Origin: Actinobacteria bacterium HGW-Actinobacteria-2
GTDB lineage: Bacteria > Actinomycetota > Actinomycetes > Propionibacteriales > Propionibacteriaceae
NCBI GenBank assembly: GCA_002841335.1
Contig: PHEY01000003.1
Span: 1 to 64,000 of the forward strand
Length of the DNA stretch: 64,000 nt
Direction: 5' to 3'
Notes under the pieces: model-generated
What the model was told of the DNA's origin: nothing
What the model saw: the letters and a program-made list of their open reading frames with translations, nothing else
Database searches by the model: none
Position numbers and translations under genes: made by a program
Shown here: positions 1 to 64,000 of the stretch, piece by piece
Layout of the letters: every line of letters starts with the position of its first letter
Position numbering within the stretch: the first letter of the stretch is position 1

Positions 1-1
1 G

Positions 2-511
2 GCCTCCTGGCGCGGTCAGGCGGGCGACTCTACTGGGGCCGTAGCCGCGTTCGAAGAACTCCTCCCCCTCTACGAGGAGATGCTCGGCCCCAAACACCCC
101 GACACGCTCACCACCCGCAACAACCTGGCCTCCTGGCGCGGTCAGGCGGGCGACTTTACTGGGGCCGCGGCCGCGTTCGAGCACCTCCTCCCCCTCTACG
201 AGGAGATGCTCGGCCCCAAACACCCCGACACGCTCACCACCCGCAACAACCTGGCCTCCTGGCGCGGCGAGGCCGGTGATCCTGCTGGTGCCGTGGCCGC
301 GTTCGAAGAACTCCTCCCCCTGCGTGTGGAGGTACTCGGCCCCAAACACCCCCACACGCTCACCACCCGCAGCAACCTGGCCTCCTGGCGCGGCCGGGCG
401 GGTGATCCTGCTGGTGCCGTGGCCGCGTTCGAAGAACTCCTCCCCCCCTACGAGGAGGTACTCGGCCCCAAACACCCCGACACGCTCACCACCCGTCACA
501 ACCTCGTCTAT
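2..511 (+). repeat. 126-bp tandem repeat inside the TPR gene
   Basis: The segment coding for LGPKHP recurs with a start at 80, 206, 332 and 458, an exact 126-bp period (42 codons). The array runs off the left end. Differences between copies are few and partly clustered (for example GACTTTACT in one copy and GATCCTGCT in the next two), as expected from recombination between copies. Confidence 0.9.
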
Positions 512-541
512 TGGCGAACCAAAGCCAATGAACGAACCTGA
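2..541 (+). CDS. Tetratricopeptide-repeat protein, 3' end only
   Basis: The reading frame is open from the window edge to a TGA at 539-541, so only the C-terminal ~179 residues are visible. The protein is a chain of 42-residue TPR units of the kinesin-light-chain type, with recurring LGPKHPDTLTTRNNLA and AAFEELLPLYEE segments. The last unit ends in a short polar tail (WRTKANERT). TPRs of this type bind protein partners and are often the C-terminal sensor part of STAND/NB-ARC ATPases in actinobacteria, but the N-terminal domain lies outside the window, so the function cannot be fixed. The units are almost identical at DNA level, which suggests recent duplication or gene conversion. Confidence 0.85.
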   Translation, partial: ASWRGQAGDSTGAVAAFEELLPLYEEMLGPKHPDTLTTRNNLASWRGQAGDFTGAAAAFEHLLPLYEEMLGPKHPDTLTTRNNLASWRGEAGDPAGAVAAFEELLPLRVEVLGPKHPHTLTTRSNLASWRGRAGDPAGAVAAFEELLPPYEEVLGPKHPDTLTTRHNLVYWRTKANERT

Positions 542-1093
542 ACAGCAAACAGCGGGTTCGAGGCTGGATCCCAATTGGGCGATACACCGGTTCCAGGAAT
601 TCCACGAACAAAACACTGCGGCGTGGGGTCTGTTCCGATTGTGAGGGGTGCGCCGCTGCCCCATGGTGGCCGACTTGACCGAGGCCCCGTATCCGAACCT
701 CAGCGGGAACGGTCCGGATGTCATAACGCCGTCCGTCTCATTATCGCCACGCCCCGGCCGTCTCAGATTGACGTCAGTGAGCGCGTCCGAATCTCGTTTT
801 GGTTCGGGCCGGACAATCTTGTCCGACCCTCGACACTTTGGTACGCGGCGCGGGATCTTGAAACGGCCTGATACAAACAGGCTTTGACGCACCGACTTTG
901 ATACGAGTCGGCCTCGGTGGCCTAATGGCCAACCTTCCGTCGGGTGGGCCAGGACTGCGTGCTACTACCTCCAGCCGAGCTCATCGGTAAGGCGCGCCAC
1001 TGACAGCTACCGCCTCTGCCCGAAATCGCGGTGTCCGGCTGATGTCCACCTCGCTCCGGGCCGGAGAGAATGGGAGCCGACCAGGAGGCAAGG
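542..1093. other. Non-coding stretch with small inverted repeats
   Basis: No convincing gene is seen on either strand over about 550 bp. It holds several short inverted repeats: 806-829 (CGGACAA facing TTGTCCG), GCCTG/CAGGC at 866-882 and CCGACT/AGTCGG at 892-911. Positions 911-928 (GCCTCGGTGGCCTAATGG) resemble the 5' end of an arginine tRNA, but no cloverleaf follows. Confidence 0.5.
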
Positions 1094-1656
1094 ATGGGAT
1101 TTCGCAAGCGGCTCACGGCGGCCATGTCCACGCAGACGAAGATCACCGTCGACCTCAAGCCCAAGCACGCGAATCGCCAGGAGGGGTTCGTCGTAGGCAT
1201 CGGCGAGAAGTGGTGCCTGCTGGCCGCGACCATGGACGGCGGGTACTTCGACGGCTACCAGGCATTTAGGGTCAAGGACGTTGCACGGATCCGGCGCGAC
1301 AAGAGCTTCCAGCCCACCTTCTCCAGGACGCAGCCGGAGTGGCCGCCATCGCCCCCACCAGTCGATCTTGATTCCACGGTGGGTCTGGTCTCGTCGCTGG
1401 CCGCCTTCTCACCACTCATCGGAATCGAGATGGCCGCTGATCGAGACCGCTGTGGATCGGCACCCTGTACCTCGCCGAACCCGAGTGGATCTGGCTTCAC
1501 GAGGTGGGACCCGATAGATCCTGGGACGACGAGGCCCGGGGCTCCCGGACTCGGAAGATCACCAACGTCCGCAGCAGCGACCACTATTTGACCGCGCTCG
1601 CAGCGGTCGCGGACGACCAGCCGACCCTCCCTCCTCCCGACGAGCGCACAGCCTGA
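1094..1656 (+). pseudogene. Actinobacterial hypothetical protein broken by a frameshift
   Basis: ATG 1094 follows a good GGAGG ribosome site at 1083-1087. The first frame reads sensibly (RQEGFVVGIGEKWCLLAATM, then a hydrophobic LVSSLAAFSPLIGIE segment) to about 1450, then turns into Ser/Pro/Gly-rich nonsense. From 1441 the next frame is open to a TGA at 1654-1656 and reads WIGTLYLAEPEWIWLHEVGP, DRSWDDE and KITNVRSSDHYLTALAAVA. From memory, intact relatives of this uncharacterised family have both halves in one frame (an ExxDPDxCFIGR-like step, then SWDDEP, then ITRV..Y..AL). A one-base loss near 1445-1451 would explain the break. It may be a true pseudogene or a sequencing error. Function unknown. 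Confidence 0.7.
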
Positions 1657-1703
1657 AGCTCCGAGACCCGCTCGATTTCCCGACCACGAACGGACGGCCT
1701 GAT

Positions 1704-1709
1704 TAGGCT
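1704..1709 (+). promoter_or_regulatory. -10 element TAGGCT, leaderless-type promoter
   Basis: TAGGCT ends 6 nt before ATG 1716, so transcription should begin at or next to the start codon. No Shine-Dalgarno sequence is present. The same spacing recurs at many starts in this window. Confidence 0.55.
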
Positions 1710-1715
1710 CCTGCC

Positions 1716-3194
1716 ATGACCGAGGCTGTCGACACCCCCTCACATCCGGCCGGAACGCCGCACGGACGCACGTTCTTCGGGCATCCGTGGGCGCTGGCGA
1801 ACCTGTTCGGCGTGGAGATGTGGGAGCGGTTCAGCTTCTACGGCATGCAGGGCATCTTGCTGCTCTACCTGTACTACTCGGTCGACCAGGGCGGCTTGGG
1901 CATCGACAAGGCCGTGGCGTCCGGCATCGTCGGGGCCTATGGCGGCATCGTCTACCTCTCCACGGTGTTGGGCGCGTGGCTGGCCGACCGCCTGTTCGGC
2001 AGCGAGCGGGTGCTGTTCGTCTCGGCGTTCGTGATCATGGCCGGACACCTCGCCCTGGGACTCGTCCCTGGTCTGCTCGGTGTCGGTTTGGGCCTGATCC
2101 TGGTCGCCTTCGGGTCCGGTGGATTGAAGGCCAACGTCAGCTCGGTGGTCGGCACCCTGTACGCCCCGGACGACGTCCGTCGCGACGCCGGCTTCTCGCT
2201 GTTCTACCTCGGGGTCAACCTGGGCGCCTTCTTCGGCCCGCTGCTGACCGGCCTCCTGCAGAGCACCGCCGGCTTCCACTGGGGCTTCGGCCTGGCCGCG
2301 GTCGGCATGGCCGCCGGCCTCGTCCAATACTCCTTCGGCCGCCGCAGCATTCCCGAGGTCGCCCGCATCGCCCCCAACCCGCTGCCCCGCGAGCACTACC
2401 TCGCCGCAGCCCTGGTCGGCGCAGCCGGTGTCATCGCCGTCGTCGTGATGGTGCTGACCAAGATCATTCGCGTCGACAACCTCTCCCAAGTGGTCATCAT
2501 CGCCACCGTGATCGCGGCGGTGAGCCTGTTCGCGTTGCTGCTCACCAGCAAGCGGGTGGACGCCACCGAACGCTCCCGGGTGTGGGCGTTCGTCCCGCTG
2601 TTCCTGGTGTCGGTGGCGTTCTGGTCGCTGTACCAGCAGCAGTTCACCGTGGTCACCTTCTACGCCGACAGCCGCCTCAACCGCTTCATCTTCGGCTGGG
2701 AGTTCCCGGTCAGCTGGGTGCAGTCGATCAACCCGGTTTTCATCATCGCCCTGTCCGGCGCGTTCGCCGCCTTGTGGGGACGCCTGGGGACCCGGCAGCC
2801 GTCCACGCCGGTGAAGTTCGGCCTTGCCGCGGCGATCATGGGCGGCGCCTTCTGGCTGTTCCTGCCGTTCGCGGGCGGCGGTCCCAACTCCACCCCGGTG
2901 CTGGCGTTGGTCGGCATCCTGTTCGTCTTCACCGTCGCCGAACTGCTGCTCTCCCCGATCGGACTGTCGGCCTCGACCAAGCTCGCGCCGAAGGCCTACC
3001 GCACCCAGATGATCGCGCTGTTCTTCCTCTCCAGCGCACTGGGCACCACCATCGCCGGGACGCTCGGCGAGTACTACACATCCGTCCCCGAGACCACCTA
3101 CTTCGGCACGCTCGGCCTGGTCGCGGTGCTGGTGGGCGTCGCCATGCTGATCGCCGCCCCGGCCGTGCTGAAGTTGATGAAAGACGTGCGCTGA
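1716..3194 (+). CDS. POT/PTR2 family proton-coupled oligopeptide transporter
   Basis: A 492-residue integral membrane protein with about 12-14 hydrophobic segments, the usual length for bacterial DtpT-like peptide permeases. The N-terminal ExxER signature is present at residues 34-38 (EMWER) in the typical FSFYGM context, followed by the PTR2 motif GAYGGIVYLSTVLGAWLADR. These motifs in the family couple proton entry to uptake of di- and tripeptides across the cytoplasmic membrane. The gene stands alone; its neighbour downstream is convergent (13 bp apart). The start is supported by the -10 element just upstream. Substrate range within the family is inferred. Confidence 0.93.
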   Translation: MTEAVDTPSHPAGTPHGRTFFGHPWALANLFGVEMWERFSFYGMQGILLLYLYYSVDQGGLGIDKAVASGIVGAYGGIVYLSTVLGAWLADRLFGSERVLFVSAFVIMAGHLALGLVPGLLGVGLGLILVAFGSGGLKANVSSVVGTLYAPDDVRRDAGFSLFYLGVNLGAFFGPLLTGLLQSTAGFHWGFGLAAVGMAAGLVQYSFGRRSIPEVARIAPNPLPREHYLAAALVGAAGVIAVVVMVLTKIIRVDNLSQVVIIATVIAAVSLFALLLTSKRVDATERSRVWAFVPLFLVSVAFWSLYQQQFTVVTFYADSRLNRFIFGWEFPVSWVQSINPVFIIALSGAFAALWGRLGTRQPSTPVKFGLAAAIMGGAFWLFLPFAGGGPNSTPVLALVGILFVFTVAELLLSPIGLSASTKLAPKAYRTQMIALFFLSSALGTTIAGTLGEYYTSVPETTYFGTLGLVAVLVGVAMLIAAPAVLKLMKDVR

Positions 3195-3207
3195 CGGCGT
3201 CGGCCAC

Positions 3208-4095
3208 CTACGGACGTCCGGCCCGCCGGCGCGCGATCTCGATCACGGCACTCTCGTTCAGCTCACCCAGGCCGGACGCGAGCAGGGCGTCCAGGGTGTC
3301 CAGCGCGACCTCGCCGAACGGCGCCTCCGCGCCCAACTCCTCGGCCAGGCGCATGGCGTAGGCGACGTCCTTGCGGCGCAGGCGTCCGGAGAAGGTCACC
3401 GGATCGGGGTGGTCGTCGGCCACCATTCGGCGCACATTGCGGACGACCTGTGGGCTGGCGGCCTGGCCGCTCGCCAGCGCTCGCTCGACCTGCTCCAAGT
3501 CGAGGCCGGCGCGCTCGGCCAACGCCAAGCCCTCGGCAACCCCGGCGATCTGCACCGCGCCGATCAGGTTCACGATCAGTTTGTAGGCCGTGCCCGCGCC
3601 CACTCCTCCGAAGTGGATGAGCTCGGTGGCTAGCGGTTCCAGCAGCGGACGGACGTCGGTCAGGTCGGCCGGGTCGGCGCCGATGAGCAGCGTGAGTCGT
3701 CCGGCCGCAGCGGCGTCCGGGAGCCCGGTCACCGGGCAGTCCACATACCGCAAGCCCCGCTCCCGCACCGCGGACGACAACTCGGCCACCCACGCCGACG
3801 ACAACGTGGAGCACTCGACCGCGAACGCGCCCGGCGCCGGGTCGCCGGCCAGGACGCCGTCGGCACCCAGCCACACCGCGCGGGACGCGTCGTCGTCGCT
3901 GACCATCACGAACACCGCATCGACACCGCGAACCGCCTCGGCAGGTGTCGCCGCGAAGTGGGCGCCGCCAGCGATCAGCGGTTCGGCGGCGGCCGCCGTC
4001 CGATTGGTCACGGTGACATCGTGGCCGGCTGCGACCAGCCGTCCGGCCATGCCGCGGCCCATTCGACCCAGCCCGATGAATGCGATTCTCGCCAT
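3208..4095 (-). CDS. 3-hydroxyisobutyrate dehydrogenase-like NAD(P)-dependent oxidoreductase
   Basis: A 295-residue beta-hydroxyacid dehydrogenase. The Rossmann motif GLGRMG is at residues 8-13, the substrate-binding segment DCPVTG near 119-124, and the catalytic lysine K172 in GAGTAYKLIVN with N176. Family members oxidise small 3-hydroxy acids or reduce succinic semialdehyde or tartronate semialdehyde; the substrate is not clear here. ATG 4095 is preferred over an upstream in-frame start because the Rossmann fold begins directly after it and a -10 element lies 6 nt before it. It is the last gene on the leftward strand of a cluster with an amidohydrolase, MFS transporter and esterase, but has its own promoter. 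Confidence 0.88.
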   Translation of the reverse strand: MARIAFIGLGRMGRGMAGRLVAAGHDVTVTNRTAAAAEPLIAGGAHFAATPAEAVRGVDAVFVMVSDDDASRAVWLGADGVLAGDPAPGAFAVECSTLSSAWVAELSSAVRERGLRYVDCPVTGLPDAAAAGRLTLLIGADPADLTDVRPLLEPLATELIHFGGVGAGTAYKLIVNLIGAVQIAGVAEGLALAERAGLDLEQVERALASGQAASPQVVRNVRRMVADDHPDPVTFSGRLRRKDVAYAMRLAEELGAEAPFGEVALDTLDALLASGLGELNESAVIEIARRRAGRP

Positions 4096-4101
4096 GGGGT
4101 G

Positions 4102-4107
4102 ATCGTA
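4102..4107 (-). promoter_or_regulatory. -10 element TACGAT, leaderless-type promoter
   Basis: On the minus strand TACGAT ends 6 nt before the ATG at 4095. No ribosome site lies between them. It supports this start for the dehydrogenase gene. Confidence 0.5.
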
Positions 4108-4258
4108 AGTGGCGAGGGGCAGTGCCGCGCCGGGCCTACTCAACGCCTACACCGGCCTCGAAGAGGAGCCATCGCGCGTGGCGTTGCTCACGACCTCGCC
4201 GCCACCGGTAGGCGGGCGTCCAAGCCTGAGTCGACCGGACGCCCTCGGCGGCACCGCT

Positions 4259-5971
4259 TCAGCAGCAGCCGGGGTGCCGGTGTTGGAGGAGATGCTGATG
4301 GACGTCCGAATCTTCGGCACCCGCCGCCACCAGGAACTCGTCCAGGTCCACGCGTCGACCGCCGAGCCAGGTCCCCAGCACCGTCACCAACTCGGCGAGC
4401 CGACTCGGATCCACCTGATAGGGGTCGGCACTGAGCTCCACGAAATCGGCGAGCTTGCCGGGGGTGAGCGAACCGACCACCTGATCGCGATGCAGCGTGT
4501 AGGCCGCGTTAATGGTGTGCGCCTTGAGCGCCTCGTCAACACTGATGCACTGCTCAGGGGCATGGACGGCACCGCTCACCGTTTGGCGAGTCACTGCGGT
4601 TTGGACGTTGAGCAACGGCGTCGGCGGCGACACCGAACCGTCGTTGTGCAGCGACACACAGGCCCCGGCGGCAACCGCGTCGCCGACGGCCTGCCAGCGC
4701 GCTCCGTGCTGATGGTCGAACATCTCCCCGTCGAGCAGGTCACCCCAGAAGTAGTACTGGAACGGCGCCATCGACACCATCACGCCCAGCTTGGCGGCCC
4801 GCTCAAACTGGTCGGGCCGCGCCGCACCGACATGCTCCAGCCGCCAACGATGATCCGTGCCCACCAGCCCGTGCCTGGTCAAGGCATCTTCGTAGGCGTC
4901 CAGGGCGAAGTCGACCGCCACATCACCATTGGAGTGAAACGACATCTGCCAGCCCAAGGGCGCGCACTGATCGAGAATCGCATCAACCTGCGCCCGTCCA
5001 TAGTTCATCGAATCGGCCCCGCCTGCCCGGGCCGGGTCGATGCCGGCCAACCGGGTGGCTTCGCTGTCGAGATAGGGGAACGACAAGGCGACGTTGCCGA
5101 TCCACGGCGATCCGTCGGTCCACAGCTTCACCCCCTGCTTGACCAGGAGTTTGTCGCCGGCGGCGAAGCTCACCTGATCGAGATAGCCCGGCGCCGTCGA
5201 CACCTGCCACATGCTCACCCGCAGCGGGTTGCTCGGCAGCGCGGCCAGCGCCTCGTAGCCCGCAGTGAGCTCTGCGGAGTAGGTCATGTCAGAGGTGGAG
5301 GTGATGCCGCCGCGGGCCATCAGGGCGAAATACTCCGCGGCGCTGCCCAGCATGCTGCCCCCCAGCTCGGTGAGCACCGGACCGAGCACAAGGGTGTTGG
5401 CCGGCACCTCATAGGCGATCCCGTTCAGCGCGCCGCTCGACGTACGTCCGAACCGACCACCAACCGGATCGGACGGCACCGCCACGTCCCACTGGTTGCG
5501 CCGGATCAAGGCGGTGGTGAAGTAGGTGGCGTGACCGGAGTTGTCGGCCACCACCACCACCCGATCGCCGAAGATCTCGTCGAGTTCAGCAGCCGTCGGG
5601 GCCTGATGGCGGTGCAGAAGCGCATCGAAGCCGGTGAACACCAACGGCTTACCCGCCTCGGCGGCGGCGGCCACCTCGGTGAAGATCGTCACCACGGCGT
5701 CCCAGGTGGGGGCCACCCACGGCGCGATCGCCACGGCCGGGGATTGGGTGGAGACGCCACTGAACAGCGGATGGCTGTGCGGATCGATGAAGCCCGGCAT
5801 CAAGACCGCCGCCCCGCTGTCGACGATCGGCGCGTCCGGGGCCGCCGCTCGGCATTGGGCCAGCGATCCGACGGCAATGATGGTGTCGCCATCGAAGGCG
5901 ACCGCCTCAGCACGCGGCACCGACTCGTCCATGGTGATGATCGAGCCGGCGGTCAAGATGGTTGCGGTCAC
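4259..5971 (-). CDS. Amidohydrolase family 3 (YtcJ-like) metal-dependent hydrolase
   Basis: A 570-residue protein of the amidohydrolase superfamily. The N-terminal beta-sandwich strand (ILTAGSIITMDES) is followed by the metal-binding HxH of strand 1 (DPHSHP, H65 and H67). Later candidate ligands lie in SFHSNGD, RLEHVG and SLHNDGS. The C-terminal GSLTPGKLADFVELSADP is the usual return to the beta-sandwich domain. Relatives hydrolyse formamides, N-acyl or imide substrates in the cytoplasm; the substrate is unknown. Its start codon overlaps the stop of the MFS transporter by 4 bp (ATGA), so the two are translationally coupled and probably serve uptake and hydrolysis of one compound class. Confidence 0.9.
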   Translation of the reverse strand: MTATILTAGSIITMDESVPRAEAVAFDGDTIIAVGSLAQCRAAAPDAPIVDSGAAVLMPGFIDPHSHPLFSGVSTQSPAVAIAPWVAPTWDAVVTIFTEVAAAAEAGKPLVFTGFDALLHRHQAPTAAELDEIFGDRVVVVADNSGHATYFTTALIRRNQWDVAVPSDPVGGRFGRTSSGALNGIAYEVPANTLVLGPVLTELGGSMLGSAAEYFALMARGGITSTSDMTYSAELTAGYEALAALPSNPLRVSMWQVSTAPGYLDQVSFAAGDKLLVKQGVKLWTDGSPWIGNVALSFPYLDSEATRLAGIDPARAGGADSMNYGRAQVDAILDQCAPLGWQMSFHSNGDVAVDFALDAYEDALTRHGLVGTDHRWRLEHVGAARPDQFERAAKLGVMVSMAPFQYYFWGDLLDGEMFDHQHGARWQAVGDAVAAGACVSLHNDGSVSPPTPLLNVQTAVTRQTVSGAVHAPEQCISVDEALKAHTINAAYTLHRDQVVGSLTPGKLADFVELSADPYQVDPSRLAELVTVLGTWLGGRRVDLDEFLVAAGAEDSDVHQHLLQHRHPGCC

Positions 5972-7527
5972 GGCAGTTCTCCTTCGGTGGTGGCGCCGGT
6001 CGGGGTGCTTCGTGGCTCGAGGAACTCCTCCATCGACGTCCCCGCGGCCGGACGTCGTAGCGACCAGACGATCACCGCGGCGAGCACGGCGACCGCCGCG
6101 GCGCTGATCAGCGACGTCAGGACGAAAGCGTGGGAGTAGATGCCGGCCAGAGCCGGCTGCCCGATCGCGGCCAGCGCCGGATCGGCAGTGGTTCCCGAAG
6201 CCAGGTATGAGGTGATCGCATCCCAGGAGTTCTCTCCGGAAATGGCGCCCCCGCTGGCCGCCCGCACGCCATCGAGAGTGAAAGTGCTGACCATCACGGT
6301 GGTGCCGGTGAGCCCGAGCGAATAGCCGAACTGCCCCACGGCGGTCTTGCTGGAGGTCACCGGGCCGAAGAAACGCGCCGGAGCCAGGCTCAAGAACAAG
6401 CTGCCCTGCACCAAGGCGACCCCGGCCACGCCGGTACCGCTGAGCACCATCATCGGGATGAACATGACGTAGCTGGAGTGCTGGTCGATGATGCCCAAAC
6501 TCGCCAGACCGGCTGCGGTCAGCAGCACACCGGTCACCGCGATCCGGGACGCCGCCACCCCAGCTTTGAGGAGGCGTCCGGCGATCACCGCAGCGATCAC
6601 CGCCACCACAGCGATCGGTGCCGAGGCCGCGCCGATCACAGCGGTGGGCAGATGCACGATGTACTGCCAGAAGTTCGCCGACATCTGGCTGGACGCCCCG
6701 CTGGCGAAGTTGAAGATCACCCCCATCAAGACCGCGGCCAGGAAGGCCGGGTGGGCGAAGATCCGGGGCGGAAACAGCGGATGGCTCGATCGGGATCCGT
6801 AGACGGCAAAGCCACCCAGCGCGGCGATACCGACCACGATCGGCAACCAGAAGGAGGGGCTGCCGACACCGGCACTGGCCGAGCTGAGACCCGAAAGCAA
6901 CCCGGCGACTCCGGCACCGACGAGGAGCATTCCCACATAGTCGACCGCACCGGCCGCAACCTTTGGAACGGCGGGCAGCAGCTTCAGGGTGAGCGGGAAG
7001 ACCAGCACCGACACGACCGGGAGAATCACGTAGGCGCCGCGCCAGTCAAGGGCAGCAACCAGACCGGCAAGCACCACGACAACCAGCGGGAACACCGTGT
7101 TCACCACGCTGAACATCGCCAGCGCCGGGCCTCGATCCGCCTCAGCGGAGACGTTCTTCACCATTCCGTAGGCTGCGGCGAAGGTGGCCCCCAGCGCGAT
7201 GCCGGTGATGATCCGTCCCAGGAAGAACGCCGGCACCCCCGGCACCAAGGCGGTGATCAACTGGCCCAACGCTGCGACCAGCACCGAGACCGCCAGCACG
7301 GTGCGACGACCCAACCGGTCAGCCAACACCCCTCCCGCAATCACCGTCGCGGCGAGGGCGAAGGTGGAGATCCCAGCAGCCAGCGACTGCAACGAGGCTG
7401 AGAGGTTGAGTTCGTCGGAGGCCTTCACCAACGTCACCGTTGCCACCAGCGGGTCGGCAACCTGAAGGGCGCCGAGCAGGCCGAGGAGCAGCACCTGGTT
7501 TCGATTGAAGGAGGGGGCTGTCGCCAT
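5968..7527 (-). CDS. MFS transporter, 14-helix-like drug/metabolite permease
   Basis: A 519-residue protein with 12-14 predicted membrane segments. The motif-A-like loop is seen as GGVLADRLGRRTVLA, followed by an FLGRIITGIALGATFAAAYG helix. The length suits the DHA2-type 14-helix group of the major facilitator superfamily, which exchange drugs or metabolites for protons. It overlaps the amidohydrolase gene by 4 bp and lies 100 bp after the carboxylesterase gene on the same strand. A weak AGGAA ribosome site lies upstream. The operon context suggests import of an ester or amide compound, though family relatives are often exporters. Confidence 0.87.
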   Translation of the reverse strand: MATAPSFNRNQVLLLGLLGALQVADPLVATVTLVKASDELNLSASLQSLAAGISTFALAATVIAGGVLADRLGRRTVLAVSVLVAALGQLITALVPGVPAFFLGRIITGIALGATFAAAYGMVKNVSAEADRGPALAMFSVVNTVFPLVVVVLAGLVAALDWRGAYVILPVVSVLVFPLTLKLLPAVPKVAAGAVDYVGMLLVGAGVAGLLSGLSSASAGVGSPSFWLPIVVGIAALGGFAVYGSRSSHPLFPPRIFAHPAFLAAVLMGVIFNFASGASSQMSANFWQYIVHLPTAVIGAASAPIAVVAVIAAVIAGRLLKAGVAASRIAVTGVLLTAAGLASLGIIDQHSSYVMFIPMMVLSGTGVAGVALVQGSLFLSLAPARFFGPVTSSKTAVGQFGYSLGLTGTTVMVSTFTLDGVRAASGGAISGENSWDAITSYLASGTTADPALAAIGQPALAGIYSHAFVLTSLISAAAVAVLAAVIVWSLRRPAAGTSMEEFLEPRSTPTGATTEGELP

Positions 7528-7627
7528 TATGAGGTCACGTTCCTGGGTTGAGTGGGGTTGGCCGCCGCCGACTCACGCCGGACGGCTGGGGTGCCTGCGG
7601 TTGGGGTGAGGTGAGGCGTTCGCCCCG

Positions 7628-9247
7628 TCACAAGAAGCTCAGGACGTCGTCGCCCCACGCCAAGCGGAGCTGTTGATCCAGATCGGGTTCAACCTGGTCG
7701 CGCAGGTCAATGACCAAGGTCGCTCGCTCACCGGCCGTGTCCGCGTCCGGGCTGGTGCGGTATTGCGGCCAGGGCGGATCGTCCGGGTCAGCATTCGGTT
7801 CGCCTCCGGCAACGAACGACAGCCAGCGGGCCTGCATTCTGCGCGAGACGCGGCGGCCGGCACCGAGCCCACCCAGGCGGAATGTGATGTCTTTGGGCCC
7901 ACCGATCAGGTTGCCCCACAGGTAGGGCAGTTCGGTGGCGTGAGTGGCCCCGAGTCCGAGCAGCCGAAGCATCGGGGTGGCCCAGTCGAAGCGGTAGAGG
8001 TACACCGGTGCAACCTGGCAGTGGCCCTCGGCCAACCAGATCGTCGGCATCCGAAAGCCGATGTCCCGGGCCACGCCAAGCCCCTTGGCCTTCTGGCTCA
8101 TTCCCACATACGCCGAGCCAACTTGTGCCTCGGTGGGCAGGTCGAGAGCAGGATGATCGGCGGCGATGTCGGAGAACATCTGCATGATGGCGTCGGAGGT
8201 GATCGGCATCAGCGGCGACTTCATCACCTTGAACATCGCCGACTCACTCTTGTTGGTGCCGATCAGGAGCGGGACCGGGTGAGACTCTCCCGACCGGAAC
8301 CGGTTCAACGGATAGTCGGGCAGCAGGTCACCGTCCACCGTCGGCGCATAGGCCAGAGTTCCTGGGGACTCGGCCGGGACGGCGGAGTACAACGCGAATC
8401 CTGCCTCCACGATCTGCTCGACCGGCAGGTCACGAAGCCGCTCGATCTCGGCGGGGGCGATACCCACACCGTCGAGGAACTTGGCGGCGACTCGGGCCGA
8501 TCGCGCCGTGTCATAGACCGACGTGGCTGGCGAGCTTTCGGCGATGGCGCGCGAGAACAGCCCGCGCGCAGCGGGGACGGTGAGCAGCGTGGTGACGATG
8601 CCGCCCCCCGCCGACTCACCGGCCAAGGTCACCCGGTTCGGGTCACCACCAAAGGCAGAGATGTTGTCCTTCACCCAGGTCAACGCCAACAGGACGTCTC
8701 GCAAGGCCAGATTCGAGTCGAAGGCGTCGGCCTGGGTGCCGAACGACGTCAGATCCAGGAAACCCAGGGCCCCGAGCCGATAGTTCACCGCGACCACGAT
8801 CATGGGCTCAGGAACCGCAAGTTTGTCGGGCTCGAACATCTTCTGACACGACGCGCCGAAGATGTAGGCGCCACCGTGGATCCACACCATCACCGGGCTG
8901 GGCTTGTCGGGCGCACAGCCCGCGGACGCCCACACGTTGAGCGTCAGGCAGTCCTCATCGAAGCCGACCCCGTCGGGCAGGACGACCATGGGGCTGACTG
9001 GTTGGGGGCACACCCCTCCATAGCGCGAGGCATCGAAAGGCTCGACCCAAGGCTGGGGCGGCCGAGGTGCCCGCCAGCGCAATGCGCCCACCGGCGCGGC
9101 CGCATAGCGAAGGCCGCGCCACCGGCGTCCCTGGCCATCACGCACGCCGACCACCGGCCCCGCCGTCGTCGTTACCAGCAGGCTGGGGTCCGCTGCCGCC
9201 CCCAGGGCTGGGCTGTCCGGCGATGCTTGTGGAGTCGAGTTGGTCAT
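7628..9247 (-). CDS. Type B carboxylesterase
   Basis: A 539-residue alpha/beta hydrolase of the carboxylesterase type B family. The EDCLTLNV signature is near residues 98-105, the oxyanion-hole HGG at 124-126 and the nucleophile serine S212 in AGESAGGG. The length matches the family (about 500-550). ATG 9247 is preferred over an in-frame GTG at 9265 because a GAAGGGCAGG ribosome-like site precedes it. No signal peptide is seen, so the enzyme is probably cytoplasmic. It leads the leftward group esterase, MFS transporter and amidohydrolase, consistent with hydrolysis of an imported ester. The natural substrate is unknown. Confidence 0.9.
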   Translation of the reverse strand: MTNSTPQASPDSPALGAAADPSLLVTTTAGPVVGVRDGQGRRWRGLRYAAAPVGALRWRAPRPPQPWVEPFDASRYGGVCPQPVSPMVVLPDGVGFDEDCLTLNVWASAGCAPDKPSPVMVWIHGGAYIFGASCQKMFEPDKLAVPEPMIVVAVNYRLGALGFLDLTSFGTQADAFDSNLALRDVLLALTWVKDNISAFGGDPNRVTLAGESAGGGIVTTLLTVPAARGLFSRAIAESSPATSVYDTARSARVAAKFLDGVGIAPAEIERLRDLPVEQIVEAGFALYSAVPAESPGTLAYAPTVDGDLLPDYPLNRFRSGESHPVPLLIGTNKSESAMFKVMKSPLMPITSDAIMQMFSDIAADHPALDLPTEAQVGSAYVGMSQKAKGLGVARDIGFRMPTIWLAEGHCQVAPVYLYRFDWATPMLRLLGLGATHATELPYLWGNLIGGPKDITFRLGGLGAGRRVSRRMQARWLSFVAGGEPNADPDDPPWPQYRTSPDADTAGERATLVIDLRDQVEPDLDQQLRLAWGDDVLSFL

Positions 9248-9373
9248 TGCCTGCCCTTCGTTCACACCCTGGCGGGGGTGGGACTCCCTGGGCTCATCGC
9301 CGCGACTGGTCGTTCCACTTCGAACGCTACTCCCCAGAAATTCGGTACGGAGCGATTTCGGGCGGCTAGCCCC

Positions 9374-9715
9374 TCAGTGTGGTTGGGCGTTCGCGACGCC
9401 TTCGGCAACGTAGGGCAGCCAGGCCTCGATGGCTTCCTCCCCGGCCCCAACGGCTGGAATGGCGGCCCACTCGCGCATAGTGCGCCGACCCATGGTGACG
9501 GGCTCGGCGCGACCGGCATCGATCAGTTCAGCGGCGCGACCCAGCGTGAGCTTCACGATGACGCGTCGGCGTCGGCCCGCGAACGCGACGACAGTGCCTC
9601 CCCAGCTGATTGCTGGGGATCGGAACATCGTGGCCAGGCCCAACTTTGGGTCAGACGGGAGTCGTTCGAGGAGTGCAGCCATCAAGGCTGCCCGGGATTC
9701 CTGCTCGTCTGTCAT
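9374..9715 (-). CDS. TfoX/Sxy N-terminal-domain-like small protein
   Basis: A 113-residue soluble protein. The core reads MFRSPAISWGGTVVAF, then VIVKLTLGRAAELIDAG, then MREWAAI, which matches the TfoX N-terminal fold pattern (a glycine-containing strand, a KL/KLP segment, and a final REW). In actinobacteria such stand-alone domains are common and uncharacterised; a link to competence as in gammaproteobacteria should not be assumed. ATG 9715 is chosen because sequence upstream of it reads unlike a family N-terminus and an AGGCGG site precedes it. It stands alone between the esterase and a TMEM175-like gene. Confidence 0.6.
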   Translation of the reverse strand: MTDEQESRAALMAALLERLPSDPKLGLATMFRSPAISWGGTVVAFAGRRRRVIVKLTLGRAAELIDAGRAEPVTMGRRTMREWAAIPAVGAGEEAIEAWLPYVAEGVANAQPH

Positions 9716-9857
9716 TGGACCGCCTGGTTGGAATGAGGATTCCGCCGACCACCCGGATAGCTCCGGAGGATCGCCGCAAATGGGCACCAGACCAGCATCC
9801 TCCATCCAACGACGATCTGCTGACGGCTCTTTCCAGCCTGGCTGGTGGAACGCCCGA

Positions 9858-10445
<588 letters not shown>

Positions 10446-10464
10446 GGACGGTCCCCTTCTGGTC

Positions 10465-11385
10465 CTAGATCGTGACGACGAGCTTGCCGCGGACGTGTCC
10501 GCCTTCGAGCTCGGCGTAGGCGTCCCTGGCCTTCTCGAACGGGTAGACCCCATCCAGGTTCACCCGCAGCTTTCCGTCAGCCACCAGGCCGACGAGGTGG
10601 GCGAGGTCCTCGTGGTCGGGACGTACCCACACGTAGTGGCCGCCGAACGCCACCGCGCGGGCATCGGCGACCGAAGCCACATTGCCACCGGGGATCAGCA
10701 GGGTCGGGACGGAGTCCAGCGCTGTCCCACCCACGTAGTCGAGGATGGCGTCGAATCGCTCCGGCGCCAGCGCCAACGCCTGCTCAACCAGGTCGTCGCC
10801 GTAGCTGATCGGCTCGGCGCCCAAGGAGCGCAGGTAGTCGTGGTTGGCCTCACTGGCCGTGCCGATCACCCGGGCCCCGGCCAGCACCGCCAGCTGGGTG
10901 GCGAACGAACCCACCCCACCGGCCGCGGCGTGAATCAGCACGGTCTGACCGGACTGCACCCCGGCCCGACGGATGCTCTGCAGGGCAGTCAGTCCCGCCA
11001 GCGGCAGCGCGGCGGCGTCGGTGAAAGACACCCCGGCCGGCTTGTGCGCCGCCGTCCGGACGGGCACCGACACCAGTTCGGCCACGGTGCCGCCACCGAC
11101 CACGTCCTTGCGGGCGTAGGCCAACACCTCATCGCCCACGGCGTACTCCGGGGTGTCCAAGCCGGTGGCCACCACCACGCCGGCCACGTCCCACCCCGGG
11201 ACGACCGGGAACATCGTGTCCATCAGTCCGGCCAGGTGGCCCTGACGCACCTTGTAGTCCACCGGATTGAGCCCGGCGGCGACCACCTTCACCAGCAGTG
11301 AATCCGGGCCGATATGCGGGTCGGCCACTTCGCCGAACCGGAACTGATCGCGGCTACCGAACTCGTCGTAATAAAGAGCTTTCAC
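10465..11385 (-). CDS. Zinc-free quinone-reductase-type medium-chain dehydrogenase
   Basis: A 306-residue NADP-dependent oxidoreductase of the medium-chain dehydrogenase/reductase superfamily. The GroES-like N-terminal domain (AGLNPVDYKVRQG, PGWDVAGVV) is followed by the nucleotide-binding motif HAAAGGVGSFATQLA around residues 150-165. The cysteine/histidine zinc ligands of true alcohol dehydrogenases are absent, so it belongs with the quinone oxidoreductase (QOR) group, which reduces quinones or enones. The start is a GTG at 11385 with GGTGG upstream. It is followed within 19 bp by the TMEM175-like gene. Confidence 0.88.
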   Translation of the reverse strand: MKALYYDEFGSRDQFRFGEVADPHIGPDSLLVKVVAAGLNPVDYKVRQGHLAGLMDTMFPVVPGWDVAGVVVATGLDTPEYAVGDEVLAYARKDVVGGGTVAELVSVPVRTAAHKPAGVSFTDAAALPLAGLTALQSIRRAGVQSGQTVLIHAAAGGVGSFATQLAVLAGARVIGTASEANHDYLRSLGAEPISYGDDLVEQALALAPERFDAILDYVGGTALDSVPTLLIPGGNVASVADARAVAFGGHYVWVRPDHEDLAHLVGLVADGKLRVNLDGVYPFEKARDAYAELEGGHVRGKLVVTI

Positions 11386-11480
11386 GCCTCCACCAACTTC
11401 GCCAGCGCCCGCGTCTATTCCACGCCTAGGTGTGGATGCTCAGGTGCCGGAGTCCCGCGGGGCTAGGCGGAATGCCAGGG

Positions 11481-12500
11481 CTAGCCGGCTCGTTGCCGGC
11501 CGAGCTCGGCCTCTCGCCGACGCGCCTCGGCCGCCGCCCTCGCCAAGCCGCCGTGTTCGAGGCCGGCCAACGTGCTGATGCCCTCCCACACCAACTGCCC
11601 CCGGTGACGAACGCTGACCTGCATGGTCGCACCCAGGTGCTCCAGGGCGCCCGGCGTCGCGCGGCGCTCCTCGACCAGCGGCACCGGCAGGACGTGGGCG
11701 TCCGCCAGCGGCGCGCGTCCGTCGATGTCGACCTGCCACCGCCCACTGCGTCCGGTGAGGTTCCAACTGTCGTCGGTGACCCGCGCCCGCACCGGCGAGG
11801 TGCCCGGGTTACCCAGGCGCAGCAGCCGTCCGTCGGGCAACTGGACGACGACCGCGGTCACCTCGGTGTGCAGGGGGCCGGCGGTCACCTGGCCGCCGGC
11901 GAAGGCGACGCACGCGCTGGGCTCGGCGAAGCCTTGGGCCTGCCCCCACCACCAGGAGTCGGGGAACCCGTCGCGGCCCCAGTTCTTCTCCGCATACACC
12001 TGCGCGTCGGTGAACTGCCAGGTCTGGTCGCTGATCGTGGCCGTGCCGGTGGCCCGCCCACCCAGCAGCCACGGATGCCAATACTGGTTCAGGCCGGGGA
12101 TCAACTGGAACCAACTCGACCCGCCGAACGGACGAGTCCGCGGCCAGCGATTCAGTCCGGAGATGGTCACGTCCAGGCGGGCATCGGCGCCGAGGTCGAC
12201 GACGATGCGCTGGTCGTCCCCGAAGAACAGTGACCCGGCCCGCGCGCCCGGCCCGTTCGGTCGCGCCCGAGCTTCCATCAGGACGCCCTGGCGCCAGAAC
12301 TGCCCCGGATGCGCACCCAAGCCGACCAGCGCCCACGGCCCGAGTCTCGACTGCTGAACCCCGATCAGCGCCGTCACCACCCGTGAGGCGGCGGCGTCGG
12401 TGAAGCGCCAGAAGTAGCCCTCCATCGCCACCCCGTGGCTGCGCGTGAGCGAGCTGAACGGCAGATCGGCGCCGCTGGAGCGATAGGTCAGGGGCTTCAT
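11481..12500 (-). CDS. Tocopherol-cyclase-like protein
   Basis: A 339-residue protein with hallmarks of the tocopherol cyclase family: an N-terminal MEGYFWRFTD segment, a central WFQLIPGLNQYWHPWLLGG, and the signature YAEKNWGRDGFPDSWWWGQA (residues about 165-185). Plant and cyanobacterial members close the chromanol ring of tocopherol. Actinobacterial homologues are common but uncharacterised and no tocopherol pathway is visible here, so the real substrate is unknown. The gene is divergent from a terpene-cyclase-fold gene, with 112 bp between them and leaderless-type promoters on both sides. A -10 element 6 nt upstream supports ATG 12500. Confidence 0.85.
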   Translation of the reverse strand: MKPLTYRSSGADLPFSSLTRSHGVAMEGYFWRFTDAAASRVVTALIGVQQSRLGPWALVGLGAHPGQFWRQGVLMEARARPNGPGARAGSLFFGDDQRIVVDLGADARLDVTISGLNRWPRTRPFGGSSWFQLIPGLNQYWHPWLLGGRATGTATISDQTWQFTDAQVYAEKNWGRDGFPDSWWWGQAQGFAEPSACVAFAGGQVTAGPLHTEVTAVVVQLPDGRLLRLGNPGTSPVRARVTDDSWNLTGRSGRWQVDIDGRAPLADAHVLPVPLVEERRATPGALEHLGATMQVSVRHRGQLVWEGISTLAGLEHGGLARAAAEARRREAELGRQRAG

Positions 12501-12506
12501 CTTCGA

Positions 12507-12606
12507 AGGCTACGCGCGAGAGACTCCCGCCGTCGGGGCGGGGTGACAAGAGTGCCGCCCAGCGGCACCGCGAACCAGTGCCATTGGGCCACGGCATGGC
12601 TACGAT
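12507..12606. promoter_or_regulatory. Divergent pair of leaderless-type promoters
   Basis: On the minus strand TAGCCT (plus-strand 12507-12512) ends 6 nt before the tocopherol-cyclase-like ATG at 12500. On the plus strand TACGAT (12601-12606) ends 6 nt before ATG 12613. The intergenic space is 112 bp, so a shared regulator could act on both. Confidence 0.55.
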
Positions 12607-12612
12607 CCAAGA

Positions 12613-13638
12613 ATGGACGCACGCGCGCAGGTCCACCCGGAGCGCTCGGCTGCGTCGGTTCGGCTGATCGAGACACTGGCGACCAGTGACGACCCGGTGC
12701 TCGCCCACAAAGCCCGGCTGATGCTGGGGTTGGATCCTGCCTCCCCTCAGGCCGAGGCCCTGCGCGGCCTGATCGCTGACTCGCCGATGGCGCACGCCCT
12801 CCTGCAGGTACTCGATCAGGACCCCAAGACCCGCCACCACACGTACCGGAAGTGGCAGGGGCCGCACTGGTCCCTGACCTGCCTGGCGATGATCGACTAC
12901 CCACCGGGCCGGTCGGCGCTGCGTCCGCTCGTGCAACAGGTGCACGACTGGATGTTCTCGCGGCACTTCCTCGAGTCACCCCTCACGGCGGCCTACCCCG
13001 GCCAGGAGGACCGAGTGCGGCACTGCGCCTCCATGGACGGCAACGCGATCTGGTACTCGACACGCCTGGGGCTGGTCGAGGACCGCACCCCTGCGCTTGT
13101 CGACCGCCTGATCGGTTGGCAGTGGCCCGACGGAGGCTGGAACTGCGACAAGCGTCCCGAGGCCGTCCAGTCGTCCTTCCAAGAGACACTGATTCCGGCT
13201 CGCGGACTGTGGGCCTACGGCAAGACCCACGACTACGCCCCCGCTCGGGACGCAGCCCAACGCGCGGCCGAACTGGTGCTCCAGCGTCGCCTGCTCTGGC
13301 GTCGCAGCGACGGGGCGCTGATCAGCCCCGAGTGGTCGGGCAGGCCCGGCCCGGACCACATTCACTACCCGATCCAGTTCCTCGACGTGCTGTTCGCGCT
13401 GCAGGTGATGGTCGATCTGGACCGACTCGACGACCCGCGCTGCTCCCCCGCCCTCGACCTGCTGGACGCCAAACGCCTGCCCGACGGCGGTTTCCCACGG
13501 GAGGCGACGAGTGTGACCACAGCCGATCAGGTGATCAGTCGCGGCAGCTACGCCGATTGGGGGCCGGTCGGAAGGGGGACCTCCAACCCGCTGGTGTCGC
13601 TCGCGGCGCTGGACGTCCTGCGCCGCGCCGGACGCTGA
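12613..13638 (+). CDS. Prenyltransferase/squalene-cyclase-fold protein
   Basis: A 341-residue protein that resembles the alpha/alpha-barrel of terpene cyclases and protein prenyltransferases. A QW-like motif, WQWPDGGWNCDK, lies at residues 169-180 and the C-terminal part has PDGGFPRE. No DxDD protonation motif of class II cyclases is visible, so cyclase activity is doubtful. Related proteins are widespread in actinobacteria and annotated only by fold. It is divergent from the tocopherol-cyclase-like gene, which suggests a shared role, possibly with an isoprenoid or lipid. Start supported by the -10 element 6 nt upstream. Confidence 0.75.
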   Translation: MDARAQVHPERSAASVRLIETLATSDDPVLAHKARLMLGLDPASPQAEALRGLIADSPMAHALLQVLDQDPKTRHHTYRKWQGPHWSLTCLAMIDYPPGRSALRPLVQQVHDWMFSRHFLESPLTAAYPGQEDRVRHCASMDGNAIWYSTRLGLVEDRTPALVDRLIGWQWPDGGWNCDKRPEAVQSSFQETLIPARGLWAYGKTHDYAPARDAAQRAAELVLQRRLLWRRSDGALISPEWSGRPGPDHIHYPIQFLDVLFALQVMVDLDRLDDPRCSPALDLLDAKRLPDGGFPREATSVTTADQVISRGSYADWGPVGRGTSNPLVSLAALDVLRRAGR

Positions 13639-13651
13639 ACGACGACGCGAC

Positions 13652-13741
13652 TCACGGGTGATGGTCGGGCGCCGACTGCGGCTGCACCGACCAGTCGGCC
13701 GGTTCATCATCGAGGTCAGCGTCGGCCTCGGTCTGTTGCAC
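13652..13741 (-). CDS. Possible 29-residue acidic small protein downstream of trmL
   Basis: After the trmL TGA (13769-13771) the same frame stays open for 38 codons to another TGA at 13652-13654. A GTG at 13741 would start a 29-residue acidic peptide (EADADLDDEPADW in the middle). The composition looks protein-like, but the ribosome site is poor (GGCAAG). It could instead be a stop-codon readthrough tail of TrmL, or chance. Confidence 0.25.
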   Translation of the reverse strand: MQQTEADADLDDEPADWSVQPQSAPDHHP

Positions 13742-13768
13742 CTTGCCAGGCCGATGATGCTGCCGGAG

Positions 13769-14269
13769 TCAGCGGGCGCCGTGGTGGCCCAACTGGCGCC
13801 AGGCCTCGTAGACCGCGATCGCGGCGGCGTTGGCAAGGTTGAGCGAACGCATGCCCGGACGCATCGGGATGCGCACCCGCTCGGTGATGCGCCCATCGGC
13901 CAGGACGTCCGGGGCAAGTCCGCGGTCTTCGGGGCCGAACAGCAGCACGTCGCCGCCTTGGTAGGCGATGTCGGTGTAGTCGACCTCGGCGTGCGCGGTG
14001 AAAGCGAAGACTCTGGCCGGAAGCAGCGCAGCGTAGGCGGCGTCGAGGGAGTCGTGAATGAAGGTGGCCGCTTCGTCGCGGTAGTCGAGCCCGGCGCGGC
14101 GCAGCTTGGTGTCGTCCATGTCGAAGCCGAACGGACGAGCCAGGTGCAGCTCGGCTCCGGTGACCGCGGCCAGCCGCATGGTCGCGCCGGTGTTGTTCGG
14201 GATCTGCGGCGTGCAGAACAGGATGCGCAGCGGCAAAGTCACGTCGGCCATCCTGTCACTGCTGGTCAC
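13769..14269 (-). CDS. trmL: tRNA (cytidine(34)-2'-O)-methyltransferase
   Basis: A 166-residue SPOUT-class methyltransferase. It begins RILFCTPQIPNNTGATMR (motif 1 with the N..N..G pattern of TrmL), has LLFGPEDRGL (motif 2) and ends with MRSLNLANAAAIAVYEAWRQ (motif 3, SLNLS-like). TrmL methylates the 2'-O of the wobble nucleotide in certain leucine tRNAs using S-adenosylmethionine. The length fits E. coli TrmL (157). The GTG start at 14269 overlaps the pseudouridine synthase stop (GTGA), implying translational coupling; an internal ATG at 14251 is also possible. Confidence 0.92.
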   Translation of the reverse strand: MTSSDRMADVTLPLRILFCTPQIPNNTGATMRLAAVTGAELHLARPFGFDMDDTKLRRAGLDYRDEAATFIHDSLDAAYAALLPARVFAFTAHAEVDYTDIAYQGGDVLLFGPEDRGLAPDVLADGRITERVRIPMRPGMRSLNLANAAAIAVYEAWRQLGHHGAR

Positions 14270-15186
14270 TGGCCGACCTCGGGCCAGCTGAGAGCGCAGC
14301 CGCTGATGAACTCACGCGGGGTCTGGTCGACGGGGTCGATGAAAGACAGTCGGCGCGCGACCAGCTGCAGTGGTGCGGAGAAGTCGTCGACGGGGACGTC
14401 CAGCACTCGCGGGTAGAGCGGGTCGCCCACGATCGCCAGCCCGAGACCGGCCAGATGAACCCGGAGCTGGTGGGTCTTCCCCGTCGTCGGGATGAGGCGA
14501 TAGCGCGCGTGGTCGCCACGCACTTCGGCCAGCTCGATCAGGGTTTCGGCGTTCGGCTCGCCGGCGACCACCACGGCCTGCAGGCTGCCGCGCGGCTTCT
14601 CGATGCGATTGCGCACCGTCTGCGGGAACGCGATCGCCGGGTCGTGCGGCGCCAGCGCCTCGTAGGTCTTGCTGACCTGTTGGCTTTGAAACAGCTCGGC
14701 GTAGGCAGACCGATACGCGCGCTGGGTGGTGAGCACCAGCACGCCGGCGGTCAGCCGGTCGAGCCGATGTGCGGGGACGAGTTCCGGCAGCCCCAGTGAC
14801 TCGCGCAGCCGCACCACCACCGTCTCGCGGACGTGCACCCCACGCGGCATCGTGGCCAGGAAGTGTGGCTTGTCCACCACCACGATCCGCTCATCGGCGT
14901 ACAGCACCGCCACCTCGAACGGGACTTTTGGCTCGGGCGCGAGCTCGCGATGGAACCAGATGAACGCATTGGGGCGGTACGGCTCTTCGCCGCGCCACGG
15001 ACGTCCGGCCTGGTCGACGAAGACTTCTGCAGCCAGCATCTCGTCCACCGGGGCGGCGTCCGAGAGCCGCTCACGCAGGAAGTCGCGCATGGTCGTCCAG
15101 CGGTGGGAGCCGGGCAGGTTGTCGGGCGTGCGCACCCAGGCAGCGTCCAGCCCATCGCGCTGCGGCAATGGCGAGCGTGGTGGCAT
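14266..15186 (-). CDS. RluA-family RNA pseudouridine synthase
   Basis: A 306-residue enzyme with the RluA catalytic signature HRLDRLTAGVLVL (catalytic aspartate in HRLDR) and the later TGKTHQLRVHLAGLG motif. It isomerises uridine to pseudouridine in rRNA or tRNA; the target position cannot be told from sequence. The N-terminal ~90 residues are not a classical S4 domain. ATG 15186 is chosen because GAGG lies about 6 nt before it. It is followed by trmL with a 4-bp overlap, making a small RNA-modification operon. Confidence 0.9.
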   Translation of the reverse strand: MPPRSPLPQRDGLDAAWVRTPDNLPGSHRWTTMRDFLRERLSDAAPVDEMLAAEVFVDQAGRPWRGEEPYRPNAFIWFHRELAPEPKVPFEVAVLYADERIVVVDKPHFLATMPRGVHVRETVVVRLRESLGLPELVPAHRLDRLTAGVLVLTTQRAYRSAYAELFQSQQVSKTYEALAPHDPAIAFPQTVRNRIEKPRGSLQAVVVAGEPNAETLIELAEVRGDHARYRLIPTTGKTHQLRVHLAGLGLAIVGDPLYPRVLDVPVDDFSAPLQLVARRLSFIDPVDQTPREFISGCALSWPEVGQ

Positions 15187-15264
15187 CAGCGCCTCACTGC
15201 CGGGACGGAACTCACGCTCAGCAGCGTAGGCGACTCCGACCGGGCGTGACATCCCAGGCAAGCA

Positions 15265-15287
15265 CTGTCTATACTGCCTATATACAG
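15265..15287 (+). promoter_or_regulatory. Inverted-repeat operator over the -10 of the ytrA-type operon
   Basis: CTGTCTATA (15265-15273) and TATATACAG (15279-15287) are 9-bp arms with one mismatch and a 5-bp spacer. The -10 candidate TATACT (15270-15275) sits inside. A GntR protein is encoded immediately downstream, so autorepression is likely. YtrA-type regulators are known to bind palindromes of this general kind. Confidence 0.65.
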
Positions 15288-15303
15288 CATGAACGGAGGT
15301 GTC

Positions 15304-15687
15304 GTGGAGATCGTCTTGTCCAACTCGTCGGGGGTGCCCCTCTACGAGCAGATCACCAGTCAGATTCGCGCCGCGATCCTGACCGGGCAGCTCCCCGAGG
15401 GCGCACCGCTGGTCTCGCTACGCCAACTCGCCCGCGACCTGCAGGTGAGCCTGATCACCGTGACCCGCGCCTACAACGACCTGGCCGCCGAGGAACTCAT
15501 CACCAACGTGCCCGGCAAGGGCAGTTACGTGCTGCCGGTCAACCGAGCGGCCGCCCAAGCGAGCGCACGCGCCACCGTGCGCGACCAACTCACCCGGACG
15601 GTCTCCACCGCCCACACCGCCGGACTCGCCCTAAGCGACGTCCGCGATCTTCTGGAAGAGGTTTGGAATGAAAACCAGCGCGGATAG
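15304..15687 (+). CDS. GntR-family (YtrA-type) transcriptional regulator
   Basis: A 127-residue repressor-type protein. The winged helix covers residues ~5-75 (IVLSNSSGVPLYEQITSQIR, then SLRQLARDLQVSLITVTRAY, a helix-turn-helix, then GKGSYVL of the wing). The short C-terminal helical part of ~50 residues is typical of the YtrA subfamily, which controls adjacent ABC transporters in response to cell-envelope stress. GTG 15304 is chosen since family N-termini start just before IVLSN and GGAGG lies 4 nt upstream; ATG 15289 is an in-frame alternative. Its stop overlaps the ABC ATPase start by 20 bp. Confidence 0.88.
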   Translation: MEIVLSNSSGVPLYEQITSQIRAAILTGQLPEGAPLVSLRQLARDLQVSLITVTRAYNDLAAEELITNVPGKGSYVLPVNRAAAQASARATVRDQLTRTVSTAHTAGLALSDVRDLLEEVWNENQRG

Positions 15688-16579
15688 CCGTCCGCTAGCC
15701 ACCGAGTTGAGCGCCGATGCCGTCAGCGTCAGCGGTCTCGTTCGCGACTTCGGACGATTCCAGCTCGGGCCGCTCGAACTCACCGTGCCCACCGGGTACG
15801 TCACCGGACTCGTCGGCGCCAACGGCGCCGGAAAGACCACCTTGCTGAAGCTGCTGCTGGGTCTGCAGACCCCCGACGCGGGCGCCATGTCACTGCTGGG
15901 CAGCCCCGTCACCGGCGCAAATGTGGCCGTCCGTGAAGACATCGGCGTGGTCTTCGACGCCCCCTTCGTGCTACCGGATTGGACCGTCACCAAGGCCGGA
16001 CGGGCGATCGCACCGTTCTACTCCCGGTGGAGCCCCGATCTGTTCGACTCCTTCGTGCAGCGCTTCCACCTCGATCCGCACGCCACCGTGAAGTCGCTGT
16101 CGCGCGGTGAGGGCACCAAGCTGATGCTCGCTCTGGCGATGGCCCACCAGCCACGGCTGTTGCTGCTGGACGAGCCGACCAGCGGGCTCGACCCGGCCAC
16201 CCGGCGCGATCTGCTCGATCTGTTCGCCGAGTTCATGGCCGCCGACGACAGTCACACCATCTTGTTCTCCACCCACATCACTTCCGATCTGGAACGCCTC
16301 GCCGACCACGTCCGCGTCCTGTCCCACGGTCGCCTGGTCGAGACCGGCACCGTCGACGAGGTGCTGGAGCGGTACGCGGTCGTCCGTGGACCGCGGCGGG
16401 TGCTCACCCAACAGACCCGGTCGCTCATTCACGGGCTGCACGAGCGCGCCGACATCTTCGACGGGCTCATCGACACCGCGCACACCTCAGGATTCGGCCC
16501 TGCCGTGGTCATCGATCCCGCCACCTTGGATGACGTCGTGGTGCACCTGAGCACCACCGAGCAGGAGGTCTCAGCATGA
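15668..16579 (+). CDS. ABC transporter ATP-binding protein
   Basis: A 303-residue ATPase with Walker A GANGAGKTT (residues ~49-57), a signature-like LSRGEGTK, Walker B LLLLDEPTSGLDP and the switch histidine in FSTHITSD. It energises the ABC-2 type permease encoded next. ATPases controlled by YtrA-type regulators usually act in antibiotic or envelope-stress responses, a role that is inferred here. GAAGAGG precedes ATG 15668, which lies inside the end of the regulator gene; the permease start overlaps its stop by 4 bp. The three genes form one coupled operon. Confidence 0.93.
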   Translation: MKTSADSRPLATELSADAVSVSGLVRDFGRFQLGPLELTVPTGYVTGLVGANGAGKTTLLKLLLGLQTPDAGAMSLLGSPVTGANVAVREDIGVVFDAPFVLPDWTVTKAGRAIAPFYSRWSPDLFDSFVQRFHLDPHATVKSLSRGEGTKLMLALAMAHQPRLLLLDEPTSGLDPATRRDLLDLFAEFMAADDSHTILFSTHITSDLERLADHVRVLSHGRLVETGTVDEVLERYAVVRGPRRVLTQQTRSLIHGLHERADIFDGLIDTAHTSGFGPAVVIDPATLDDVVVHLSTTEQEVSA

Positions 16580-17262
16580 ACGCCACCGCACGATTCGCCC
16601 GACTCGAACTCGCCTCCGCAAAGGTGAGCGCACGGCAGATGATGATCCTGGCCGTGCTGATCACGGTCATGGCGTGGATGTCCGGCGGCAAGGAATCGCT
16701 CGCCTTCGCTGCGGTGATTCCGCTGTTGCCGGTCTTCTTCGTCAGTTATCCCTTCCTCGCCGACGAGCGCGGGCACCACGATCTGCTGTACGCCACGCTG
16801 CCGCTGCAGCGAAGCACTGTGGTGTGGGGACGCCACCTCTACTTCGTGGCGCTGGAGGTTTGCGCCTTCCTCATCGGAGTTGCCGCGTCCACCGCCATGT
16901 CGCTGTTCGTCGGCCATCGGATCTCCCTGACGATCACGGTCCTGGTCGCCCTGGCGTCCACAACGGTTGCCACCCTCATGCTCGCGGTGCAGCTGCCGGT
17001 GCTGTTTCGGTTGGGGTTCACCAAGTCGCGCTGGATCGTCATGCTGCCCATGATGATCGGCCTGTCTCCCCTGCTGCTGACCCAGTTGCCCGGAGTCCGG
17101 GAGCGGCTGGAGGGGACCTGGTCGCAGCTGTTCACCCCCGACGCCCTGCTCAGCCCCGACCTCCTGTTGACCACTGCTGCGGCGTTGGTCGCTGCGTTCG
17201 TGGTGCTGTGGACGGCATCAGCGCTGGCATCGCGGAGCCTCTACGCACGGCGCCAATTCTGA
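16576..17262 (+). CDS. ABC-2 type permease subunit
   Basis: A 228-residue membrane protein with about six hydrophobic helices (for example MMILAVLITVMAWM and LLTTAAALVAAFVVLWTASALA). Size and position match permeases paired with YtrA-type ATPases, such as B. subtilis ytr operon members. The ATGA overlap with the ATPase gene shows coupling. An early FFVSYPFLADERGHHDLLYATLPL segment is typical of ABC-2 permeases of this group, where an ADE/RGxxxLL stretch follows helix 2. The exported substrate is unknown. The operon ends here, facing a convergent gene. Confidence 0.85.
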   Translation: MNATARFARLELASAKVSARQMMILAVLITVMAWMSGGKESLAFAAVIPLLPVFFVSYPFLADERGHHDLLYATLPLQRSTVVWGRHLYFVALEVCAFLIGVAASTAMSLFVGHRISLTITVLVALASTTVATLMLAVQLPVLFRLGFTKSRWIVMLPMMIGLSPLLLTQLPGVRERLEGTWSQLFTPDALLSPDLLLTTAAALVAAFVVLWTASALASRSLYARRQF

Positions 17263-17299
17263 ACTCGCACCGCGGCGCCGGCAGCTGACACCCCGGGGG

Positions 17300-17818
17300 C
17301 TACAACATCAAGCCGTCGTAGCCCACCGAGATGACCCGGTCTTCTTCGTAGTAGCGCAGCGGGTACTCACCCGGCGGGAGCGCGCGCAGGTAGAACTTCA
17401 GCGCGGCGTCCCCGGCAGGCTCGATCATCAGATAGCGCTGCATCCATGACGGGCTCACCTGGTCGCGCATCACCTCGTAGAGATAGCGCAGCAGGTGCGT
17501 CCCGTGATGCGGCTTGGCGCCGCGGGAGAAGATCCGGCGGCGGTTGCGGTAGGCGGGATGGATCGCCAGATAGGCCAGGTAGTCGTACTGCTCGACCGGG
17601 TAGCTCATCACGATGGCCGCCCCGACGATGCCCTCGGCGACATCGTCCGCCGCCCCACCCTTGCCTCGACGGACGAACGCGGTGGTGTCGGGGAAGTCGC
17701 TCCACAGCACATGGGACGACTTCCCGATCGGGAACGCCTCTTTCAGTACGCCGCGCAGCGCATGACGATCAGCCCTGCTCAGCTCTGAGTAGGCGTAATG
17801 CTCGTTCACGTACCGCAC
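17300..17818 (-). CDS. GNAT-family N-acetyltransferase-like protein
   Basis: A 172-residue protein with the GNAT acetyl-CoA-binding strand and loop as YLAYLAIHPAYRNRRRIFSRG (residues ~79-99), where the R/Q-x-x-G/A loop is degenerate, followed by a long helix and YLMIEPAGDAALKFYLRA near the C-terminus. The substrate is unknown. The start is GTG 17818 with a -10-like GATAGT 6 nt upstream (plus-strand 17825-17830). It lies 29 bp after the Arr gene on the same strand. Confidence 0.7.
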   Translation of the reverse strand: MRYVNEHYAYSELSRADRHALRGVLKEAFPIGKSSHVLWSDFPDTTAFVRRGKGGAADDVAEGIVGAAIVMSYPVEQYDYLAYLAIHPAYRNRRRIFSRGAKPHHGTHLLRYLYEVMRDQVSPSWMQRYLMIEPAGDAALKFYLRALPPGEYPLRYYEEDRVISVGYDGLML

Positions 17819-17847
17819 AGCGCAACTATCGCAAACCGCAGCCCGGA

Positions 17848-18303
17848 TCAGTCCTCAATGACGTCCAATCCCTGCTCACGAAGTCGGGCCAGGTTGTCCA
17901 ACATGGCCTGCAGCACCTCGGGCGGATGCGGCTGCCAATCGTCCAGCTCACCGACCACCCGCAGCGGAAATCGCGTGCGGTACGACTGGGTGATGTTTCC
18001 CGGGAAACGCTTGTTGGTGACGTTGGGATCGTCCTCGAAACCGCCGAGCGGCTCGACGAGGTAGATGTGGCCGCGCTCGTGCGTCCCGGCCAGGGCGGTG
18101 GCCAACTCCGCACCCCAGACCGCGGTCTCGACCAGCGCGGAGAAGTAGATGTTGTTCATCACGCGCTCGGTCTGGAAATTCGAGCCGAAGCCCGGCAGCA
18201 GCTCAGTGCCCACCTCAACCGCGGCCTTCGTGCCGTGGTAGAACGGCCCGGGCACCTGGGCGCAGTTGTCGTAGCTGACGGCCTGGTAGTCGTCCTCAGT
18301 CAC
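17848..18303 (-). CDS. arr: Rifamycin ADP-ribosyltransferase (Arr)
   Basis: A 151-residue protein that matches Arr enzymes along its length: FYHGTKA at residues 21-27 (the histidine that helps bind NAD), NNIYFSALVETAVWGAELA, then HIYLVEPLGGFEDDPNVT, RFPGNITQSYRT and the ending HPPEVLQAMLDNLARLREQG. Arr transfers ADP-ribose from NAD+ to the C23 hydroxyl of rifampicin and inactivates it. The GTG start at 18303 has a very strong GGAGGAGGAG site; the longer in-frame reading lacks one. It is a chromosomal copy with base composition like its neighbours and no mobile element beside it, so it looks intrinsic rather than acquired. Confidence 0.93.
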   Translation of the reverse strand: MTEDDYQAVSYDNCAQVPGPFYHGTKAAVEVGTELLPGFGSNFQTERVMNNIYFSALVETAVWGAELATALAGTHERGHIYLVEPLGGFEDDPNVTNKRFPGNITQSYRTRFPLRVVGELDDWQPHPPEVLQAMLDNLARLREQGLDVIED

Positions 18304-18435
18304 GTCGCTCCTCCTCCACCGAGATGGCTTCACGATAGGCGGTCAGGACGGTCTCCCTCTCGGCCGGCCGCGTCCGTCGCGCACGTCACCTGGACACCTT
18401 GTGGACGGCCCCCGCGTCCCGCTTACGCTCACGAC

Positions 18436-19200
18436 ATGACGACTGCACCCCTGGCTGTGACCTACATCGGCGGACCGACGGCGCTGCTGGAATACGCCGG
18501 ATTGCGGATCCTGCTCGACCCCACCTTCGACGAACCCGGCGACTACCCCGCCGACGAACTCACCAAGACTGCTGGCCCGGGCGTCGCCGCGGCGGCCGTC
18601 GAGCCGATCGATCTGGTGCTGCTCTCCCATCACGGTCACGCCGACAACTTCGACGCCGCCGGCAAGGAGCTCGCGCTCCGGACGCCCATCGTGCTGTCTC
18701 TGCCCGAGGCTGAGGCCGACCTCGGCGCGCCGGTCGTCGGGATGGCGGCTTGGCAGACCCATCAGGTGGGCGCGGTCACCGTCACCGCACTGCCCGGCCT
18801 GCACGGCCCGCGCATTCTGAAAGGCCTGATCGGGCCCGTGATCGGCTTCCTGCTCCAGGCTCCCGGCGAGCCGACGATCTTCGTCTCCGGCGACAACTCC
18901 TCACTGCGGCTCATTCGAAAGTCGGTTCAGCGCCTCGGCACCGCCGAGATCGCGATCCTGTTCGCCGGCGCCGCCCGCGTCCCACCGCTGCCGTTGGCGC
19001 TCACCCTCACCTCCGCCAAAGCAGCCCGGGCCGCGAAAGTCATCAGAGCGTCCACGGTGGTCGGGGTGCACGTCGAGGACTGGGCGCACTTCTCCGAAAG
19101 CCGCGCCGACCTCGAACGTGCCTTCACCGCCGCCGGGATCGCCGATCGGCTGGTCTCCACACCGCGCGGCGAGAGGGTCAGTCTCACCATCACTGGGTGA
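18436..19200 (+). CDS. MBL-fold metallo-hydrolase (UlaG/RomA-like)
   Basis: A 254-residue protein of the metallo-beta-lactamase fold. The first strands read VTYIGGPTALLEYAGLRILLDPTF, as in UlaG-like and NAPE-PLD-like members, and the metal motif is SHHGHADNFD (HxHxDN, residues ~63-72). A second region, GDNSSLR, supplies the next ligand aspartate, and GVHVEDW another histidine. The substrate is unknown; relatives cut lactonic or phosphodiester bonds. ATG 18436 is supported by TACGCT (18424-18429) ending 6 nt upstream, a leaderless-type start. It is divergent from the arr gene. Confidence 0.87.
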   Translation: MTTAPLAVTYIGGPTALLEYAGLRILLDPTFDEPGDYPADELTKTAGPGVAAAAVEPIDLVLLSHHGHADNFDAAGKELALRTPIVLSLPEAEADLGAPVVGMAAWQTHQVGAVTVTALPGLHGPRILKGLIGPVIGFLLQAPGEPTIFVSGDNSSLRLIRKSVQRLGTAEIAILFAGAARVPPLPLALTLTSAKAARAAKVIRASTVVGVHVEDWAHFSESRADLERAFTAAGIADRLVSTPRGERVSLTITG

Positions 19201-19321
19201 GCTGGCGTGCCAGGACCACCCCGATGGGATCAGTGAGGTTGCCACTTCCTGGCTCACAGCCGCCGAGGCCGACCTAGAGTGAGAACGACACAGCCCCCAC
19301 CCACTTGAATGAGGCATTCCC

Positions 19322-20185
19322 ATGATTAAACGCACTCTTGGTTCCCGCACGGTCAGCGCGATCGGCCTGGGCGGCATGCCCATGTCGATCGAGGGACGAC
19401 CGGACGAGCAGCGGTCGGTTGCCACGATCCACGCCGCCCTGGACGCCGGGGTGACCTTGATCGACACCGCCGACGCCTATCACCGCGACGCCAATGAGGT
19501 CGGCCACAACGAGGCGCTGATCGCCCGAGCGCTGGCCAGCTATGGCGGCGACACCTCCGACGTCCTAGTGGCCACCAAAGGTGGGCACCTACGTCCCGGC
19601 GACGGCAGCTGGACCCAGAACGGACGTCCCGAGTACCTCCTCGAAGCCGCCAAAGCCTCGGCCAAGCGCCTCGGCGTCGAGGCCATCGGGCTCTACCAGT
19701 TCCACCGGCCCGACCCGGCCGTGCCGTATGCCGAATCCGTCGGCGCGATCAAGCAGCTGCTCGACGAAGGCGTGATTCAGCTGGCCAGCATCTCGAACGC
19801 GAGCGTGGCCCAGATCGACGAAGCCAACGCCATCCTCGACGGGCGCCTGGTGTCGGTGCAGAACCAGTTCTCCCCCGCCTTCCGCTCCAGCTTGGTCGAA
19901 CTCGAACATTGCGCCGCTCTCGGCATCGCGTTCCTGCCGTGGAGCCCGCTGGGTGGCATCCGCCGCGCGGCCGATCTCGGCGACCGCCATGACGCGTTCG
20001 CCCAGGTGGCCGCCGATCACCAGGTCAGCCCGCAGCAGGTAGCGCTGGCCTGGGAGCTGGCGCTGGCACCGGTGGTGATCCCCATCCCGGGAGCGTCGCG
20101 CCCGGAGAGCATCCTCGACTCGGTGAAGGCCGTCGAGTTGGTGCTCACCGCAGACGAGATGACCTTGCTGTCACAGCCGTCCTGA
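19322..20185 (+). CDS. Aldo/keto reductase
   Basis: A 287-residue TIM-barrel NADPH oxidoreductase. It begins with SRTVSAIGLGGMPMS, has the active-site aspartate and tyrosine in LIDTADAYH, the catalytic lysine in VATKGGH, and a C-terminal PIPGASRPESILDSV cofactor-binding segment. The family reduces aldehydes and ketones; the physiological substrate is unclear. A TAGAGT -10-like element lies about 40 nt upstream of the ATG. A strong hairpin follows between this gene and the convergent ferritin-like gene. Confidence 0.92.
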   Translation: MIKRTLGSRTVSAIGLGGMPMSIEGRPDEQRSVATIHAALDAGVTLIDTADAYHRDANEVGHNEALIARALASYGGDTSDVLVATKGGHLRPGDGSWTQNGRPEYLLEAAKASAKRLGVEAIGLYQFHRPDPAVPYAESVGAIKQLLDEGVIQLASISNASVAQIDEANAILDGRLVSVQNQFSPAFRSSLVELEHCAALGIAFLPWSPLGGIRRAADLGDRHDAFAQVAADHQVSPQQVALAWELALAPVVIPIPGASRPESILDSVKAVELVLTADEMTLLSQPS

Positions 20186-20330
20186 CAGAACCAAGCCTCC
20201 TGCGCGAAGACTCCGTGCGGAAGGTCGCGGCCGGACCAGCACCGCCAAGTCGAACTCCCAGCCCGGGGCCTCCGCTGGACTCCGAACTCATAGAGCGGTT
20301 CTCATCGCTCCGTTCCGCGTTATAGGTGGG

Positions 20331-20366
20331 AGACCCCCGGGCCACCAGCCCGCGGCCCGGGGGTCT
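20331..20366. terminator. Bidirectional hairpin terminator
   Basis: AGACCCCCGGGCC (20331-20343) pairs perfectly with GGCCCGGGGGTCT (20354-20366) across a 10-nt loop. It lies between two convergent genes (stops at 20185 and 20384). No long U-run follows, as is common in actinobacterial terminators. Confidence 0.8.
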
Positions 20367-20383
20367 GCTCAATGGGTGGTGCG

Positions 20384-21316
20384 CTAGCTGCGCCGCAACG
20401 CCTTGGTGAAGGCTCGCGCGTGGCTGGCTTCCTGACGTCCGGCCGTCCAGAACTCGTGAGCTGCGGCGCGGTCACCGACCGCCTTCGCCTGGCTGGCGAA
20501 GTCGGGGTACATCACGGTGGCCTCGTAGGTCTCGCCACTGATGGCGGCGGTGAGGTTGGCCGCGTTCGTGCCGACCAAGCCGGCCAGCACGCCTTCACCA
20601 GCGAAATGCTCGGTCAACTCGACCTTGGCCGTGCCGGCGAACAACGCGGCGATCGCCGGATGCCCGGTCTTGGCCGCATGCGTGGCGTAGAGGCGGTACT
20701 TCGCTTGCGCGAACGCCTCGCCGTGCATGGCATCCAGCAGATTGGTCAGCGTCTGACCGGCGCAGGCGGGGTCACTCTTCACGATGGTCACCACGTCGGC
20801 CACCTGTGGTGCTGGGACGCTCACGCTCGCATCGCTCAGCGAGGTGAGTGCCGTCTGATACGCGGCGGCGTGCACCGCTTCGTCGGCGGCGATTTCGGTG
20901 AACAGATCGGCGGCCACGGTGCAGCCCTCGGCGGTTGCCGTCGCTGCGAAGGCCGGATACATCGTGGTGGCTTCGTACGTCTCACCGGCGATCGCGTCGG
21001 CGAGGTTGGCCGCGTCGCTGCCGACCAGGCCGGCGATCACCGCCTCATCGGCGAAGTGATCATTGAGCTCGACCGACGCCGTCTTCAAGAACAGCTTGGC
21101 CACTGAGCGCTTGCCGGTGCGGGCGGCCTGACCGGCGAAGGCGGTGTACTTGGCGTAGGCGAATGCCTCGCCGTGCATGGCGGTCAGGGCGTTGGCCTTG
21201 GTAGAGGCGGCCACCGTGCGGCTGTGGTGGGCGGGCGCTGCGGTCGCGGCGGGGATCGAGGCGCAGGTGAGCGCGATCGTCCCAGCGGCGATGGCCAGGT
21301 GTTTCCAGGTGAACAT
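20384..21316 (-). CDS. Secreted protein with two tandem rubrerythrin-like di-iron domains
   Basis: A 310-residue protein with a Sec signal peptide (residues 1-27, cleavage near ATAA). Two ferritin-like four-helix domains follow, about residues 38-160 and 185-310. The first has candidate di-iron ligands E50, E83, H87, E112, E115, E146 and H149, in GEAFAYAKY, SVELNDHF, GETYEA and DEAVHAAA. The second repeats the pattern (GEAFAQAKY, KVELTEHF, GETYEA, QEASHARAF). Spacing in the second ligand pair is ExxxH rather than the usual ExxH. No rubredoxin domain is present. Rubrerythrins reduce peroxide; a role outside the membrane in iron or peroxide handling is inferred. AAGGAG precedes the ATG. Confidence 0.85.
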   Translation of the reverse strand: MFTWKHLAIAAGTIALTCASIPAATAAPAHHSRTVAASTKANALTAMHGEAFAYAKYTAFAGQAARTGKRSVAKLFLKTASVELNDHFADEAVIAGLVGSDAANLADAIAGETYEATTMYPAFAATATAEGCTVAADLFTEIAADEAVHAAAYQTALTSLSDASVSVPAPQVADVVTIVKSDPACAGQTLTNLLDAMHGEAFAQAKYRLYATHAAKTGHPAIAALFAGTAKVELTEHFAGEGVLAGLVGTNAANLTAAISGETYEATVMYPDFASQAKAVGDRAAAHEFWTAGRQEASHARAFTKALRRS

Positions 21317-21430
21317 ATTCGGCTCCTTCCGGGGTGGGTAAGGCTTGGTTCGACTGTACCCATTTGCGCGCTATTCGCCAGCCCCCATCAATGCTCATCA
21401 CTGCTTGTGGAGCGACATTGAGGCGGAACA

Positions 21431-21446
21431 ATGAGAGCATTCTCAT
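21431..21446. promoter_or_regulatory. Perfect palindrome ATGAGA-N4-TCTCAT
   Basis: ATGAGAGCATTCTCAT has 6-bp perfect arms and lies about 115 bp upstream of the di-iron protein start. It is rich in the TGAGA/TCTCA style of Fur-family sites, but its spacing does not match the known Zur or Fur boxes exactly. It could be a second operator. Confidence 0.4.
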
Positions 21447-21496
21447 ATTGCCGTGATGTGAACTGCGTGCAATTACCACCGTGTGCCGGTTTGCTA

Positions 21497-21515
21497 TTAG
21501 GGGAGCCTTTCCTAA
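21497..21515. promoter_or_regulatory. DtxR/IdeR-like iron box
   Basis: TTAGGGGAGCCTTTCCTAA is a 19-bp imperfect palindrome matching the DtxR/IdeR consensus (TTAGGTTAGGCTAACCTAA) at about 14-15 of 19 positions, with both outer pentamers exact. It lies about 180 bp upstream of the di-iron protein gene, on the promoter side. IdeR controls iron uptake and storage genes in actinobacteria. Confidence 0.6.
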
Positions 21516-21573
21516 CTTGAAACGCATCAACTATGGGTGGCACGCAGCGAGTCGCCAGACAGGGCCTGGCGGG

Positions 21574-22089
21574 TCAGGACCTCTCCTTCTTCAGCTGCTG
21601 CAGCTTGTGCCTCAGCCCCTTCAGCGTCAGCGGGTCAGGCAGGTCGAGTGCTGAGGGGGCAACCACCTCGTTGTCGCCATTGGAGACGGTGAGCACGATC
21701 GTGGTGTCGTCCGGAGCGTGCGTGGCGGTCAAGTACAGGTAGGTGGCCGCCAACGCGAGGCCGAGCGCCTTGGCCGACTCGACGTCCCCGGTCTCGGTGG
21801 TGTGGAAGGAGAGTTGGAACTTCTTCTTGGAAGGCCGGTCCACCTCATAGGTTCCCCGCAGCGACACCTTCGTGGCGTAGGTGGAGAACTTCTTGTGGAC
21901 GGCGGAGTCGTCGGTCACCACAGCGGCGGCGCTCACCGTCGGCATCGGAGGAATGTTGGTGAAGCCCGGGATGGGCGGAATGAGCGGCACGATGAAGTAG
22001 GTGGTGAGTTGATAGGAGAGCACCATCACTCCGGTGAGGAGCATGGCAGCGAGCGGACCCATCTTCTTCGAACGGCTAGCCGGGCTCAT
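21574..22089 (-). CDS. Membrane-anchored protein of unknown function
   Basis: A 171-residue protein I do not recognise. It has one hydrophobic segment near the N-terminus (residues ~12-37, GPLAAMLLTGVMVLSYQL onward) preceded by a basic SRSKK stretch, then a proline-rich linker (PLIPPIPGFTNIPPMP) and a soluble domain outside or at the membrane (residues ~50-170) with mixed strands and a basic C-terminal helix (LRHKLQQLKKERS). The orientation is probably N-in, with the main domain extracytoplasmic. AAGGAG lies just before the ATG. It stands upstream of the di-iron protein on the same strand, separated by the iron-box region. Confidence 0.7.
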   Translation of the reverse strand: MSPASRSKKMGPLAAMLLTGVMVLSYQLTTYFIVPLIPPIPGFTNIPPMPTVSAAAVVTDDSAVHKKFSTYATKVSLRGTYEVDRPSKKKFQLSFHTTETGDVESAKALGLALAATYLYLTATHAPDDTTIVLTVSNGDNEVVAPSALDLPDPLTLKGLRHKLQQLKKERS

Positions 22090-22301
22090 CGACGCTCCTT
22101 CGTGTTACCCCAGAACCTTTCTGACCCCTGCCTGGCGGCCACACGGGCTTGGCGGCGACGGTAGCCGAGCGCGGACGGACGCCCGTATGAGCCAAGTGGC
22201 AATCCCTACCCCCGGCCAACCGCTCCAACGGGAGTCTTCTGGGCCGTCGCGTTGTTGTCCTGAGGGAGCGTCGCGGTGGCGACGCCAGCAAAGGAGCAGC
22301 C

Positions 22302-22535
22302 ATGGCACGCAAGACCTACTACGGCCCGATCGTCGATGTGTCCTTCGACGGCGCCGTGTGTCAGCACGCCGGCGAATGCGTCCGCGGGATGCCGTCGGTC
22401 TTCGACACCGGCAAACGGCCCTGGATCGATCCTCGCCAGGCCGATGACGCCGCTCTGGCCGATCACCTGCGCGCGGTGGTGGGACGCTGCCCGTCCGGTG
22501 CATTGGAGATCGTCGAACGTCCGGTGAAGCCGTGA
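22302..22535 (+). CDS. YjdI-like divergent 4Fe-4S mono-cluster protein
   Basis: A 77-residue protein of the Fer4_19 type. Four cysteine positions are suggested by CQHAGECVRG (C20, C26) and VVGRCPSGAL (one Cys) with fixed context PSVFDTGKRPWIDP, as in E. coli YjdI, where fewer cysteines than a classical ferredoxin are present. It probably binds one Fe-S cluster and carries electrons or senses redox. AAGGAG lies 8 nt before ATG 22302. Its stop overlaps the start of a YjdJ-like acetyltransferase (GTGA), the same gene order as yjdI-yjdJ in E. coli. Confidence 0.85.
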   Translation: MARKTYYGPIVDVSFDGAVCQHAGECVRGMPSVFDTGKRPWIDPRQADDAALADHLRAVVGRCPSGALEIVERPVKP

Positions 22536-22831
22536 GCGCGGTCATCGTCACCGACAACCCGTCCGCCTCCCGCTTCGAGGCGCACCTGGACGGCCAACTG
22601 GCCGGGTTCGCCGAGTACCAGCGCGCCGACGCGTTGGTGGTCTTCACCCACACCGAGGTGCTGCCCGCCTTCGAAGGCGGCGGCGTCGGCTCGGCGCTGG
22701 CTCGCTTCGCCCTCGATCAACTCGTCGCCGAGGGCACCCACAAAGCGCTGGCGCTGTGCCCGTTCATCAAAGGATGGATCCAGCGACACCCCGAGTACCT
22801 CGCGGTCACCTACGGGGCCGCGGGCAGCTGA
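22532..22831 (+). CDS. YjdJ-like GCN5-related N-acetyltransferase
   Basis: A 99-residue short GNAT of the Acetyltransf_CG class. The protein reads FEAHLDGQLAGFAEYQ, then FTHTEVLPAFEGGGVGSALA (acetyl-CoA pyrophosphate loop GGGVGSAL) and ends with ALCPFIKGWIQRHPEY, the family's conserved C-terminus with a cysteine possibly near the active site. The human relative is NATD1. The substrate is not established. GTG 22532 overlaps the Fe-S protein stop by 4 bp, so the two are coupled in one operon. Confidence 0.88.
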   Translation: MSAVIVTDNPSASRFEAHLDGQLAGFAEYQRADALVVFTHTEVLPAFEGGGVGSALARFALDQLVAEGTHKALALCPFIKGWIQRHPEYLAVTYGAAGS

Positions 22832-22860
22832 TCTCGACGCCGCTGACCACCGTCGTCCGG

Positions 22861-23904
22861 CTAGTGCCGGTGCGGGTGATGGGTGTCGGGGAAGTGCCGA
22901 TGGTCGTGAGTGACCTCCGGATGCTCATGCCAATGGCGGTGGCCGCCACGAGGGGCTGAGTCGTCGAGGTGATCGTGCTGATGATGGATGTCGTGGGTGT
23001 GCCAGTGGTCATGGGCGGACGCATCGTGATGGTGCGCATGGGTGTGGCGCTCGGTCAGATGGAGCCAGACCCCGAACGCCATCAGCACCCCAGCGGGGAT
23101 CAACGGCCATCCCAGCGGCTCACCGAATGCCAGGGAAAGCACCGCCCCCACGAACGGCGCGATCGAGAAGTAGGCGCCGGCGCGGGCCGTCCCCACCTCT
23201 CTCATGCCGAAGATGAACAGCGCCAGGCTCACCCCGTACGAGACGAACCCCACTGCCATCGCGGCGCCGATCGGACCCGGCGCGGGCAGCTGGGCACCGA
23301 GGGCGAAGCCGAGGACGAGGTTCACCGGGCCGGCCACCGCGCCCTTCACCGCGGCCAGCCACGTGGTGTCGTTCAGAGACACCTTGCGGGTGAGGTTGTT
23401 GTCCACGCCCCAGGCAAGGCAGGCGCCCAGCACCGCCAGGGTCGGCAGCAGCGACCCGAACTCGACCAACGTCGGCACGCTGAGGACCACCGCGCCGGCG
23501 ACGATCGCAAGCATCCCGAGAAGGATGCGGCGGCTGACCGGCTCTCGGAACACCAGCCACGCCAGGCCGACGGTGAACACCGCCTCGGCGTTGAGCAGCA
23601 GCGCCGCTCCGGACGCCGGCATCGCCGACAGTCCGAACATCAGCAGCACCGGCGCAACGATGCCCCCACTGATGACGGCACCGACCAGGGGTCCGCGGTC
23701 AGTGCGGGCCAGCCGAACCCGTGGCGTCCGTCGGACTGCCCGAAAGACCCACAAACCGACTCCCGAACCGGCGTACAGCAGCCCGGCCAACAGCCACGGA
23801 TTCACCTCGCCGAGCAGGGCTTTTGCCAGCGGGGTGGCCGCGCCGAACAACACCGCAGCCAGCAGCGCCGCCTGGACGCCCCGGCTTGTCAGCGCTGCTT
23901 TCAT
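22861..23904 (-). CDS. EamA/DMT-family transporter with a histidine-rich tail
   Basis: A 347-residue protein. The first ~280 residues form ten membrane helices in two EamA repeats (for example AALLAAVLFGAATPLAKALL and AVLGACLAWGVDNNLTRKVSL). The remaining 66 residues hold 25 histidines with many aspartates, in clusters such as HTHAHHHD and HDHWHTHDIHHQHDH. Such tails bind Zn, Ni, Co or Cu and suggest that this member moves or senses a metal ion, unlike the amino-acid or drug exporters of the family. This is inferred. The tail sits on the cytoplasmic side if the usual ten-helix topology with both ends inside holds. A CDF metal transporter lies 0.5 kb away. Confidence 0.87.
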   Translation of the reverse strand: MKAALTSRGVQAALLAAVLFGAATPLAKALLGEVNPWLLAGLLYAGSGVGLWVFRAVRRTPRVRLARTDRGPLVGAVISGGIVAPVLLMFGLSAMPASGAALLLNAEAVFTVGLAWLVFREPVSRRILLGMLAIVAGAVVLSVPTLVEFGSLLPTLAVLGACLAWGVDNNLTRKVSLNDTTWLAAVKGAVAGPVNLVLGFALGAQLPAPGPIGAAMAVGFVSYGVSLALFIFGMREVGTARAGAYFSIAPFVGAVLSLAFGEPLGWPLIPAGVLMAFGVWLHLTERHTHAHHHDASAHDHWHTHDIHHQHDHLDDSAPRGGHRHWHEHPEVTHDHRHFPDTHHPHRH

Positions 23905-24010
23905 CGATCAACTCTCACTGAGATGGTGTTCCCATCCTCGCAGGCGGTGCACCGGGGTGGTGGCCGGCGCCGGCTTTCGACGGCCCGCATCCGTGAGTAG
24001 GTTCATGGGC

Positions 24011-24415
24011 ATGCCCACCATCGAGATCTGCGCAGCCCTGGTCGTCGACCCCGATGGACGGATGCTGCTGGTGCGCAAGCGTGGGACGTCCGCCTTCCTG
24101 CAGCCCGGCGGCAAGCCCGAGCCAGGCGAGACCCCGGTTGAGACGATCGTCCGCGAACTGGACGAGGAGCTCGGCCTGGCTCTGGCCGCAACGCGCTTCG
24201 AGACCCTGGGCACCTTCGAGGAAGCGGCCGCCAACGAGCCCGATCATCGCGTGGTCGGGCACGCTTTCCGGGTGGAGCTGACCCGTGCCGAAGCTGTCGC
24301 CGCGCGCGAGGCTGCGGAGATCGCCGAGCTTCGATGGGCGACGGTGGCCGAGGCGCAGGGCCTGGCGTTGGCGCCGCTGACCCGTAGCTACTTCGTGCCG
24401 CTTGTACTGGGTTGA
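24011..24415 (+). CDS. Nudix hydrolase
   Basis: A 134-residue protein with a complete Nudix box beginning at GGKPEPGE and ending at RELDEELGL (pattern Gx5Ex7REUxEExGU). The family hydrolyses nucleoside diphosphates linked to other groups, such as oxidised nucleotides; the exact substrate is unknown. TAGGTT (23998-24003) ends 7 nt before ATG 24011, supporting a leaderless start; ATG 24005 is an in-frame alternative. It is followed 36 bp later by the CDF transporter gene, which has its own promoter. Confidence 0.92.
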   Translation: MPTIEICAALVVDPDGRMLLVRKRGTSAFLQPGGKPEPGETPVETIVRELDEELGLALAATRFETLGTFEEAAANEPDHRVVGHAFRVELTRAEAVAAREAAEIAELRWATVAEAQGLALAPLTRSYFVPLVLG

Positions 24416-24439
24416 GGCTCCCGACGCTGCTGGCGCGCC

Positions 24440-24445
24440 TAGCAT
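24440..24445 (+). promoter_or_regulatory. -10 element TAGCAT, leaderless-type promoter
   Basis: TAGCAT ends 6 nt before ATG 24452 of the CDF transporter gene. No ribosome site lies between them. Confidence 0.5.
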
Positions 24446-24451
24446 GGCTCC

Positions 24452-25105
24452 ATGTCCGACGCTGATCAGCCACCGCCCGATCCGGTCGCGGTGACGGCGT
24501 CCCGGCTGCGGCGGATCGTCCTGATCGTCGCCGGCTTGAACTTCGCCTACTTCTTCGTCGAGTTCACCGTGGCGCTCACCGCGGGCTCGGTGTCGCTGCT
24601 GGCCGACAGCGTGGACTTCCTGGAAGACACGTCGGTCAATCTGCTGATCTTCATCGCCCTGGGTTGGCCGATGGTGCACCGCTCAGTGATGGGCAAGGTG
24701 ATGTCGCTGCTGATCCTGGGGCCGGCGGTGCTGGCCGGCTGGGAAGCGATCGAACGGTTCAGCCACCCGGCGCCACCGCACGTCCTGCCTTTGGTGTTGG
24801 CCTCGGTCGGCGCCATCGTGATCAACGGCACCAGCGCGTGGCTGCTGGCCGGCGTCCGGCATCACGGCGGGTCGCTGAGCCGAGCCGCGTTCTTGTCGGC
24901 GCGAAACGATGTGCTGGTCAACGTGTCGATCATCGCGATGGCGGGACTGACCGCGTGGACGAACTCCGGTTGGCCGGACCTGATCCTGGGCTGCTTCATC
25001 ATCGTGCTCGCCGTGCTGGCGGCCCGTGAGGTGTGGGAGGCCAGCGAGGAGGAACGCCTGGCCGCGAAGGCGCTCAGCGGTGAGGCCTTCTCCGACGACG
25101 ACTGA
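24452..25105 (+). CDS. Cation diffusion facilitator-like transporter, short form
   Basis: A 217-residue membrane protein with six helices that resembles the CDF fold. Helix 2 reads AGSVSLLADSVDFLEDTSVNL, with D55xxxD59 where CDF zinc transporters have HxxxD or DxxxD. In helix 5 the site reads SARNDVLVN, so the usual histidine is replaced. The cytoplasmic C-terminal ferredoxin-like domain is missing; the chain ends in a short acidic tail (SGEAFSDDD). It may carry a divalent metal or be a divergent member with another role. Confidence 0.75.
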   Translation: MSDADQPPPDPVAVTASRLRRIVLIVAGLNFAYFFVEFTVALTAGSVSLLADSVDFLEDTSVNLLIFIALGWPMVHRSVMGKVMSLLILGPAVLAGWEAIERFSHPAPPHVLPLVLASVGAIVINGTSAWLLAGVRHHGGSLSRAAFLSARNDVLVNVSIIAMAGLTAWTNSGWPDLILGCFIIVLAVLAAREVWEASEEERLAAKALSGEAFSDDD

Positions 25106-25107
25106 CA

Positions 25108-25142
25108 CCCCTTGTGGTCGTGATTAGCGCTCTGTCAAGGGG
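25108..25142. terminator. Weak hairpin after the CDF gene
   Basis: CCCCTTG (25108-25114) can pair with CAAGGGG (25136-25142), 3 bp after the CDF stop. The loop is long (21 nt), so termination is possible but not certain. Confidence 0.4.
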
Positions 25143-25151
25143 TAATGCCGT

Positions 25152-25183
25152 ATCTGTGGACAGTGAAGTCGTCATCCACAGAT
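25152..25183. promoter_or_regulatory. 9-bp inverted repeat containing DnaA-box-like 9-mers
   Basis: ATCTGTGGA (25152-25160) is a perfect inverted repeat of TCCACAGAT (25175-25183) with a 14-bp spacer, 48 bp upstream of the HNH gene. Each arm overlaps a 9-mer that matches a DnaA box at 8 of 9 bases: TCATCCACA on plus (25172-25180) and CTGTCCACA on minus (25155-25163). Confidence 0.45.
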
Positions 25184-25230
25184 TCGTCTTTTTGTTCGAT
25201 TCATAGGGTTGTTGCTGCCAGAATTGGGGC

Positions 25231-26562
25231 ATGGAAGAACATGTTCAGCTCGCGGCCGGGGACGCCCTCGCCGCCATGGTGGGCTTGTTCGACCGGATCG
25301 ACTCCGCACGCGCCGGCGTGGACGCAGCGACCCGACTGGAGTGGGTGCGGCTGGCACGTACCGTGCATCAGCGTGCGGGGGCCTTGGCCGCAGTGCTGAC
25401 CGGGGAGGCCGAGCGGGCACAGGCGTCCGAGCGGGTGACAGGGACGCCGATGGCGTCCTGGCTGAGCCGGGGCGAGACGCTGTCGCGACGCGAGGCGTCC
25501 GGTGCAGTGGCGCAGGCCAAGGCCCTGACCGCCCATCCCGAGGTGGGTCAGGCCGCAGTCGACGGACGACTGGGCGCCGGGCAGGTGCGTTCGATCACCC
25601 GAGTGCTGGACGGGTTGGCCGCTCAGCTCGATGCCACCCAACAGGTGGCCGCCGAGCAGGTGCTGATCGGCCTGGCCGGGCATCTCGACGCCGAGCAGTT
25701 GGCGCGCTCAGCAGGCACCGTACTGGCTCAGGTGGTGCCGGCGACCGCCAACGAACTGCTGGAAACCCGGTTACAGCGTGAGCACGAAGCCGCTTGGCGC
25801 GATCGGTCGCTCCGGTTCCACTTCGAGGGCGCCTCGGTGCGCTTCGACGGGTCCTTGCCCCGTCTGGAGGCCGAGTCGTGGCTGGCCCAGCTGGATGCGC
25901 ACGCTGAAGCCGCGCGTCGCACCCGGCTGAACTCACGCGAGGCAGCCACCGAGTTCGCCACCCAGGAGCAGCGCCGGGCTGACGCCTTCATCGCCATGCT
26001 TGGCGCGTGTGAGAAGGCCAAGCCGGTGACCGGCGTGGGCGGCGCCACAGTGATCGTGAAGCTGGACTACAAACAGCTGCTCGCCGATGCCGCCGGTGCC
26101 GGGGCCGTCGGCGAAGGGCACCAACTCTCGGCAGGTGAGCTGCGGCGCGTGTGCTGCGACGCCGAGCTCATCCCGATGGTGCTCGGAAGTGCCTCGGAGG
26201 TGCTGGACGTGGGCCGAGCGCATCGCCTGGTCACTCCGCCGATCCGTACTGCCCTGATCGTGAGGGACGAAGGCTGCGCCTTCCCTGGCTGCGGCGTGCG
26301 GCCTTCACTGTGTGAGGCGCATCACATCGTGCCGTGGTGGGCCGACGGGGAAACTTCATTGTCCAACCTGGTTCTGCTGTGCCACACCCATCACGGACTG
26401 GTCGAACCAGCCAAGTTCGGGCTGCGGGACCAGTGGCAGGTGGAGATCGCCGGCGATGGGTTACCCCAGTTCATTCCCCCACGAAGATCCGGTCCCGATC
26501 GAAGACCCCTTCGTCGACAACGTGGAGCGCCGGTGGTCGCCTCCGCGTCCGCTGCGGGGTGA
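25231..26562 (+). CDS. DUF222/HNH endonuclease (13E12-type)
   Basis: A 443-residue protein with an N-terminal DUF222 helical domain (residues ~1-310) and a C-terminal HNH nuclease motif (CAFPGCGVRPSLCEAHHIVP, then LSNLVLLCHTHHGLVE), which includes the paired cysteine and histidine residues that bind zinc and the catalytic HH. The architecture is that of the 13E12 family, present in several copies per genome in mycobacteria and propionibacteria and thought to be mobile-element related. The target is unknown. The C-terminal 40 residues are basic and low-complexity (RRSGPDRRPLRRQR). It begins after an inverted repeat and ends at the border of a G-rich repeat region. Confidence 0.9.
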   Translation: MEEHVQLAAGDALAAMVGLFDRIDSARAGVDAATRLEWVRLARTVHQRAGALAAVLTGEAERAQASERVTGTPMASWLSRGETLSRREASGAVAQAKALTAHPEVGQAAVDGRLGAGQVRSITRVLDGLAAQLDATQQVAAEQVLIGLAGHLDAEQLARSAGTVLAQVVPATANELLETRLQREHEAAWRDRSLRFHFEGASVRFDGSLPRLEAESWLAQLDAHAEAARRTRLNSREAATEFATQEQRRADAFIAMLGACEKAKPVTGVGGATVIVKLDYKQLLADAAGAGAVGEGHQLSAGELRRVCCDAELIPMVLGSASEVLDVGRAHRLVTPPIRTALIVRDEGCAFPGCGVRPSLCEAHHIVPWWADGETSLSNLVLLCHTHHGLVEPAKFGLRDQWQVEIAGDGLPQFIPPRRSGPDRRPLRRQRGAPVVASASAAG

Positions 26563-27130
26563 GCAGGTGGGGCACGCAAGGGACGGGGGCTGCGGTCGAG
26601 GTGGGGGCCGGGTTGGGACGCGGGCCAGGTCGGGGCGTGAGCTTGGTCGGGGCCGGAGCGCAGTCCGGAGCGCAGTCCGGAGCGCAGTCCGGTAGTTGAG
26701 GCGAGCCGGGCTGGGGCGCGGACTGGGCTGGAGCCGACACCTGGGCCCGGCGTCGGGGGGTGGGCCGGGGCCGGGGCCGGGGCCGATAGGTGGGCCGGGA
26801 GTCGGGGCGAGGTGGGCTGGGGCGCGGGCTGGGCCGGAACCGACACCTGGGCCCGGCGTCGGGAGTGGGCCGGGAGTTGAGGCTCGACCACGAGGGTTGC
26901 CCCAGGAGCGAGTCATGACGGCAACGGCGCCATGGGGCGGCGACTAAGGCACGGGCGAGCGCAGGAGCAAGAGCGGCGTTGGGAGCACCGGTGCGGGTGC
27001 TGTTGGGACCACCGGCACGCGCGCTCTAGGACACCGGCACGCGTGCTCTGGGGGCACCGGCACGGGTGCTCTGGGGGCACCGGCACGGGTGCAGGTAGGA
27101 GCACGGGTGGACCACGGGCACAATGGACGG
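26563..27130. repeat. G-rich low-complexity region with short tandem and direct repeats
   Basis: About 570 bp without a credible gene. It holds three exact copies of the 12-mer CCGGAGCGCAGT (26653-26688), a run of GGGGCC units (26766-26783), a ~50-bp direct repeat (26708-26757 and 26814-26863, about 90% identical), and a ~23-bp repeat (CACCGGCACGGGTGCTC-like, about 26985-27092). All possible reading frames are Pro/Ala/Arg-rich low complexity. The G-rich strand could form quadruplexes. Confidence 0.75.
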
Positions 27131-27346
27131 ATGGACATCAGCATCGGCGAAGACATGATCCGCCTGGGCCAGCTTCTCAAGTTCGCCAACGTGGTCAGTG
27201 ACGGGGCCGAGGCAAAGTTCCTGATCGCCACCGGTGCCGTCCGGGTGGACGGCGAGGTCGAGACCCAGCGCGGGCGCCAGGTGCATCCCGGCTCTGTGGT
27301 CGAGGTGAACTCGGGCAACAGTGTCTCGCTTCACGTGGTGCGCTAA
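27131..27346 (+). CDS. S4-domain RNA-binding protein (YbcJ/YaaA-like)
   Basis: A 71-residue stand-alone S4 domain. The core pattern IRLGQLLKFANVVSDGAEAK, then FLIATGAVRVDGEVETQRGR, then HPGSVVEV is that of small S4 proteins such as E. coli YbcJ and B. subtilis YaaA, which bind structured RNA or ribosomal intermediates. ATG 27131 is chosen since the fold starts right after it and the -10-like CACAAT (27119-27124) ends 6 nt upstream. The upstream repeats would encode low-complexity sequence if read through. Confidence 0.9.
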   Translation: MDISIGEDMIRLGQLLKFANVVSDGAEAKFLIATGAVRVDGEVETQRGRQVHPGSVVEVNSGNSVSLHVVR

Positions 27347-27400
27347 CCTCCCATCGATCAGTACCGCCGGTAGCACGCCGCGCTGGCCCACAAGGCACTC

Positions 27401-27500
27401 GCCGGCAAGGCACTGGCCCACAACGCACCCGCCGGCAAGGCACTGGCCCACAACGCACCCGCCGGCAAGGCACTGGCCCACAACGCACCCGCCGACAGGG
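27401..27500 (+). repeat. 30-bp tandem repeat
   Basis: Three exact units of a 30-bp sequence begin GCCGGCAAGG at 27401, 27431 and 27461, then break up after 27490. A degenerate half unit precedes them (27381-27400). The 30-bp period is a multiple of three; one frame reads ALAHNAPAGK repeatedly and stays open into the next gene from 27374. No spacers occur, so it is not a CRISPR. Confidence 0.9.
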
Positions 27501-27631
27501 CACTGGTCGGCAGGGCACTGCGCCGATGGGTTTCTCCCCTCAGGTGCCCGTTTCACCACCGCACGCAAACGGAGTTGAGGGACTCTGACACACCTGGTCG
27601 ACCGACCGTCGAACGGCATTACCCTGAGCCC

Positions 27632-28468
27632 ATGGTCACCGACATTGATCTCGCCGAGGCGCTGACGCCGAACGTCCGGTCCCTGCCGTACCCCGGCCGG
27701 TGGCTCGATGCACCGTACGACAAGCCGGTGGCCGTGATTGCTCGCGACCACCACTTCTCCGAGGTGCGGGTGGATCGACGCAGCGGGGCGGTCACCGTGG
27801 TCGATCTCGATGCCGAGCAGGTCAGTCCGCTCGCCCCGACCCTCCCCGCCCTGGTGCGACTCGCCGACGCCTACGCCACGGCGTTGGCCGCGACCCGCGG
27901 GGCCGACGACGACCAACTCGAGTTGGTGGCTGATCAGCTGCGCGAGGAACTGCTCGCCATCGACTCCACCCTGCTCGACGACGAGGACGGGTTCTGGGCT
28001 GTGGCCGCCGAAGACCTCGAGCTCGGCCTGGTCGGAGCAGATGAGCACGCTGCCATCGCCATGACCACTCCCGCCTTGGCACCACTGGTGTTCATCGCGG
28101 CTTCGCAGGCACGACTGAACCAGCTGCTGATGGCCGAAGGGCTCAACCTGATCGGCTACACCGAGCACCTGAGCTTCGATACGTGGCAAGACCCGGTCGC
28201 CGTAACGCTACGTGGACGCGATGGCGCTCACGGCCACCGGAAGGTCGAAGTGGTCGTGACGATCGACGACGGCGACGTCCCCACCTCCACCGATCTTGCG
28301 AACGCGCCAGCACTCAGCCTGCACGTGCACCTGGGATCCGAACCCGCGCCGACCCTGATCACGAACTCACCGATCGAACAAGTTGCCTTGCCACAGCAAG
28401 GTCAGTTCTTGGCGCTCGCCAACCTCATCGAGACTCGATTCAGGTCGGCGGAACCGCCCGAGAGATAG
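27632..28468 (+). CDS. Hypothetical soluble protein
   Basis: A 278-residue acidic, soluble protein that I do not recognise. An N-terminal part (residues 1-90) includes PGRWLDAPYDKPVAVIARDHHFSE-like strands followed by a helix rich in Ala and Leu; the central part (95-145) is very acidic (DDDQLELVADQLREELLAID); the C-terminal part (150-278) reads as alternating strands. The strand-then-helix order VVDLDAEQVSPLAPTLPALV weakly recalls SUKH-type immunity proteins, but this is not firm. ATG 27632 is chosen because TACCCT (27620-27625) ends 6 nt before it. Upstream in the same frame lies the 30-bp repeat. Confidence 0.7.
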   Translation: MVTDIDLAEALTPNVRSLPYPGRWLDAPYDKPVAVIARDHHFSEVRVDRRSGAVTVVDLDAEQVSPLAPTLPALVRLADAYATALAATRGADDDQLELVADQLREELLAIDSTLLDDEDGFWAVAAEDLELGLVGADEHAAIAMTTPALAPLVFIAASQARLNQLLMAEGLNLIGYTEHLSFDTWQDPVAVTLRGRDGAHGHRKVEVVVTIDDGDVPTSTDLANAPALSLHVHLGSEPAPTLITNSPIEQVALPQQGQFLALANLIETRFRSAEPPER

Positions 28469-28592
28469 GGCACAGCGAGGGCCATTTCACAGCCTCAATC
28501 GACGACTGCGACGACCCCACCGGTCGCCCGGCCAACCGGCGCGCCGAGATCTTCATCCTCAACGGCGGCGAGGCCCACCGAACCGGCGCGCT

Positions 28593-29483
28593 TCACCGGC
28601 CCAAGAACTCCCGCCAGGCAGGAGCCTCGCGCTGAGCCTGAGCCAGGCCGCGATCAAACGCCGCCTGCAACTGCGGGACGTTCTTGGTGCCGTTGGCGAT
28701 GGTCATCTTCTCCGGGGTGAAAACGTACGCCTGCCCGGCAGCCTCCAGGTCGAACAGCTCCTCGCGGGTGCGGTTGTAGTTGAGGTGCCGCTGCCGCAAC
28801 GCCTCAGCCGCGGCCGGGTAACGCCGGAAGTAGGCGTCGAAGACTCGCTGGCCCGAGGTGGGCCGCTTCACATAGCTGCGCTCCTGGGTGAGCACCACGA
28901 AAAACTTGGTGAACCCGTCGGCCTTGGCCGCGTCCAACGCGATGCCACCGCCGGGGCCGAGCGCTCCGTCGACGTAAACGTGGCCGTCCAGGTGCACCAA
29001 CGGCATCAGCACCGGCATGGTGGACGATGACCGCACCCGGCGCACCAGGTCCATCAGCGTGGGGGTGTCGTCCTTGGTCCAGTACAGCTGCCGCCCGGTG
29101 TCGGCCTGGAAGGTGCCGATCCGAATCTGCGCGGGGTTGGCCAGGAATCGCTCGAAGTTCAGCGGCAACACCTGACCTGGGGCTGAGGTGTTCTCGTAGA
29201 TGTACTCGGCGTTGAACATGCCCTTGCCCTGGAGGAACGTCCACCAGTTGCCGATCTGCGGGTCGGCGGCGAACTCCACGAACGACGCCTTGGCTCGCCA
29301 CGGATCACGCGACACATAGTTGGCCAGGTGGCTGGAGCCGGCCGAGATCCCGGCCACCCAGTTGAAGTACAGGTTCTCAGCCAGCAGCGTCTGGACGACG
29401 GCCGCGGTGTAGGCGCCGCGCATACCGCCGCCCTCGAAGATGAGCGCCACGTCATCGATGTTGTTGGTCAGGGGGTCGACCAC
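28593..29483 (-). CDS. Patatin-like phospholipase
   Basis: A 296-residue patatin-family lipid acyl hydrolase. The oxyanion glycine motif is FEGGGMRGAY (residues ~16-25), the nucleophile serine lies in GISAGSS (~45-51), and the catalytic aspartate in VDGALG (~171-176), completing the Ser-Asp dyad. The family cuts acyl chains from phospholipids or other lipids. It resembles the bacterial YjjU/RssA group. GTG 29483 follows GAGG at a good distance. No signal peptide is seen. Neighbours give no clear context. Confidence 0.92.
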   Translation of the reverse strand: MVDPLTNNIDDVALIFEGGGMRGAYTAAVVQTLLAENLYFNWVAGISAGSSHLANYVSRDPWRAKASFVEFAADPQIGNWWTFLQGKGMFNAEYIYENTSAPGQVLPLNFERFLANPAQIRIGTFQADTGRQLYWTKDDTPTLMDLVRRVRSSSTMPVLMPLVHLDGHVYVDGALGPGGGIALDAAKADGFTKFFVVLTQERSYVKRPTSGQRVFDAYFRRYPAAAEALRQRHLNYNRTREELFDLEAAGQAYVFTPEKMTIANGTKNVPQLQAAFDRGLAQAQREAPAWREFLGR

Positions 29484-29598
29484 GCGCTATTCCTCTCTCG
29501 CCGGATTCCCTTGCACTTTAGTCATGGTTGCTGGGGGGATCCGCAGCACACCGGTGTTCCTGGCCGCCGACTGGCTATGGTCTGGCCAGGAGGCGCAC

Positions 29599-29916
29599 TT
29601 GAGTCCGGAGTCCCCAGACCCCACCACGACGCCCACAGGCAGGCCGGTGCGGTGGCCGTTGGTGTTCGTCGGGCTCATTCCCGGTGCCCTGCTTCTTGGC
29701 CTCATTCGCGACGGCACCCTCGACGACTTCGAGATAGCCGGCTACGCCTACCTCGCCGACCTTGTTCTTGGGCTTCTGGCTCTCACCCGGCGGGGATACC
29801 GCTGGATCGGCGTTGGACTGCTGCTTGGTGTGATTCCCGCAGTCCTCGGGCTAGCCCTCCTCTTCACCTTCCTTGCAGCGTGCACCCGACCGGGCGCCGC
29901 CTGCATCGCGTTCTGA
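29599..29916 (+). CDS. Small membrane protein of unknown function
   Basis: A 105-residue protein with three hydrophobic segments (WPLVFVGLIPGALLLGLI, YAYLADLVLGLLAL and WIGVGLLLGVIPAVLGLALLFTFLAA) after a Pro/Thr-rich N-terminus. The TTG start at 29599 is preferred because a perfect AGGAGG (29588-29593) lies 5 nt before it; longer readings lack a site. Two cysteines sit near the C-terminus (AACTRPGAACIAF). No family was recognised. Confidence 0.65.
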   Translation: MSPESPDPTTTPTGRPVRWPLVFVGLIPGALLLGLIRDGTLDDFEIAGYAYLADLVLGLLALTRRGYRWIGVGLLLGVIPAVLGLALLFTFLAACTRPGAACIAF

Positions 29917-30068
29917 TCTCCGGCTCGCGACCCCCCCTCCAGCCAAGCCGGTTGATCGCCACCCGCGCCCACGAGTGAGCCGTGCAACCCCACGCGGACG
30001 GGTCGCCGGTGCCACCCTGCTCCGCCCTAGAGTGAGCTCCCCCGGTCGAACCCAGCGAGAGTGCACCC

Positions 30069-30623
30069 GTGTCAGAACGCAGCTTCCTTTTCGTCCTCGG
30101 CTCCTCGCGTGCCGGCGGCAACACCGAGACCTTGGCTCGCGCGGCCGCCGAGCACCTGCCTGAAGGCGCAACGGCGAGTTGGGTGAACCTGACCGACCTG
30201 GACGTCCCGTCGTTTGTCGACCTGCGGCACGAGGGCGACGGCAGCTACCCAGCACCCGAAGGTGATGCCGCCGACCTGTTGGCGGCCACGTTGGCCGCGA
30301 CCGACCTGGTGATCGCCTCCCCGCTGTATTGGTACTCGGTATCGGCGCCGGTGAAGCTGTACCTCGACCACTGGTCGGCCTGGATGCGCGTGCCCGGCGT
30401 CGACTTCCGCGCGCGGATGGCCGGACGCCGCCTGTGGGCGATCAGCTCGGTCAGCAACGAAGACCGCCACCTGGCCGACCCGCTGATCGGCACGCTCACC
30501 AACACCGCCACGTTCATGAAGATGACCTTCGCCGGCGCGCTGATCGGCTACGCCAACCGTCCCGGCGACATCCTCAACGACGCCGAGACGCTCACCGCTG
30601 CGGAGAGTTTCTTCCTGTCCTGA
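30069..30623 (+). CDS. NAD(P)H-dependent FMN reductase-like flavoprotein
   Basis: A 184-residue flavodoxin-fold protein. The FMN phosphate loop is seen as VLGSSRAGGNTETLA (residues ~8-22), and the second flavin loop as SPLYWYSVSAPVKLYLD (~82-98), the pattern of NADPH-dependent FMN and azo/quinone reductases. It probably acts as a cytoplasmic two-electron reductase. GTG 30069 is used; a TAGAGT -10-like element lies about 38 nt upstream (30029-30034). A large hairpin repeat follows the stop. Confidence 0.88.
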   Translation: MSERSFLFVLGSSRAGGNTETLARAAAEHLPEGATASWVNLTDLDVPSFVDLRHEGDGSYPAPEGDAADLLAATLAATDLVIASPLYWYSVSAPVKLYLDHWSAWMRVPGVDFRARMAGRRLWAISSVSNEDRHLADPLIGTLTNTATFMKMTFAGALIGYANRPGDILNDAETLTAAESFFLS

Positions 30624-30634
30624 ACTCCTGAACG

Positions 30635-30706
30635 GGTTTCGACACGCGGCTGCGCCGCTACTCAACCAGCAACCTTCACTCGCCGCTGGTTGAGCCCGTC
30701 GAAACC
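30635..30706. repeat. Palindromic intergenic repeat / terminator
   Basis: GGTTTCGAC (30635-30643) and CTCAACCAGC (30661-30670) face GCTGGTTGAG (30685-30694) and GTCGAAACC (30698-30706). The structure folds into a long stem between convergent genes. The same two blocks recur at 48401-48438, so it is a dispersed repeat that may also stop transcription. Confidence 0.75.
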
Positions 30707-30729
30707 AAGGCCCCGACGCCCGCGTGGGC

Positions 30730-32016
30730 TTACAGCCAGCGACGTCCCTTGAGCAGGCCGAGCAGGTGATCGATCACCGCGTTGTCCACCCGCAGGCCGT
30801 TGTGCTCGTACGCGCTGGTCACCCAGGTGCGGCAACCGGGCAGCAGCGCGGCGGTCTCCATCGAGAACTCGTGCGGGACGAAGGCATCGGCGTAGTAGAC
30901 CGATGCCGCCACCGGGACGTCGGCCTGAGCGAGCCGCTCGGGGAAGTAGAGCTGGTTCCACTGATGATCGGCGATCACGTCGGCGACCTCGCCGAACGCG
31001 GCCAGCGCGGTGTCCTCGGTGAATACCGACCGGTGCAGGTGCTCCCCACCCAGCAGCGTGACGTCCTCGCGGACCCGGTCGGGCATCGTCCGGTCGGCTG
31101 ACCAGCCGGTCACCACGCCGTCGGCGTAGCTCGACTCGTGCAGGACGGCGTACAGCGGGTTACGTCCCTCGAACGGCAGCAGCCCAGCCAGATCGTGGGC
31201 GAACGCCGCCGAACGATGGTCGAGGCCGAGCAGGTAGTGCAGCGTCTCGGCGCCGCCCTGCATGCCGAGCTTTTGGCCGACCGTGCGGAAGCGGGCAGCG
31301 GACACCACATCACCGTTGCCCAAGGTGACCTCACCGGCAGCGCAGAGCCGGCTCAGCTCGCGCACCCGTTCGCGGTCGCTGGGGAAGCGGCGGTAGTAAG
31401 CCTCGGACTTGTCGATCATGATCTGCCAGGTGGCGGCGTAGATGTCGTCGATCGGACGTCCGACCGCACTCAGCCCGCCGGTGATCACCGCACCGGCCAG
31501 CGACTCCGGATGCGTGCTCAGGTAGTGCAGGGTGGTGAAGCCGCCGAACGACTGACCCAGCACCGTCCAGGTCTTGGCTCCCAGGGCCTCCCGGACGCGC
31601 TCGGCATCGTTGACGATCTCGTCGGCACGCAGGTGGGTGAGGTACTCGGCCTGGTCAGCCACGCTGCGTCCAGCCGGGCCGCCGGTGACCTCGGTGCCGA
31701 TCTGGTTGCCGTTCCGGCGCACCTGAACCCCGACCGGGGTGGAACGTCCGGTGCCACGCTGGTCGAGCATGACCACCTGATACTCGCGCAGCAGCCGACC
31801 CACCCACGGTGGAGTGTCGAGGGTGGGGCGAGGCGCCTCGAAACCGGGGCCGCCCTGGAGGAAGACCAGATAGGGCTTGTTCGCCCCGTCCTCGGAGGTG
31901 GCGACCCGGGCGAAGATCTCGATGGTTTCACCGTCAGGCCGGGAATGGTCGAGAGGGGCATCCAGCCAGAGGTTCGTGAGGGTCAGGCCGGGGAGCTGTT
32001 CAGTGGTCGTACGCAT
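30730..32016 (-). CDS. Alpha/beta-hydrolase, S33 prolyl aminopeptidase-like
   Basis: A 428-residue alpha/beta hydrolase of peptidase family S33. LVFLQGGPGFEAPRP supplies the oxyanion region (HGGPG in most members, here QGGPG), MLDQRGTGRST follows, the nucleophile serine is in LGQSFGGFT, and the acid and histidine lie in the C-terminal third (YYADAFVP, then SAYEHNGLR). It probably releases N-terminal proline or another residue from peptides in the cytoplasm. TAGCCT on the minus strand (plus 32023-32028) ends 6 nt before the ATG, a leaderless-type start. Confidence 0.9.
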   Translation of the reverse strand: MRTTTEQLPGLTLTNLWLDAPLDHSRPDGETIEIFARVATSEDGANKPYLVFLQGGPGFEAPRPTLDTPPWVGRLLREYQVVMLDQRGTGRSTPVGVQVRRNGNQIGTEVTGGPAGRSVADQAEYLTHLRADEIVNDAERVREALGAKTWTVLGQSFGGFTTLHYLSTHPESLAGAVITGGLSAVGRPIDDIYAATWQIMIDKSEAYYRRFPSDRERVRELSRLCAAGEVTLGNGDVVSAARFRTVGQKLGMQGGAETLHYLLGLDHRSAAFAHDLAGLLPFEGRNPLYAVLHESSYADGVVTGWSADRTMPDRVREDVTLLGGEHLHRSVFTEDTALAAFGEVADVIADHQWNQLYFPERLAQADVPVAASVYYADAFVPHEFSMETAALLPGCRTWVTSAYEHNGLRVDNAVIDHLLGLLKGRRWL

Positions 32017-32022
32017 GGGGTC

Positions 32023-32092
32023 AGGCTATGCCTTCGCAAGCGCGAAACGCCCGGCTGATCGAAGGGTCGCGACCGGGCCCTGCCCCTAGGCT
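32023..32092. promoter_or_regulatory. Divergent leaderless-type promoters
   Basis: Minus-strand TAGCCT (plus 32023-32028) ends 6 nt before the peptidase ATG at 32016. Plus-strand TAGGCT (32087-32092) ends 7 nt before GTG 32100 of the large helical-repeat gene. Confidence 0.5.
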
Positions 32093-32099
32093 GCGATGC

Positions 32100-35000
32100 G
32101 TGGCAATTCCCAGCTTGCGCACGCTCCTGAACGAACTCGACCACCTCACCCACGCCGCCCGTACGCGCCGCGTCGTGCTGCTGGCTCGCGAGCACGCTGG
32201 CAGCCCCCGGCTGGACACGTTGTTGGACGGTCTCAGCGCCACCAGTGACTATCACGCCCGGCTGGTGCTCACCGCGGCCCGGGCCGGCGGGGACGTACCG
32301 CGGGTCTCCGGCTTTCTCGATCACGCCAATCCTCGTCTTCGCGCCGCCGCGCTGCATGCCCTGCCACTGTCGGAGTTGACGCCGAGCGGGTTCGCGGCGC
32401 ACTACCTGGACGCGCCGCTGGTCACCCGCAAGATGCTGGTGCGCAAAGCTGCTCGCGCCGGCCGCACCGATGTGTTCGATGCGGTGCTGGCGTTGCCGCT
32501 TTCCGATGCCGATGCCGCCCGACTCTTGGCCTATGCCAGCGCTGAGGTCGCCGCTGGACGACTCGGCGACCTGGCCGATGTGATTCCGAACCTGGCCACC
32601 TTCGCCGCCGCGCACCCCGACCTGATGCTGGACGAGCTCGACCGACGCCTGGACACCACCCCGGCCGCGCAGGTCCGTGCCTGGCGCTGGGCCGACCCGG
32701 CGCTGCCCACGCTGGCCCGCAAGCGTCCCGAACGGCTGCTGGAGTTGCTGGTCGCGCATCACGATCGGCTGCCGCCCAGTCTGTGGCACAGCTTCTCGCC
32801 GCTGCTGGCCGCCGACGCCTCGGCGGTCGCTCGACTGCTCGGCGCTTCTCACCAGGCACCGGTGCTAAGCGGGTGGAGTCCGCGCCCGCCACGCCTGGTG
32901 AAAGGGCTGCGCCGTCGCATCTCGGCGTTCTCCGCCGACGAGGTGGCCGAGGTGGCACGCCGCTGGCGCCACGACGAGCGTCACCTGACCGCCTTCTTGG
33001 CTGCGTTGCCGCCCCGCCAGCGCGCTGAGGTCTTCACTGCCGCCTTCGCCGAAGACGATCTGAGCTCGCGGGTGTGGAGCGACGACCTGCTGGCGACACT
33101 GCCCCGCGACCTGCGCCAGAGCCAGGCCCGGCGGATCGCGGAGTTACCGGAGCAGAGGTCGCTGCCCGTCCAACTGCGCTGGGCTCAGTGGTGGAGTGTC
33201 GAGGACGCCGCCGACCTGATCGAGCGGCAGTTCCACGCTCGCGATGCTGTCGAACGCTGCCAGGCGTGGACGACCCTGCTGACCAACGCCACCAACAGTG
33301 GCGACCTGACCGCGATCGAGACCGCGCTGGCTCGGCTCGACCGGCTGACCAACGAGCAGGACCCGGTACGTCTGGCGGCGGCGCAGGCGCTGAGCCAGCT
33401 CAGTCCCGACCTGCTCAGTGCGGCCGACATCAGCCCGCTGCTGAGCTTTGCCGAGGCGGTCAGTCAGGCCTCCGATACCTCGTCGGCAACCTTGGCTGCG
33501 ATGCGCCACACCGCCTGGCGCCTGGTGGCCCGCTCGGCCGCCCATGGCGCCCCGTTCGACGACCTGCTGCTCATGCTGGACACTCTCGCCGGTCCGGACG
33601 GCCTGACCGACGTCCCGGCGAATCTGTCACTGCCTCGCGCTGCAGTGCCCGCGGTGGTGGCCGGGTTGCTCCCACTCCTTCAGGCCCGAGCCAAGCGCCA
33701 CGACTTCCGACTGTTGTTCAGTCTGTGGCGTGCCCTGGGTCGTCCGGCCTGGGCTCAAGCCGACCTGGTGGAGCTGGTCGAGCAGTCCCTCAGCGCCCCG
33801 TCGGACCACTGGCAGCGCCAAGCGGCCGACGCCTGGCTGGCTGATCCGGCCACCCGTGGCGACCGGGTCGGCCAACTCCTGGCCCGCGACGAGACCTTCG
33901 TGACCTTGCCGGTGGTGCAACAGGCCCTGTGCAGCCGTCGCCAGGACCTCTTGGCGGTCTGTTATCGCCGCACCCCGCTGAAGGGGCGGTTCTGGAAGAA
34001 GCTGCGCTACGTCCCCCTGCTGCCCGGACCGTTCACCGGCTGGCTGCCTGGGCAACTCAGCGACTACGCCGAGGCTTTGGTCGCGCTGATCGCCAGTCCT
34101 CGGCCTACCGATCGAGCGCGGCCCATCGACGCGGTGATCGGCGGCCCCAAACCCACCGCGTACGAACGCGCCCGCGCGATCGAGTTGTTGGGCGCCCTGC
34201 CCGGCATCGGCGCCCACCACCTGGCGCCGTATCTGGCCGGCGACGATGTGGTGTTGGTCGAGGCGGCCTTGAGGGCGCTGGCCCAGGGTGACGATCCCGG
34301 TGCAGCGCTGGAGACCCTGCTGGCGCACCGCGGCGATGATCGGGCACGCGTGGCCCTGTACGCCGCCGGACGTTGCGTGCGCTACCGAACACCGCGTGAC
34401 GCCGCCGCCCTCCTGGGTGAGGTGCTGCTCGATCCCCGTGCGAAGCTCACCTCCCGCAAGGAGGCCGCCCGCATCATCGGCACCCTGCGCCTGCCCGATG
34501 CCGTCGACTCCCTGGCCGCGCTCGCCGACGCCCACGTGGACCTGCGGATCGCGGCCGGACGCACGATCAGGGCCTTCCTCGATGACGATCGGGCTTGGGA
34601 TGTGCTGGAGGATCTGGCCGTCAGCGGTCGGGAAGCGGAGTTGTCCTTGGTCGAGACGGCGCCTGAGCAGCTGGCGGTACGCCACCGAGCTCGGTACGCC
34701 CAAGTGCTGGCGCTGGCCGCGTCCGGCGGTGATCCGCAGGTGATCGGTTCCCTCGGCGTGTGGACGCCCTGGTCGACGCGACTGAGCGAGCACCTGCCCA
34801 CCTTGGTGAGCAGCCCGAACCTGATGACCAGCAAAGCCGCCTGTGCCGCGGTGACGGTGGCGGCTGCGCTCGCCGCCGATTGGACGCCGTATCTGGCAGC
34901 GATCGCCACCTTGGCCAATGCCACCGCGAACGAGGATGAGCCGAACGCTGAAACCGATGCCGACCTGCCGTCCTGGCAGCGGCTGTTGCGGCTGGTGGAG

Positions 35001-35450
35001 GCGCTCATCCCGCGGCAGGCGGCCGATGTGGCCTATCACCGCGATCAGCTGCTCGGCTTGGCCGGGCTTTTCGACGACCGTCCGGAGTTGGCCGAGTACG
35101 GCTGGCGATTGCGGGTGGAGGCGGTGGACTGGTCCGCGCCCGAACAGGCACTGACCGACCTCGCCGATCGCGTGGACCCCCTGCGGGCCACCGAGGTGGG
35201 CGGGTTCGTCGGCTCGGCGCTCGAGCGGCTCGCCGCCCAGGGGGTGGAGCCGCAACTTCAGCCGGCCGCACAGGTGTTGGCCGCCCGCGGTGACGTCACC
35301 GGCGGCATCTTCGCCGTGGTGCTGACCGCCTTCGCTGGGAGCCGTTCGGGGTGGACGTCGCGGTGGCGCGATCAGTTGCGGGGACTGCGCGCGCACCCGG
35401 TGAACGCGGTGGCGGCCCGCGCCTACCAGCAGTTCACCACTGTCGGGTAG
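32100..35450 (+). CDS. Large HEAT-like helical-repeat protein of unknown function
   Basis: An 1116-residue protein of almost pure alpha-helical repeat. Units of ~30-40 residues such as FLDHANPRLRAAALHALPLS, YLAGDDVVLVEAALRALAQG and LRLPDAVDSLAALADAHVDLRIAAGRTIR are HEAT/PBS-lyase-like. No signal peptide, transmembrane segment or catalytic motif is apparent, so it is probably a cytoplasmic scaffold. Proteins of this type and length occur in other actinobacteria without known function. GTG 32100 is chosen because TAGGCT ends 7 nt before it; an in-frame ATG at 32028 lies inside the divergent promoter. It stands alone. Confidence 0.75.
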   Translation: MAIPSLRTLLNELDHLTHAARTRRVVLLAREHAGSPRLDTLLDGLSATSDYHARLVLTAARAGGDVPRVSGFLDHANPRLRAAALHALPLSELTPSGFAAHYLDAPLVTRKMLVRKAARAGRTDVFDAVLALPLSDADAARLLAYASAEVAAGRLGDLADVIPNLATFAAAHPDLMLDELDRRLDTTPAAQVRAWRWADPALPTLARKRPERLLELLVAHHDRLPPSLWHSFSPLLAADASAVARLLGASHQAPVLSGWSPRPPRLVKGLRRRISAFSADEVAEVARRWRHDERHLTAFLAALPPRQRAEVFTAAFAEDDLSSRVWSDDLLATLPRDLRQSQARRIAELPEQRSLPVQLRWAQWWSVEDAADLIERQFHARDAVERCQAWTTLLTNATNSGDLTAIETALARLDRLTNEQDPVRLAAAQALSQLSPDLLSAADISPLLSFAEAVSQASDTSSATLAAMRHTAWRLVARSAAHGAPFDDLLLMLDTLAGPDGLTDVPANLSLPRAAVPAVVAGLLPLLQARAKRHDFRLLFSLWRALGRPAWAQADLVELVEQSLSAPSDHWQRQAADAWLADPATRGDRVGQLLARDETFVTLPVVQQALCSRRQDLLAVCYRRTPLKGRFWKKLRYVPLLPGPFTGWLPGQLSDYAEALVALIASPRPTDRARPIDAVIGGPKPTAYERARAIELLGALPGIGAHHLAPYLAGDDVVLVEAALRALAQGDDPGAALETLLAHRGDDRARVALYAAGRCVRYRTPRDAAALLGEVLLDPRAKLTSRKEAARIIGTLRLPDAVDSLAALADAHVDLRIAAGRTIRAFLDDDRAWDVLEDLAVSGREAELSLVETAPEQLAVRHRARYAQVLALAASGGDPQVIGSLGVWTPWSTRLSEHLPTLVSSPNLMTSKAACAAVTVAAALAADWTPYLAAIATLANATANEDEPNAETDADLPSWQRLLRLVEALIPRQAADVAYHRDQLLGLAGLFDDRPELAEYGWRLRVEAVDWSAPEQALTDLADRVDPLRATEVGGFVGSALERLAAQGVEPQLQPAAQVLAARGDVTGGIFAVVLTAFAGSRSGWTSRWRDQLRGLRAHPVNAVAARAYQQFTTVG

Positions 35451-35567
35451 CCGAAGGACGGCCCGACCGGCGTCCTCCAACCTCGCTCGACTTGCAGACG
35501 CCGACTACCGTCGAGGTCAGCCCGACCCGGCCACCGGCGAAGAAGAGGGAGCAGCGCTACGAGCCCG

Positions 35568-36113
35568 ATGTCCACGAGCGCCGCGCTGATGATCGGCGTC
35601 GCTGTGTCAGCCCTCGTCGCCCTCGCCACCATCGTCGTTGGTGGCTTGCGCGCGCATCGCCTCCAACGGGGTGTGGGTTGGTACGTCGCGTCCGGCGCGG
35701 TGCTCGCCGTCACGTTCGCCATCACGGTTGCGGTGGTCGCTTCCGGACTGCGGCAAGGGTTCCTGGGCGCCAGTGGCCCCCAAGAGGTGGCGTGTGAACA
35801 GGTTGCCACCTTCGTGGATGCGCCCGGGCTGCCGTCCGGGCTGAGTGAGGCGCACTGCACACGTACCGGTTTCCAAGACAGCCACGACGTGATGCCCGGC
35901 ACGGTGACGCCGGCGGACGCATCGCTGTGGTTGGCCCAACTTCCGGGCAACCCGATTCTGACCAGCCAGGGGTGCACCGCTGGCGAGACCACCTGCATCC
36001 CGCAGGTCCGCTTCGACCCGAGAGCCAAGGGCGGTGCGGACTTCGCCGATTTTCAGGCCCACCTTCGCTCGGACGGACGGCTGGAGTTCACCTTCACCGC
36101 GCTGAACACCTAG
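35568..36113 (+). CDS. Membrane protein of unknown function, two-helix N-terminus
   Basis: A 181-residue protein with two N-terminal transmembrane helices (ALMIGVAVSALVALATIVVGG and YVASGAVLAVTFAITVAVVA) joined by a short basic loop (RAHRLQRG), then an extracytoplasmic domain of ~120 residues. The domain has four cysteines (CEQVA, AHCTRT, GCTAGETTC) that could form disulfides. No family was recognised. It follows the helical-repeat gene by 117 bp. Confidence 0.65.
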   Translation: MSTSAALMIGVAVSALVALATIVVGGLRAHRLQRGVGWYVASGAVLAVTFAITVAVVASGLRQGFLGASGPQEVACEQVATFVDAPGLPSGLSEAHCTRTGFQDSHDVMPGTVTPADASLWLAQLPGNPILTSQGCTAGETTCIPQVRFDPRAKGGADFADFQAHLRSDGRLEFTFTALNT

Positions 36114-36207
36114 CTCTCCTCAGTCACACCAGCACCCAGGCACATCAACACCGGGGACAGTTCGGGTGTCCTCACCCTCGCCGGTCCCGACGAGCCAGCC
36201 CCCCTTG

Positions 36208-36558
36208 CTAGGCCTGCTCGGACTGTTCCTTCACGCGCTGCTTCTCGGCGATGACCTCACGATAGGTGTCGCGTTCGCGCAGCAGCCAGTAGGGCGGGTT
36301 GGCGATCAGTTCACCGATCTGGTCGGCGGTGAGCGCCTCGGTGATCCCGCCGCGCACCAGGCCCGAGCGGGAAATGCCGAGCTTTTGGGCCATCACCTCT
36401 TTGGGGAAGGGCCCGTTGCGACGCAGCTCGACCAGCCAGGCAGGCGGGTCGGCGCGGAGCGCGTCCAGCTCTTCGCGAGTGATCGGTGAGCTCTGGAACT
36501 CCGGTGGGGCTGCGGGCAGGTAGATCCCCAGCTTGCTCGCAGCGGTGGACGGCTTCAT
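36208..36558 (-). CDS. DUF5997 protein with helix-turn-helix-like segment
   Basis: A 116-residue protein of the actinobacterial DUF5997 family: MKPSTAASKLGIYLPAAPPEF at the start, WLVELRRNGPFPKEVMAQKL, GLVRGGI and the C-terminal ANPPYWLLRERDTY. Residues 53-69 (KEVMAQKLGISRSGLVR) look like a helix-turn-helix. It is divergent from a gene for a LysR substrate-binding domain that has no DNA-binding domain, an arrangement I recall from other actinobacteria. A split regulator is the inferred role. ATG 36558 begins the conserved family sequence; the longer in-frame reading is not conserved-looking. Confidence 0.85.
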   Translation of the reverse strand: MKPSTAASKLGIYLPAAPPEFQSSPITREELDALRADPPAWLVELRRNGPFPKEVMAQKLGISRSGLVRGGITEALTADQIGELIANPPYWLLRERDTYREVIAEKQRVKEQSEQA

Positions 36559-36614
36559 GACTTGGCTCACGCCCGGCAGCCTATCTTGACCCGTCCACCC
36601 GCTAGCGTGGACGA

Positions 36615-37265
36615 ATGCAAACACCTCAGCCCCGCGATGCCGCTTTGCGCGTCGGCTACGTGCCGGGGGTGACCCTCACCAAGTGGCGCACCACCTGGGC
36701 CGAGCGTTTTCCCCGGCAGCGACTGGACGTGGTCGAGGTCGAGCAGGCCGACCAGCACCAGGCGATCACTGACGGGCTGGTCGATCTGTGTTTCGTCCGG
36801 TTGCCGATCGAGACCGACGAGCTGCATCTGATCCAGCTGTACGAGGAACTGCCGGTGGCCTGGGCGGCGAAGGACCACGTCATCGCCGCCGCCGACGAGA
36901 TCGCCGTGGCCGATCTGACCGAGGAGACCGTGGTCACCACCCTCACGCCCTTCCACCTCGATCTGGTCGCGGCCGGCGAGGCGGTGCTGCTGGTGCCCCA
37001 GTCGGTGGCCCGCACCTACAGCCGCCGTGACCTGATCTACCGGATCGTCACCGACGCGCCGTCCACCACGGTGGGGTTGGCCTGGTCGAAGGACAATCCC
37101 CACACGCTGATCGATGAGTTCGTCGGCATCGTCCGTGGACGAACCGCCAACAGCTCACGCTCAGCTCAGGAGCGCGCCGCGAAGGGTCGGCCGGCCAAGC
37201 CCACCACCAAGACTGCACCGAGACCTTCGTCGAAGCCGTCCCCGCGTCGCCGGGGACGTCGGTGA
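36615..37265 (+). CDS. LysR-type substrate-binding domain without HTH
   Basis: A 216-residue protein that contains only the effector-binding half of a LysR regulator: LRVGYVPGVTLTKWRTTWAE, VDLCFVRLPIETDELHLIQL, LPVAWAAKDHVIA and SVARTYSRRDLIYRIV. The N-terminal winged helix (about 90 residues) is absent. A strongly basic C-terminal tail (from KGRPAKP to RRRGRR) could touch DNA. The neighbour DUF5997 gene, 56 bp away and divergent, carries an HTH-like segment. TAGCGT (36603-36608) ends 6 nt before ATG 36615. Confidence 0.9.
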   Translation: MQTPQPRDAALRVGYVPGVTLTKWRTTWAERFPRQRLDVVEVEQADQHQAITDGLVDLCFVRLPIETDELHLIQLYEELPVAWAAKDHVIAAADEIAVADLTEETVVTTLTPFHLDLVAAGEAVLLVPQSVARTYSRRDLIYRIVTDAPSTTVGLAWSKDNPHTLIDEFVGIVRGRTANSSRSAQERAAKGRPAKPTTKTAPRPSSKPSPRRRGRR

Positions 37266-37459
37266 GCGAGGACCTCGCGGGGCTGCGTTTCGCCGGCGGT
37301 CTCCGGGCCGGCCAGGTGGCAGGCCTACCGCGACCAAGTGATCGGCCTCTACCAGCGGCCTGGCGCCTCCGCTTCGCCAACCTCGGCTGAACAGCAGTAG
37401 CGCGTACCGATCACAGACAAACTCTCCCCAAGAGGGCCTGAGGCTGCCACACTGCGGCA

Positions 37460-39319
37460 ATGGACGTCGAACTGCGCGAGATCCGGGATTTCCTGGCCAG
37501 TCACCCGCCCTACAGCGCCCTGCCCGACGACGAGCTGGACGAGCTGCCGGCGCGGATGCACCTGCGGTATTTCCGCCGTGGCACCACCATCGTCGAGCTG
37601 AACAAGCCGAACTCGTCGCTGTTCATCCTGCGCTCCGGCGCGGTCGACATCTATCGCGACGGCCGCGACCTGGTCGAGCGCGCCGACCCGGGCAACACCT
37701 TCGGCACCTCCTCGGTGCTCAGCCACATGCCCTCGCGTTACCGCATCGTGGCCATCGAAGACTCCCTGGTGCTGGTGCTGCCCGGCGATGTGTTCAGCCA
37801 GTTGGTGCGCACCCACCCGGAGTTCGCCGACTACTTCAACACCGGCACGTCCGGGACGATGAAGCGCGCCGTGGCTCAGTTGGAGAACGACACCAGCGGC
37901 CGGATCATCCTCAAGACGCGGGTGGGCGACATCGTCCGCCGCGAGCCGATCACCGCTCCGCCGACGATCACCATTCGTCAAGCGGCGCGGGTGATGACCG
38001 AGCATCGGGTCTCGGCGCTGCTGATCACCGAGGGCGACCACATCTGCGGGATCGTCACCGACCGGGACCTGCGCAGCAAGGTGGTGGCTGCCGAGGTGTC
38101 CCGCGAGCAGCCGATCACCACGATCATGACCGCCGACCCGATGACCATCGGCAGCAATGCGCTGGCGGTGGAGGCGATGCTGGAGATGCTCAGCATCAAC
38201 ATTCATCACCTGCCCGTGGTCGACGACGACAAGCTGCTCGGACTGGTCTCCTCCGGCGATCTGATGCGGCTGGAGACGGCCAACCCGGTCTTCTTGGTCG
38301 GCGATATCGCCAAGCAGTCGTCGTCCGAGGGGTTGGCCACGGTCACCGCCCGCCTGCCACAACTGGTGGCCCAGTTGGTCGAGCAGGACGCCAGCGCCGA
38401 CGAGATCCATCGGCTGGTGACCGCGGTCAGTGATGCCACCACCCACCGGCTGCTGCAGCTGGCCGAGGCCGAGCTCGGCGCCCCGCCGGTGCCGTACGAA
38501 TGGTTGGTGCTCGGCTCGCAGGGACGCTACGAGCACGGGCTGGGCAGCGACCAGGACCACGTCCTGCTGCTGGACGATGCGGCCACCGCCGAACATGATG
38601 GGTACTTCGCCGGCTTGGCCGAGTACGTCACCGCCGGGATGGAGTCCTGCGGCTACCCGCGGTGTGTCGGCCAGGTGATGGCGGTCAATCCGCGGTGGCG
38701 GCAGACGTTGAAGAGTTGGGAGGCCGACTTCCATCGTTGGATGCTCGAACCGGCGGCTGAGGCCGTGCTGCACGCCCAGATCTTCTTCGACTTCCGCTCC
38801 GTGCACGGCGGGACGGCGCGCGCCGATCAGCTGCGCGAGACCGTGCGGTCGCTGGCGCCGAGGTCGCCGCGCTTCCTCGGCCACCTGGCCGCCGAGGCGG
38901 TGGAGCGGCAGCCACCGATCGGCTTCTTCCGTGGCTTCGTGGTCGAACGCGGCGGCGGCCCGCAGGCGGGGCTGGACCTGAAGTCCTCGGTGCATTGCAT
39001 CGTCGAACTGGTGCGCGTGCTGTCCCTGGCCAACGGCATTCCGGCGGTGAACACCGTCGAGCGGCTGCACGCCGTGGCCGCCGCCGGCGCGATGAGTGCC
39101 GAAACCGAGAGTGCGATCCTGGACGCGTTCGAGCTGATCACCTATCTGCGGTTGCGCCACCAGGCCCGCCAGGTGGCGGCCGGGGAGAGCCCGACCAATG
39201 CGGTGTCACCGGACGCTCTGTCGGCGCTGGAGAAGAAGCACCTGCGCGACGTGTTCGGCATCATTCGGCGCGCTCAGCAGGCGTTGGCCTACCGCTACCA
39301 GACTCATCTGATGTCCTGA
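37460..39319 (+). CDS. cNMP-binding, CBS-pair and DUF294 nucleotidyltransferase protein
   Basis: A 619-residue cytoplasmic protein with three regions: a cyclic-nucleotide-binding domain (residues ~15-130), a CBS pair (~155-280; MTEHRVSALLITEGDHICGI and MLSINIHHLPVVDDDKL), and a DUF294 GlnD-like nucleotidyltransferase (~300-480; LGSQGRYEHGLGSDQDHVLL gives the GS..R and DxD metal motif), followed by the DUF294 C-terminal helical domain. It probably modifies a protein or nucleotide in response to bound nucleotides; the target is unknown. The exonuclease gene follows within 11 bp. CACACT (37448-37453) ends 6 nt before the ATG. Confidence 0.92.
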   Translation: MDVELREIRDFLASHPPYSALPDDELDELPARMHLRYFRRGTTIVELNKPNSSLFILRSGAVDIYRDGRDLVERADPGNTFGTSSVLSHMPSRYRIVAIEDSLVLVLPGDVFSQLVRTHPEFADYFNTGTSGTMKRAVAQLENDTSGRIILKTRVGDIVRREPITAPPTITIRQAARVMTEHRVSALLITEGDHICGIVTDRDLRSKVVAAEVSREQPITTIMTADPMTIGSNALAVEAMLEMLSINIHHLPVVDDDKLLGLVSSGDLMRLETANPVFLVGDIAKQSSSEGLATVTARLPQLVAQLVEQDASADEIHRLVTAVSDATTHRLLQLAEAELGAPPVPYEWLVLGSQGRYEHGLGSDQDHVLLLDDAATAEHDGYFAGLAEYVTAGMESCGYPRCVGQVMAVNPRWRQTLKSWEADFHRWMLEPAAEAVLHAQIFFDFRSVHGGTARADQLRETVRSLAPRSPRFLGHLAAEAVERQPPIGFFRGFVVERGGGPQAGLDLKSSVHCIVELVRVLSLANGIPAVNTVERLHAVAAAGAMSAETESAILDAFELITYLRLRHQARQVAAGESPTNAVSPDALSALEKKHLRDVFGIIRRAQQALAYRYQTHLMS

Positions 39320-39330
39320 GTGAGGCCCTG

Positions 39331-40014
39331 ATGTGGTTCAACACGCGTTCCTGGAGTCGGGTCACCCAAGAGATTCCCGACGGGCCGATCCGTCAGTATG
39401 TGGTCGACGACAAGCCGGATCCGGCGACGCCGCTGACGCAGGCGCGCCTGCTGGCCGTCGACGTGGAGACCACCGGGATGGATCCGAAGAAGGACCAGAT
39501 CCTCAGCATCGGTTTCGTTCCGGTGAACGGGACCCAGATCGACCTGTCCGGAGCCGGTCAGGTGTTGGTGCGGGCCGGGGTGGAGGTGGGCGACTCGGCC
39601 AGCATCCACGGCATCACCGATGACGCGATCGCCGACGCGCTGACCCCGTCCGAAGCGCTGGATGTGGTCTTCGGTGCCCTGCGTGGCCGGGTGATGATCT
39701 GCCATCACGCCGCGATGGAGACCGGCTTCATCGGCAACGCCTGCAATGCCGTCCATGGCTTCCGTCCGCGGCTGAGCGTGGTGGACACGCTGGCACTGCA
39801 GTTTCGACTGTTGAGTCAGGGCTTCGACGAGGAGCCGCCGCCGGGAAGTCTGCGTCTGTGGACGGCCCGCAGCCAGTTCGGGTTGCCGCGGTACGCCGCC
39901 CACAATGCGCTGACCGATGCGTTGGCGTGCGCGGAGCTGTACCTGGCTCAGACCGCCGAGTTCCAGGCAGCCACCACCAAGCCGCTCACCTTGAAGTCCG
40001 TGCTGAAGTACTGA
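39331..40014 (+). CDS. DnaQ-like 3'-5' exonuclease
   Basis: A 227-residue exonuclease of the DEDDh class. Exo I is LAVDVETTGM (D44, E46), Exo II is ICHHAAMETGFI and Exo III is YAAHNALTDALACAELY (H and D). It is a stand-alone epsilon-like nuclease, similar to those found next to DUF294 nucleotidyltransferases in other bacteria. It starts 11 bp after the stop of the CBS/DUF294 gene, so the two are in one operon. A role in degrading an RNA or DNA species under control of the partner is inferred. Confidence 0.9.
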   Translation: MWFNTRSWSRVTQEIPDGPIRQYVVDDKPDPATPLTQARLLAVDVETTGMDPKKDQILSIGFVPVNGTQIDLSGAGQVLVRAGVEVGDSASIHGITDDAIADALTPSEALDVVFGALRGRVMICHHAAMETGFIGNACNAVHGFRPRLSVVDTLALQFRLLSQGFDEEPPPGSLRLWTARSQFGLPRYAAHNALTDALACAELYLAQTAEFQAATTKPLTLKSVLKY

Positions 40015-40047
40015 CCCGCGGCGGGACGGTGGCGCACAGCTGGCGGC

Positions 40048-40704
40048 TCAGCGCTGCAAGTAGGCCAGGACGGCGAGCACTCGGCGGTGATCCTCGGCCG
40101 ACTCGTTCAACCCGAGCTTGGCGAACACGCTGCTGACGTGTTTCTCGACCGCACCGACACCGATGGTCAATCGGTCGGCGATGCTGGCATTGCTGCGACC
40201 CTCGGCGACCAGTTCCAAGACCTCGCGTTCGCGGGGAGTCAGCGACACCAGCGGGTCACGCGGGGCGCTGATCAGCCGCCGCACCACTTCGGGGTCGAGC
40301 GCCGTGCCGCCTGCGGCGACCCGCTGCAGCGCCTCATCGAGATCGTCCAAGCTGGTCAGGCGGTCCTTGAGGAGGTAGCCGACCCCTCCGGCGGCGTCGG
40401 CCAACAGTTCGCGGGCATAGACGGTTTCGACGTACTGGCTCAGCACCAGCACCGGTGTGCCGGGGATGGCGCGGCGTAGTTCGAGGGCGGCACGAATGCC
40501 CTCGTCCCGAAAGGACGGGGGCAGTCGTACGTCCATCACCACGACCTGCGGCTGCTGCTCTTGGACCTGAGCGACCAGGTCGCCGGCGTCACCCAGGGCA
40601 CCCACGCAGTGGTGGCCGGCCTCTTCGAGGAGGCGCACCACGCCCTCGCGCAGCAGCACCGAGTCCTCGACCAAAATCACGCGCAAGGACGGGGCTGAGG
40701 TCAT
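40048..40704 (-). CDS. NarL/LuxR-family response regulator
   Basis: A 218-residue two-component regulator. The receiver domain has acidic residues in VILVEDSVLLREG, the phospho-acceptor aspartate in VVMDVRLPP and lysine in GYLLKDR; the LuxR-type helix-turn-helix is SLTPREREVLELVAEGRSNA. It is encoded 3 bp after the histidine kinase gene on the same strand and is surely its partner. The genes it controls are not visible. Confidence 0.95.
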   Translation of the reverse strand: MTSAPSLRVILVEDSVLLREGVVRLLEEAGHHCVGALGDAGDLVAQVQEQQPQVVVMDVRLPPSFRDEGIRAALELRRAIPGTPVLVLSQYVETVYARELLADAAGGVGYLLKDRLTSLDDLDEALQRVAAGGTALDPEVVRRLISAPRDPLVSLTPREREVLELVAEGRSNASIADRLTIGVGAVEKHVSSVFAKLGLNESAEDHRRVLAVLAYLQR

Positions 40705-40707
40705 GCT

Positions 40708-42054
40708 TCAGCCTAGGGCCGCAGCCGCCGGGACGGGAACGGTGACGTCGACCATGGTGGGGCCGCCGACGGGGCTTTCGATGGTCAGTGATCCCAGCAG
40801 CCCGTGGACGCGTTCGCGGAGTCCGGACAGGCCGTGGCTGACGGTGAAGGTCGCCCCGCCGTGGCCGTCGTCGATGACCCGGACGCGCACCCGAGCGGGT
40901 TCCTCGTGATGCACCGCGGCCAGCAACTCGGCGTGGGTGGCGCCGGAGTGCTTGGCCACATTGGTCAGCAGCTCGGCGACGACGAAGTAGAGCGTGCGGG
41001 CGATCTCGGCCGGAACGGCATCGTCGAGGGCGGGATCGAGATCGGTGGTCACCGGCACCGGGCTGTCCTCGGCCAGGGCCGCCAATGCCAGGCGCAGACC
41101 GCGATCGGTGAGCAACGGCGGTGCAACCCCCCGGGACAAGGCGCGCAACTCTTCCAAGGCGGCCTGGGCTTGAGCTCGGGCCTGCCGGGCGTACTCGGCC
41201 GCGTCCTCGGTGTCGCCGGAGGCAGCGCGGCGTTCGGCGGTGGCCAGGTCGAGTTGCAGGCGGATCAGTCGCTGTTGCGGGCCGTCGTGCAGGTCACGCT
41301 CGAGCTTGCGCATGGCCGTGTCCTCGGCCTGAACGGCCGACTGACGTCCGGCCGCCTCCTGGCGCGCGACGGCGGTCAGCTCGTCGGAGGGCCAGCGTCC
41401 CAACATCAGCCGGGCGACGCTGTGCTGCAGGGCGGTGATGCCGTCGATCACCCACGGCAGGGTGAGTCCGAACAGCACCCCGGAGGTGGTGTAGATGGCG
41501 ATCAACAGCAGGCGCGGTTGCCAACCGATCAACCCCGGGATGTTGTTCACCAGCCACTGCGGCCAATCGGCCTGCGGGTCGGGCGTCGGCAGGAACTGCT
41601 GCCACAGGACGTAGCTCAGGCCGCTGAGCATCCCCGCCCACCAGGTGATGGCAAAGGCGAACGTCACCGTGGCCAGGATCGGGCCCACCAGCATCTGGTG
41701 CACCAGGTAGCTCCAGTAGTGGCCTGAGCGCAGCGGCTGCAGCAGCCGGGTCAGTGGATGCGCCTGCGACAGCGGCGCGGGCCACTCGGGTTCGCTGATC
41801 GGTTCGCGTCCGGTCCATCGAGCGATCCGTCGCTCCAGCGTGCCGAAGCCGCGGGCGATCAGCAGCGAGCCGACCACCAGCGGAATGCCGATCAGCAGCA
41901 CCAGGCTGCCGACCCCGGTAAAGAACACCGCCGACAGCACCGCCAACGCCACCATGGCCAGCACGAAGTCGACGATCAGATAGGCGGTGGCACCGGGCGC
42001 GCGGCGCCACAGGCGTAGGTAGCCGCCGTCGGCTGTGGGTTTCTCGGTCGACAT
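40708..42054 (-). CDS. NarL-type sensor histidine kinase
   Basis: A 448-residue kinase with a membrane sensor region of about four to six helices (residues ~20-200, resembling the putative-sensor domain found in such actinobacterial kinases), a HisKA_3 dimerisation helix with the phospho-histidine in LERDLHDGPQQRLI, and a C-terminal ATPase domain (ELLTNVAKHSGATH N-box, DDGHGG and GLSGLRERVHGL). It acts with the adjacent response regulator. The signal is unknown. A TAGCGT element lies ~40 nt upstream and GAAGAG precedes the ATG. Confidence 0.93.
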   Translation of the reverse strand: MSTEKPTADGGYLRLWRRAPGATAYLIVDFVLAMVALAVLSAVFFTGVGSLVLLIGIPLVVGSLLIARGFGTLERRIARWTGREPISEPEWPAPLSQAHPLTRLLQPLRSGHYWSYLVHQMLVGPILATVTFAFAITWWAGMLSGLSYVLWQQFLPTPDPQADWPQWLVNNIPGLIGWQPRLLLIAIYTTSGVLFGLTLPWVIDGITALQHSVARLMLGRWPSDELTAVARQEAAGRQSAVQAEDTAMRKLERDLHDGPQQRLIRLQLDLATAERRAASGDTEDAAEYARQARAQAQAALEELRALSRGVAPPLLTDRGLRLALAALAEDSPVPVTTDLDPALDDAVPAEIARTLYFVVAELLTNVAKHSGATHAELLAAVHHEEPARVRVRVIDDGHGGATFTVSHGLSGLRERVHGLLGSLTIESPVGGPTMVDVTVPVPAAAALG

Positions 42055-42169
42055 GGGGAACTCTTCTCGATGGGCGTTGGTTGGCGACTTCCACGCTAGG
42101 GACGTCGTCGCGCCGGCGGAATCAGGATCGCACCCCAGTTCGATGGGGGGTTACCCCCACCCTGCCAAG

Positions 42170-42592
42170 TCATCGAATGACGAACGGCGGGTTGTGTTCG
42201 ATCATCCGGGGACGGCCCTCGTCGTTGACCGCGACGTAGTGGAAGGTGCCCTCGGTGACGAACTCCTCCTGGTCGGAGTAGTTGTGCACCAGATCGCGTG
42301 CCCACACCTCAAGCTGGATGGTCATCGAGGTGCGGCCCACTGTGGTCAGCTCGGCGAAGATGCTCACCGTCTCACCCACCGCGACCGGACGGCGGAACAC
42401 CACCCCGTCGACGGCGACCGTGGCCGAGCGACCCTTGGCCACTTCGCCGGCCATCAACCCGGCGGCGATGTCCATCTGGGAGAGCAGCCAACCTCCGAAG
42501 ACGTCGCCCCACGGGTTGGTGTCTGCCGGCATGGCCAGGGTGCGCAGCATCAGCAGTCCGCGCGGCACGCGGGTGGTCTCGGTTTCCTCCAT
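42170..42592 (-). CDS. YciA-like acyl-CoA thioesterase (hotdog fold)
   Basis: A 140-residue hotdog-fold thioesterase. The motif MPADTNPWGDVFGGWLLSQM is diagnostic of the YciA/BACH group and contains the active-site aspartate region (N26 to D30). The protein hydrolyses acyl-CoA to free acid and CoA in the cytoplasm; chain-length preference is not clear. GGAGAAGGG lies before the ATG. It stands alone. Confidence 0.92.
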   Translation of the reverse strand: MEETETTRVPRGLLMLRTLAMPADTNPWGDVFGGWLLSQMDIAAGLMAGEVAKGRSATVAVDGVVFRRPVAVGETVSIFAELTTVGRTSMTIQLEVWARDLVHNYSDQEEFVTEGTFHYVAVNDEGRPRMIEHNPPFVIR

Positions 42593-42656
42593 GGCCAGGC
42601 CCTTCTCCTCGATCGTCCTCGACCCTACTGCGGCCGGACCGCGCCGAGGTGCAGGA

Positions 42657-43298
42657 TCAGCCGGCCACCGCTGCGACCACCCGGGTCGCGCCGGCGATGC
42701 GTCCGTCCTGGGTGCCGAGCGCGCCGGTGGTCGCCAGCCACTTCTGCCTGGTCTGATCGGTGCTGGTCCTCAGCGGGCTGAAGTGGGTGACCCCGACGGT
42801 CTTGATGCCGCAGTAGGCCAGGGTCGCCGTCCGCAGCGCCACGACTGCGGCGTCGCGGTAGACCAGCAGGTTGTAGAAGCCGGGGCTGTCATGGGTGGTC
42901 ACGATTCGGGCGGTGCGACCGGTGAGTAGCTTGTCCCAGCTGGCGGCGGTGGTGCCGTAGCGGAACGCGTCACCGGCCAGGAAGGTGCGGTCGATCCAGT
43001 TGGTCAGCACTGCCGGGTAGGTCCCCCACCATTGCGGGAAGAAGATCACCACATGCTCGGCCCAGTGCAGGTCGGCGATGTCCTCGGCGACGCCCACTTC
43101 CAGGTGGTCGTAGGCGTCCCGACGGGCTCGCAGTTGCTCGTGTGAGGTGGGCGAGTCGGCCGGCTCGACAGCGAGATCGCGGATGCGCACCTCAGCACCG
43201 GCGGCCTCGGCGGCGGACGCGTAGGTGCGGGCCAACTCGTGGTTGTAACTGTGGGGAATCGGATGGCCGATGACCACCAGAATGCGACGGGGATTCAT
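42657..43298 (-). CDS. NAD(P)H-dependent oxidoreductase, flavodoxin-2 fold
   Basis: A 213-residue flavoprotein of the NQO1/KefF-like family. ILVVIGHPIPHSYNHELART binds FMN/FAD phosphate, and VIFFPQWWGTYPAVLTNWID is the WxxxxxPA-type loop. It likely reduces quinones or other electrophiles. Its start overlaps the MarR stop by 4 bp (ATGA), so the regulator and enzyme form one operon, a common arrangement where the MarR protein senses the enzyme's substrates. Confidence 0.92.
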   Translation of the reverse strand: MNPRRILVVIGHPIPHSYNHELARTYASAAEAAGAEVRIRDLAVEPADSPTSHEQLRARRDAYDHLEVGVAEDIADLHWAEHVVIFFPQWWGTYPAVLTNWIDRTFLAGDAFRYGTTAASWDKLLTGRTARIVTTHDSPGFYNLLVYRDAAVVALRTATLAYCGIKTVGVTHFSPLRTSTDQTRQKWLATTGALGTQDGRIAGATRVVAAVAG

Positions 43299-43741
43299 CG
43301 TGGCAACTCCTTATTGCTGATGCGGTCGGCGAGCGCGGACAATTCCTGGTTCAGTCGCTCGGGATCAATGGCGAGGCCATCACCACCGACGGGGGTGAAC
43401 ACCGCGGCCAGCTCGGCTTCGAGCTGGGCGCCTGCGGCGGCCAGTTTCTGCCCCCCGGTTTCGGTGAGTTCGACCAGGACGCGTCGGGCGTGGTGGGGAT
43501 CGCTGCCGCGCCGCACGAGGCCGGCGGCCTCCAGTGCGGGCAGGCGTTTACTGACAGCGGCCTTGGTCACCCGGAGGCATTCGGCCAGGTCAGTGAGGTC
43601 GGCGCCGGGGTGGCCGGCGATGACGACGAGGTACTCGAACTCGTTGAAGCTGAGTTGATGGTCACGGCGCAGAAGCGCGTCGGCATAGGTGTCCATCACC
43701 GAAACCAGTTCGTGCAGAGTCACCATCGCGCTGTCAGCCAT
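43295..43741 (-). CDS. MarR-family transcriptional regulator
   Basis: A 148-residue winged-helix repressor: a helical N-terminus, FNEFEYLVVIAGHPGADLTD, the HTH DLAECLRVTKAAVSKRLPAL, then the wing GLVRRGSDPHHARRVLVELT. It controls the downstream flavoprotein in the same operon and probably itself, through two palindromes 7-44 bp upstream. ATG 43741 is taken; an internal ATG at 43726 is possible. Its effector is unknown. Confidence 0.92.
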   Translation of the reverse strand: MADSAMVTLHELVSVMDTYADALLRRDHQLSFNEFEYLVVIAGHPGADLTDLAECLRVTKAAVSKRLPALEAAGLVRRGSDPHHARRVLVELTETGGQKLAAAGAQLEAELAAVFTPVGGDGLAIDPERLNQELSALADRISNKELPR

Positions 43742-43748
43742 GGCTTGA

Positions 43749-43785
43749 GTCAACCAGTTGACACTCTTATTGTCAACTGGTTGAC
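43749..43785. promoter_or_regulatory. Double palindromic operator of the MarR operon
   Basis: Two perfect palindromes, GTCAACCAGTTGAC (43749-43762) and GTCAACTGGTTGAC (43772-43785), lie 9 bp apart, 23 bp centre to centre, and just upstream of the MarR start. The pair is itself an inverted repeat. A TTGACA -35-like element lies inside on each strand. Two repressor dimers could bind side by side. Confidence 0.8.
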
Positions 43786-43973
43786 ACATCGACCGCTCGG
43801 CGCAATTGCCTGCCTTGTAGTTGAGACCCGACCAATTCCGTTCACCGAAAAGTCTCAAGTAGCGGGGTGCGCAAAAGTGCCGGCGGTGCAAGACTCGAGA
43901 AATCCGCCGCAACGTTACTTCCCCTGCGGGTGCGGATCCCGCGACTGATCGTCCAGCCGAAAGAGTCGCCGCA

Positions 43974-45344
43974 ATGAGAGTTCGACGCCTGTCGTTGATC
44001 GCCGTGATGGCAGCAGTGCTGCTCGCTCTGCTCACCCCGGCGCACGCCCCCGCCGCCCCGCTGAGCCAGCTCAGTGACTCCGCGCTGCGTTCCCGGCTGC
44101 TCTATCTGCAGCGCGCCTCGCGCACCACCGACCGGGCGCTGGCGCTCAATCAGTTGGCCGAACGCTCCGGTTTCGAAGCCGGGTTGTGGAGCAACTTCTT
44201 CGCCGCCTGGGACCACGCCAACTCCTCCCAGGTGCTCAACTACTCCACGCCCGCCGGGCTGCCCGCGAGTGGTCACGTCTTCGTGGTCCTCGGCGCCTCG
44301 TTGAGCTCGACCGGGACGGTGACCACCCAGCTGACCAACCGGCTCAAGGTGGCCCTCAAGGCCCTGAACTCCTACCCGAACTCCCGGGTCATCGTCAGCG
44401 GCGGCGCACCCAAGAACGGTCACACCGAAGGCGAAGTCATGCGCGCCTGGCTGATCGACAACGGCATCGCGGCGGATCGCGTCATCGCCGAAACCAAGTC
44501 CTCCAGCACCGTGGGCAACGCGGCCAACTCGATGGCGATCATCAAGAAGAGCCCCGAGTTCACCAGCTACACCCTGATCTCCGACGGGTCGCACCTGCGC
44601 CGCGCCAGCGTCCTGTTCGATGCGGCGGCGCTGGAGTTGCAGTCCAAGAGCGGCGTGGCGTGGCCCATTCAGCGGGTCTCGAACGTCGCCTACAAAGACA
44701 AGACCATCACCAATCCCGCCAGCGACTCGACCACGTCGGTGATCGCCAGCAATGTGGCCACGCTGCTCGATCTGAGCACCAGCTACAGCGCAGCGGTGGC
44801 TTCCCCGCCGGCTCCGGCGGTGTTCACCGGCCTGTCGGTGGCCCCCGCCACCACCACCTACCAGATCGGCGCCAAACTCTCGGCCGGCCAGGTGGTCACC
44901 AGGGCGGTGTACGACCAGGGCAGTCTGGACGTCACCGGTCGGGTGAAGATCACCGGCTTCAGCTCGGCCAAGGTGGGAACCGTCAAGGTGAAGGTCTCCT
45001 ACACCGACGGCAAGGTCACCAAGACGTTCACCTACCCGGTGAAGGTGGTCAAGGCCAGCACCCAGGTCAAGGTCAGCTCGTCTGCCACCACGGCAAAGAA
45101 GAAGAAGACCCGGGTGAAGGTCACTGTGAAGCTGTCCACGGCCACCGGCGTCACTCCCACCGGCAAAGTGCGGTTCATGCTCGGCAAGAAGGTGCTCAAG
45201 ACCGTCAAGGTGAAGTCCAAGAAGGCGAGCTACACCCTGCCGAAGTTCACCTCGACCGGCACCAAGACCGTGACCGTGAAGTACCTCGGCTCGAGTAAGG
45301 CGAAGGCCAAGACGTCCACGCTGACGATCCGGGTCAAGCGGTGA
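43974..45344 (+). CDS. Secreted YdcF/DUF218-like protein with Ig-like domains
   Basis: A 456-residue protein with a Sec signal peptide (residues 1-28, ending PAHAPAAP). The DUF218 domain spans residues ~90-235 (FVVLGASLSSTGTVTTQLTN, then RVIVSGGAPKNGHTEGEVM and AETKSSSTVGNAANSMAI), as in YdcF/SanA proteins, which act in the cell envelope with unknown chemistry. Two beta-sandwich Ig-like modules follow (residues ~280-352 and ~370-456), very rich in lysine, threonine and valine. YdcF relatives are normally membrane-anchored; here the domain is exported. A low-SD ATG 43974 is used. Confidence 0.85.
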   Translation: MRVRRLSLIAVMAAVLLALLTPAHAPAAPLSQLSDSALRSRLLYLQRASRTTDRALALNQLAERSGFEAGLWSNFFAAWDHANSSQVLNYSTPAGLPASGHVFVVLGASLSSTGTVTTQLTNRLKVALKALNSYPNSRVIVSGGAPKNGHTEGEVMRAWLIDNGIAADRVIAETKSSSTVGNAANSMAIIKKSPEFTSYTLISDGSHLRRASVLFDAAALELQSKSGVAWPIQRVSNVAYKDKTITNPASDSTTSVIASNVATLLDLSTSYSAAVASPPAPAVFTGLSVAPATTTYQIGAKLSAGQVVTRAVYDQGSLDVTGRVKITGFSSAKVGTVKVKVSYTDGKVTKTFTYPVKVVKASTQVKVSSSATTAKKKKTRVKVTVKLSTATGVTPTGKVRFMLGKKVLKTVKVKSKKASYTLPKFTSTGTKTVTVKYLGSSKAKAKTSTLTIRVKR

Positions 45345-45423
45345 TTCTGCAGACCTCCTGAGCCACTCCTGGCGGTTGGCTGGAAGTTGGCGGGCTGCGA
45401 GCGCCGACGCATTCGGAGCGTCG

Positions 45424-45429
45424 TAGCCT
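45424..45429 (+). promoter_or_regulatory. -10 element TAGCCT, leaderless-type promoter
   Basis: TAGCCT ends 6 nt before ATG 45436 of the LpqC-like lipoprotein gene. Confidence 0.5.
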
Positions 45430-45435
45430 CGGCCC

Positions 45436-46329
45436 ATGCACAGAAGGTTCGTCGTCCTCCTGGCGGTCGTGACCGCCGTTCTGGCCGGCTGCACGGGTCA
45501 CCGTCCGGTGGCGCCCACGCCGTCCGGCGGTGCTCTGGCGGTCGGCACCACGTCCTTCAGCCTGGACGTCTCGGGTCAACAGCGCAGCTACCTCGTCCAT
45601 CGGCCGGCTGCGGACGCCCCGGCGTCCGGCTATCCGCTGGTGGTGGTGCTGCACGGCGGCCTAGGAAGTGCCGCGCTTGCTGAGGAGGCCTACGGGTGGG
45701 ATGCCCTCGCCGATCGGGACGGTTTCGTGGTCGTCTACCCCAACGGCGTCGACCGCACGTGGAACGCCGGTACCTGTTGCGGCACCGCAGCGCGCACCGG
45801 TGTCGACGATGTGGCCTTCATCACCCAGGTGGTCAGTCAGGTCAGCGCACTGGTGCCGGTGGACCCGACCCGACGGTTCGCCACCGGGATGTCCAATGGC
45901 GCCATGATGACCTACCGCCTGGCCTGCCAGACGGGGTTGTTCGCCGCGATCGCGCCGGTCTCGGGCACCCAGTTGATCGACTGTTCGACCGCTGAGCCCG
46001 TCTCGGTGCTGCACATCCACGGCGCCGCCGACCCCACCGTCCGTCCGGACGGGAAGCGCGGCTCGGGACCCGCCCACGTCACCGGACCACCACTGGCCAG
46101 GGTGTGGGAGGGATGGCGAGTGCGCGACGACTGTGGACGCTTCGACGTCACTCGCAGTGCCGAGGTGACCAGCGGTCAGGCCAGTTGCCCGTCGCAGCGA
46201 ACGGTGGAATGGATCCTGATCACCGACGGCGGGCACGAATGGCCGGGGGGTCGCTCTTCCACGAACCCGGCCGGGCTGGACGCGACCGCGCTGATCTGGA
46301 CCTTCTTCGCCGCTCACCCGCACCGCTGA
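45436..46329 (+). CDS. Lipoprotein esterase, PHB-depolymerase/feruloyl-esterase-like (LpqC type)
   Basis: A 297-residue exported lipoprotein. The signal peptide ends in a lipobox LAGC (Cys19). The alpha/beta hydrolase carries a nucleophile serine in FATGMSNGAMM, an oxyanion HGG in VVVLHGGLGS, and a terminal GGHEWPG histidine. The CE1/PHB depolymerase family cuts ester bonds of hydroxyalkanoates, feruloyl sugars or similar; the mycobacterial LpqC is the closest namesake. CCG-type cysteine pairs (GTCCGTA) occur inside. It acts outside the membrane. Confidence 0.88.
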   Translation: MHRRFVVLLAVVTAVLAGCTGHRPVAPTPSGGALAVGTTSFSLDVSGQQRSYLVHRPAADAPASGYPLVVVLHGGLGSAALAEEAYGWDALADRDGFVVVYPNGVDRTWNAGTCCGTAARTGVDDVAFITQVVSQVSALVPVDPTRRFATGMSNGAMMTYRLACQTGLFAAIAPVSGTQLIDCSTAEPVSVLHIHGAADPTVRPDGKRGSGPAHVTGPPLARVWEGWRVRDDCGRFDVTRSAEVTSGQASCPSQRTVEWILITDGGHEWPGGRSSTNPAGLDATALIWTFFAAHPHR

Positions 46330-46451
46330 CCACCGCACGGAGCCGGGGTTGCGGCGGGCGCCCCGGCGCGGGGTGCCTGCGGGCGTCCCGGCGCCGGGCT
46401 GGTTGTGGCAAGGTTGCCGCGTACGCGTTCCTCGTGCCTGAAGGGCCTGCC

Positions 46452-47474
46452 ATGCGGTTTCTCTTTCTCGGTGCCGGAGCCATCGGCACCTATGTCGGTG
46501 GCTCTCTGGCTGCAGCCGGTCACCAGGTGACCTTCTCCGAGCAGCCGGACTCCGCTCGCACGATCGGGGCGGACGGCTTGCGGGTGACCCGCGGCGGGGT
46601 GGTCACCGAGGTGCGCGACTTCGCCATCTTCGGCTCGGCCGGCGACGCGCTGGCTGCCGGGCCTTATGACGTGGCCGTGTGCGCACTGAAGTCGTTCGAT
46701 ACTGCGGCCGCTCTGGACGGCCTGCTGGCCACCGGCGAGGCGCTGCCGCCGGTGCTGAGCCTGCAGAACGGGGTGGCCAACGAGCCGCTGATCGCCGCCA
46801 AGCTCGGCGCCGACCAGGTGATCACCGGCACCGTCACCACCGCGGTGAGTAAGCCGGGCACCGGCCAGGTGATCGAGGAGAAGCTGCGCGGCATCGGCAT
46901 CGCGGTGAACCACCCGCTGGGCGAGTCGTTGGTCGCCGCCCTGAACGACGCGAACCTGCAGGCGGTCGGCTATCCCGAGCCGCAGTCGATGAAGTGGTCG
47001 AAGCTGCTGACCAATCTCACCGGAAACGCCACGTCGGCGATTCTGGACGAGCCGGTGTCGGTGTTGTTCGCCGACCGCCGCACCTATGGCATCGAGATCG
47101 CGGTGCTGCGGGAGTGCCTGGCAGTGATGGCCGCCATGGGTCTGCGTCCGGTGGATCTGCCCGGAACGCCGGTGCGTGCCTTGGCGCTGGCGGCCAAGAG
47201 CCTGCCCCGATTCATCGCCCAGCCTGCGCTCACCAAGGCCCTCGGCGGCGGGCGGGGCGACAAGATGCCGAGCTTCCACATCGACCTGCATTCGGGACGC
47301 GGCCGCACCGAGGTGCGCTTCCTGAACGGCGCGGTCGCCGACCGCGGCGCCGAGTTGGGCGTGCCGACCCCGGTCAATCGGGTGCTCACCGACACCCTGG
47401 AGGCGCTCAGCTCCGGCACCGAAAGTGTCGAGCGATTCCGGCATCAGCCCGAAGCGCTGCTGGCTCTGCTGTAG
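46452..47474 (+). CDS. 2-dehydropantoate 2-reductase (PanE/ApbA) family protein
   Basis: A 340-residue Rossmann-fold ketopantoate reductase-like enzyme. RFLFLGAGAIGTYVGGSLA binds NADPH, LSLQNGVANE is the family substrate/cofactor strand, and KWSKLLTNLTGNATSAIL holds the catalytic lysine region (K182-like) of the C-terminal domain. True PanE makes pantoate for coenzyme A; several paralogues exist per genome and this one is unassigned. ATG 46452 is the start with a weak AGGGCC site; there is no context for pantothenate synthesis here. Confidence 0.87.
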   Translation: MRFLFLGAGAIGTYVGGSLAAAGHQVTFSEQPDSARTIGADGLRVTRGGVVTEVRDFAIFGSAGDALAAGPYDVAVCALKSFDTAAALDGLLATGEALPPVLSLQNGVANEPLIAAKLGADQVITGTVTTAVSKPGTGQVIEEKLRGIGIAVNHPLGESLVAALNDANLQAVGYPEPQSMKWSKLLTNLTGNATSAILDEPVSVLFADRRTYGIEIAVLRECLAVMAAMGLRPVDLPGTPVRALALAAKSLPRFIAQPALTKALGGGRGDKMPSFHIDLHSGRGRTEVRFLNGAVADRGAELGVPTPVNRVLTDTLEALSSGTESVERFRHQPEALLALL

Positions 47475-47572
47475 GGCGTCCGAGGGCGAAGTCGCTCGCA
47501 CGGGGACCTGTCGGCATCGTCGGTCCTGACTAGGCTTCCGGCATCGGGAAGACTCTCGATCAAGGGAGACCC

Positions 47573-48373
47573 ATGAAGTTCCGGCGCCTTCTCGTCGGTG
47601 TCGTCACGGCTATGTCGGTGGTGGCGCTGGCCCTGCTGGCTGCGCCCGCGACCCCGGCCCAGGCCGCCCGACCCACGGGAAAGTCTGTTTCGGTGTCGTC
47701 GTTGGCCGCCGAGGGCGGCACGGTGGTGACGATCACCGGAAAGAACCTCAAAAAGGTCAATGCCGTCTACTTCGGGAGCACCAAGACCACCAAGGTCACT
47801 CACATCAGCAAGACCAAGATTCGGGTCACTGCCCCGGCGCACTCTCCGGGCACGGTGAAGATCACCCTCCGGGTGGGCAAGAAGAAGTACCGCACGTCAC
47901 TGCGCGTCAGCTATGTCCTCGCTCAGGCCGGTCCGAGCGCGGTCGAAGCGGAGGTGCTGCGCCTGACGAATCTCCAGCGGGCCACCGGATACACCTGCAC
48001 CGACACCACGACCGGCGAGACAGTGGTGAAGCCGCCGGTGCCCGCGCTGACCTGGAATGCACAGCTGGCTTCGGCCGCACGTCTGCACAGCAGTGACATG
48101 GCCACCAAGAACTACTTCAGCCACACCAGCGCCGACGGCACCACCTTCGATGAGCGGATCAGCCGCACGGGCTATGCGTGGGGCGCGGCCGGAGAGAACA
48201 TCGCGGCCGGCTACCGCACCCCCGCCGCCGTGGTGGAAGGCTGGATGGAGAGCTTCGGCCATTGCGAAAACATCATGTCCGCCGACTTCACCGAACTCGG
48301 CATTGGCTACGCCTATCAGTCGAGTAGCAAGTACCACCACTACTGGACGCAGGACTTCGCCACCCCCCGCTGA
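47573..48373 (+). CDS. Secreted CAP-domain protein with IPT/TIG-like module
   Basis: A 266-residue protein with a Sec signal peptide (residues 1-31, ending TPAQAA), then an IPT/TIG-like beta-sandwich (~35-115; GGTVVTITGKNLKKVNAVYF) rich in lysine, and a C-terminal CAP (SCP/PR1) domain (~120-266). The CAP motifs are EVLRLTNLQRA, HSSDMATKNYFSHTS and GENIAAGY, with YYWTQDF-like ending. Such proteins are exported and their enzymatic role in bacteria is unsettled. GGGAGACCC precedes ATG 47573. TAGGCT lies about 40 nt upstream. Confidence 0.9.
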   Translation: MKFRRLLVGVVTAMSVVALALLAAPATPAQAARPTGKSVSVSSLAAEGGTVVTITGKNLKKVNAVYFGSTKTTKVTHISKTKIRVTAPAHSPGTVKITLRVGKKKYRTSLRVSYVLAQAGPSAVEAEVLRLTNLQRATGYTCTDTTTGETVVKPPVPALTWNAQLASAARLHSSDMATKNYFSHTSADGTTFDERISRTGYAWGAAGENIAAGYRTPAAVVEGWMESFGHCENIMSADFTELGIGYAYQSSSKYHHYWTQDFATPR

Positions 48374-48400
48374 TCAATCCCTGATCGGCGCGCCCGCGCC

Positions 48401-48438
48401 GCTGGTTGAGCACGCTCCACAGCAGCCGGGTCGAAACC
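48401..48438. repeat. Dispersed palindromic repeat, second copy
   Basis: GCTGGTTGAG (48401-48410) and GTCGAAACC (48430-48438) are the same blocks seen at 30685-30706, here with a longer spacer. It lies between convergent genes. Confidence 0.7.
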
Positions 48439-48472
48439 TCCGGGCCAACCCGGGCTCCGACCCGCCCCCAGC

Positions 48473-49132
48473 TCAGTGGCGCACCAACCCCGACTCGTAG
48501 GCGAACAGCACCAGACCGACCCGATCACGGCACTGCAGCTTGGACAGCAGGCGTCCGATGTGGGTCTTCACCGTGCCCTCGGCCATGTACAACTTGGCTG
48601 CGATCTCGGAGTTGGTCGCCCCGGCGGCGATCTCGGTGAGCACCTCGATCTCACGATCGGTCAGCAGATCCAGCCGGGTGTCCAGCCCCTCTGGGTCGGA
48701 CGGCAGCGTGGGCACCACGTGATCGAGCAACCGTCGCGTGGCCGACGGGGCGATTACGGCCTCGCCGAGAGCCACCGTCCGGATCGCATTCAGCAGGTCT
48801 TCGGGCCGGGCATCTTTCAGCATGAAGCCGCTGGCGCCGGCCTTCAGCGCACTGAACACGTACTCGTCCAGGTCGAAGGTGGTCAGTACGAGCACGCGGG
48901 TAGGCAGTCCCTCATCGACGATCAGCCGGGTGGCCTCCACGCCGTCCAACACCGGCATCCGGATGTCCATCAGCACCACATCGGTGGGAGTGGCCCGCAG
49001 CAGTTCGAGGGCAGCAGCACCGTCGGCGGCCTCGCCGACCACCTGCAGGTCGTCCTCGGCCTCGATGAGCATCCGAAAACCGCTGCGCACCAGCGCCTGA
49101 TCATCGACGAGCAACACTCGAATCGGGGTCAT
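48473..49132 (-). CDS. NarL/LuxR-family response regulator
   Basis: A 219-residue regulator. The receiver has acidic residues in VLLVDDQALVRSG, phospho-acceptor aspartate in VVLMDIRMPVLDG and lysine in GFMLKDA, followed by a LuxR HTH (LTDREIEVLTEIAAGATNSE to TVKTHIGRLLSKLQ). It lies 82 bp after the histidine kinase gene on the same strand and is its probable partner. This is the second such pair in the window. Confidence 0.95.
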   Translation of the reverse strand: MTPIRVLLVDDQALVRSGFRMLIEAEDDLQVVGEAADGAAALELLRATPTDVVLMDIRMPVLDGVEATRLIVDEGLPTRVLVLTTFDLDEYVFSALKAGASGFMLKDARPEDLLNAIRTVALGEAVIAPSATRRLLDHVVPTLPSDPEGLDTRLDLLTDREIEVLTEIAAGATNSEIAAKLYMAEGTVKTHIGRLLSKLQCRDRVGLVLFAYESGLVRH

Positions 49133-49214
49133 CGGTCCTCCTCACTCCGAAGCGATCCTAATGCCCGGACCTGAGTCCGAGGCCACGGTGCGAAGGGGCC
49201 CCGGCGGCTGAGCT

Positions 49215-50459
49215 CTAGCGGCCACCCGAACGCAGCGAGTCGCTGCCGACTCCCCCGGCCAGCGGCAGGACGGCGGTGACCTGGAAGCCGCCGTTGGGCC
49301 GAGAGCGGGTGAGTAGCTGACCGCCCATGGACGCGACCCGCTCGTTCATGCCCTTCAGGCCATGTCCAGGGGTGGACGCGACCTCCTTCTCCGCGCCCGG
49401 CCCGTTGTCGAGGACGTCGATGGTGATGTCACGCATGCCATAGGTGATCGTCACCTGCGCGGTCGCTTCCGGCCCGGCGTGCTTGAGGAAGTTGGTGAGC
49501 GCCTCCTGCACCACCCGATAGGCGGTCAGCGCCATCGCCGCGGACACCTTCGGCGGTTGGCCGCGGACGTCCAGGCTCACTCGATCGCTGGTGCGAGTCA
49601 CCAACTCGGCGATGTCGTCCAGCATCGGTGCGGGCGCGAAGTCGGCCTTGGCGTCGGCGGGATCGTCACGCAGCACGCCGACGATGCGGCGCATCTCCGA
49701 CAGGGCTTCGCGACCGGTCTCGGCGATGGTGGTGAGTGCCTCCAGCGCCGCCTCCGGCTTCTTGGACGCCATCGCCCGGCCACCTTCGGCCTGGACGATC
49801 ATCACCGACAGTGAGTGGGCGACGATGTCGTGCAACTCTCGGGCGATCTGGCTGCGGGCCCGGGATTCGGCCAGCCGGGCCTGCTGCTCACGCTCGGCGA
49901 GCAGCCGTTGGTAGCGCTCCTCGGCGGCGGCCGTCCGATCCTGGTCGGCGGCACGGGACTCGCTGGCCCGTCGTCCGATCGCGTACGGGGTGATCACCAG
50001 ACCCAGGCAGACGAACCAGGCCAGCACCAGCGAGGCGCCGTTCTTCAGGCTGATGTGGGCCGGATCGTCGATGATCCAACGGGCCGGTCCGATGAATGCG
50101 CCGATCGCGCCGATCGCCACCACCAGCCGCGCCTCCTGGCCCGGCACCCATCGGGCCACGGAGTAGGCCACGATCGGGATCACCGCCAACGTGGCCATCG
50201 GGGTGGTCGAGACCACCCATTGCAGCAGGCCGGCGATGCTCACCAGCACCATGGTGATCAGCGGCGAGTGACGCCGCAGCACCAGCGGCCACACCATCGC
50301 CACCGCGGAGATGAAGATGATCAGGCTGCGAGAGTTGCTGAGGTCGGCCATGCCGTACGGCAGGATCGTCAGGATCCCGATCCCCGTTGCGAGCGCACCG
50401 TCGATCAGCCAGTCGTGCCTGGTGGCGCCCGGCGGGAAGATGGTTTCGTGCATCTGCAT
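49215..50459 (-). CDS. NarL-type sensor histidine kinase
   Basis: A 414-residue kinase. Four or five membrane helices (residues ~15-165) are followed by a coiled coil (EERYQRLLAEREQQARLAES) and a HisKA_3 domain with the histidine in SQIARELHDIVAHSLSVM, then an ATPase domain (N-box EALTNFLKHAGPEA, DNGPGAEKE, GHGLKGMNERV). The signal is unknown. ATG 50459 lies 8 nt after TAGGCT; the frame extends upstream but reads Arg-rich. It works with the regulator at 48473-49132. Confidence 0.93.
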   Translation of the reverse strand: MQMHETIFPPGATRHDWLIDGALATGIGILTILPYGMADLSNSRSLIIFISAVAMVWPLVLRRHSPLITMVLVSIAGLLQWVVSTTPMATLAVIPIVAYSVARWVPGQEARLVVAIGAIGAFIGPARWIIDDPAHISLKNGASLVLAWFVCLGLVITPYAIGRRASESRAADQDRTAAAEERYQRLLAEREQQARLAESRARSQIARELHDIVAHSLSVMIVQAEGGRAMASKKPEAALEALTTIAETGREALSEMRRIVGVLRDDPADAKADFAPAPMLDDIAELVTRTSDRVSLDVRGQPPKVSAAMALTAYRVVQEALTNFLKHAGPEATAQVTITYGMRDITIDVLDNGPGAEKEVASTPGHGLKGMNERVASMGGQLLTRSRPNGGFQVTAVLPLAGGVGSDSLRSGGR

Positions 50460-50583
50460 CGCCGCCAAGCCTAGGGTGTGTGCCCCAACGATGGGGCCGG
50501 CTGCGACCGGACGTCCGCCGCGCCGCAGCCGGAACCGTCCCCCGGGCACCGGCTAGGGTTGGGCGGGACGAAAGGGGCACCAC

Positions 50584-51384
50584 GTGCGAGTCGGCATCAG
50601 CGTCCTCACCGCGGTCACCGCGCTGCTCCTGGGCGGTTGCGCCGGGACCGGAAACACCACTCCCGCCAGCTCCGGCAACGCCACCTCCCCGCTGGGTGCC
50701 CTGGCCGTCGGCCAATGCACCGACGCGATCGACGCTCAACAGGTGCCGTCCTTCAGCGTGGTCGAATGCGACACCGCACACGCCTGGGAGGTGGCCACGA
50801 TCGTGCCCGCCCCGGGCGACGCCTACCCCGGCGAGGCGGCGCTGCGAGCGGTGGCCGACACCGGCTGCGCCTCAGCTCTGAGTGACTACGTCGGCGTTGA
50901 CCCGGTCAACACCACCTTCGGGGTGACGTTCATCGCGCCCATCGCCGCACATTGGGCTGATCCGGCAAACCGGAAGGTGGCCTGCCTGGTCGGCGCTGCC
51001 TCCGGCGGGATCACCGGAACCTTGAAGGGCACCGGCTACTCGTTCCCCACCAAGGGGCAATGCTTCGCCACGCCACCGGAGAACTCCTTCTCCCTGGATC
51101 TGGTGCGGTGCAGCGAATCACACGCCTACGAGGTGTACGCCACCAAGAAGCTGGACGGAAAGACCGCCCCGACCACCGCCGAGTTCGACAAGGCCTACAC
51201 CGACACGTGCGTGAAGGGTTTCAAGGACTTCGTCGGCGTGGACGTCGGCAAGTCGACCTACGAGATCGTGCACTTCATCCTGCCCAAGACGCAGTGGACC
51301 AAGCTGTCGGACCACCGTCTGGTGTGCAGCGCCGGATCGCCGTCCGGAGGAGTCACCGGCACTCTGAAGGACGCCAAGAAGTAG
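50584..51384 (+). CDS. Lipoprotein with two septum-formation domains
   Basis: A 266-residue exported lipoprotein; the lipobox is LLGGC (Cys19). Two Septum_form-type repeats follow, each with a QC..x..VVECDTAHAWEV-type core: residues ~38-135 (LAVGQCTDAI, VVECDTAHAWEV) and ~160-255 (KGQCFAT, VRCSESHAYEV). The cysteines are spaced for disulfides. The family is linked to cell division or growth in actinobacteria, without a known activity. GTG 50584 follows an AAGGGG ribosome site. Confidence 0.85.
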   Translation: MRVGISVLTAVTALLLGGCAGTGNTTPASSGNATSPLGALAVGQCTDAIDAQQVPSFSVVECDTAHAWEVATIVPAPGDAYPGEAALRAVADTGCASALSDYVGVDPVNTTFGVTFIAPIAAHWADPANRKVACLVGAASGGITGTLKGTGYSFPTKGQCFATPPENSFSLDLVRCSESHAYEVYATKKLDGKTAPTTAEFDKAYTDTCVKGFKDFVGVDVGKSTYEIVHFILPKTQWTKLSDHRLVCSAGSPSGGVTGTLKDAKK

Positions 51385-51396
51385 CGCTCGCTCGGC

Positions 51397-51987
51397 TCAG
51401 CCGCGGAGCAGATCGTCGTAGTCGAGCATCGCTTCGGCGGGCAGTTCCTTGGCCGGGCGGCTGGAGATGATTCGGCGGGCGAACGCGTCGGCGGCCTTCT
51501 CGATCCGGAAGCTCAGTTCACCCTGCTGGCCCCAATCGGCGCTCGCGGCGAACACCGCCAGCGGCGCCACCTCGGCACGGAAGTAGTAGAACAGCGGCAG
51601 CAGGGCGTGCTCGGTCACCAAGGAGTGCCGCGGGCTGCCTCCGGTGGCGCCCAGCAGCACCGGACGTCCGGCCAGCGAGCGTGGGTCGAGGGCGTCGAAG
51701 AACAGCTTGAACAGCCCCGAGTAGGAGCCGTTGTAGACCGGAGTCACCGCGATCACCCCGTCCGCGGACAGAATGGACGCCTGGGCGGCCGCCAACTCCG
51801 GCGAGATCGTGCGAGTGGTGATGGCGTCCAGCAGGTCCGGGCCCAAGGTGTGCACCATGATCGAGGTCAATGTGGACGTGCAGGAATGATCGGCCAGCGC
51901 CGCCTGCGTGGCCGCACCCAACCTGTCGGCCAACAACCGACTGCTCGACGGCTCCCCCGCGCCGGCACTCAACACCACCAGTTGCAT
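51397..51987 (-). CDS. NADPH-dependent FMN reductase (CE1759-type)
   Basis: A 196-residue flavodoxin-fold reductase. VVLSAGAGEPSSSRLLADRL binds the flavin phosphate, and VTPVYNGSYSGLFKLFFDAL the isoalloxazine loop, as in SsuE/MsuE and the actinobacterial CE1759 group. It probably supplies reduced FMN. ATG 51987 is chosen because GGAGG lies 5 nt before it; longer readings have no ribosome site. It faces the MscS gene divergently (82 bp). Confidence 0.85.
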   Translation of the reverse strand: MQLVVLSAGAGEPSSSRLLADRLGAATQAALADHSCTSTLTSIMVHTLGPDLLDAITTRTISPELAAAQASILSADGVIAVTPVYNGSYSGLFKLFFDALDPRSLAGRPVLLGATGGSPRHSLVTEHALLPLFYYFRAEVAPLAVFAASADWGQQGELSFRIEKAADAFARRIISSRPAKELPAEAMLDYDDLLRG

Positions 51988-52069
51988 CACACACCTCCGT
52001 CGGCACAAACGCACGCCCAGCCTCTCGGCATTCCCGGCGCCAGCGTCTGCATCAGGGAGAATGCTGATC

Positions 52070-52948
52070 ATGGAACTAACCGGGTGGCTCACGACCGCTG
52101 ATCTGATCTCCATCGGCGTGGTGATCGTCCTGACCATTGTGCTGCGATTCGTCCTGGTCAAGCTGGTCAAAACGCTGACCAAACGCGCCTTGGAGCGGGC
52201 GAAGCAGCGTCACGAGGTCGGCACCACCAAGGCGCAGAAGTTGCTCGCGGAGATGACCATGGGCAACCAGGAGCGGTTCGCCCAACGCACCACCACTCTC
52301 GGCCAGGTGATCAGCAGCTTGATCACGGTGACGATCGTGTCGATCGGCGCGCTGACGATCATGGCGATCCTGGACGTACCACTCGCCCCGCTGCTGACCT
52401 CGGCCGGCGTCGGCGGCATCGCGTTGGCCTTCGGCGCACAGACCTTGGTGAAGGACTTCCTGTCAGGCATGTTCATGCTGATCGAGGACCAGTACGGCGT
52501 CGGCGATCTGATCGACACCGGAGACATCAAGGGCACCGTGGAGGAGGTCGGGCTGCGGGTGACCCGGCTACGGGACCTGTCGGGCACGATCTGGTACGTC
52601 CGCAACGGCGAGATCCTGCGACTGGGCAACCAGAGTCAGGGCTGGTCGACTGCGATCATCGACGTTCCGGTCGCCTATGACGAGAGTCCCGGCAAGGTGA
52701 TCGGCGTGCTGGAGACGGTGGCCGACCTCGCCGAGAAGTCCGAGGATCTCGCGGACGTGCTGCTGGAGCGTCCGACGGTGGTCGGAGTGAATGCGGTCAG
52801 TGCCACCACCATGACCGTTCGGGTGATCGGCAAGACGCTGCCGAACCAGCATTGGAAGGTGCAGCGCTGGTTGCTGGAGCGTTCGCTGTCCGCGCTGAGC
52901 AAGGCCGGCGTGCGCAGCCCGATTCCGATGGGCGTGCTGCCCACCTGA
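52070..52948 (+). CDS. MscS-family mechanosensitive channel
   Basis: A 292-residue channel with three helices: residues ~10-30, ~80-105, and the pore helix and beta-domain entry (APLLTSAGVGGIALAFGAQTLVKDFLSG). The Gly/Ala-rich TM3 and the KDFLSG hinge are typical of small MscS. The beta domain follows (VGDLIDTGDIKGTVEEVGLR). It opens on membrane tension and releases solutes during hypo-osmotic shock. GGGAG lies about 10 nt before ATG 52070; ATG 52061 is too close to the site. Confidence 0.93.
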   Translation: MELTGWLTTADLISIGVVIVLTIVLRFVLVKLVKTLTKRALERAKQRHEVGTTKAQKLLAEMTMGNQERFAQRTTTLGQVISSLITVTIVSIGALTIMAILDVPLAPLLTSAGVGGIALAFGAQTLVKDFLSGMFMLIEDQYGVGDLIDTGDIKGTVEEVGLRVTRLRDLSGTIWYVRNGEILRLGNQSQGWSTAIIDVPVAYDESPGKVIGVLETVADLAEKSEDLADVLLERPTVVGVNAVSATTMTVRVIGKTLPNQHWKVQRWLLERSLSALSKAGVRSPIPMGVLPT

Positions 52949-53020
52949 GCGCTCGGTGCCTGTCCTGAACCTGCCGAAGGGTGTCGAAGCTTTCGGCGAG
53001 GTGGGCACCATTCGTCCGAA

Positions 53021-53893
53021 TCAGTTGGGCGCGGGCACCTCAGCGGCGGTTCTGGTGGCGCCGATGGAGGCCACTACGACGCAGGCCATGGCCACCATCT
53101 CGACCACGCTCAACTGCTCGCCGAGCACCACCAGCGCGGCCAGCGCGGCCACGGCCGGTTCGATGCTCATCAGGATGCTGAACACCGACGGCGCGATGCT
53201 GCGCAGCGCCACCATTTCCAGGCCGTAGGGAATCACCGAGCTGAGCAGTCCCACCAGGGCTCCCAGCAGGAGGACCTTCGGCTGCCAGAGGGCGGCCCCG
53301 CCGAGCAGGATGCCGGGGATGGCAAAGGTGAGCGCGCCGACCAAGGAGCCGACGCTGGAGCCGGTGATGCCTTCCCACACCCGTCCGGTGCGTCGACCGA
53401 GCACGATGTAGGCCGCCCAGGCCGCTCCGGCCACCAGGGCGAACACCACTCCGACCCAATCGACGGCTGCCGGGAACACGCCCAGCAGCGCCACTCCGGT
53501 GGCGGCCAGGGCCACCCACAGGTAGTCGCGCAGTTTGCGGGAGCCGATCAGCGCCAACGTGAGCGGCCCGAGGAACTCGATGGTGACCGCCAGGCCGAGT
53601 GGAATCCGGGCGAAGGACATGTAGATCGCCCAGTTCATCAGGGCCAGCGCGATGCCGTAGCCGATCACCACGCGCCATTCGGCCCAGGTTCGCCCACGAA
53701 GGCGGGGACGGGCCACCGCCCAGAAGATCGCTGCGGCGACGGTCATCCGCAGCCAGGCGATGCCGGTCGGATCGGCCAATGGGAATACCGACTTGGCGAA
53801 GGCAGCGCCCACCTGCACCGAGATGATGCCGCCGATCACCAGCCACACCGGGCTGAGCCAGGACGGCAGCCGACCGTTCACTGCTGCGCGCAT
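53021..53893 (-). CDS. EamA/RhtA-type DMT exporter
   Basis: A 290-residue protein with ten membrane helices in two EamA halves (WLVIGGIISVQVGAAFAKSV at the start, LSSVIPYGLEMVALRSIAPS and MSIEPAVAALAALVVLGEQL in the second). The last motif, S.EPAVAAL...LGE, is shared by RhtA-like threonine/homoserine exporters. The substrate is likely a small metabolite or amino acid. Its start overlaps the end of the glycosylase gene by 16 bp, so it may be cotranscribed. Confidence 0.9.
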   Translation of the reverse strand: MRAAVNGRLPSWLSPVWLVIGGIISVQVGAAFAKSVFPLADPTGIAWLRMTVAAAIFWAVARPRLRGRTWAEWRVVIGYGIALALMNWAIYMSFARIPLGLAVTIEFLGPLTLALIGSRKLRDYLWVALAATGVALLGVFPAAVDWVGVVFALVAGAAWAAYIVLGRRTGRVWEGITGSSVGSLVGALTFAIPGILLGGAALWQPKVLLLGALVGLLSSVIPYGLEMVALRSIAPSVFSILMSIEPAVAALAALVVLGEQLSVVEMVAMACVVVASIGATRTAAEVPAPN

Positions 53894-54462
53894 TCGGCGT
53901 GCGCCGGACAGGTGATCAGGTGGTCGTTGAACAAGCCGGTGGCTTGGGCGAACGCGTAGACGATGGTCGGCCCGCAGAATCGGAAGCCGGCCTTCTTGAG
54001 TCGCTTCGACAGCTCATCGGTGCGCGGATCGGTGGCGGGGACCTGGGACAGTTCGGTGTACCGATTGGTCACCGGCACACCGTCGACCGCCGACCAGATG
54101 AACTCGCTGAAGCCACCGGGACGGGCTTCGAGCTCCTGCCAGGCGCGGGCATTGCCGATGGTGGCCTCGATCTTGCCGCGATGCCGGACGATACCCGCAT
54201 CGGCCAGCAGACGTTGCACCTCGGGCTCGCCCCACTCGGCGATCACGTGCGGATCGAAATCGGCGAAACCGGCGAAGAAGGCCTCTCGCTTGCGGAGGAT
54301 GGTGATCCACGCCAATCCGGCCTGGAACCCGTCCAGGCAGAGCTTGGCGAACAGCGCGGTCGAGTCGCGCTCGACGCGTCCCCATTCGTGGTCGTGGTAG
54401 TCCACGTAGAGCGGATCGGTGCCACACCATCCGCAGCGCTCGCCGGCGGCCTCTGAAATCAC
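53878..54462 (-). CDS. tag: DNA-3-methyladenine glycosylase I
   Basis: A 194-residue Tag-family base-excision repair enzyme. It begins CGWCGTDPLYVDYHDHEWG, with the zinc-site cysteine and histidine, has LFAKLCLDGFQAGLAWITIL and GIVRHRGKI, and ends with GLFNDHLITCPAHAECA, which contains the other zinc ligands. It removes 3-methyladenine from alkylated DNA. GTG 54462 is 6 nt after TAGCCT (minus strand; plus 54469-54474), a leaderless-type start. The exporter gene downstream overlaps it by 16 bp. Confidence 0.96.
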   Translation of the reverse strand: MISEAAGERCGWCGTDPLYVDYHDHEWGRVERDSTALFAKLCLDGFQAGLAWITILRKREAFFAGFADFDPHVIAEWGEPEVQRLLADAGIVRHRGKIEATIGNARAWQELEARPGGFSEFIWSAVDGVPVTNRYTELSQVPATDPRTDELSKRLKKAGFRFCGPTIVYAFAQATGLFNDHLITCPAHAECAQQ

Positions 54463-54491
54463 CGGTTCAGGCTATCCCCACCCGGACGCAC

Positions 54492-54528
54492 CACGGGCCG
54501 GCCCCGCCTGTGGCGGAACCGGCCCGTG
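54492..54528. terminator. Hairpin terminator after hppA
   Basis: CACGGGCCGG (54492-54501) pairs with CCGGCCCGTG (54519-54528); a nested CCGCC/GGCGG stem fills the loop. It lies 14 bp after the hppA stop (54543) and before the tag promoter, so it can serve the leftward hppA transcript. Confidence 0.75.
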
Positions 54529-54542
54529 AAAGGTGTGTCGGA

Positions 54543-56981
54543 TCAGTCGTCGGTCGGCGAGACTCCCGCGGCGGCGGCCTCGTCCTTGACCTTGGTGGCT
54601 TCGCGCAGCAGCGCCGCGGTGGCCTCTTCGGTCTCCAGCTGGTGTTCGTAGATCTCCGGCTCGATCGGGCCGGTGCGGTCGACCCGCGCAGCCCGGAAGC
54701 GGGAGATGATCACGGCACCGAAGGCGATGATCAGCGCGATGGTGGCGATCAGGATGCGAGCGGGGTGGTTGGCACCCGGCCCGACCGAGATCGCGACGAC
54801 GGCCGGAGCGATCAGCAGCGCGACCAGGTTCATCACCTTGATCAGCGGGTTGATGGCCGGGCCGGCGGTGTCCTTGAACGGATCACCCACGGTGTCACCG
54901 ATCACCGCGGCTGCGTGCGCGGGGCTGTTCTTGCCGCCGTGGTTGCCGTCCTCGATGATCTTCTTCGCGTTGTCCCAGGTGCCGCCGGAGTTGGCCAGGA
55001 ACACCGCCATCAGCACACCGGTGGAGATCGCACCGGCGAGGAAGCCGGCCAGCGGGCCGACGCCCAGGCCGAAGCCCACAGCGATCGGCGCGAAAGCGGC
55101 CAGCAGACCCGGGGTGGCCAGCTCCCGCAGGGAGTCGCGGGTGCAGATGTCGACCACTCGGCCGTACTGCGGACGAACCTCGCCGGTCATGATGCCGGGG
55201 AACTCGCGGAACTGACGACGCACCTCGAACACGATCGCACCGGCGGCGCGGGTCACCGCGTCGATGGCCAGACCGGAGAAGAGGAAGACCACCGCGCCAC
55301 CGAAGATGACGCCGACCAGGGTGACCGGGGAGATGATGTCGTACTGCATCATCGCCTGGACGATGTCGGGGCCGGCATCGGCGCTCATGCCGTTCAGTGC
55401 GGTCACCACCGCGTCGCGGTAGGAGCCGAACAAGGCGGTGGCCGCCAGGACTGCGGTAGCGATCGCGATGCCCTTGGTGATGGCCTTGGTGGTGTTGCCC
55501 ACCGCGTCGAGATCGGTGAGGATCTTGGCCCCTTCTTCGGAGATGTCGCCGGACATCTCGGCGATGCCCTGCGCGTTGTCCGACACCGGACCGAAGGTGT
55601 CCATGGCGACGATCACGCCGACGGTGGTCAGCAGGCCACAGCCGGCCAGCGCCACCAGGAACAGGGCCAGCGAGATCGAGCCGTTGGCCAGCAGGAACAG
55701 ACCCAGGATGCCGGCGGCGATGATGCCCGCGGTGTAGACCGCAGACTCGAAGCCGACCCCGATGCCCGACAGGACGACGGTGGCCGCACCGGTCAAGGTG
55801 GTGCGCGCGACGTGCAGGGTGGGCTTGGAGGTGGTGCCGGTGAAGTAACCGGTCAGCCACAAGATGATGCCCGCCAGCAGCACGCCGATCAGAACGGCCA
55901 GGGTGGCCACCAGCTGCGGGTTGGAAAGCACCGGCATGCCGGCGGCGTGACCGACCAGGCTCTCGGTGCCGCCCTTGATCGCGTCGAAGGTGTTGGGCAG
56001 GTAGGTGAAGGACGCGACCGCCGCCAGGATGACGCCGATCAGCGCGGAGATGTAGAAGCCACGGTTGATCGCGGTCAGGCCCGACTCGTCACCCTTCACG
56101 CGGGTGATGAAGATGCCGAGGGCGGCGACCAGCGCGCCGATCGCGGTGATCAGCAGCGGGAAGACCAGACCCTGCTCGCCGAAGGTGGCCTTGCCGAGGA
56201 TCAGGGCGGCCACCAGGGTGACGGCGTAGGACTCGAACAGGTCAGCGGCCATACCGGCGCAGTCACCGACGTTGTCACCGACGTTGTCGGCGATGGTGGC
56301 GGCGTTGCGGGGATCGTCCTCAGGGATGCCCTGCTCGACCTTGCCGACCAGGTCGGCGCCGACATCAGCGGCCTTGGTGAAGATGCCGCCACCGACACGC
56401 ATGAACATCGCCAGCAGGGCCGCGCCGAAGCCGAAGCCCTCCAGGACGCCCGGGGCCGAGGTACCGAACAGCAGACCGACGACGGAGGCGCCCAGCAGGC
56501 CCAGACCGACCACGCTCATGCCGACCACACCGCCGGTCTGGAAAGCGATCTTGGCGCCCAGCGCGCGACCGTTCTCCTTATTGGCGGCGGCGGCAACACG
56601 GACGTTCGCCCGGGTGGCCAGCCACATGCCGAGGAAGCCGATGCCGGCAGAGAAAGCCGCACCGAGCAGGAAGAAGATCGACCGGCCCATCTTGACGTCC
56701 ATCTCCCCGGGCAGCAGCCACAGCAGGCCGAAAACCAGGATGGCGAAGATGCCGAGGGTGCGGAACTGCCGCCCCAGGTAAGCCGAAGCGCCTTCTTGGA
56801 CAGCAGCGGCGATGTCCTTCATCGACGTGGTGCCTTCGTCCGCGGCCAACACATTGCGGGCCAGCACGGCGGCGATCACCAGGGACACGGCCGCCACAGC
56901 AGCGATCACTCCCAGGATCAGCATGCTGGGCGGACTCAGTGGCTCTATCTGTAGGGGAAGGAAGGCGGCGGCGAAGTTCAT
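54543..56981 (-). CDS. hppA: K+-independent H+-translocating pyrophosphatase
   Basis: An 812-residue membrane pump with about 16 transmembrane helices. The pyrophosphate-binding motifs DVGADLVGKVEQGIPEDDPR and DNVGDNVGDCAGMAADLFES are complete, as are the cytoplasmic Asp-rich loops near the C-terminus. The diagnostic position reads GNTTKAITKG, with lysine rather than alanine, marking the K+-independent, proton-pumping class. It hydrolyses cytoplasmic pyrophosphate and exports protons, which lowers PPi from biosynthesis and adds to proton-motive force. AAGGAGG lies 5 nt before ATG 56981. A terminator follows. Confidence 0.97.
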   Translation of the reverse strand: MNFAAAFLPLQIEPLSPPSMLILGVIAAVAAVSLVIAAVLARNVLAADEGTTSMKDIAAAVQEGASAYLGRQFRTLGIFAILVFGLLWLLPGEMDVKMGRSIFFLLGAAFSAGIGFLGMWLATRANVRVAAAANKENGRALGAKIAFQTGGVVGMSVVGLGLLGASVVGLLFGTSAPGVLEGFGFGAALLAMFMRVGGGIFTKAADVGADLVGKVEQGIPEDDPRNAATIADNVGDNVGDCAGMAADLFESYAVTLVAALILGKATFGEQGLVFPLLITAIGALVAALGIFITRVKGDESGLTAINRGFYISALIGVILAAVASFTYLPNTFDAIKGGTESLVGHAAGMPVLSNPQLVATLAVLIGVLLAGIILWLTGYFTGTTSKPTLHVARTTLTGAATVVLSGIGVGFESAVYTAGIIAAGILGLFLLANGSISLALFLVALAGCGLLTTVGVIVAMDTFGPVSDNAQGIAEMSGDISEEGAKILTDLDAVGNTTKAITKGIAIATAVLAATALFGSYRDAVVTALNGMSADAGPDIVQAMMQYDIISPVTLVGVIFGGAVVFLFSGLAIDAVTRAAGAIVFEVRRQFREFPGIMTGEVRPQYGRVVDICTRDSLRELATPGLLAAFAPIAVGFGLGVGPLAGFLAGAISTGVLMAVFLANSGGTWDNAKKIIEDGNHGGKNSPAHAAAVIGDTVGDPFKDTAGPAINPLIKVMNLVALLIAPAVVAISVGPGANHPARILIATIALIIAFGAVIISRFRAARVDRTGPIEPEIYEHQLETEEATAALLREATKVKDEAAAAGVSPTDD

Positions 56982-57477
56982 GATCCTCCTTGCTGGTCGC
57001 GCTCGTGGCGCTAACGTCACAGCACCAATCGGCTGGGCAAATCGGATTGTAGAGGATTACGGCCGCATTACAGAAATGGGATACTTTGTGCAATCGTCCT
57101 AAAGATCGAATGTCTTAGCATGGACGGTGTACCCCGGCGAAGCCTGATCGCCCTGCGAGGCTAGCCCAACCAACCCCGGCAATGGAGGGTCACCTGCGCC
57201 AAAGTGCGTAGCCCGGAGGGCGTTGGTGCCGATCTGGGTGGAAGCCACTTCGCTTCGGCCCATCCCGGCCCTGGTTATGGGGTCCGACGCGGTGTGAATA
57301 CCTGGTAAATCGTTACCATGCCATCTTTGCGCCAAACTCTCGCAGCATAATCATGCCGAGCAAATGCCCATTTGTCTATTCCCTAACCGCCATTTCTCGG
57401 CGCTACCCGACCGAACCCGCGGCGCGGCTTGCCCCGTCCGGGCAGCGCGGGCGGCCTCGCGGGTCTATCGTCGCTTC
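56982..57477. other. hppA upstream region, non-coding
   Basis: About 495 bp between hppA (minus) and the acyl-CoA ligase (plus). The minus strand has TACAAT (plus 57046-57051) at a good distance for an hppA -10, giving a leader of about 60 nt. From 57100 to 57350 I see no gene; small possible reading frames are not convincing. A strongly GC-rich, possibly folded segment lies at 57125-57290. The ligase has TATCGT (57466-57471) 6 nt before its GTG. Confidence 0.55.
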
Positions 57478-59154
57478 GTGAACGCACCGTGGGTCAAGCA
57501 CTACCAAGCCGGCGTACCGGCCGAGATCGAACTCCCCACCGAGTCCTTGGTGGCCCTCTACGAGCGGTCGGTGACCGAAGCCGGGCCATCGGTGGCTTGT
57601 GAGTTCTTCGGTCGCACGACCACCTACACCCAACTCGGCGACCAGATCAGCCGCGCCGCCGAAGGTCTGCGTCGCCTCGGGGTCCGCGCCGGGGACCGGG
57701 TGGCGATCGTGCTGCCCAACAGCCCCCAGCACGTCGTCGCGTTCTACGCCATCCTGCGGCTGGGCGCGGTCGTGGTGGAACACAACCCGCTCTACACCGA
57801 ACGGGAGTTGCGCCACATCTTCGAAGACCATGCCGCCCGGGTCGCCATCTGCTGGGACGTGGCCGTCCCCAAGCTGCAGGCCATGCCCACCGACGTGCGG
57901 ATCGACACGATCATCTCGGTCAACCTGCTGCAGGCCTTCCCCACGGTGAAGCGGCTGGCCTTGAGCCTGCCGATCCCCAGCCTGCGACGCACCCGCGCCA
58001 AGCTCACCGCGCCCACCTCCGGCACCACCTCGTGGGAGCAACTGCTCTCCCATGGCCCGCTGGATGAGGGCCACCCGCGTCCCGATGTCCAGGACCTGGC
58101 AGTGATTCAGTACACCTCCGGCACCACCGGCGTCCCCAAGGGCGCGATGCTCACCCACTTCAACCTGTTCAGCAATGCCCGCCAGGGTGAGGCGTGGATG
58201 CACGGGGCGGAGTACCGCAAAGAGAACTTCTACGCGATCCTGCCGATGTTCCACGCCTTCGGGATGACGCTCTTCCTCACCTACGGCATCCTCAAGCAGG
58301 CCCGCTTGGTGATCTTCCCCAGCTTCGACGTCGACCTGGTGCTGGATGCGGCCAAGAAGACTCCGCCGACCGTCTACTGCGCGGTGCCGCCGATCTACCG
58401 GCGTACTGCCGAGCGGGCGATCGAACGCGGCATCAGCCTCAAGAGCGCCAAGTACTGCATCTCCGGAGCGATGAACCTGCCCGTCGACGTCGTCGAGCTG
58501 TGGGAGAGCGTGTCGGGAGGTCTGCTGGTGGAGGGCTACGGCATGACCGAGGCGTCCCCGGTGTGCCTGGGCAACCCGTTCGCGCCGAGCCGGCGGGCCA
58601 GCACCATCGGGATCCCGTTCCCGAGCACCCAGATGATGGTGGTCACCTTGGAGGACCCGACGGTCGAGGTGACACCCGGCGAGCCCGGCGAGTTGCTGAT
58701 CAAGGGACCGCAGGTTTTCAGCGGCTATTGGAACAACGCCGAAGCCACCGAGGCCACCCTGCTGCCCGGCGGTTGGTTGCGCACCGGTGACGTGGTCACC
58801 GTGGACGCCGACGGCTTCACCACCATCGTCGACCGGGTCAAGGAACTGATCATCACCGGCGGCTTCAACGTCTCCCCCTCGGAGGTGGAGGCCGTCCTGC
58901 ACGCGCATCCCGACATCGTCGAGGCGGCCGTGGTCGGCATTCCTTCACCCAACGGTGGCGAATCGGTGGTCGCGGCGGTGATCATGCGTCCGGGCGCAGA
59001 GCTGGACGAGGTCACCATGCGTTCGTGGTGCAAGGAACGACTGGCCGCCTACAAGGTGCCTCGGCAGATCATCGCCATGACCGAGCTGCCGCGCTCCATC
59101 CTGGGCAAGGTGATTCGCAAGCAGGTGCGCGAAGCGATCCCGTCCCACAGCTAG
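57478..59154 (+). CDS. Long-chain fatty acid-CoA ligase (FadD type)
   Basis: A 558-residue AMP-forming ligase. The P-loop-like motif is YTSGTTGVPKGAM (residues ~211-223), then GYGMTEASP, TGDVVTVDADGF (ATP-binding D) and GGFNVSPSEVE, with the C-terminal catalytic lysine in GKVIRKQVR. It activates fatty acids by ATP to acyl-CoA for breakdown or lipid synthesis. GTG 57478 is chosen because TATCGT ends 6 nt before it and the protein then starts at a normal N-terminus; the frame extends 38 codons upstream. Confidence 0.93.
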   Translation: MNAPWVKHYQAGVPAEIELPTESLVALYERSVTEAGPSVACEFFGRTTTYTQLGDQISRAAEGLRRLGVRAGDRVAIVLPNSPQHVVAFYAILRLGAVVVEHNPLYTERELRHIFEDHAARVAICWDVAVPKLQAMPTDVRIDTIISVNLLQAFPTVKRLALSLPIPSLRRTRAKLTAPTSGTTSWEQLLSHGPLDEGHPRPDVQDLAVIQYTSGTTGVPKGAMLTHFNLFSNARQGEAWMHGAEYRKENFYAILPMFHAFGMTLFLTYGILKQARLVIFPSFDVDLVLDAAKKTPPTVYCAVPPIYRRTAERAIERGISLKSAKYCISGAMNLPVDVVELWESVSGGLLVEGYGMTEASPVCLGNPFAPSRRASTIGIPFPSTQMMVVTLEDPTVEVTPGEPGELLIKGPQVFSGYWNNAEATEATLLPGGWLRTGDVVTVDADGFTTIVDRVKELIITGGFNVSPSEVEAVLHAHPDIVEAAVVGIPSPNGGESVVAAVIMRPGAELDEVTMRSWCKERLAAYKVPRQIIAMTELPRSILGKVIRKQVREAIPSHS

Positions 59155-59499
59155 AGTTCATCGCCAGGCAGACGGCAGCGCCGACACCGCCCCTGGCGCC
59201 TCCCAGAATCACTCGGCCGGCGATGAGCGTGGTGAGGTAGCCTTCTCGAACCAATTTCCCGGGCGGACGGGTGTCGCAGGAGGTCGAAGTGGTGCGGGCA
59301 CGTCCCCTGATGACAGGCGTCGACGTCATCGACCCGCCCGCCGGGCTGACCGATAGCCCGACCGCTCGGCAACACCCGGATCGCGGTGTTCGGCCTCGGT
59401 TTGGGCCCCCAACACTCCACAGCGACCACCCTGTGTGCGGCGTGGCGCCCGCAGCGTCCACCGCACCCACCCCTGGCCTGGGGCTCGGGTGATGCGAAG
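59155..59499. other. Intergenic stretch without a recognised gene
   Basis: 345 bp between the ligase stop and the MMPL transporter. Frames on both strands are Pro/Arg-rich and lack family features. AGGAGG occurs at 59278-59283 but no protein of credible composition follows. Confidence 0.4.
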
Positions 59500-61671
59500 A
59501 TGAACCACACGTCAAGCCCCTCCGAGCGGCGGGGCTGGCTCGGGCGCCTGCTGACCTGGTGGGGACGGCTGGTGACGGCCCGCCCGCTGCTGACGGTGGT
59601 CGTGTTCGGTGTGGTTCTGGGTGGTCTGATCGGTGCCGCCGCCGTGTTCGGCGCGCAGCCGAGGGACGACTACAACGTCACCAACGTGCCTGCCTACGCC
59701 GGCGGCCAGTTGCTGGAGGACCACCTTCCCGAACTCACCTACGCGACCGCGACAGTGGTGGTGCACGACGGACCGTCCGGTGCCGTGCCGGCGTCGGTCA
59801 TCAACGACCTGGTGGCCACCTTGCGTGACGTGCCCCACGCCGACACTGTCGCCGTGGTCGGTACCAGCACCGACGGCCGAACAGTCGCGATCGACGTCCG
59901 CTACGACCGGGCGGTGACCGATCCGGCCATCTGGGGGCGCCTGGACCTCCTGGAGAAGTCCTTCACCTCCACCCAAGAGCAGGGTTACGCGGTGGACGCG
60001 ACCGGGCCACTGCCCCTGTCGGCCGCCCAGCCCTTCAGCGGCCGCGGTGAAGTAGTGGGGGTGGTCGCCGCCGCTCTGGTGCTCCTGATCGGTCTCGGCT
60101 CGGTGATCGCAGCCGGGCTCTCGCTCGTTACCGCCATCGGCGGGCTGGTCGCTGGCGGCTCGCTGGTCCTCCTGCTGGCCCGGGTGATGAGTGTCAGCAC
60201 GGTTGCCCCCACGGTCGCTGCGATGGTCGGCCTGGGTGTCGGCCTCGACTACTGCTTGCTGTTGGTGGTGCGCTTGATCGAGTTCCGCAAGGCGGGCCTC
60301 GCCCCGCGAGCGGCCGCCGTGGCTGCGGTGGAGACTGCGGGCCGCTCGGTCCTCTTCGCGGGCATCACCGTATTGCTGGCGCTCTCGGGCCTGAGCCTGT
60401 CTGGGTTGCCGATCTTCGCCTCTTTCGCCTACGCGACGGCTCTGGCGGTGATCGCGGCGGTGGCCGCTGCGCTCACCTTGGTGCCGTGCCTGGGCATGCT
60501 GTACGCCCGACGCCTGCCCGACCGTCCGGCACGAGCCATCTCCGTCGACGAAGAGGGTGCCACCGGCTACGCGGCACTCACCGAACGGTGGGCCAAGGAG
60601 ATCGTGCGATGCCCGATCGCCTCGATCATCGTGGCCCTGGTGATCCTGGGTTCGCTGGCCCTCCCGGCTTTGAGTATGAAGTCCTGGCCGCAGGATGCGA
60701 GCAACGAGCCGACGTCCTTCACCAACCGCCGCGCCCAGGACGCGTTGGCGTCCGGCCTGGGCGAGGGGTTCGGCGCGACCATCTTGGCCGTGGCGTCCAG
60801 CACGGTCTCCCGATCCGACGTGGAGACCTTCGCCGCGAACGTTACCGATGTGGCACACGTGAAGGAGGTCACCCCGCTCGGGAAATCCCCCGATGGGAAG
60901 ATCATCGTGCTGGCGATCACCCCGACGATCCGCACCGCTGACCCCGGCACACCGGCCCTGGTGAACGACATTCGGGCGCTGGCACCGGACGGAGTCCACA
61001 TCACCGGGGACTCGCCGGTGAACACCGACATCGCCGACCTGTTGGGCAGGCGACTACCGCTGGTCATGGCGTTCGTCATCGGCAGCGCCTGCATCCTGCT
61101 GGGCCTGATCTTCCGGTCCGTGGCCATCCCGATCAAGGCTGCGTTGATGAACCTGCTATCGGTCGCGGCGTCCTATGGGGCTATGCAACTGGTCTTCCAC
61201 GACGGCTACGGTCGCGAACTCATCGGGGTCGACAAACAGGTGCCCGTCTCCAGCTACGTGCTGATGCTGATGTTCACGATCCTCTTCGGGCTGTCGATGG
61301 ACTACGAAGTCTTCATCCTCTCCCGGATCAAGGAGCAGTTCGACCTGACGGGGGACCCGGCCACGAGCCTCGCCCAGGGCTTGGCGGATACAGCCGGCGT
61401 GGTGACCGCCGCAGCAACCGTGATGGTCGCGGTGTTTGCAGGGTTCGCCGCCGAAGGGGACATCATCGTCAAACAGATGGGGTTCGGCATGGCCGTCGCC
61501 ATCTTCCTGGACGCGACCCTGATCCGCATGCTGCTGGTGCCCGCCGCGATGGCGGTCCTGGGTAGATGGAACTGGTGGCCCGGGGCGGGCCGGGACCGGC
61601 CGAAGGCAGGTGGCGAAGGCACCGGCACCCGCTTCGCCGACAAGGCCGGCCTCTCGACCGCGTCCCGGTAA
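59500..61671 (+). CDS. MMPL-type RND transporter
   Basis: A 723-residue pump with 11-12 membrane helices in two RND halves. Large extracytoplasmic loops follow helix 1 (DDYNVTNVPAYAGGQLLEDH to ~200) and helix 7. The first half has GLGVGLDYCLLLVVRLIEFR, the second FTILFGLSMDYEVFILSRIK, both with the Asp-Tyr pair typical of MMPL proton relays. Actinobacterial MMPL proteins export lipids, siderophores or drugs. A Ser/Arg-rich C-terminal tail is short, unlike mycobacterial MmpL3. ATG 59500 has a poor ribosome site. Confidence 0.9.
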   Translation: MNHTSSPSERRGWLGRLLTWWGRLVTARPLLTVVVFGVVLGGLIGAAAVFGAQPRDDYNVTNVPAYAGGQLLEDHLPELTYATATVVVHDGPSGAVPASVINDLVATLRDVPHADTVAVVGTSTDGRTVAIDVRYDRAVTDPAIWGRLDLLEKSFTSTQEQGYAVDATGPLPLSAAQPFSGRGEVVGVVAAALVLLIGLGSVIAAGLSLVTAIGGLVAGGSLVLLLARVMSVSTVAPTVAAMVGLGVGLDYCLLLVVRLIEFRKAGLAPRAAAVAAVETAGRSVLFAGITVLLALSGLSLSGLPIFASFAYATALAVIAAVAAALTLVPCLGMLYARRLPDRPARAISVDEEGATGYAALTERWAKEIVRCPIASIIVALVILGSLALPALSMKSWPQDASNEPTSFTNRRAQDALASGLGEGFGATILAVASSTVSRSDVETFAANVTDVAHVKEVTPLGKSPDGKIIVLAITPTIRTADPGTPALVNDIRALAPDGVHITGDSPVNTDIADLLGRRLPLVMAFVIGSACILLGLIFRSVAIPIKAALMNLLSVAASYGAMQLVFHDGYGRELIGVDKQVPVSSYVLMLMFTILFGLSMDYEVFILSRIKEQFDLTGDPATSLAQGLADTAGVVTAAATVMVAVFAGFAAEGDIIVKQMGFGMAVAIFLDATLIRMLLVPAAMAVLGRWNWWPGAGRDRPKAGGEGTGTRFADKAGLSTASR

Positions 61672-61708
61672 CCGACCGCGCGGCAGCCGCTCCGGGCAGG
61701 GCTCGGGT

Positions 61709-62992
61709 TCAGCGGGCTTCGTCCGGCATCGCGATGTAGGCCAGCTCGGCCGGGGTCGGACGCCAGGGCCAGGCCCAGCCGCGTCGGCGCAGCAGGTAGA
61801 CCACCGACACCACCACGGCCACGCCGCAGGCGATCGAGCCGATCGCGATCGTCCAGCGCGGGCCCCAGGCATCGCCGACCCAACCGAGCAGGGGTGAGCC
61901 CAGCGGCGTCCCGCCGAGGAAGATCGCCATGTACAGCGCCATCACCCGACCACGCATCGCCGGTTCCACACTCAGCTGCACCGAGGTGTTGGCCGCAGTC
62001 ATCACGGTCAGTGCGGCGAAGCCGGCCAGCATCAGCAGCGCGAGGTAGACCGTGAAGCCGTCGACCAGCGACATCACTGCGGTGACCGCGGTGAAGCCGG
62101 CCAAGGCGACCACGATCAGGCGCAGCCGCACCTGGGTGCGACGGGCGGCGATCAGGCCGGCGGTCAGCGAACCGATCGCCATCACCGAGCCCATGTAGCC
62201 GAACTCTTCGGGGCCGACGTGGAACACTCCGGTGGCCATCAACGCGTTGGTCAGCTGGAAGTTCATTCCGAAGGTGCCGAGCATGAACACCACGAACAGC
62301 ACCAGCATGATGTCGGGACGCTGCCGGACGTAGCGCAGCCCCTCGGCCACGCCGCCGGCGGTCTTGCTTCGCGGCGCCGGAGTGAGCTCGGCGGGGTTCA
62401 TCGCGAACAGGGCCACGCCGACGGCGATGAAACTGGCCGCGTTCATGGCCAGCGCCGGTCCGACTCCCCACCAGGCGATGGTCAGCCCGGCCACCGCCGG
62501 GCCGATCAGGCGCGCGGTGTGGAAGCTGGTCGAGTTGAGCCCGACGGAGTTGCCGATCAGTTTGGTGGGCACCATTTCGGGAGCGAAGGCCTGCCGGGCC
62601 GGGCCGTCGACCGCCGCAGCGATCCCTTGGATGAACGCCAACAGGTAGACCTGCCACAGCTGAATCCAGCCACCGATCACCAGCACCGCAAGGATCGTGC
62701 CGGTCAGCGCCAACCCGGCTTGGGTGTACATCAGCAGTCGGCGCTTGGGGATCCGGTCGGCCAGTGCTCCGGCCCACGGCGAGGCCAGCGTCGGCAGGAA
62801 CTGCAGGCCGGTGACGATGCCCAAGGCGACCGCGGAGTTGTCGGTGAGGATGGTGAGCACCAGCCAGTCCTGGGCGACGCGCGCCATCCAGGTGCCGATG
62901 TTGGAGACGAAGCCGCCGATCCAGAACAGGCGGAAGTTACGAAGGGCGAACGATGAGAACAGCGGCACCCGCTCTGCGGTCGCCGCGCTCAC
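61709..62992 (-). CDS. MFS transporter (EntS/MFS_3-like)
   Basis: A 427-residue permease with 12 helices. It starts FALRNFRLFWIGGFVSNIGTW-like and has PWAGALADRIPKRRLLM (motif A) and DGPARQAFAPEMVP, the marks of the MFS_3 group that includes the enterobactin exporter EntS and macrolide exporters. It is probably a drug or siderophore exporter. It starts inside the MarR stop (4-bp overlap), so the regulator controls it. Confidence 0.92.
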   Translation of the reverse strand: MSAATAERVPLFSSFALRNFRLFWIGGFVSNIGTWMARVAQDWLVLTILTDNSAVALGIVTGLQFLPTLASPWAGALADRIPKRRLLMYTQAGLALTGTILAVLVIGGWIQLWQVYLLAFIQGIAAAVDGPARQAFAPEMVPTKLIGNSVGLNSTSFHTARLIGPAVAGLTIAWWGVGPALAMNAASFIAVGVALFAMNPAELTPAPRSKTAGGVAEGLRYVRQRPDIMLVLFVVFMLGTFGMNFQLTNALMATGVFHVGPEEFGYMGSVMAIGSLTAGLIAARRTQVRLRLIVVALAGFTAVTAVMSLVDGFTVYLALLMLAGFAALTVMTAANTSVQLSVEPAMRGRVMALYMAIFLGGTPLGSPLLGWVGDAWGPRWTIAIGSIACGVAVVVSVVYLLRRRGWAWPWRPTPAELAYIAMPDEAR

Positions 62993-63411
62993 CGTTCCAA
63001 CACCCGATTCAGCAGATCTGCCGCTTCTCGCAGCAGTCGACGTTCGTCGGCGGTGAGGCCGTCGAGCAGGTCGTCCATCCAGTTGTCGCGGGCGCGGGCG
63101 ATCCGGTCCAAGGTGGCCAGGCCCGACTCGGTGAGGGTGAGCACCTTGCAGCGTCCGTCATCGGGATGATCGTCGCGAGTCACCAGACCCTTCTCGACCA
63201 GGCAGTTCACCGTCTTGGTCATCGACGGAGCGCTCACCCGCTCGATCTCGGCCAACTCGCCAGGGGTCAGCGAGCCGCGTCGCAGGTTCGACAGTGCGCT
63301 CACCTGATGGGGCGGCAGCTCGGCACTGGACTCGAAGCGGACGCGCCGAGAGACCCGCTGGCAGGCGATGCGCAGGTCGTTGGCTAGGGCGGTTGTCGTG
63401 GTCGGACTCAT
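62989..63411 (-). CDS. MarR-family regulator of the MFS transporter
   Basis: A 140-residue winged-helix protein: QVSALSNLRRGSLTPGELAE, then the HTH EIERVSAPSMTKTVNCLVEK, and the wing GLVTRDDHPDDGRCKVLTL. It probably represses its own operon through the palindrome 11 bp upstream. TAAGCT on the minus strand ends 7 nt before the ATG, so the transcript is leaderless-type and the -10 lies inside the operator. The effector is unknown. Confidence 0.93.
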   Translation of the reverse strand: MSPTTTTALANDLRIACQRVSRRVRFESSAELPPHQVSALSNLRRGSLTPGELAEIERVSAPSMTKTVNCLVEKGLVTRDDHPDDGRCKVLTLTESGLATLDRIARARDNWMDDLLDGLTADERRLLREAADLLNRVLER

Positions 63412-63418
63412 AGTACTT

Positions 63419-63442
63419 AGCTTAACTCATTAGTTGAGTTAA
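63419..63442. promoter_or_regulatory. MarR operator overlapping the -10
   Basis: TTAACTCA (63422-63429) and TGAGTTAA (63435-63442) are perfect 8-bp arms with a 5-bp spacer. The minus-strand -10 TAAGCT (plus 63419-63424) overlaps the inner arm. A repressor bound here would block RNA polymerase directly. Confidence 0.75.
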
Positions 63443-63539
63443 CTATTCCGAGATTGAGTGAACGGTGTTGCCGATATCTGTTGGTGCTGGCAGGCTGGTG
63501 CCGGGTTGTGGGCGCGTTGACGGCTGGGAGCGGCGTTAG

Positions 63540-64000
63540 ATGATCGATGGAGTCGTGCGGATCAGTGTGGTCGAAGGTGACCCATTCGCCCGGCGGGCCA
63601 TCAGCGCCTTCTTCGCCAACTTCGCCAACATCCACCTTGATGCCATGTACTCCTCGGGCTCAGAGGCGATTGCCGACGCTGTTGATGCCACCCCTCACGT
63701 CATCGTCACCGATCTGGACAGCCCCGGTGTTGGCGGCCTTGACTTCGTTCACGCCGCGGGCGGCCTCACCAAGCCCCCCCGAATCGTCTGCTTCATGTCG
63801 ATCGTGCCGTCGAACATGGTACGAACGATTCTCGACGCCGGAGTCCGTGGCCTCGTGCTGAAAGACGACCACCCAGACCTCCTTCTCCACGCAGTCCGGC
63901 TCGCCTGCACCGACGACATCCTGGTGTCACCGAGGCTGATTGGTGGCTTGCTGGGCTCACTGCCCCTTCGGGGCTTGCCACCGACCGACCTCTCAGACAG
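63540..64000 (+). CDS. Response regulator, 5' part only
   Basis: The open frame from ATG 63540 runs past the window end, giving at least 153 residues. The receiver domain reads ISVVEGDPFARRAIS (acidic pocket E/D), HVIVTDLDSPGVGGLDF (phospho-acceptor Asp, in a DLDSP context) and GLVLKDDHPDLLLHAV (lysine). A LuxR HTH is expected beyond the edge. GGGAG lies about 12 nt before the ATG; a GTG at 63555 is an alternative. Confidence 0.8.
   Translation, partial: MIDGVVRISVVEGDPFARRAISAFFANFANIHLDAMYSSGSEAIADAVDATPHVIVTDLDSPGVGGLDFVHAAGGLTKPPRIVCFMSIVPSNMVRTILDAGVRGLVLKDDHPDLLLHAVRLACTDDILVSPRLIGGLLGSLPLRGLPPTDLSD

Follow-up and report, generated by a model that had tools for sequence, protein, structure and literature searches.

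A CnrT-like EamA transporter with a conserved two-module histidine tail in an actinobacterial genome

Histidine-rich segments of metal transporters are commonly regarded as loose metal sponges of variable make-up. NreB, a nickel exporter of the MFS, carries such a stretch at its C-terminus. The NreB class is described as an inner-membrane Ni exporter, and the loop of RcnA is given as 17 histidines in 67 amino acids in E. coli and 33-53 in 100-123 amino acids in cable bacteria (PMC11247825). The known relative of the protein described here is CnrT of Cupriavidus metallidurans CH34, encoded on pMOL28. In the CH34 record, the operon cnrYXHCBAT ends with cnrT, whose product AMRFinderPlus labels a nickel diffusion facilitator. 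Published papers list DmeF, CnrT, and CnrCBA as Ni(II) exporters (PMC11647595), name CnrT as the cnr system's inner-membrane exporter (PMC9045368), assign cnrT to the DMT family, TC 2.A.7 (PMC7019866), and credit the gene with encoding a nickel efflux system (PMC10133563). The cnrT transcripts rise from 47 to 230 (about 4.9-fold) under a metal mix (PMC11647585), and the CnrT protein was detected once, at 11 copies, in unchallenged cells and was not found in metal-shocked cells (PMC11647595). A search for "histidine" in passages of PMC11647595 and PMC7019866 returned no mention of a histidine tail of CnrT. We likewise found no description of a two-module tail in the excerpted literature on CnrT, EamA, NreB, and histidine-rich proteins, a scope that lies outside the primary CnrT papers.

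We identified a CnrT-like EamA/DMT transporter gene in the window, by which we mean the whole 64-kb stretch of DNA analyzed here. The open reading frame lies on the minus strand at 22861..23904, encodes 347 amino acids from an ATG start, and ends with a stop codon at 22861-22863. Its product shares 49.6% identity with CnrT over residues 24-347, tail included (E 3e-61). When 72,556 plasmid records were searched by tblastn, 68 gave a match, CnrT among them, and in 58 at least 80% of the query was covered. The transporter belongs to the already known CnrT type, and it is the rigid tail that merits testing. Among 40 listed plasmid records, the gene is annotated simply as "DMT family transporter" in 20 and as cnrT in five. 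No curated NCBIfam CnrT model matches either the window protein or CnrT itself.

The first-pass annotation had read this gene as an EamA transporter ending in a 25-histidine tail, and both points were borne out. PF00892 matches two stretches of the 347-residue protein (E 8.5e-25, 88 bits vs. a cut-off of 28.2), and all 25 histidines fall within the last 66 residues, with none in the first 281. With 2.9% histidine as the background frequency, taken from 2381 residues in eight other ORFs of the window, the binomial tail for at least 25 histidines in 66 residues is 8e-22. An EamA census of the source genome gave 19 domain matches, 15 with loci. Nine EamA genes were read, this one included, leaving out two weak extra genes without loci; the eight others have zero to two histidines in the final 66 residues, so that this gene alone among the nine has a histidine tail.

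Two modules of 26 residues each, arranged in tandem and of the form HxHxHxHxxxxHxHxHx[H/P]DxHHxHxH, make up the tail. Module A (residues 287-312; 22969..23046, minus strand) holds 12 canonical histidines and one extra, while module B (residues 322-347; 22864..22941, minus strand) holds 11 canonical histidines and ends at the C-terminus. They are joined by a linker of nine residues (313-321; 22942..22968, minus strand), the commonest length in the family. Parsing succeeded for 118 of 120 two-module proteins: module A has 26 residues in 87, 27 in 25, and 29 in six; module B is 26 residues long in 115 and 27 in three; the linker has nine residues in 85; and module B forms the very C-terminus in 92. 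It failed for L179, which has a truncated frame, and for L142, where module A lacks canonical histidines (L numbers denote loci). The parsing pattern required the four-residue turn and most of the histidines; these figures therefore speak to length and spacing and are no independent measure of conservation, and the histidine columns of 95-100% in the parse are partly built in because the pattern demands histidine at most canonical positions.

Histidine retention was counted independently, by pairwise alignment of homologues against the window protein. Across 118 two-module homologues (one protein was left out, its alignment being too short), 21-23 of the 23 canonical histidines are kept at every level of membrane-part identity from 37% up, while mean identity at the non-histidine tail positions is 21-24% in the bins below 70% membrane identity and 36% above. 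The codons follow the same pattern. Compared with the nearest relative, L002, all 24 module histidines are kept with nine CAC/CAT switches, and 17 of 28 other codons encode the same residue; compared with CnrT (L020), 23 of 24 are kept, again with nine switches, and six of 28 other codons do so. In L009, one of eight such comparisons, 20 of 24 histidines are kept, and a 27-residue module A shifts the register. Histidines retained through CAC/CAT switches while other codons diverge show that selection acts on the histidine residues and not on the DNA, and a 23-histidine layout kept across phyla while most interleaved residues change argues for a defined structure. As read from these alignments, the rigidity of the histidine layout is the strongest new point, in contrast to the variable loops of RcnA. 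We also considered a chance or low-complexity artefact and rejected it, since the pattern is kept at the protein level with synonymous switches and the reversed DNA pattern of HxHxHxPDxHHxH has no match in the Pseudomonadota and Actinomycetota genome samples described below.

The membrane part (residues 1-286; 23047..23904, minus strand) contains the two EamA repeats and approximately ten predicted transmembrane helices, with its first histidine at residue 282 at the earliest. An AlphaFold model built on an alignment of 48 sequences (the window protein and 47 loci) has a mean pLDDT of 88 and a pTM of 0.82 and shows the membrane-helix bundle of the ten-helix DMT fold; a single-sequence model reached a pLDDT of 50. 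Structures matching the membrane part include LicB, a triose-phosphate translocator, SLC35B1, and 5i20, with Z of 23-27. LicB (7b0k) aligns over 249 residues (Z 27.3, rmsd 2.4) and 5i20, presumably YddG, over 275 (Z 23.0, rmsd 3.8); most of these matches cover residues 2-288 only, and a PDB sequence search with the window protein gave no match up to E 1. In the tail, strands are predicted at 288-293 and 296-302 in module A and at 322-328 and 331-336 in module B, with block pLDDT of 58-82, falling to 40 at the extreme C-terminus. Each strand pair spans one HxHxHxH-x4-HxHxHxH, so that alternate residues, the histidines, would face one side, a reading taken from the predicted secondary structure. 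The hairpin models are of middling confidence. In loops taken by hand from the models, the inner side has eight Lys/Arg and the outer side none (the tail not counted), which would place the tail in the cytoplasm.

Within the membrane part, six residues deserve mention. CnrT carries the full set N105, E107, D168, N169, N170, and K187, as do four of six tailed rows checked (window included), and none of the eight other EamA proteins of the genome has the set complete. D168 is found in all six tailed rows and is replaced by Glu in two tailless outgroup rows, L127 and L128, which have the other five residues in common with the tailed proteins. These conserved residues may form a metal or proton site.

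We sorted 131 distinct family proteins by tail state, labeled by eye after a pattern match: 120 have two modules, three have one, two are degenerate, and six have none. Fragments (L018, L019, L143), a remnant (L184), proteins outside the family (L167, L193, L194), genes already used (L134-L140 and L164-L192 except L179), and duplicates (L001, L031, L047, L063) were left out of the counts. The genome relatives are the best 80 of 580 confirmed, ranked with an all-tailed alignment, and five of the 68 plasmid records were used, so the set leans towards tailed proteins. Searches with the membrane part alone (residues 1-281) give less biased samples. Among 246 Actinomycetota genomes, ten match including the window, and the nine others, at 36-43% identity, comprise two two-module, two degenerate, and five tailless proteins. 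Among 397 Pseudomonadota genomes, 21 carry 23 such proteins, of which 21 have two modules, one has a single module (L144), and one is tailless (L158); this sample is centered on G304, itself a carrier with three of the 23. Relatives lie on contigs labeled Pseudomonadota, Actinomycetota, Myxococcota, and Nitrospinota, each of the last two through a single metagenome-assembled genome (L092 and L104). Nearer the window the gene is patchy: within the genus, 15 of 29 further genomes carry it, and elsewhere in the family and order none of 30 sampled genomes does.

The module B pattern HxHxHxPDxHHxH proved near-exclusive to this family. It occurs at 24 places in 23 of the 397 Pseudomonadota genomes: 21 in whole family genes, two in family frames that are broken or reduced to a remnant (L179, L184), and one in a CobW-like protein (L167). 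Among the 246 Actinomycetota genomes it occurs in seven, five of them in family genes (one being the window) and two in antisense-looking frames, so that the CobW-like protein and these two frames are the only occurrences outside the EamA family. A mobile histidine module shared by unrelated proteins was accordingly rejected for this pattern in the 643 sampled genomes. Separately, two distant relatives, L132 and L133, have a degenerate first module and a well-kept second-module end, HEHEHLPDIHHRH, and possibly constitute a separate subfamily.

The first-pass annotation had proposed a phylogeny of tailed members and had named a tail confined to this strain, along with the lack of a metal phenotype, as what would refute its reading. 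We built a quick maximum-likelihood tree from the membrane parts of the 131 proteins, rooted on five tailless Actinomycetota proteins; its support is SH-aLRT only, with no bootstrap, and the program flagged long branches. At least six changes of tail state are required on this tree, compared with a mean of 10.9 after shuffling, and the three single-module proteins and L158 are scattered separately inside the two-module group. On the evidence of this tree, the two-module tail is old, and the single modules look like separate deletions. The tail is present across distant homologues, and we reject the idea that it is an oddity of one strain or genus. A single module as the ancestral state is not favored either, given that the three single-module proteins sit apart from each other. 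The one-module proteins (L046, L100, L144) and L158, in which the tail was lost, are natural variants that would be useful controls.

The gene neighborhood was examined for partners. The neighbors scanned in the window are GNAT, NUDIX, and CDF-like genes. The CDF-like gene (24452..25105, plus strand, 217 amino acids; Cation_efflux PF01545, E 6.1e-14) is one of three PF01545 matches in the source genome and lies near the transporter, beyond the NUDIX gene (24005..24415, plus strand). The NUDIX and GNAT genes are also kept in the nearest relative, L105, in which no CDF match and no CnrA or CnrB homologue was found beside the transporter gene. The first-pass annotation had cited a nearby CDF-like gene; the gene is there, and it is weak evidence for metal in view of L105. 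We do not support it as a conserved partner on that ground, though seven of the best 80 of 580 relatives have a CDF match within 1 kb of the transporter. It is the only metal gene seen in the window: of ten probes, those for CnrA, CnrB, ArsR, MerR, and P-type ATPases had no match in the whole 64 kb at E 1e-3. Elsewhere in the window, we observed a rifampin ADP-ribosyltransferase gene (17848-18333, minus strand; Arr-ms, PF12120, 4.9e-40) and a gene at 20384-21316 (minus strand) with a signal-like N-terminus, judged by eye, and two rubrerythrin-like stretches (PF02915). A 171-residue ORF at 21574-22089 (minus strand) had no Pfam or NCBIfam match.

Across the best 80 of 580 loci, we probed the neighborhoods for six kinds of genes (ArsR, MerR, CDF, P-type ATPase, RND, and membrane fusion protein). 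Within 1 kb of the gene there are 31 matches in 155 kb (200 per Mb), and at 1-9 kb there are 28 in about 1,007 kb (28 per Mb), an enrichment that is suggestive and not a clean test, being biased upward because the probes were partly chosen from clusters near the gene (ArsR because it adjoins it). At least one match was found in 33 of the 80 loci and none within 9 kb in 47, many loci being shortened by contig ends. In five of the 80, all Microbacteriaceae (L030, L034, L036, L040, L085), an ArsR/SmtB gene lies directly against the start of the transporter gene or overlaps it. NmtR is a Ni/Co sensor, and the one ArsR protein searched, that of L036, has NmtR (2lkp, 4e-14) as its best solved-structure match. 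Among the Proteobacteria, the MerR protein of L087 is closest to the CueR and CadR/PbrR models, below their cut-offs, and L081 has a CusA/CzcA-type RND pump as a neighbor. The P-type ATPases nearby are of the CPC type in Proteobacteria and of the CPH or TPC type in actinobacterial loci. As a further observation, CPH ATPases lie approximately 0.1-8 kb from the transporter in five relatives of the window (L108, L114, L115, L120, L031), and four of the five, L114 being the exception, appear by eye to have histidine-rich N-termini.

The explanation we favor, and consider probable, is that the window protein is a CnrT-type Ni(II)/Co(II) exporter with a cytoplasmic tail that captures metal for the pore. 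It would act as a secondary exporter of the DMT superfamily, clearing the cytoplasm of Ni(II) and/or Co(II) through a pore formed by the ten helices with their two EamA repeats. The tail consists of two 26-residue modules, in each of which alternating histidines flank a four-residue turn, followed by [H/P]DxHHxHxH; each module may fold as a beta-hairpin with its histidine side chains on one face. Both modules would capture and concentrate cytoplasmic Ni/Co and then hand it over to the pore. The identity of the metal, the direction of export, and the hand-over by the tail are the steps that we infer. Of the roles suggested in the first-pass annotation, metal handling is supported by homology, tail included, to CnrT, a Ni(II) exporter in the cited literature, and nothing supporting a sensing role was found. 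From its list of Zn, Ni, Co, and Cu, what favors Ni/Co over Zn/Cu is this homology together with the NmtR-like regulator beside some actinobacterial members. Counting against the Ni/Co exporter, no metal regulator or RND pump is recognizable near the window gene, 47 of the 80 loci have none of the probed metal genes within 9 kb, and the CnrT protein itself was scarcely detected in Cupriavidus (PMC11647595). Nor are two modules strictly required, given the three single-module proteins among the 131 and the tailless L158. Beyond this, we tentatively raise the possibility that the tail is a distinct folded metal domain, two histidine-faced beta-hairpins from a duplicated 26-residue unit, older than the spread between Actinomycetota and Pseudomonadota, that folds on Ni/Co and gates or feeds the DMT pore. 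Should this be the case, it would represent a metal domain and a coupling mode for which we found no description among EamA proteins.

One alternative keeps the exporter architecture and changes the metal. The RND, MerR, and CPC/CPH/TPC ATPase neighbors suggest other metals as well, and the main substrate could be Zn, Cd, or Cu, or the family could be broad, with the metal varying by clade. The CueR- and CadR/PbrR-like regulator of L087, the CusA/CzcA-type pump of L081, the P-type ATPases in both phyla, and the CDF-like neighbor in the window all speak for this account, which we regard as unlikely. RND and P-type genes also travel in mixed metal islands, however, and the searched actinobacterial ArsR neighbor matches NmtR best. 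CnrT, the sole member with a named substrate, is listed for Ni in PMC11647595.

A much less probable account casts the tail chiefly as a sink or store for metal in the cytoplasm, with transport secondary or unrelated to it. Twenty-three regularly placed histidines would suit a store, L158 retains the membrane part after losing the tail, and the histidine-rich loop of RcnA is discussed as a chelator in PMC11247825. Yet invariant spacing would be superfluous in a loose store, and the tail goes with a single transporter family, which accounts for 23 of the 24 pattern matches in the 397 Pseudomonadota genomes. Marginally more improbable still is an exporter of a small metabolite or of a metal-ligand complex of the metallophore type, in which the tail would serve as a metal-dependent gate. 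EamA proteins mostly move metabolites, and EamA metallophore exporters are known. The window protein, however, scores far below the cut-offs of TIGR00950, for carboxylate/amino acid/amine exporters (27.9 bits vs. 230.2), and NF008523, for O-acetylserine/cysteine exporters (22.8 bits vs. 472), and the 45 largest neighbor clusters, scanned by eye from sequence starts, a weak test, include no metallophore biosynthesis genes.

Returning to the Ni/Co exporter, these findings extend the CnrT type beyond Cupriavidus to a family that spans phyla, and the natural two-, one-, and no-module variants make the role of histidine-rich exporter tails testable. CnrT and the window protein share their length class, the EamA fold, and the two-module histidine tail. 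They differ in setting: CnrT is encoded in the cnr operon with the CnrCBA pump, whereas the window gene has no CnrA or CnrB homologue in 64 kb (E 1e-3). The actinobacterial host has no Gram-negative outer membrane, and the window protein would thus export straight out of the cell. The tailless EamA relatives L127-L131 belong to the same family, at approximately 36-39% identity. NreB, an inner-membrane Ni exporter, resembles the window protein in its histidine-rich C-terminus, but it is an MFS and not a DMT protein. RcnA, a Ni/Co exporter of a different family, also has a cytoplasmic histidine-rich segment, as predicted for the window protein, but the loop of RcnA varies widely, whereas the spacing of the tail in the window family is near invariant.
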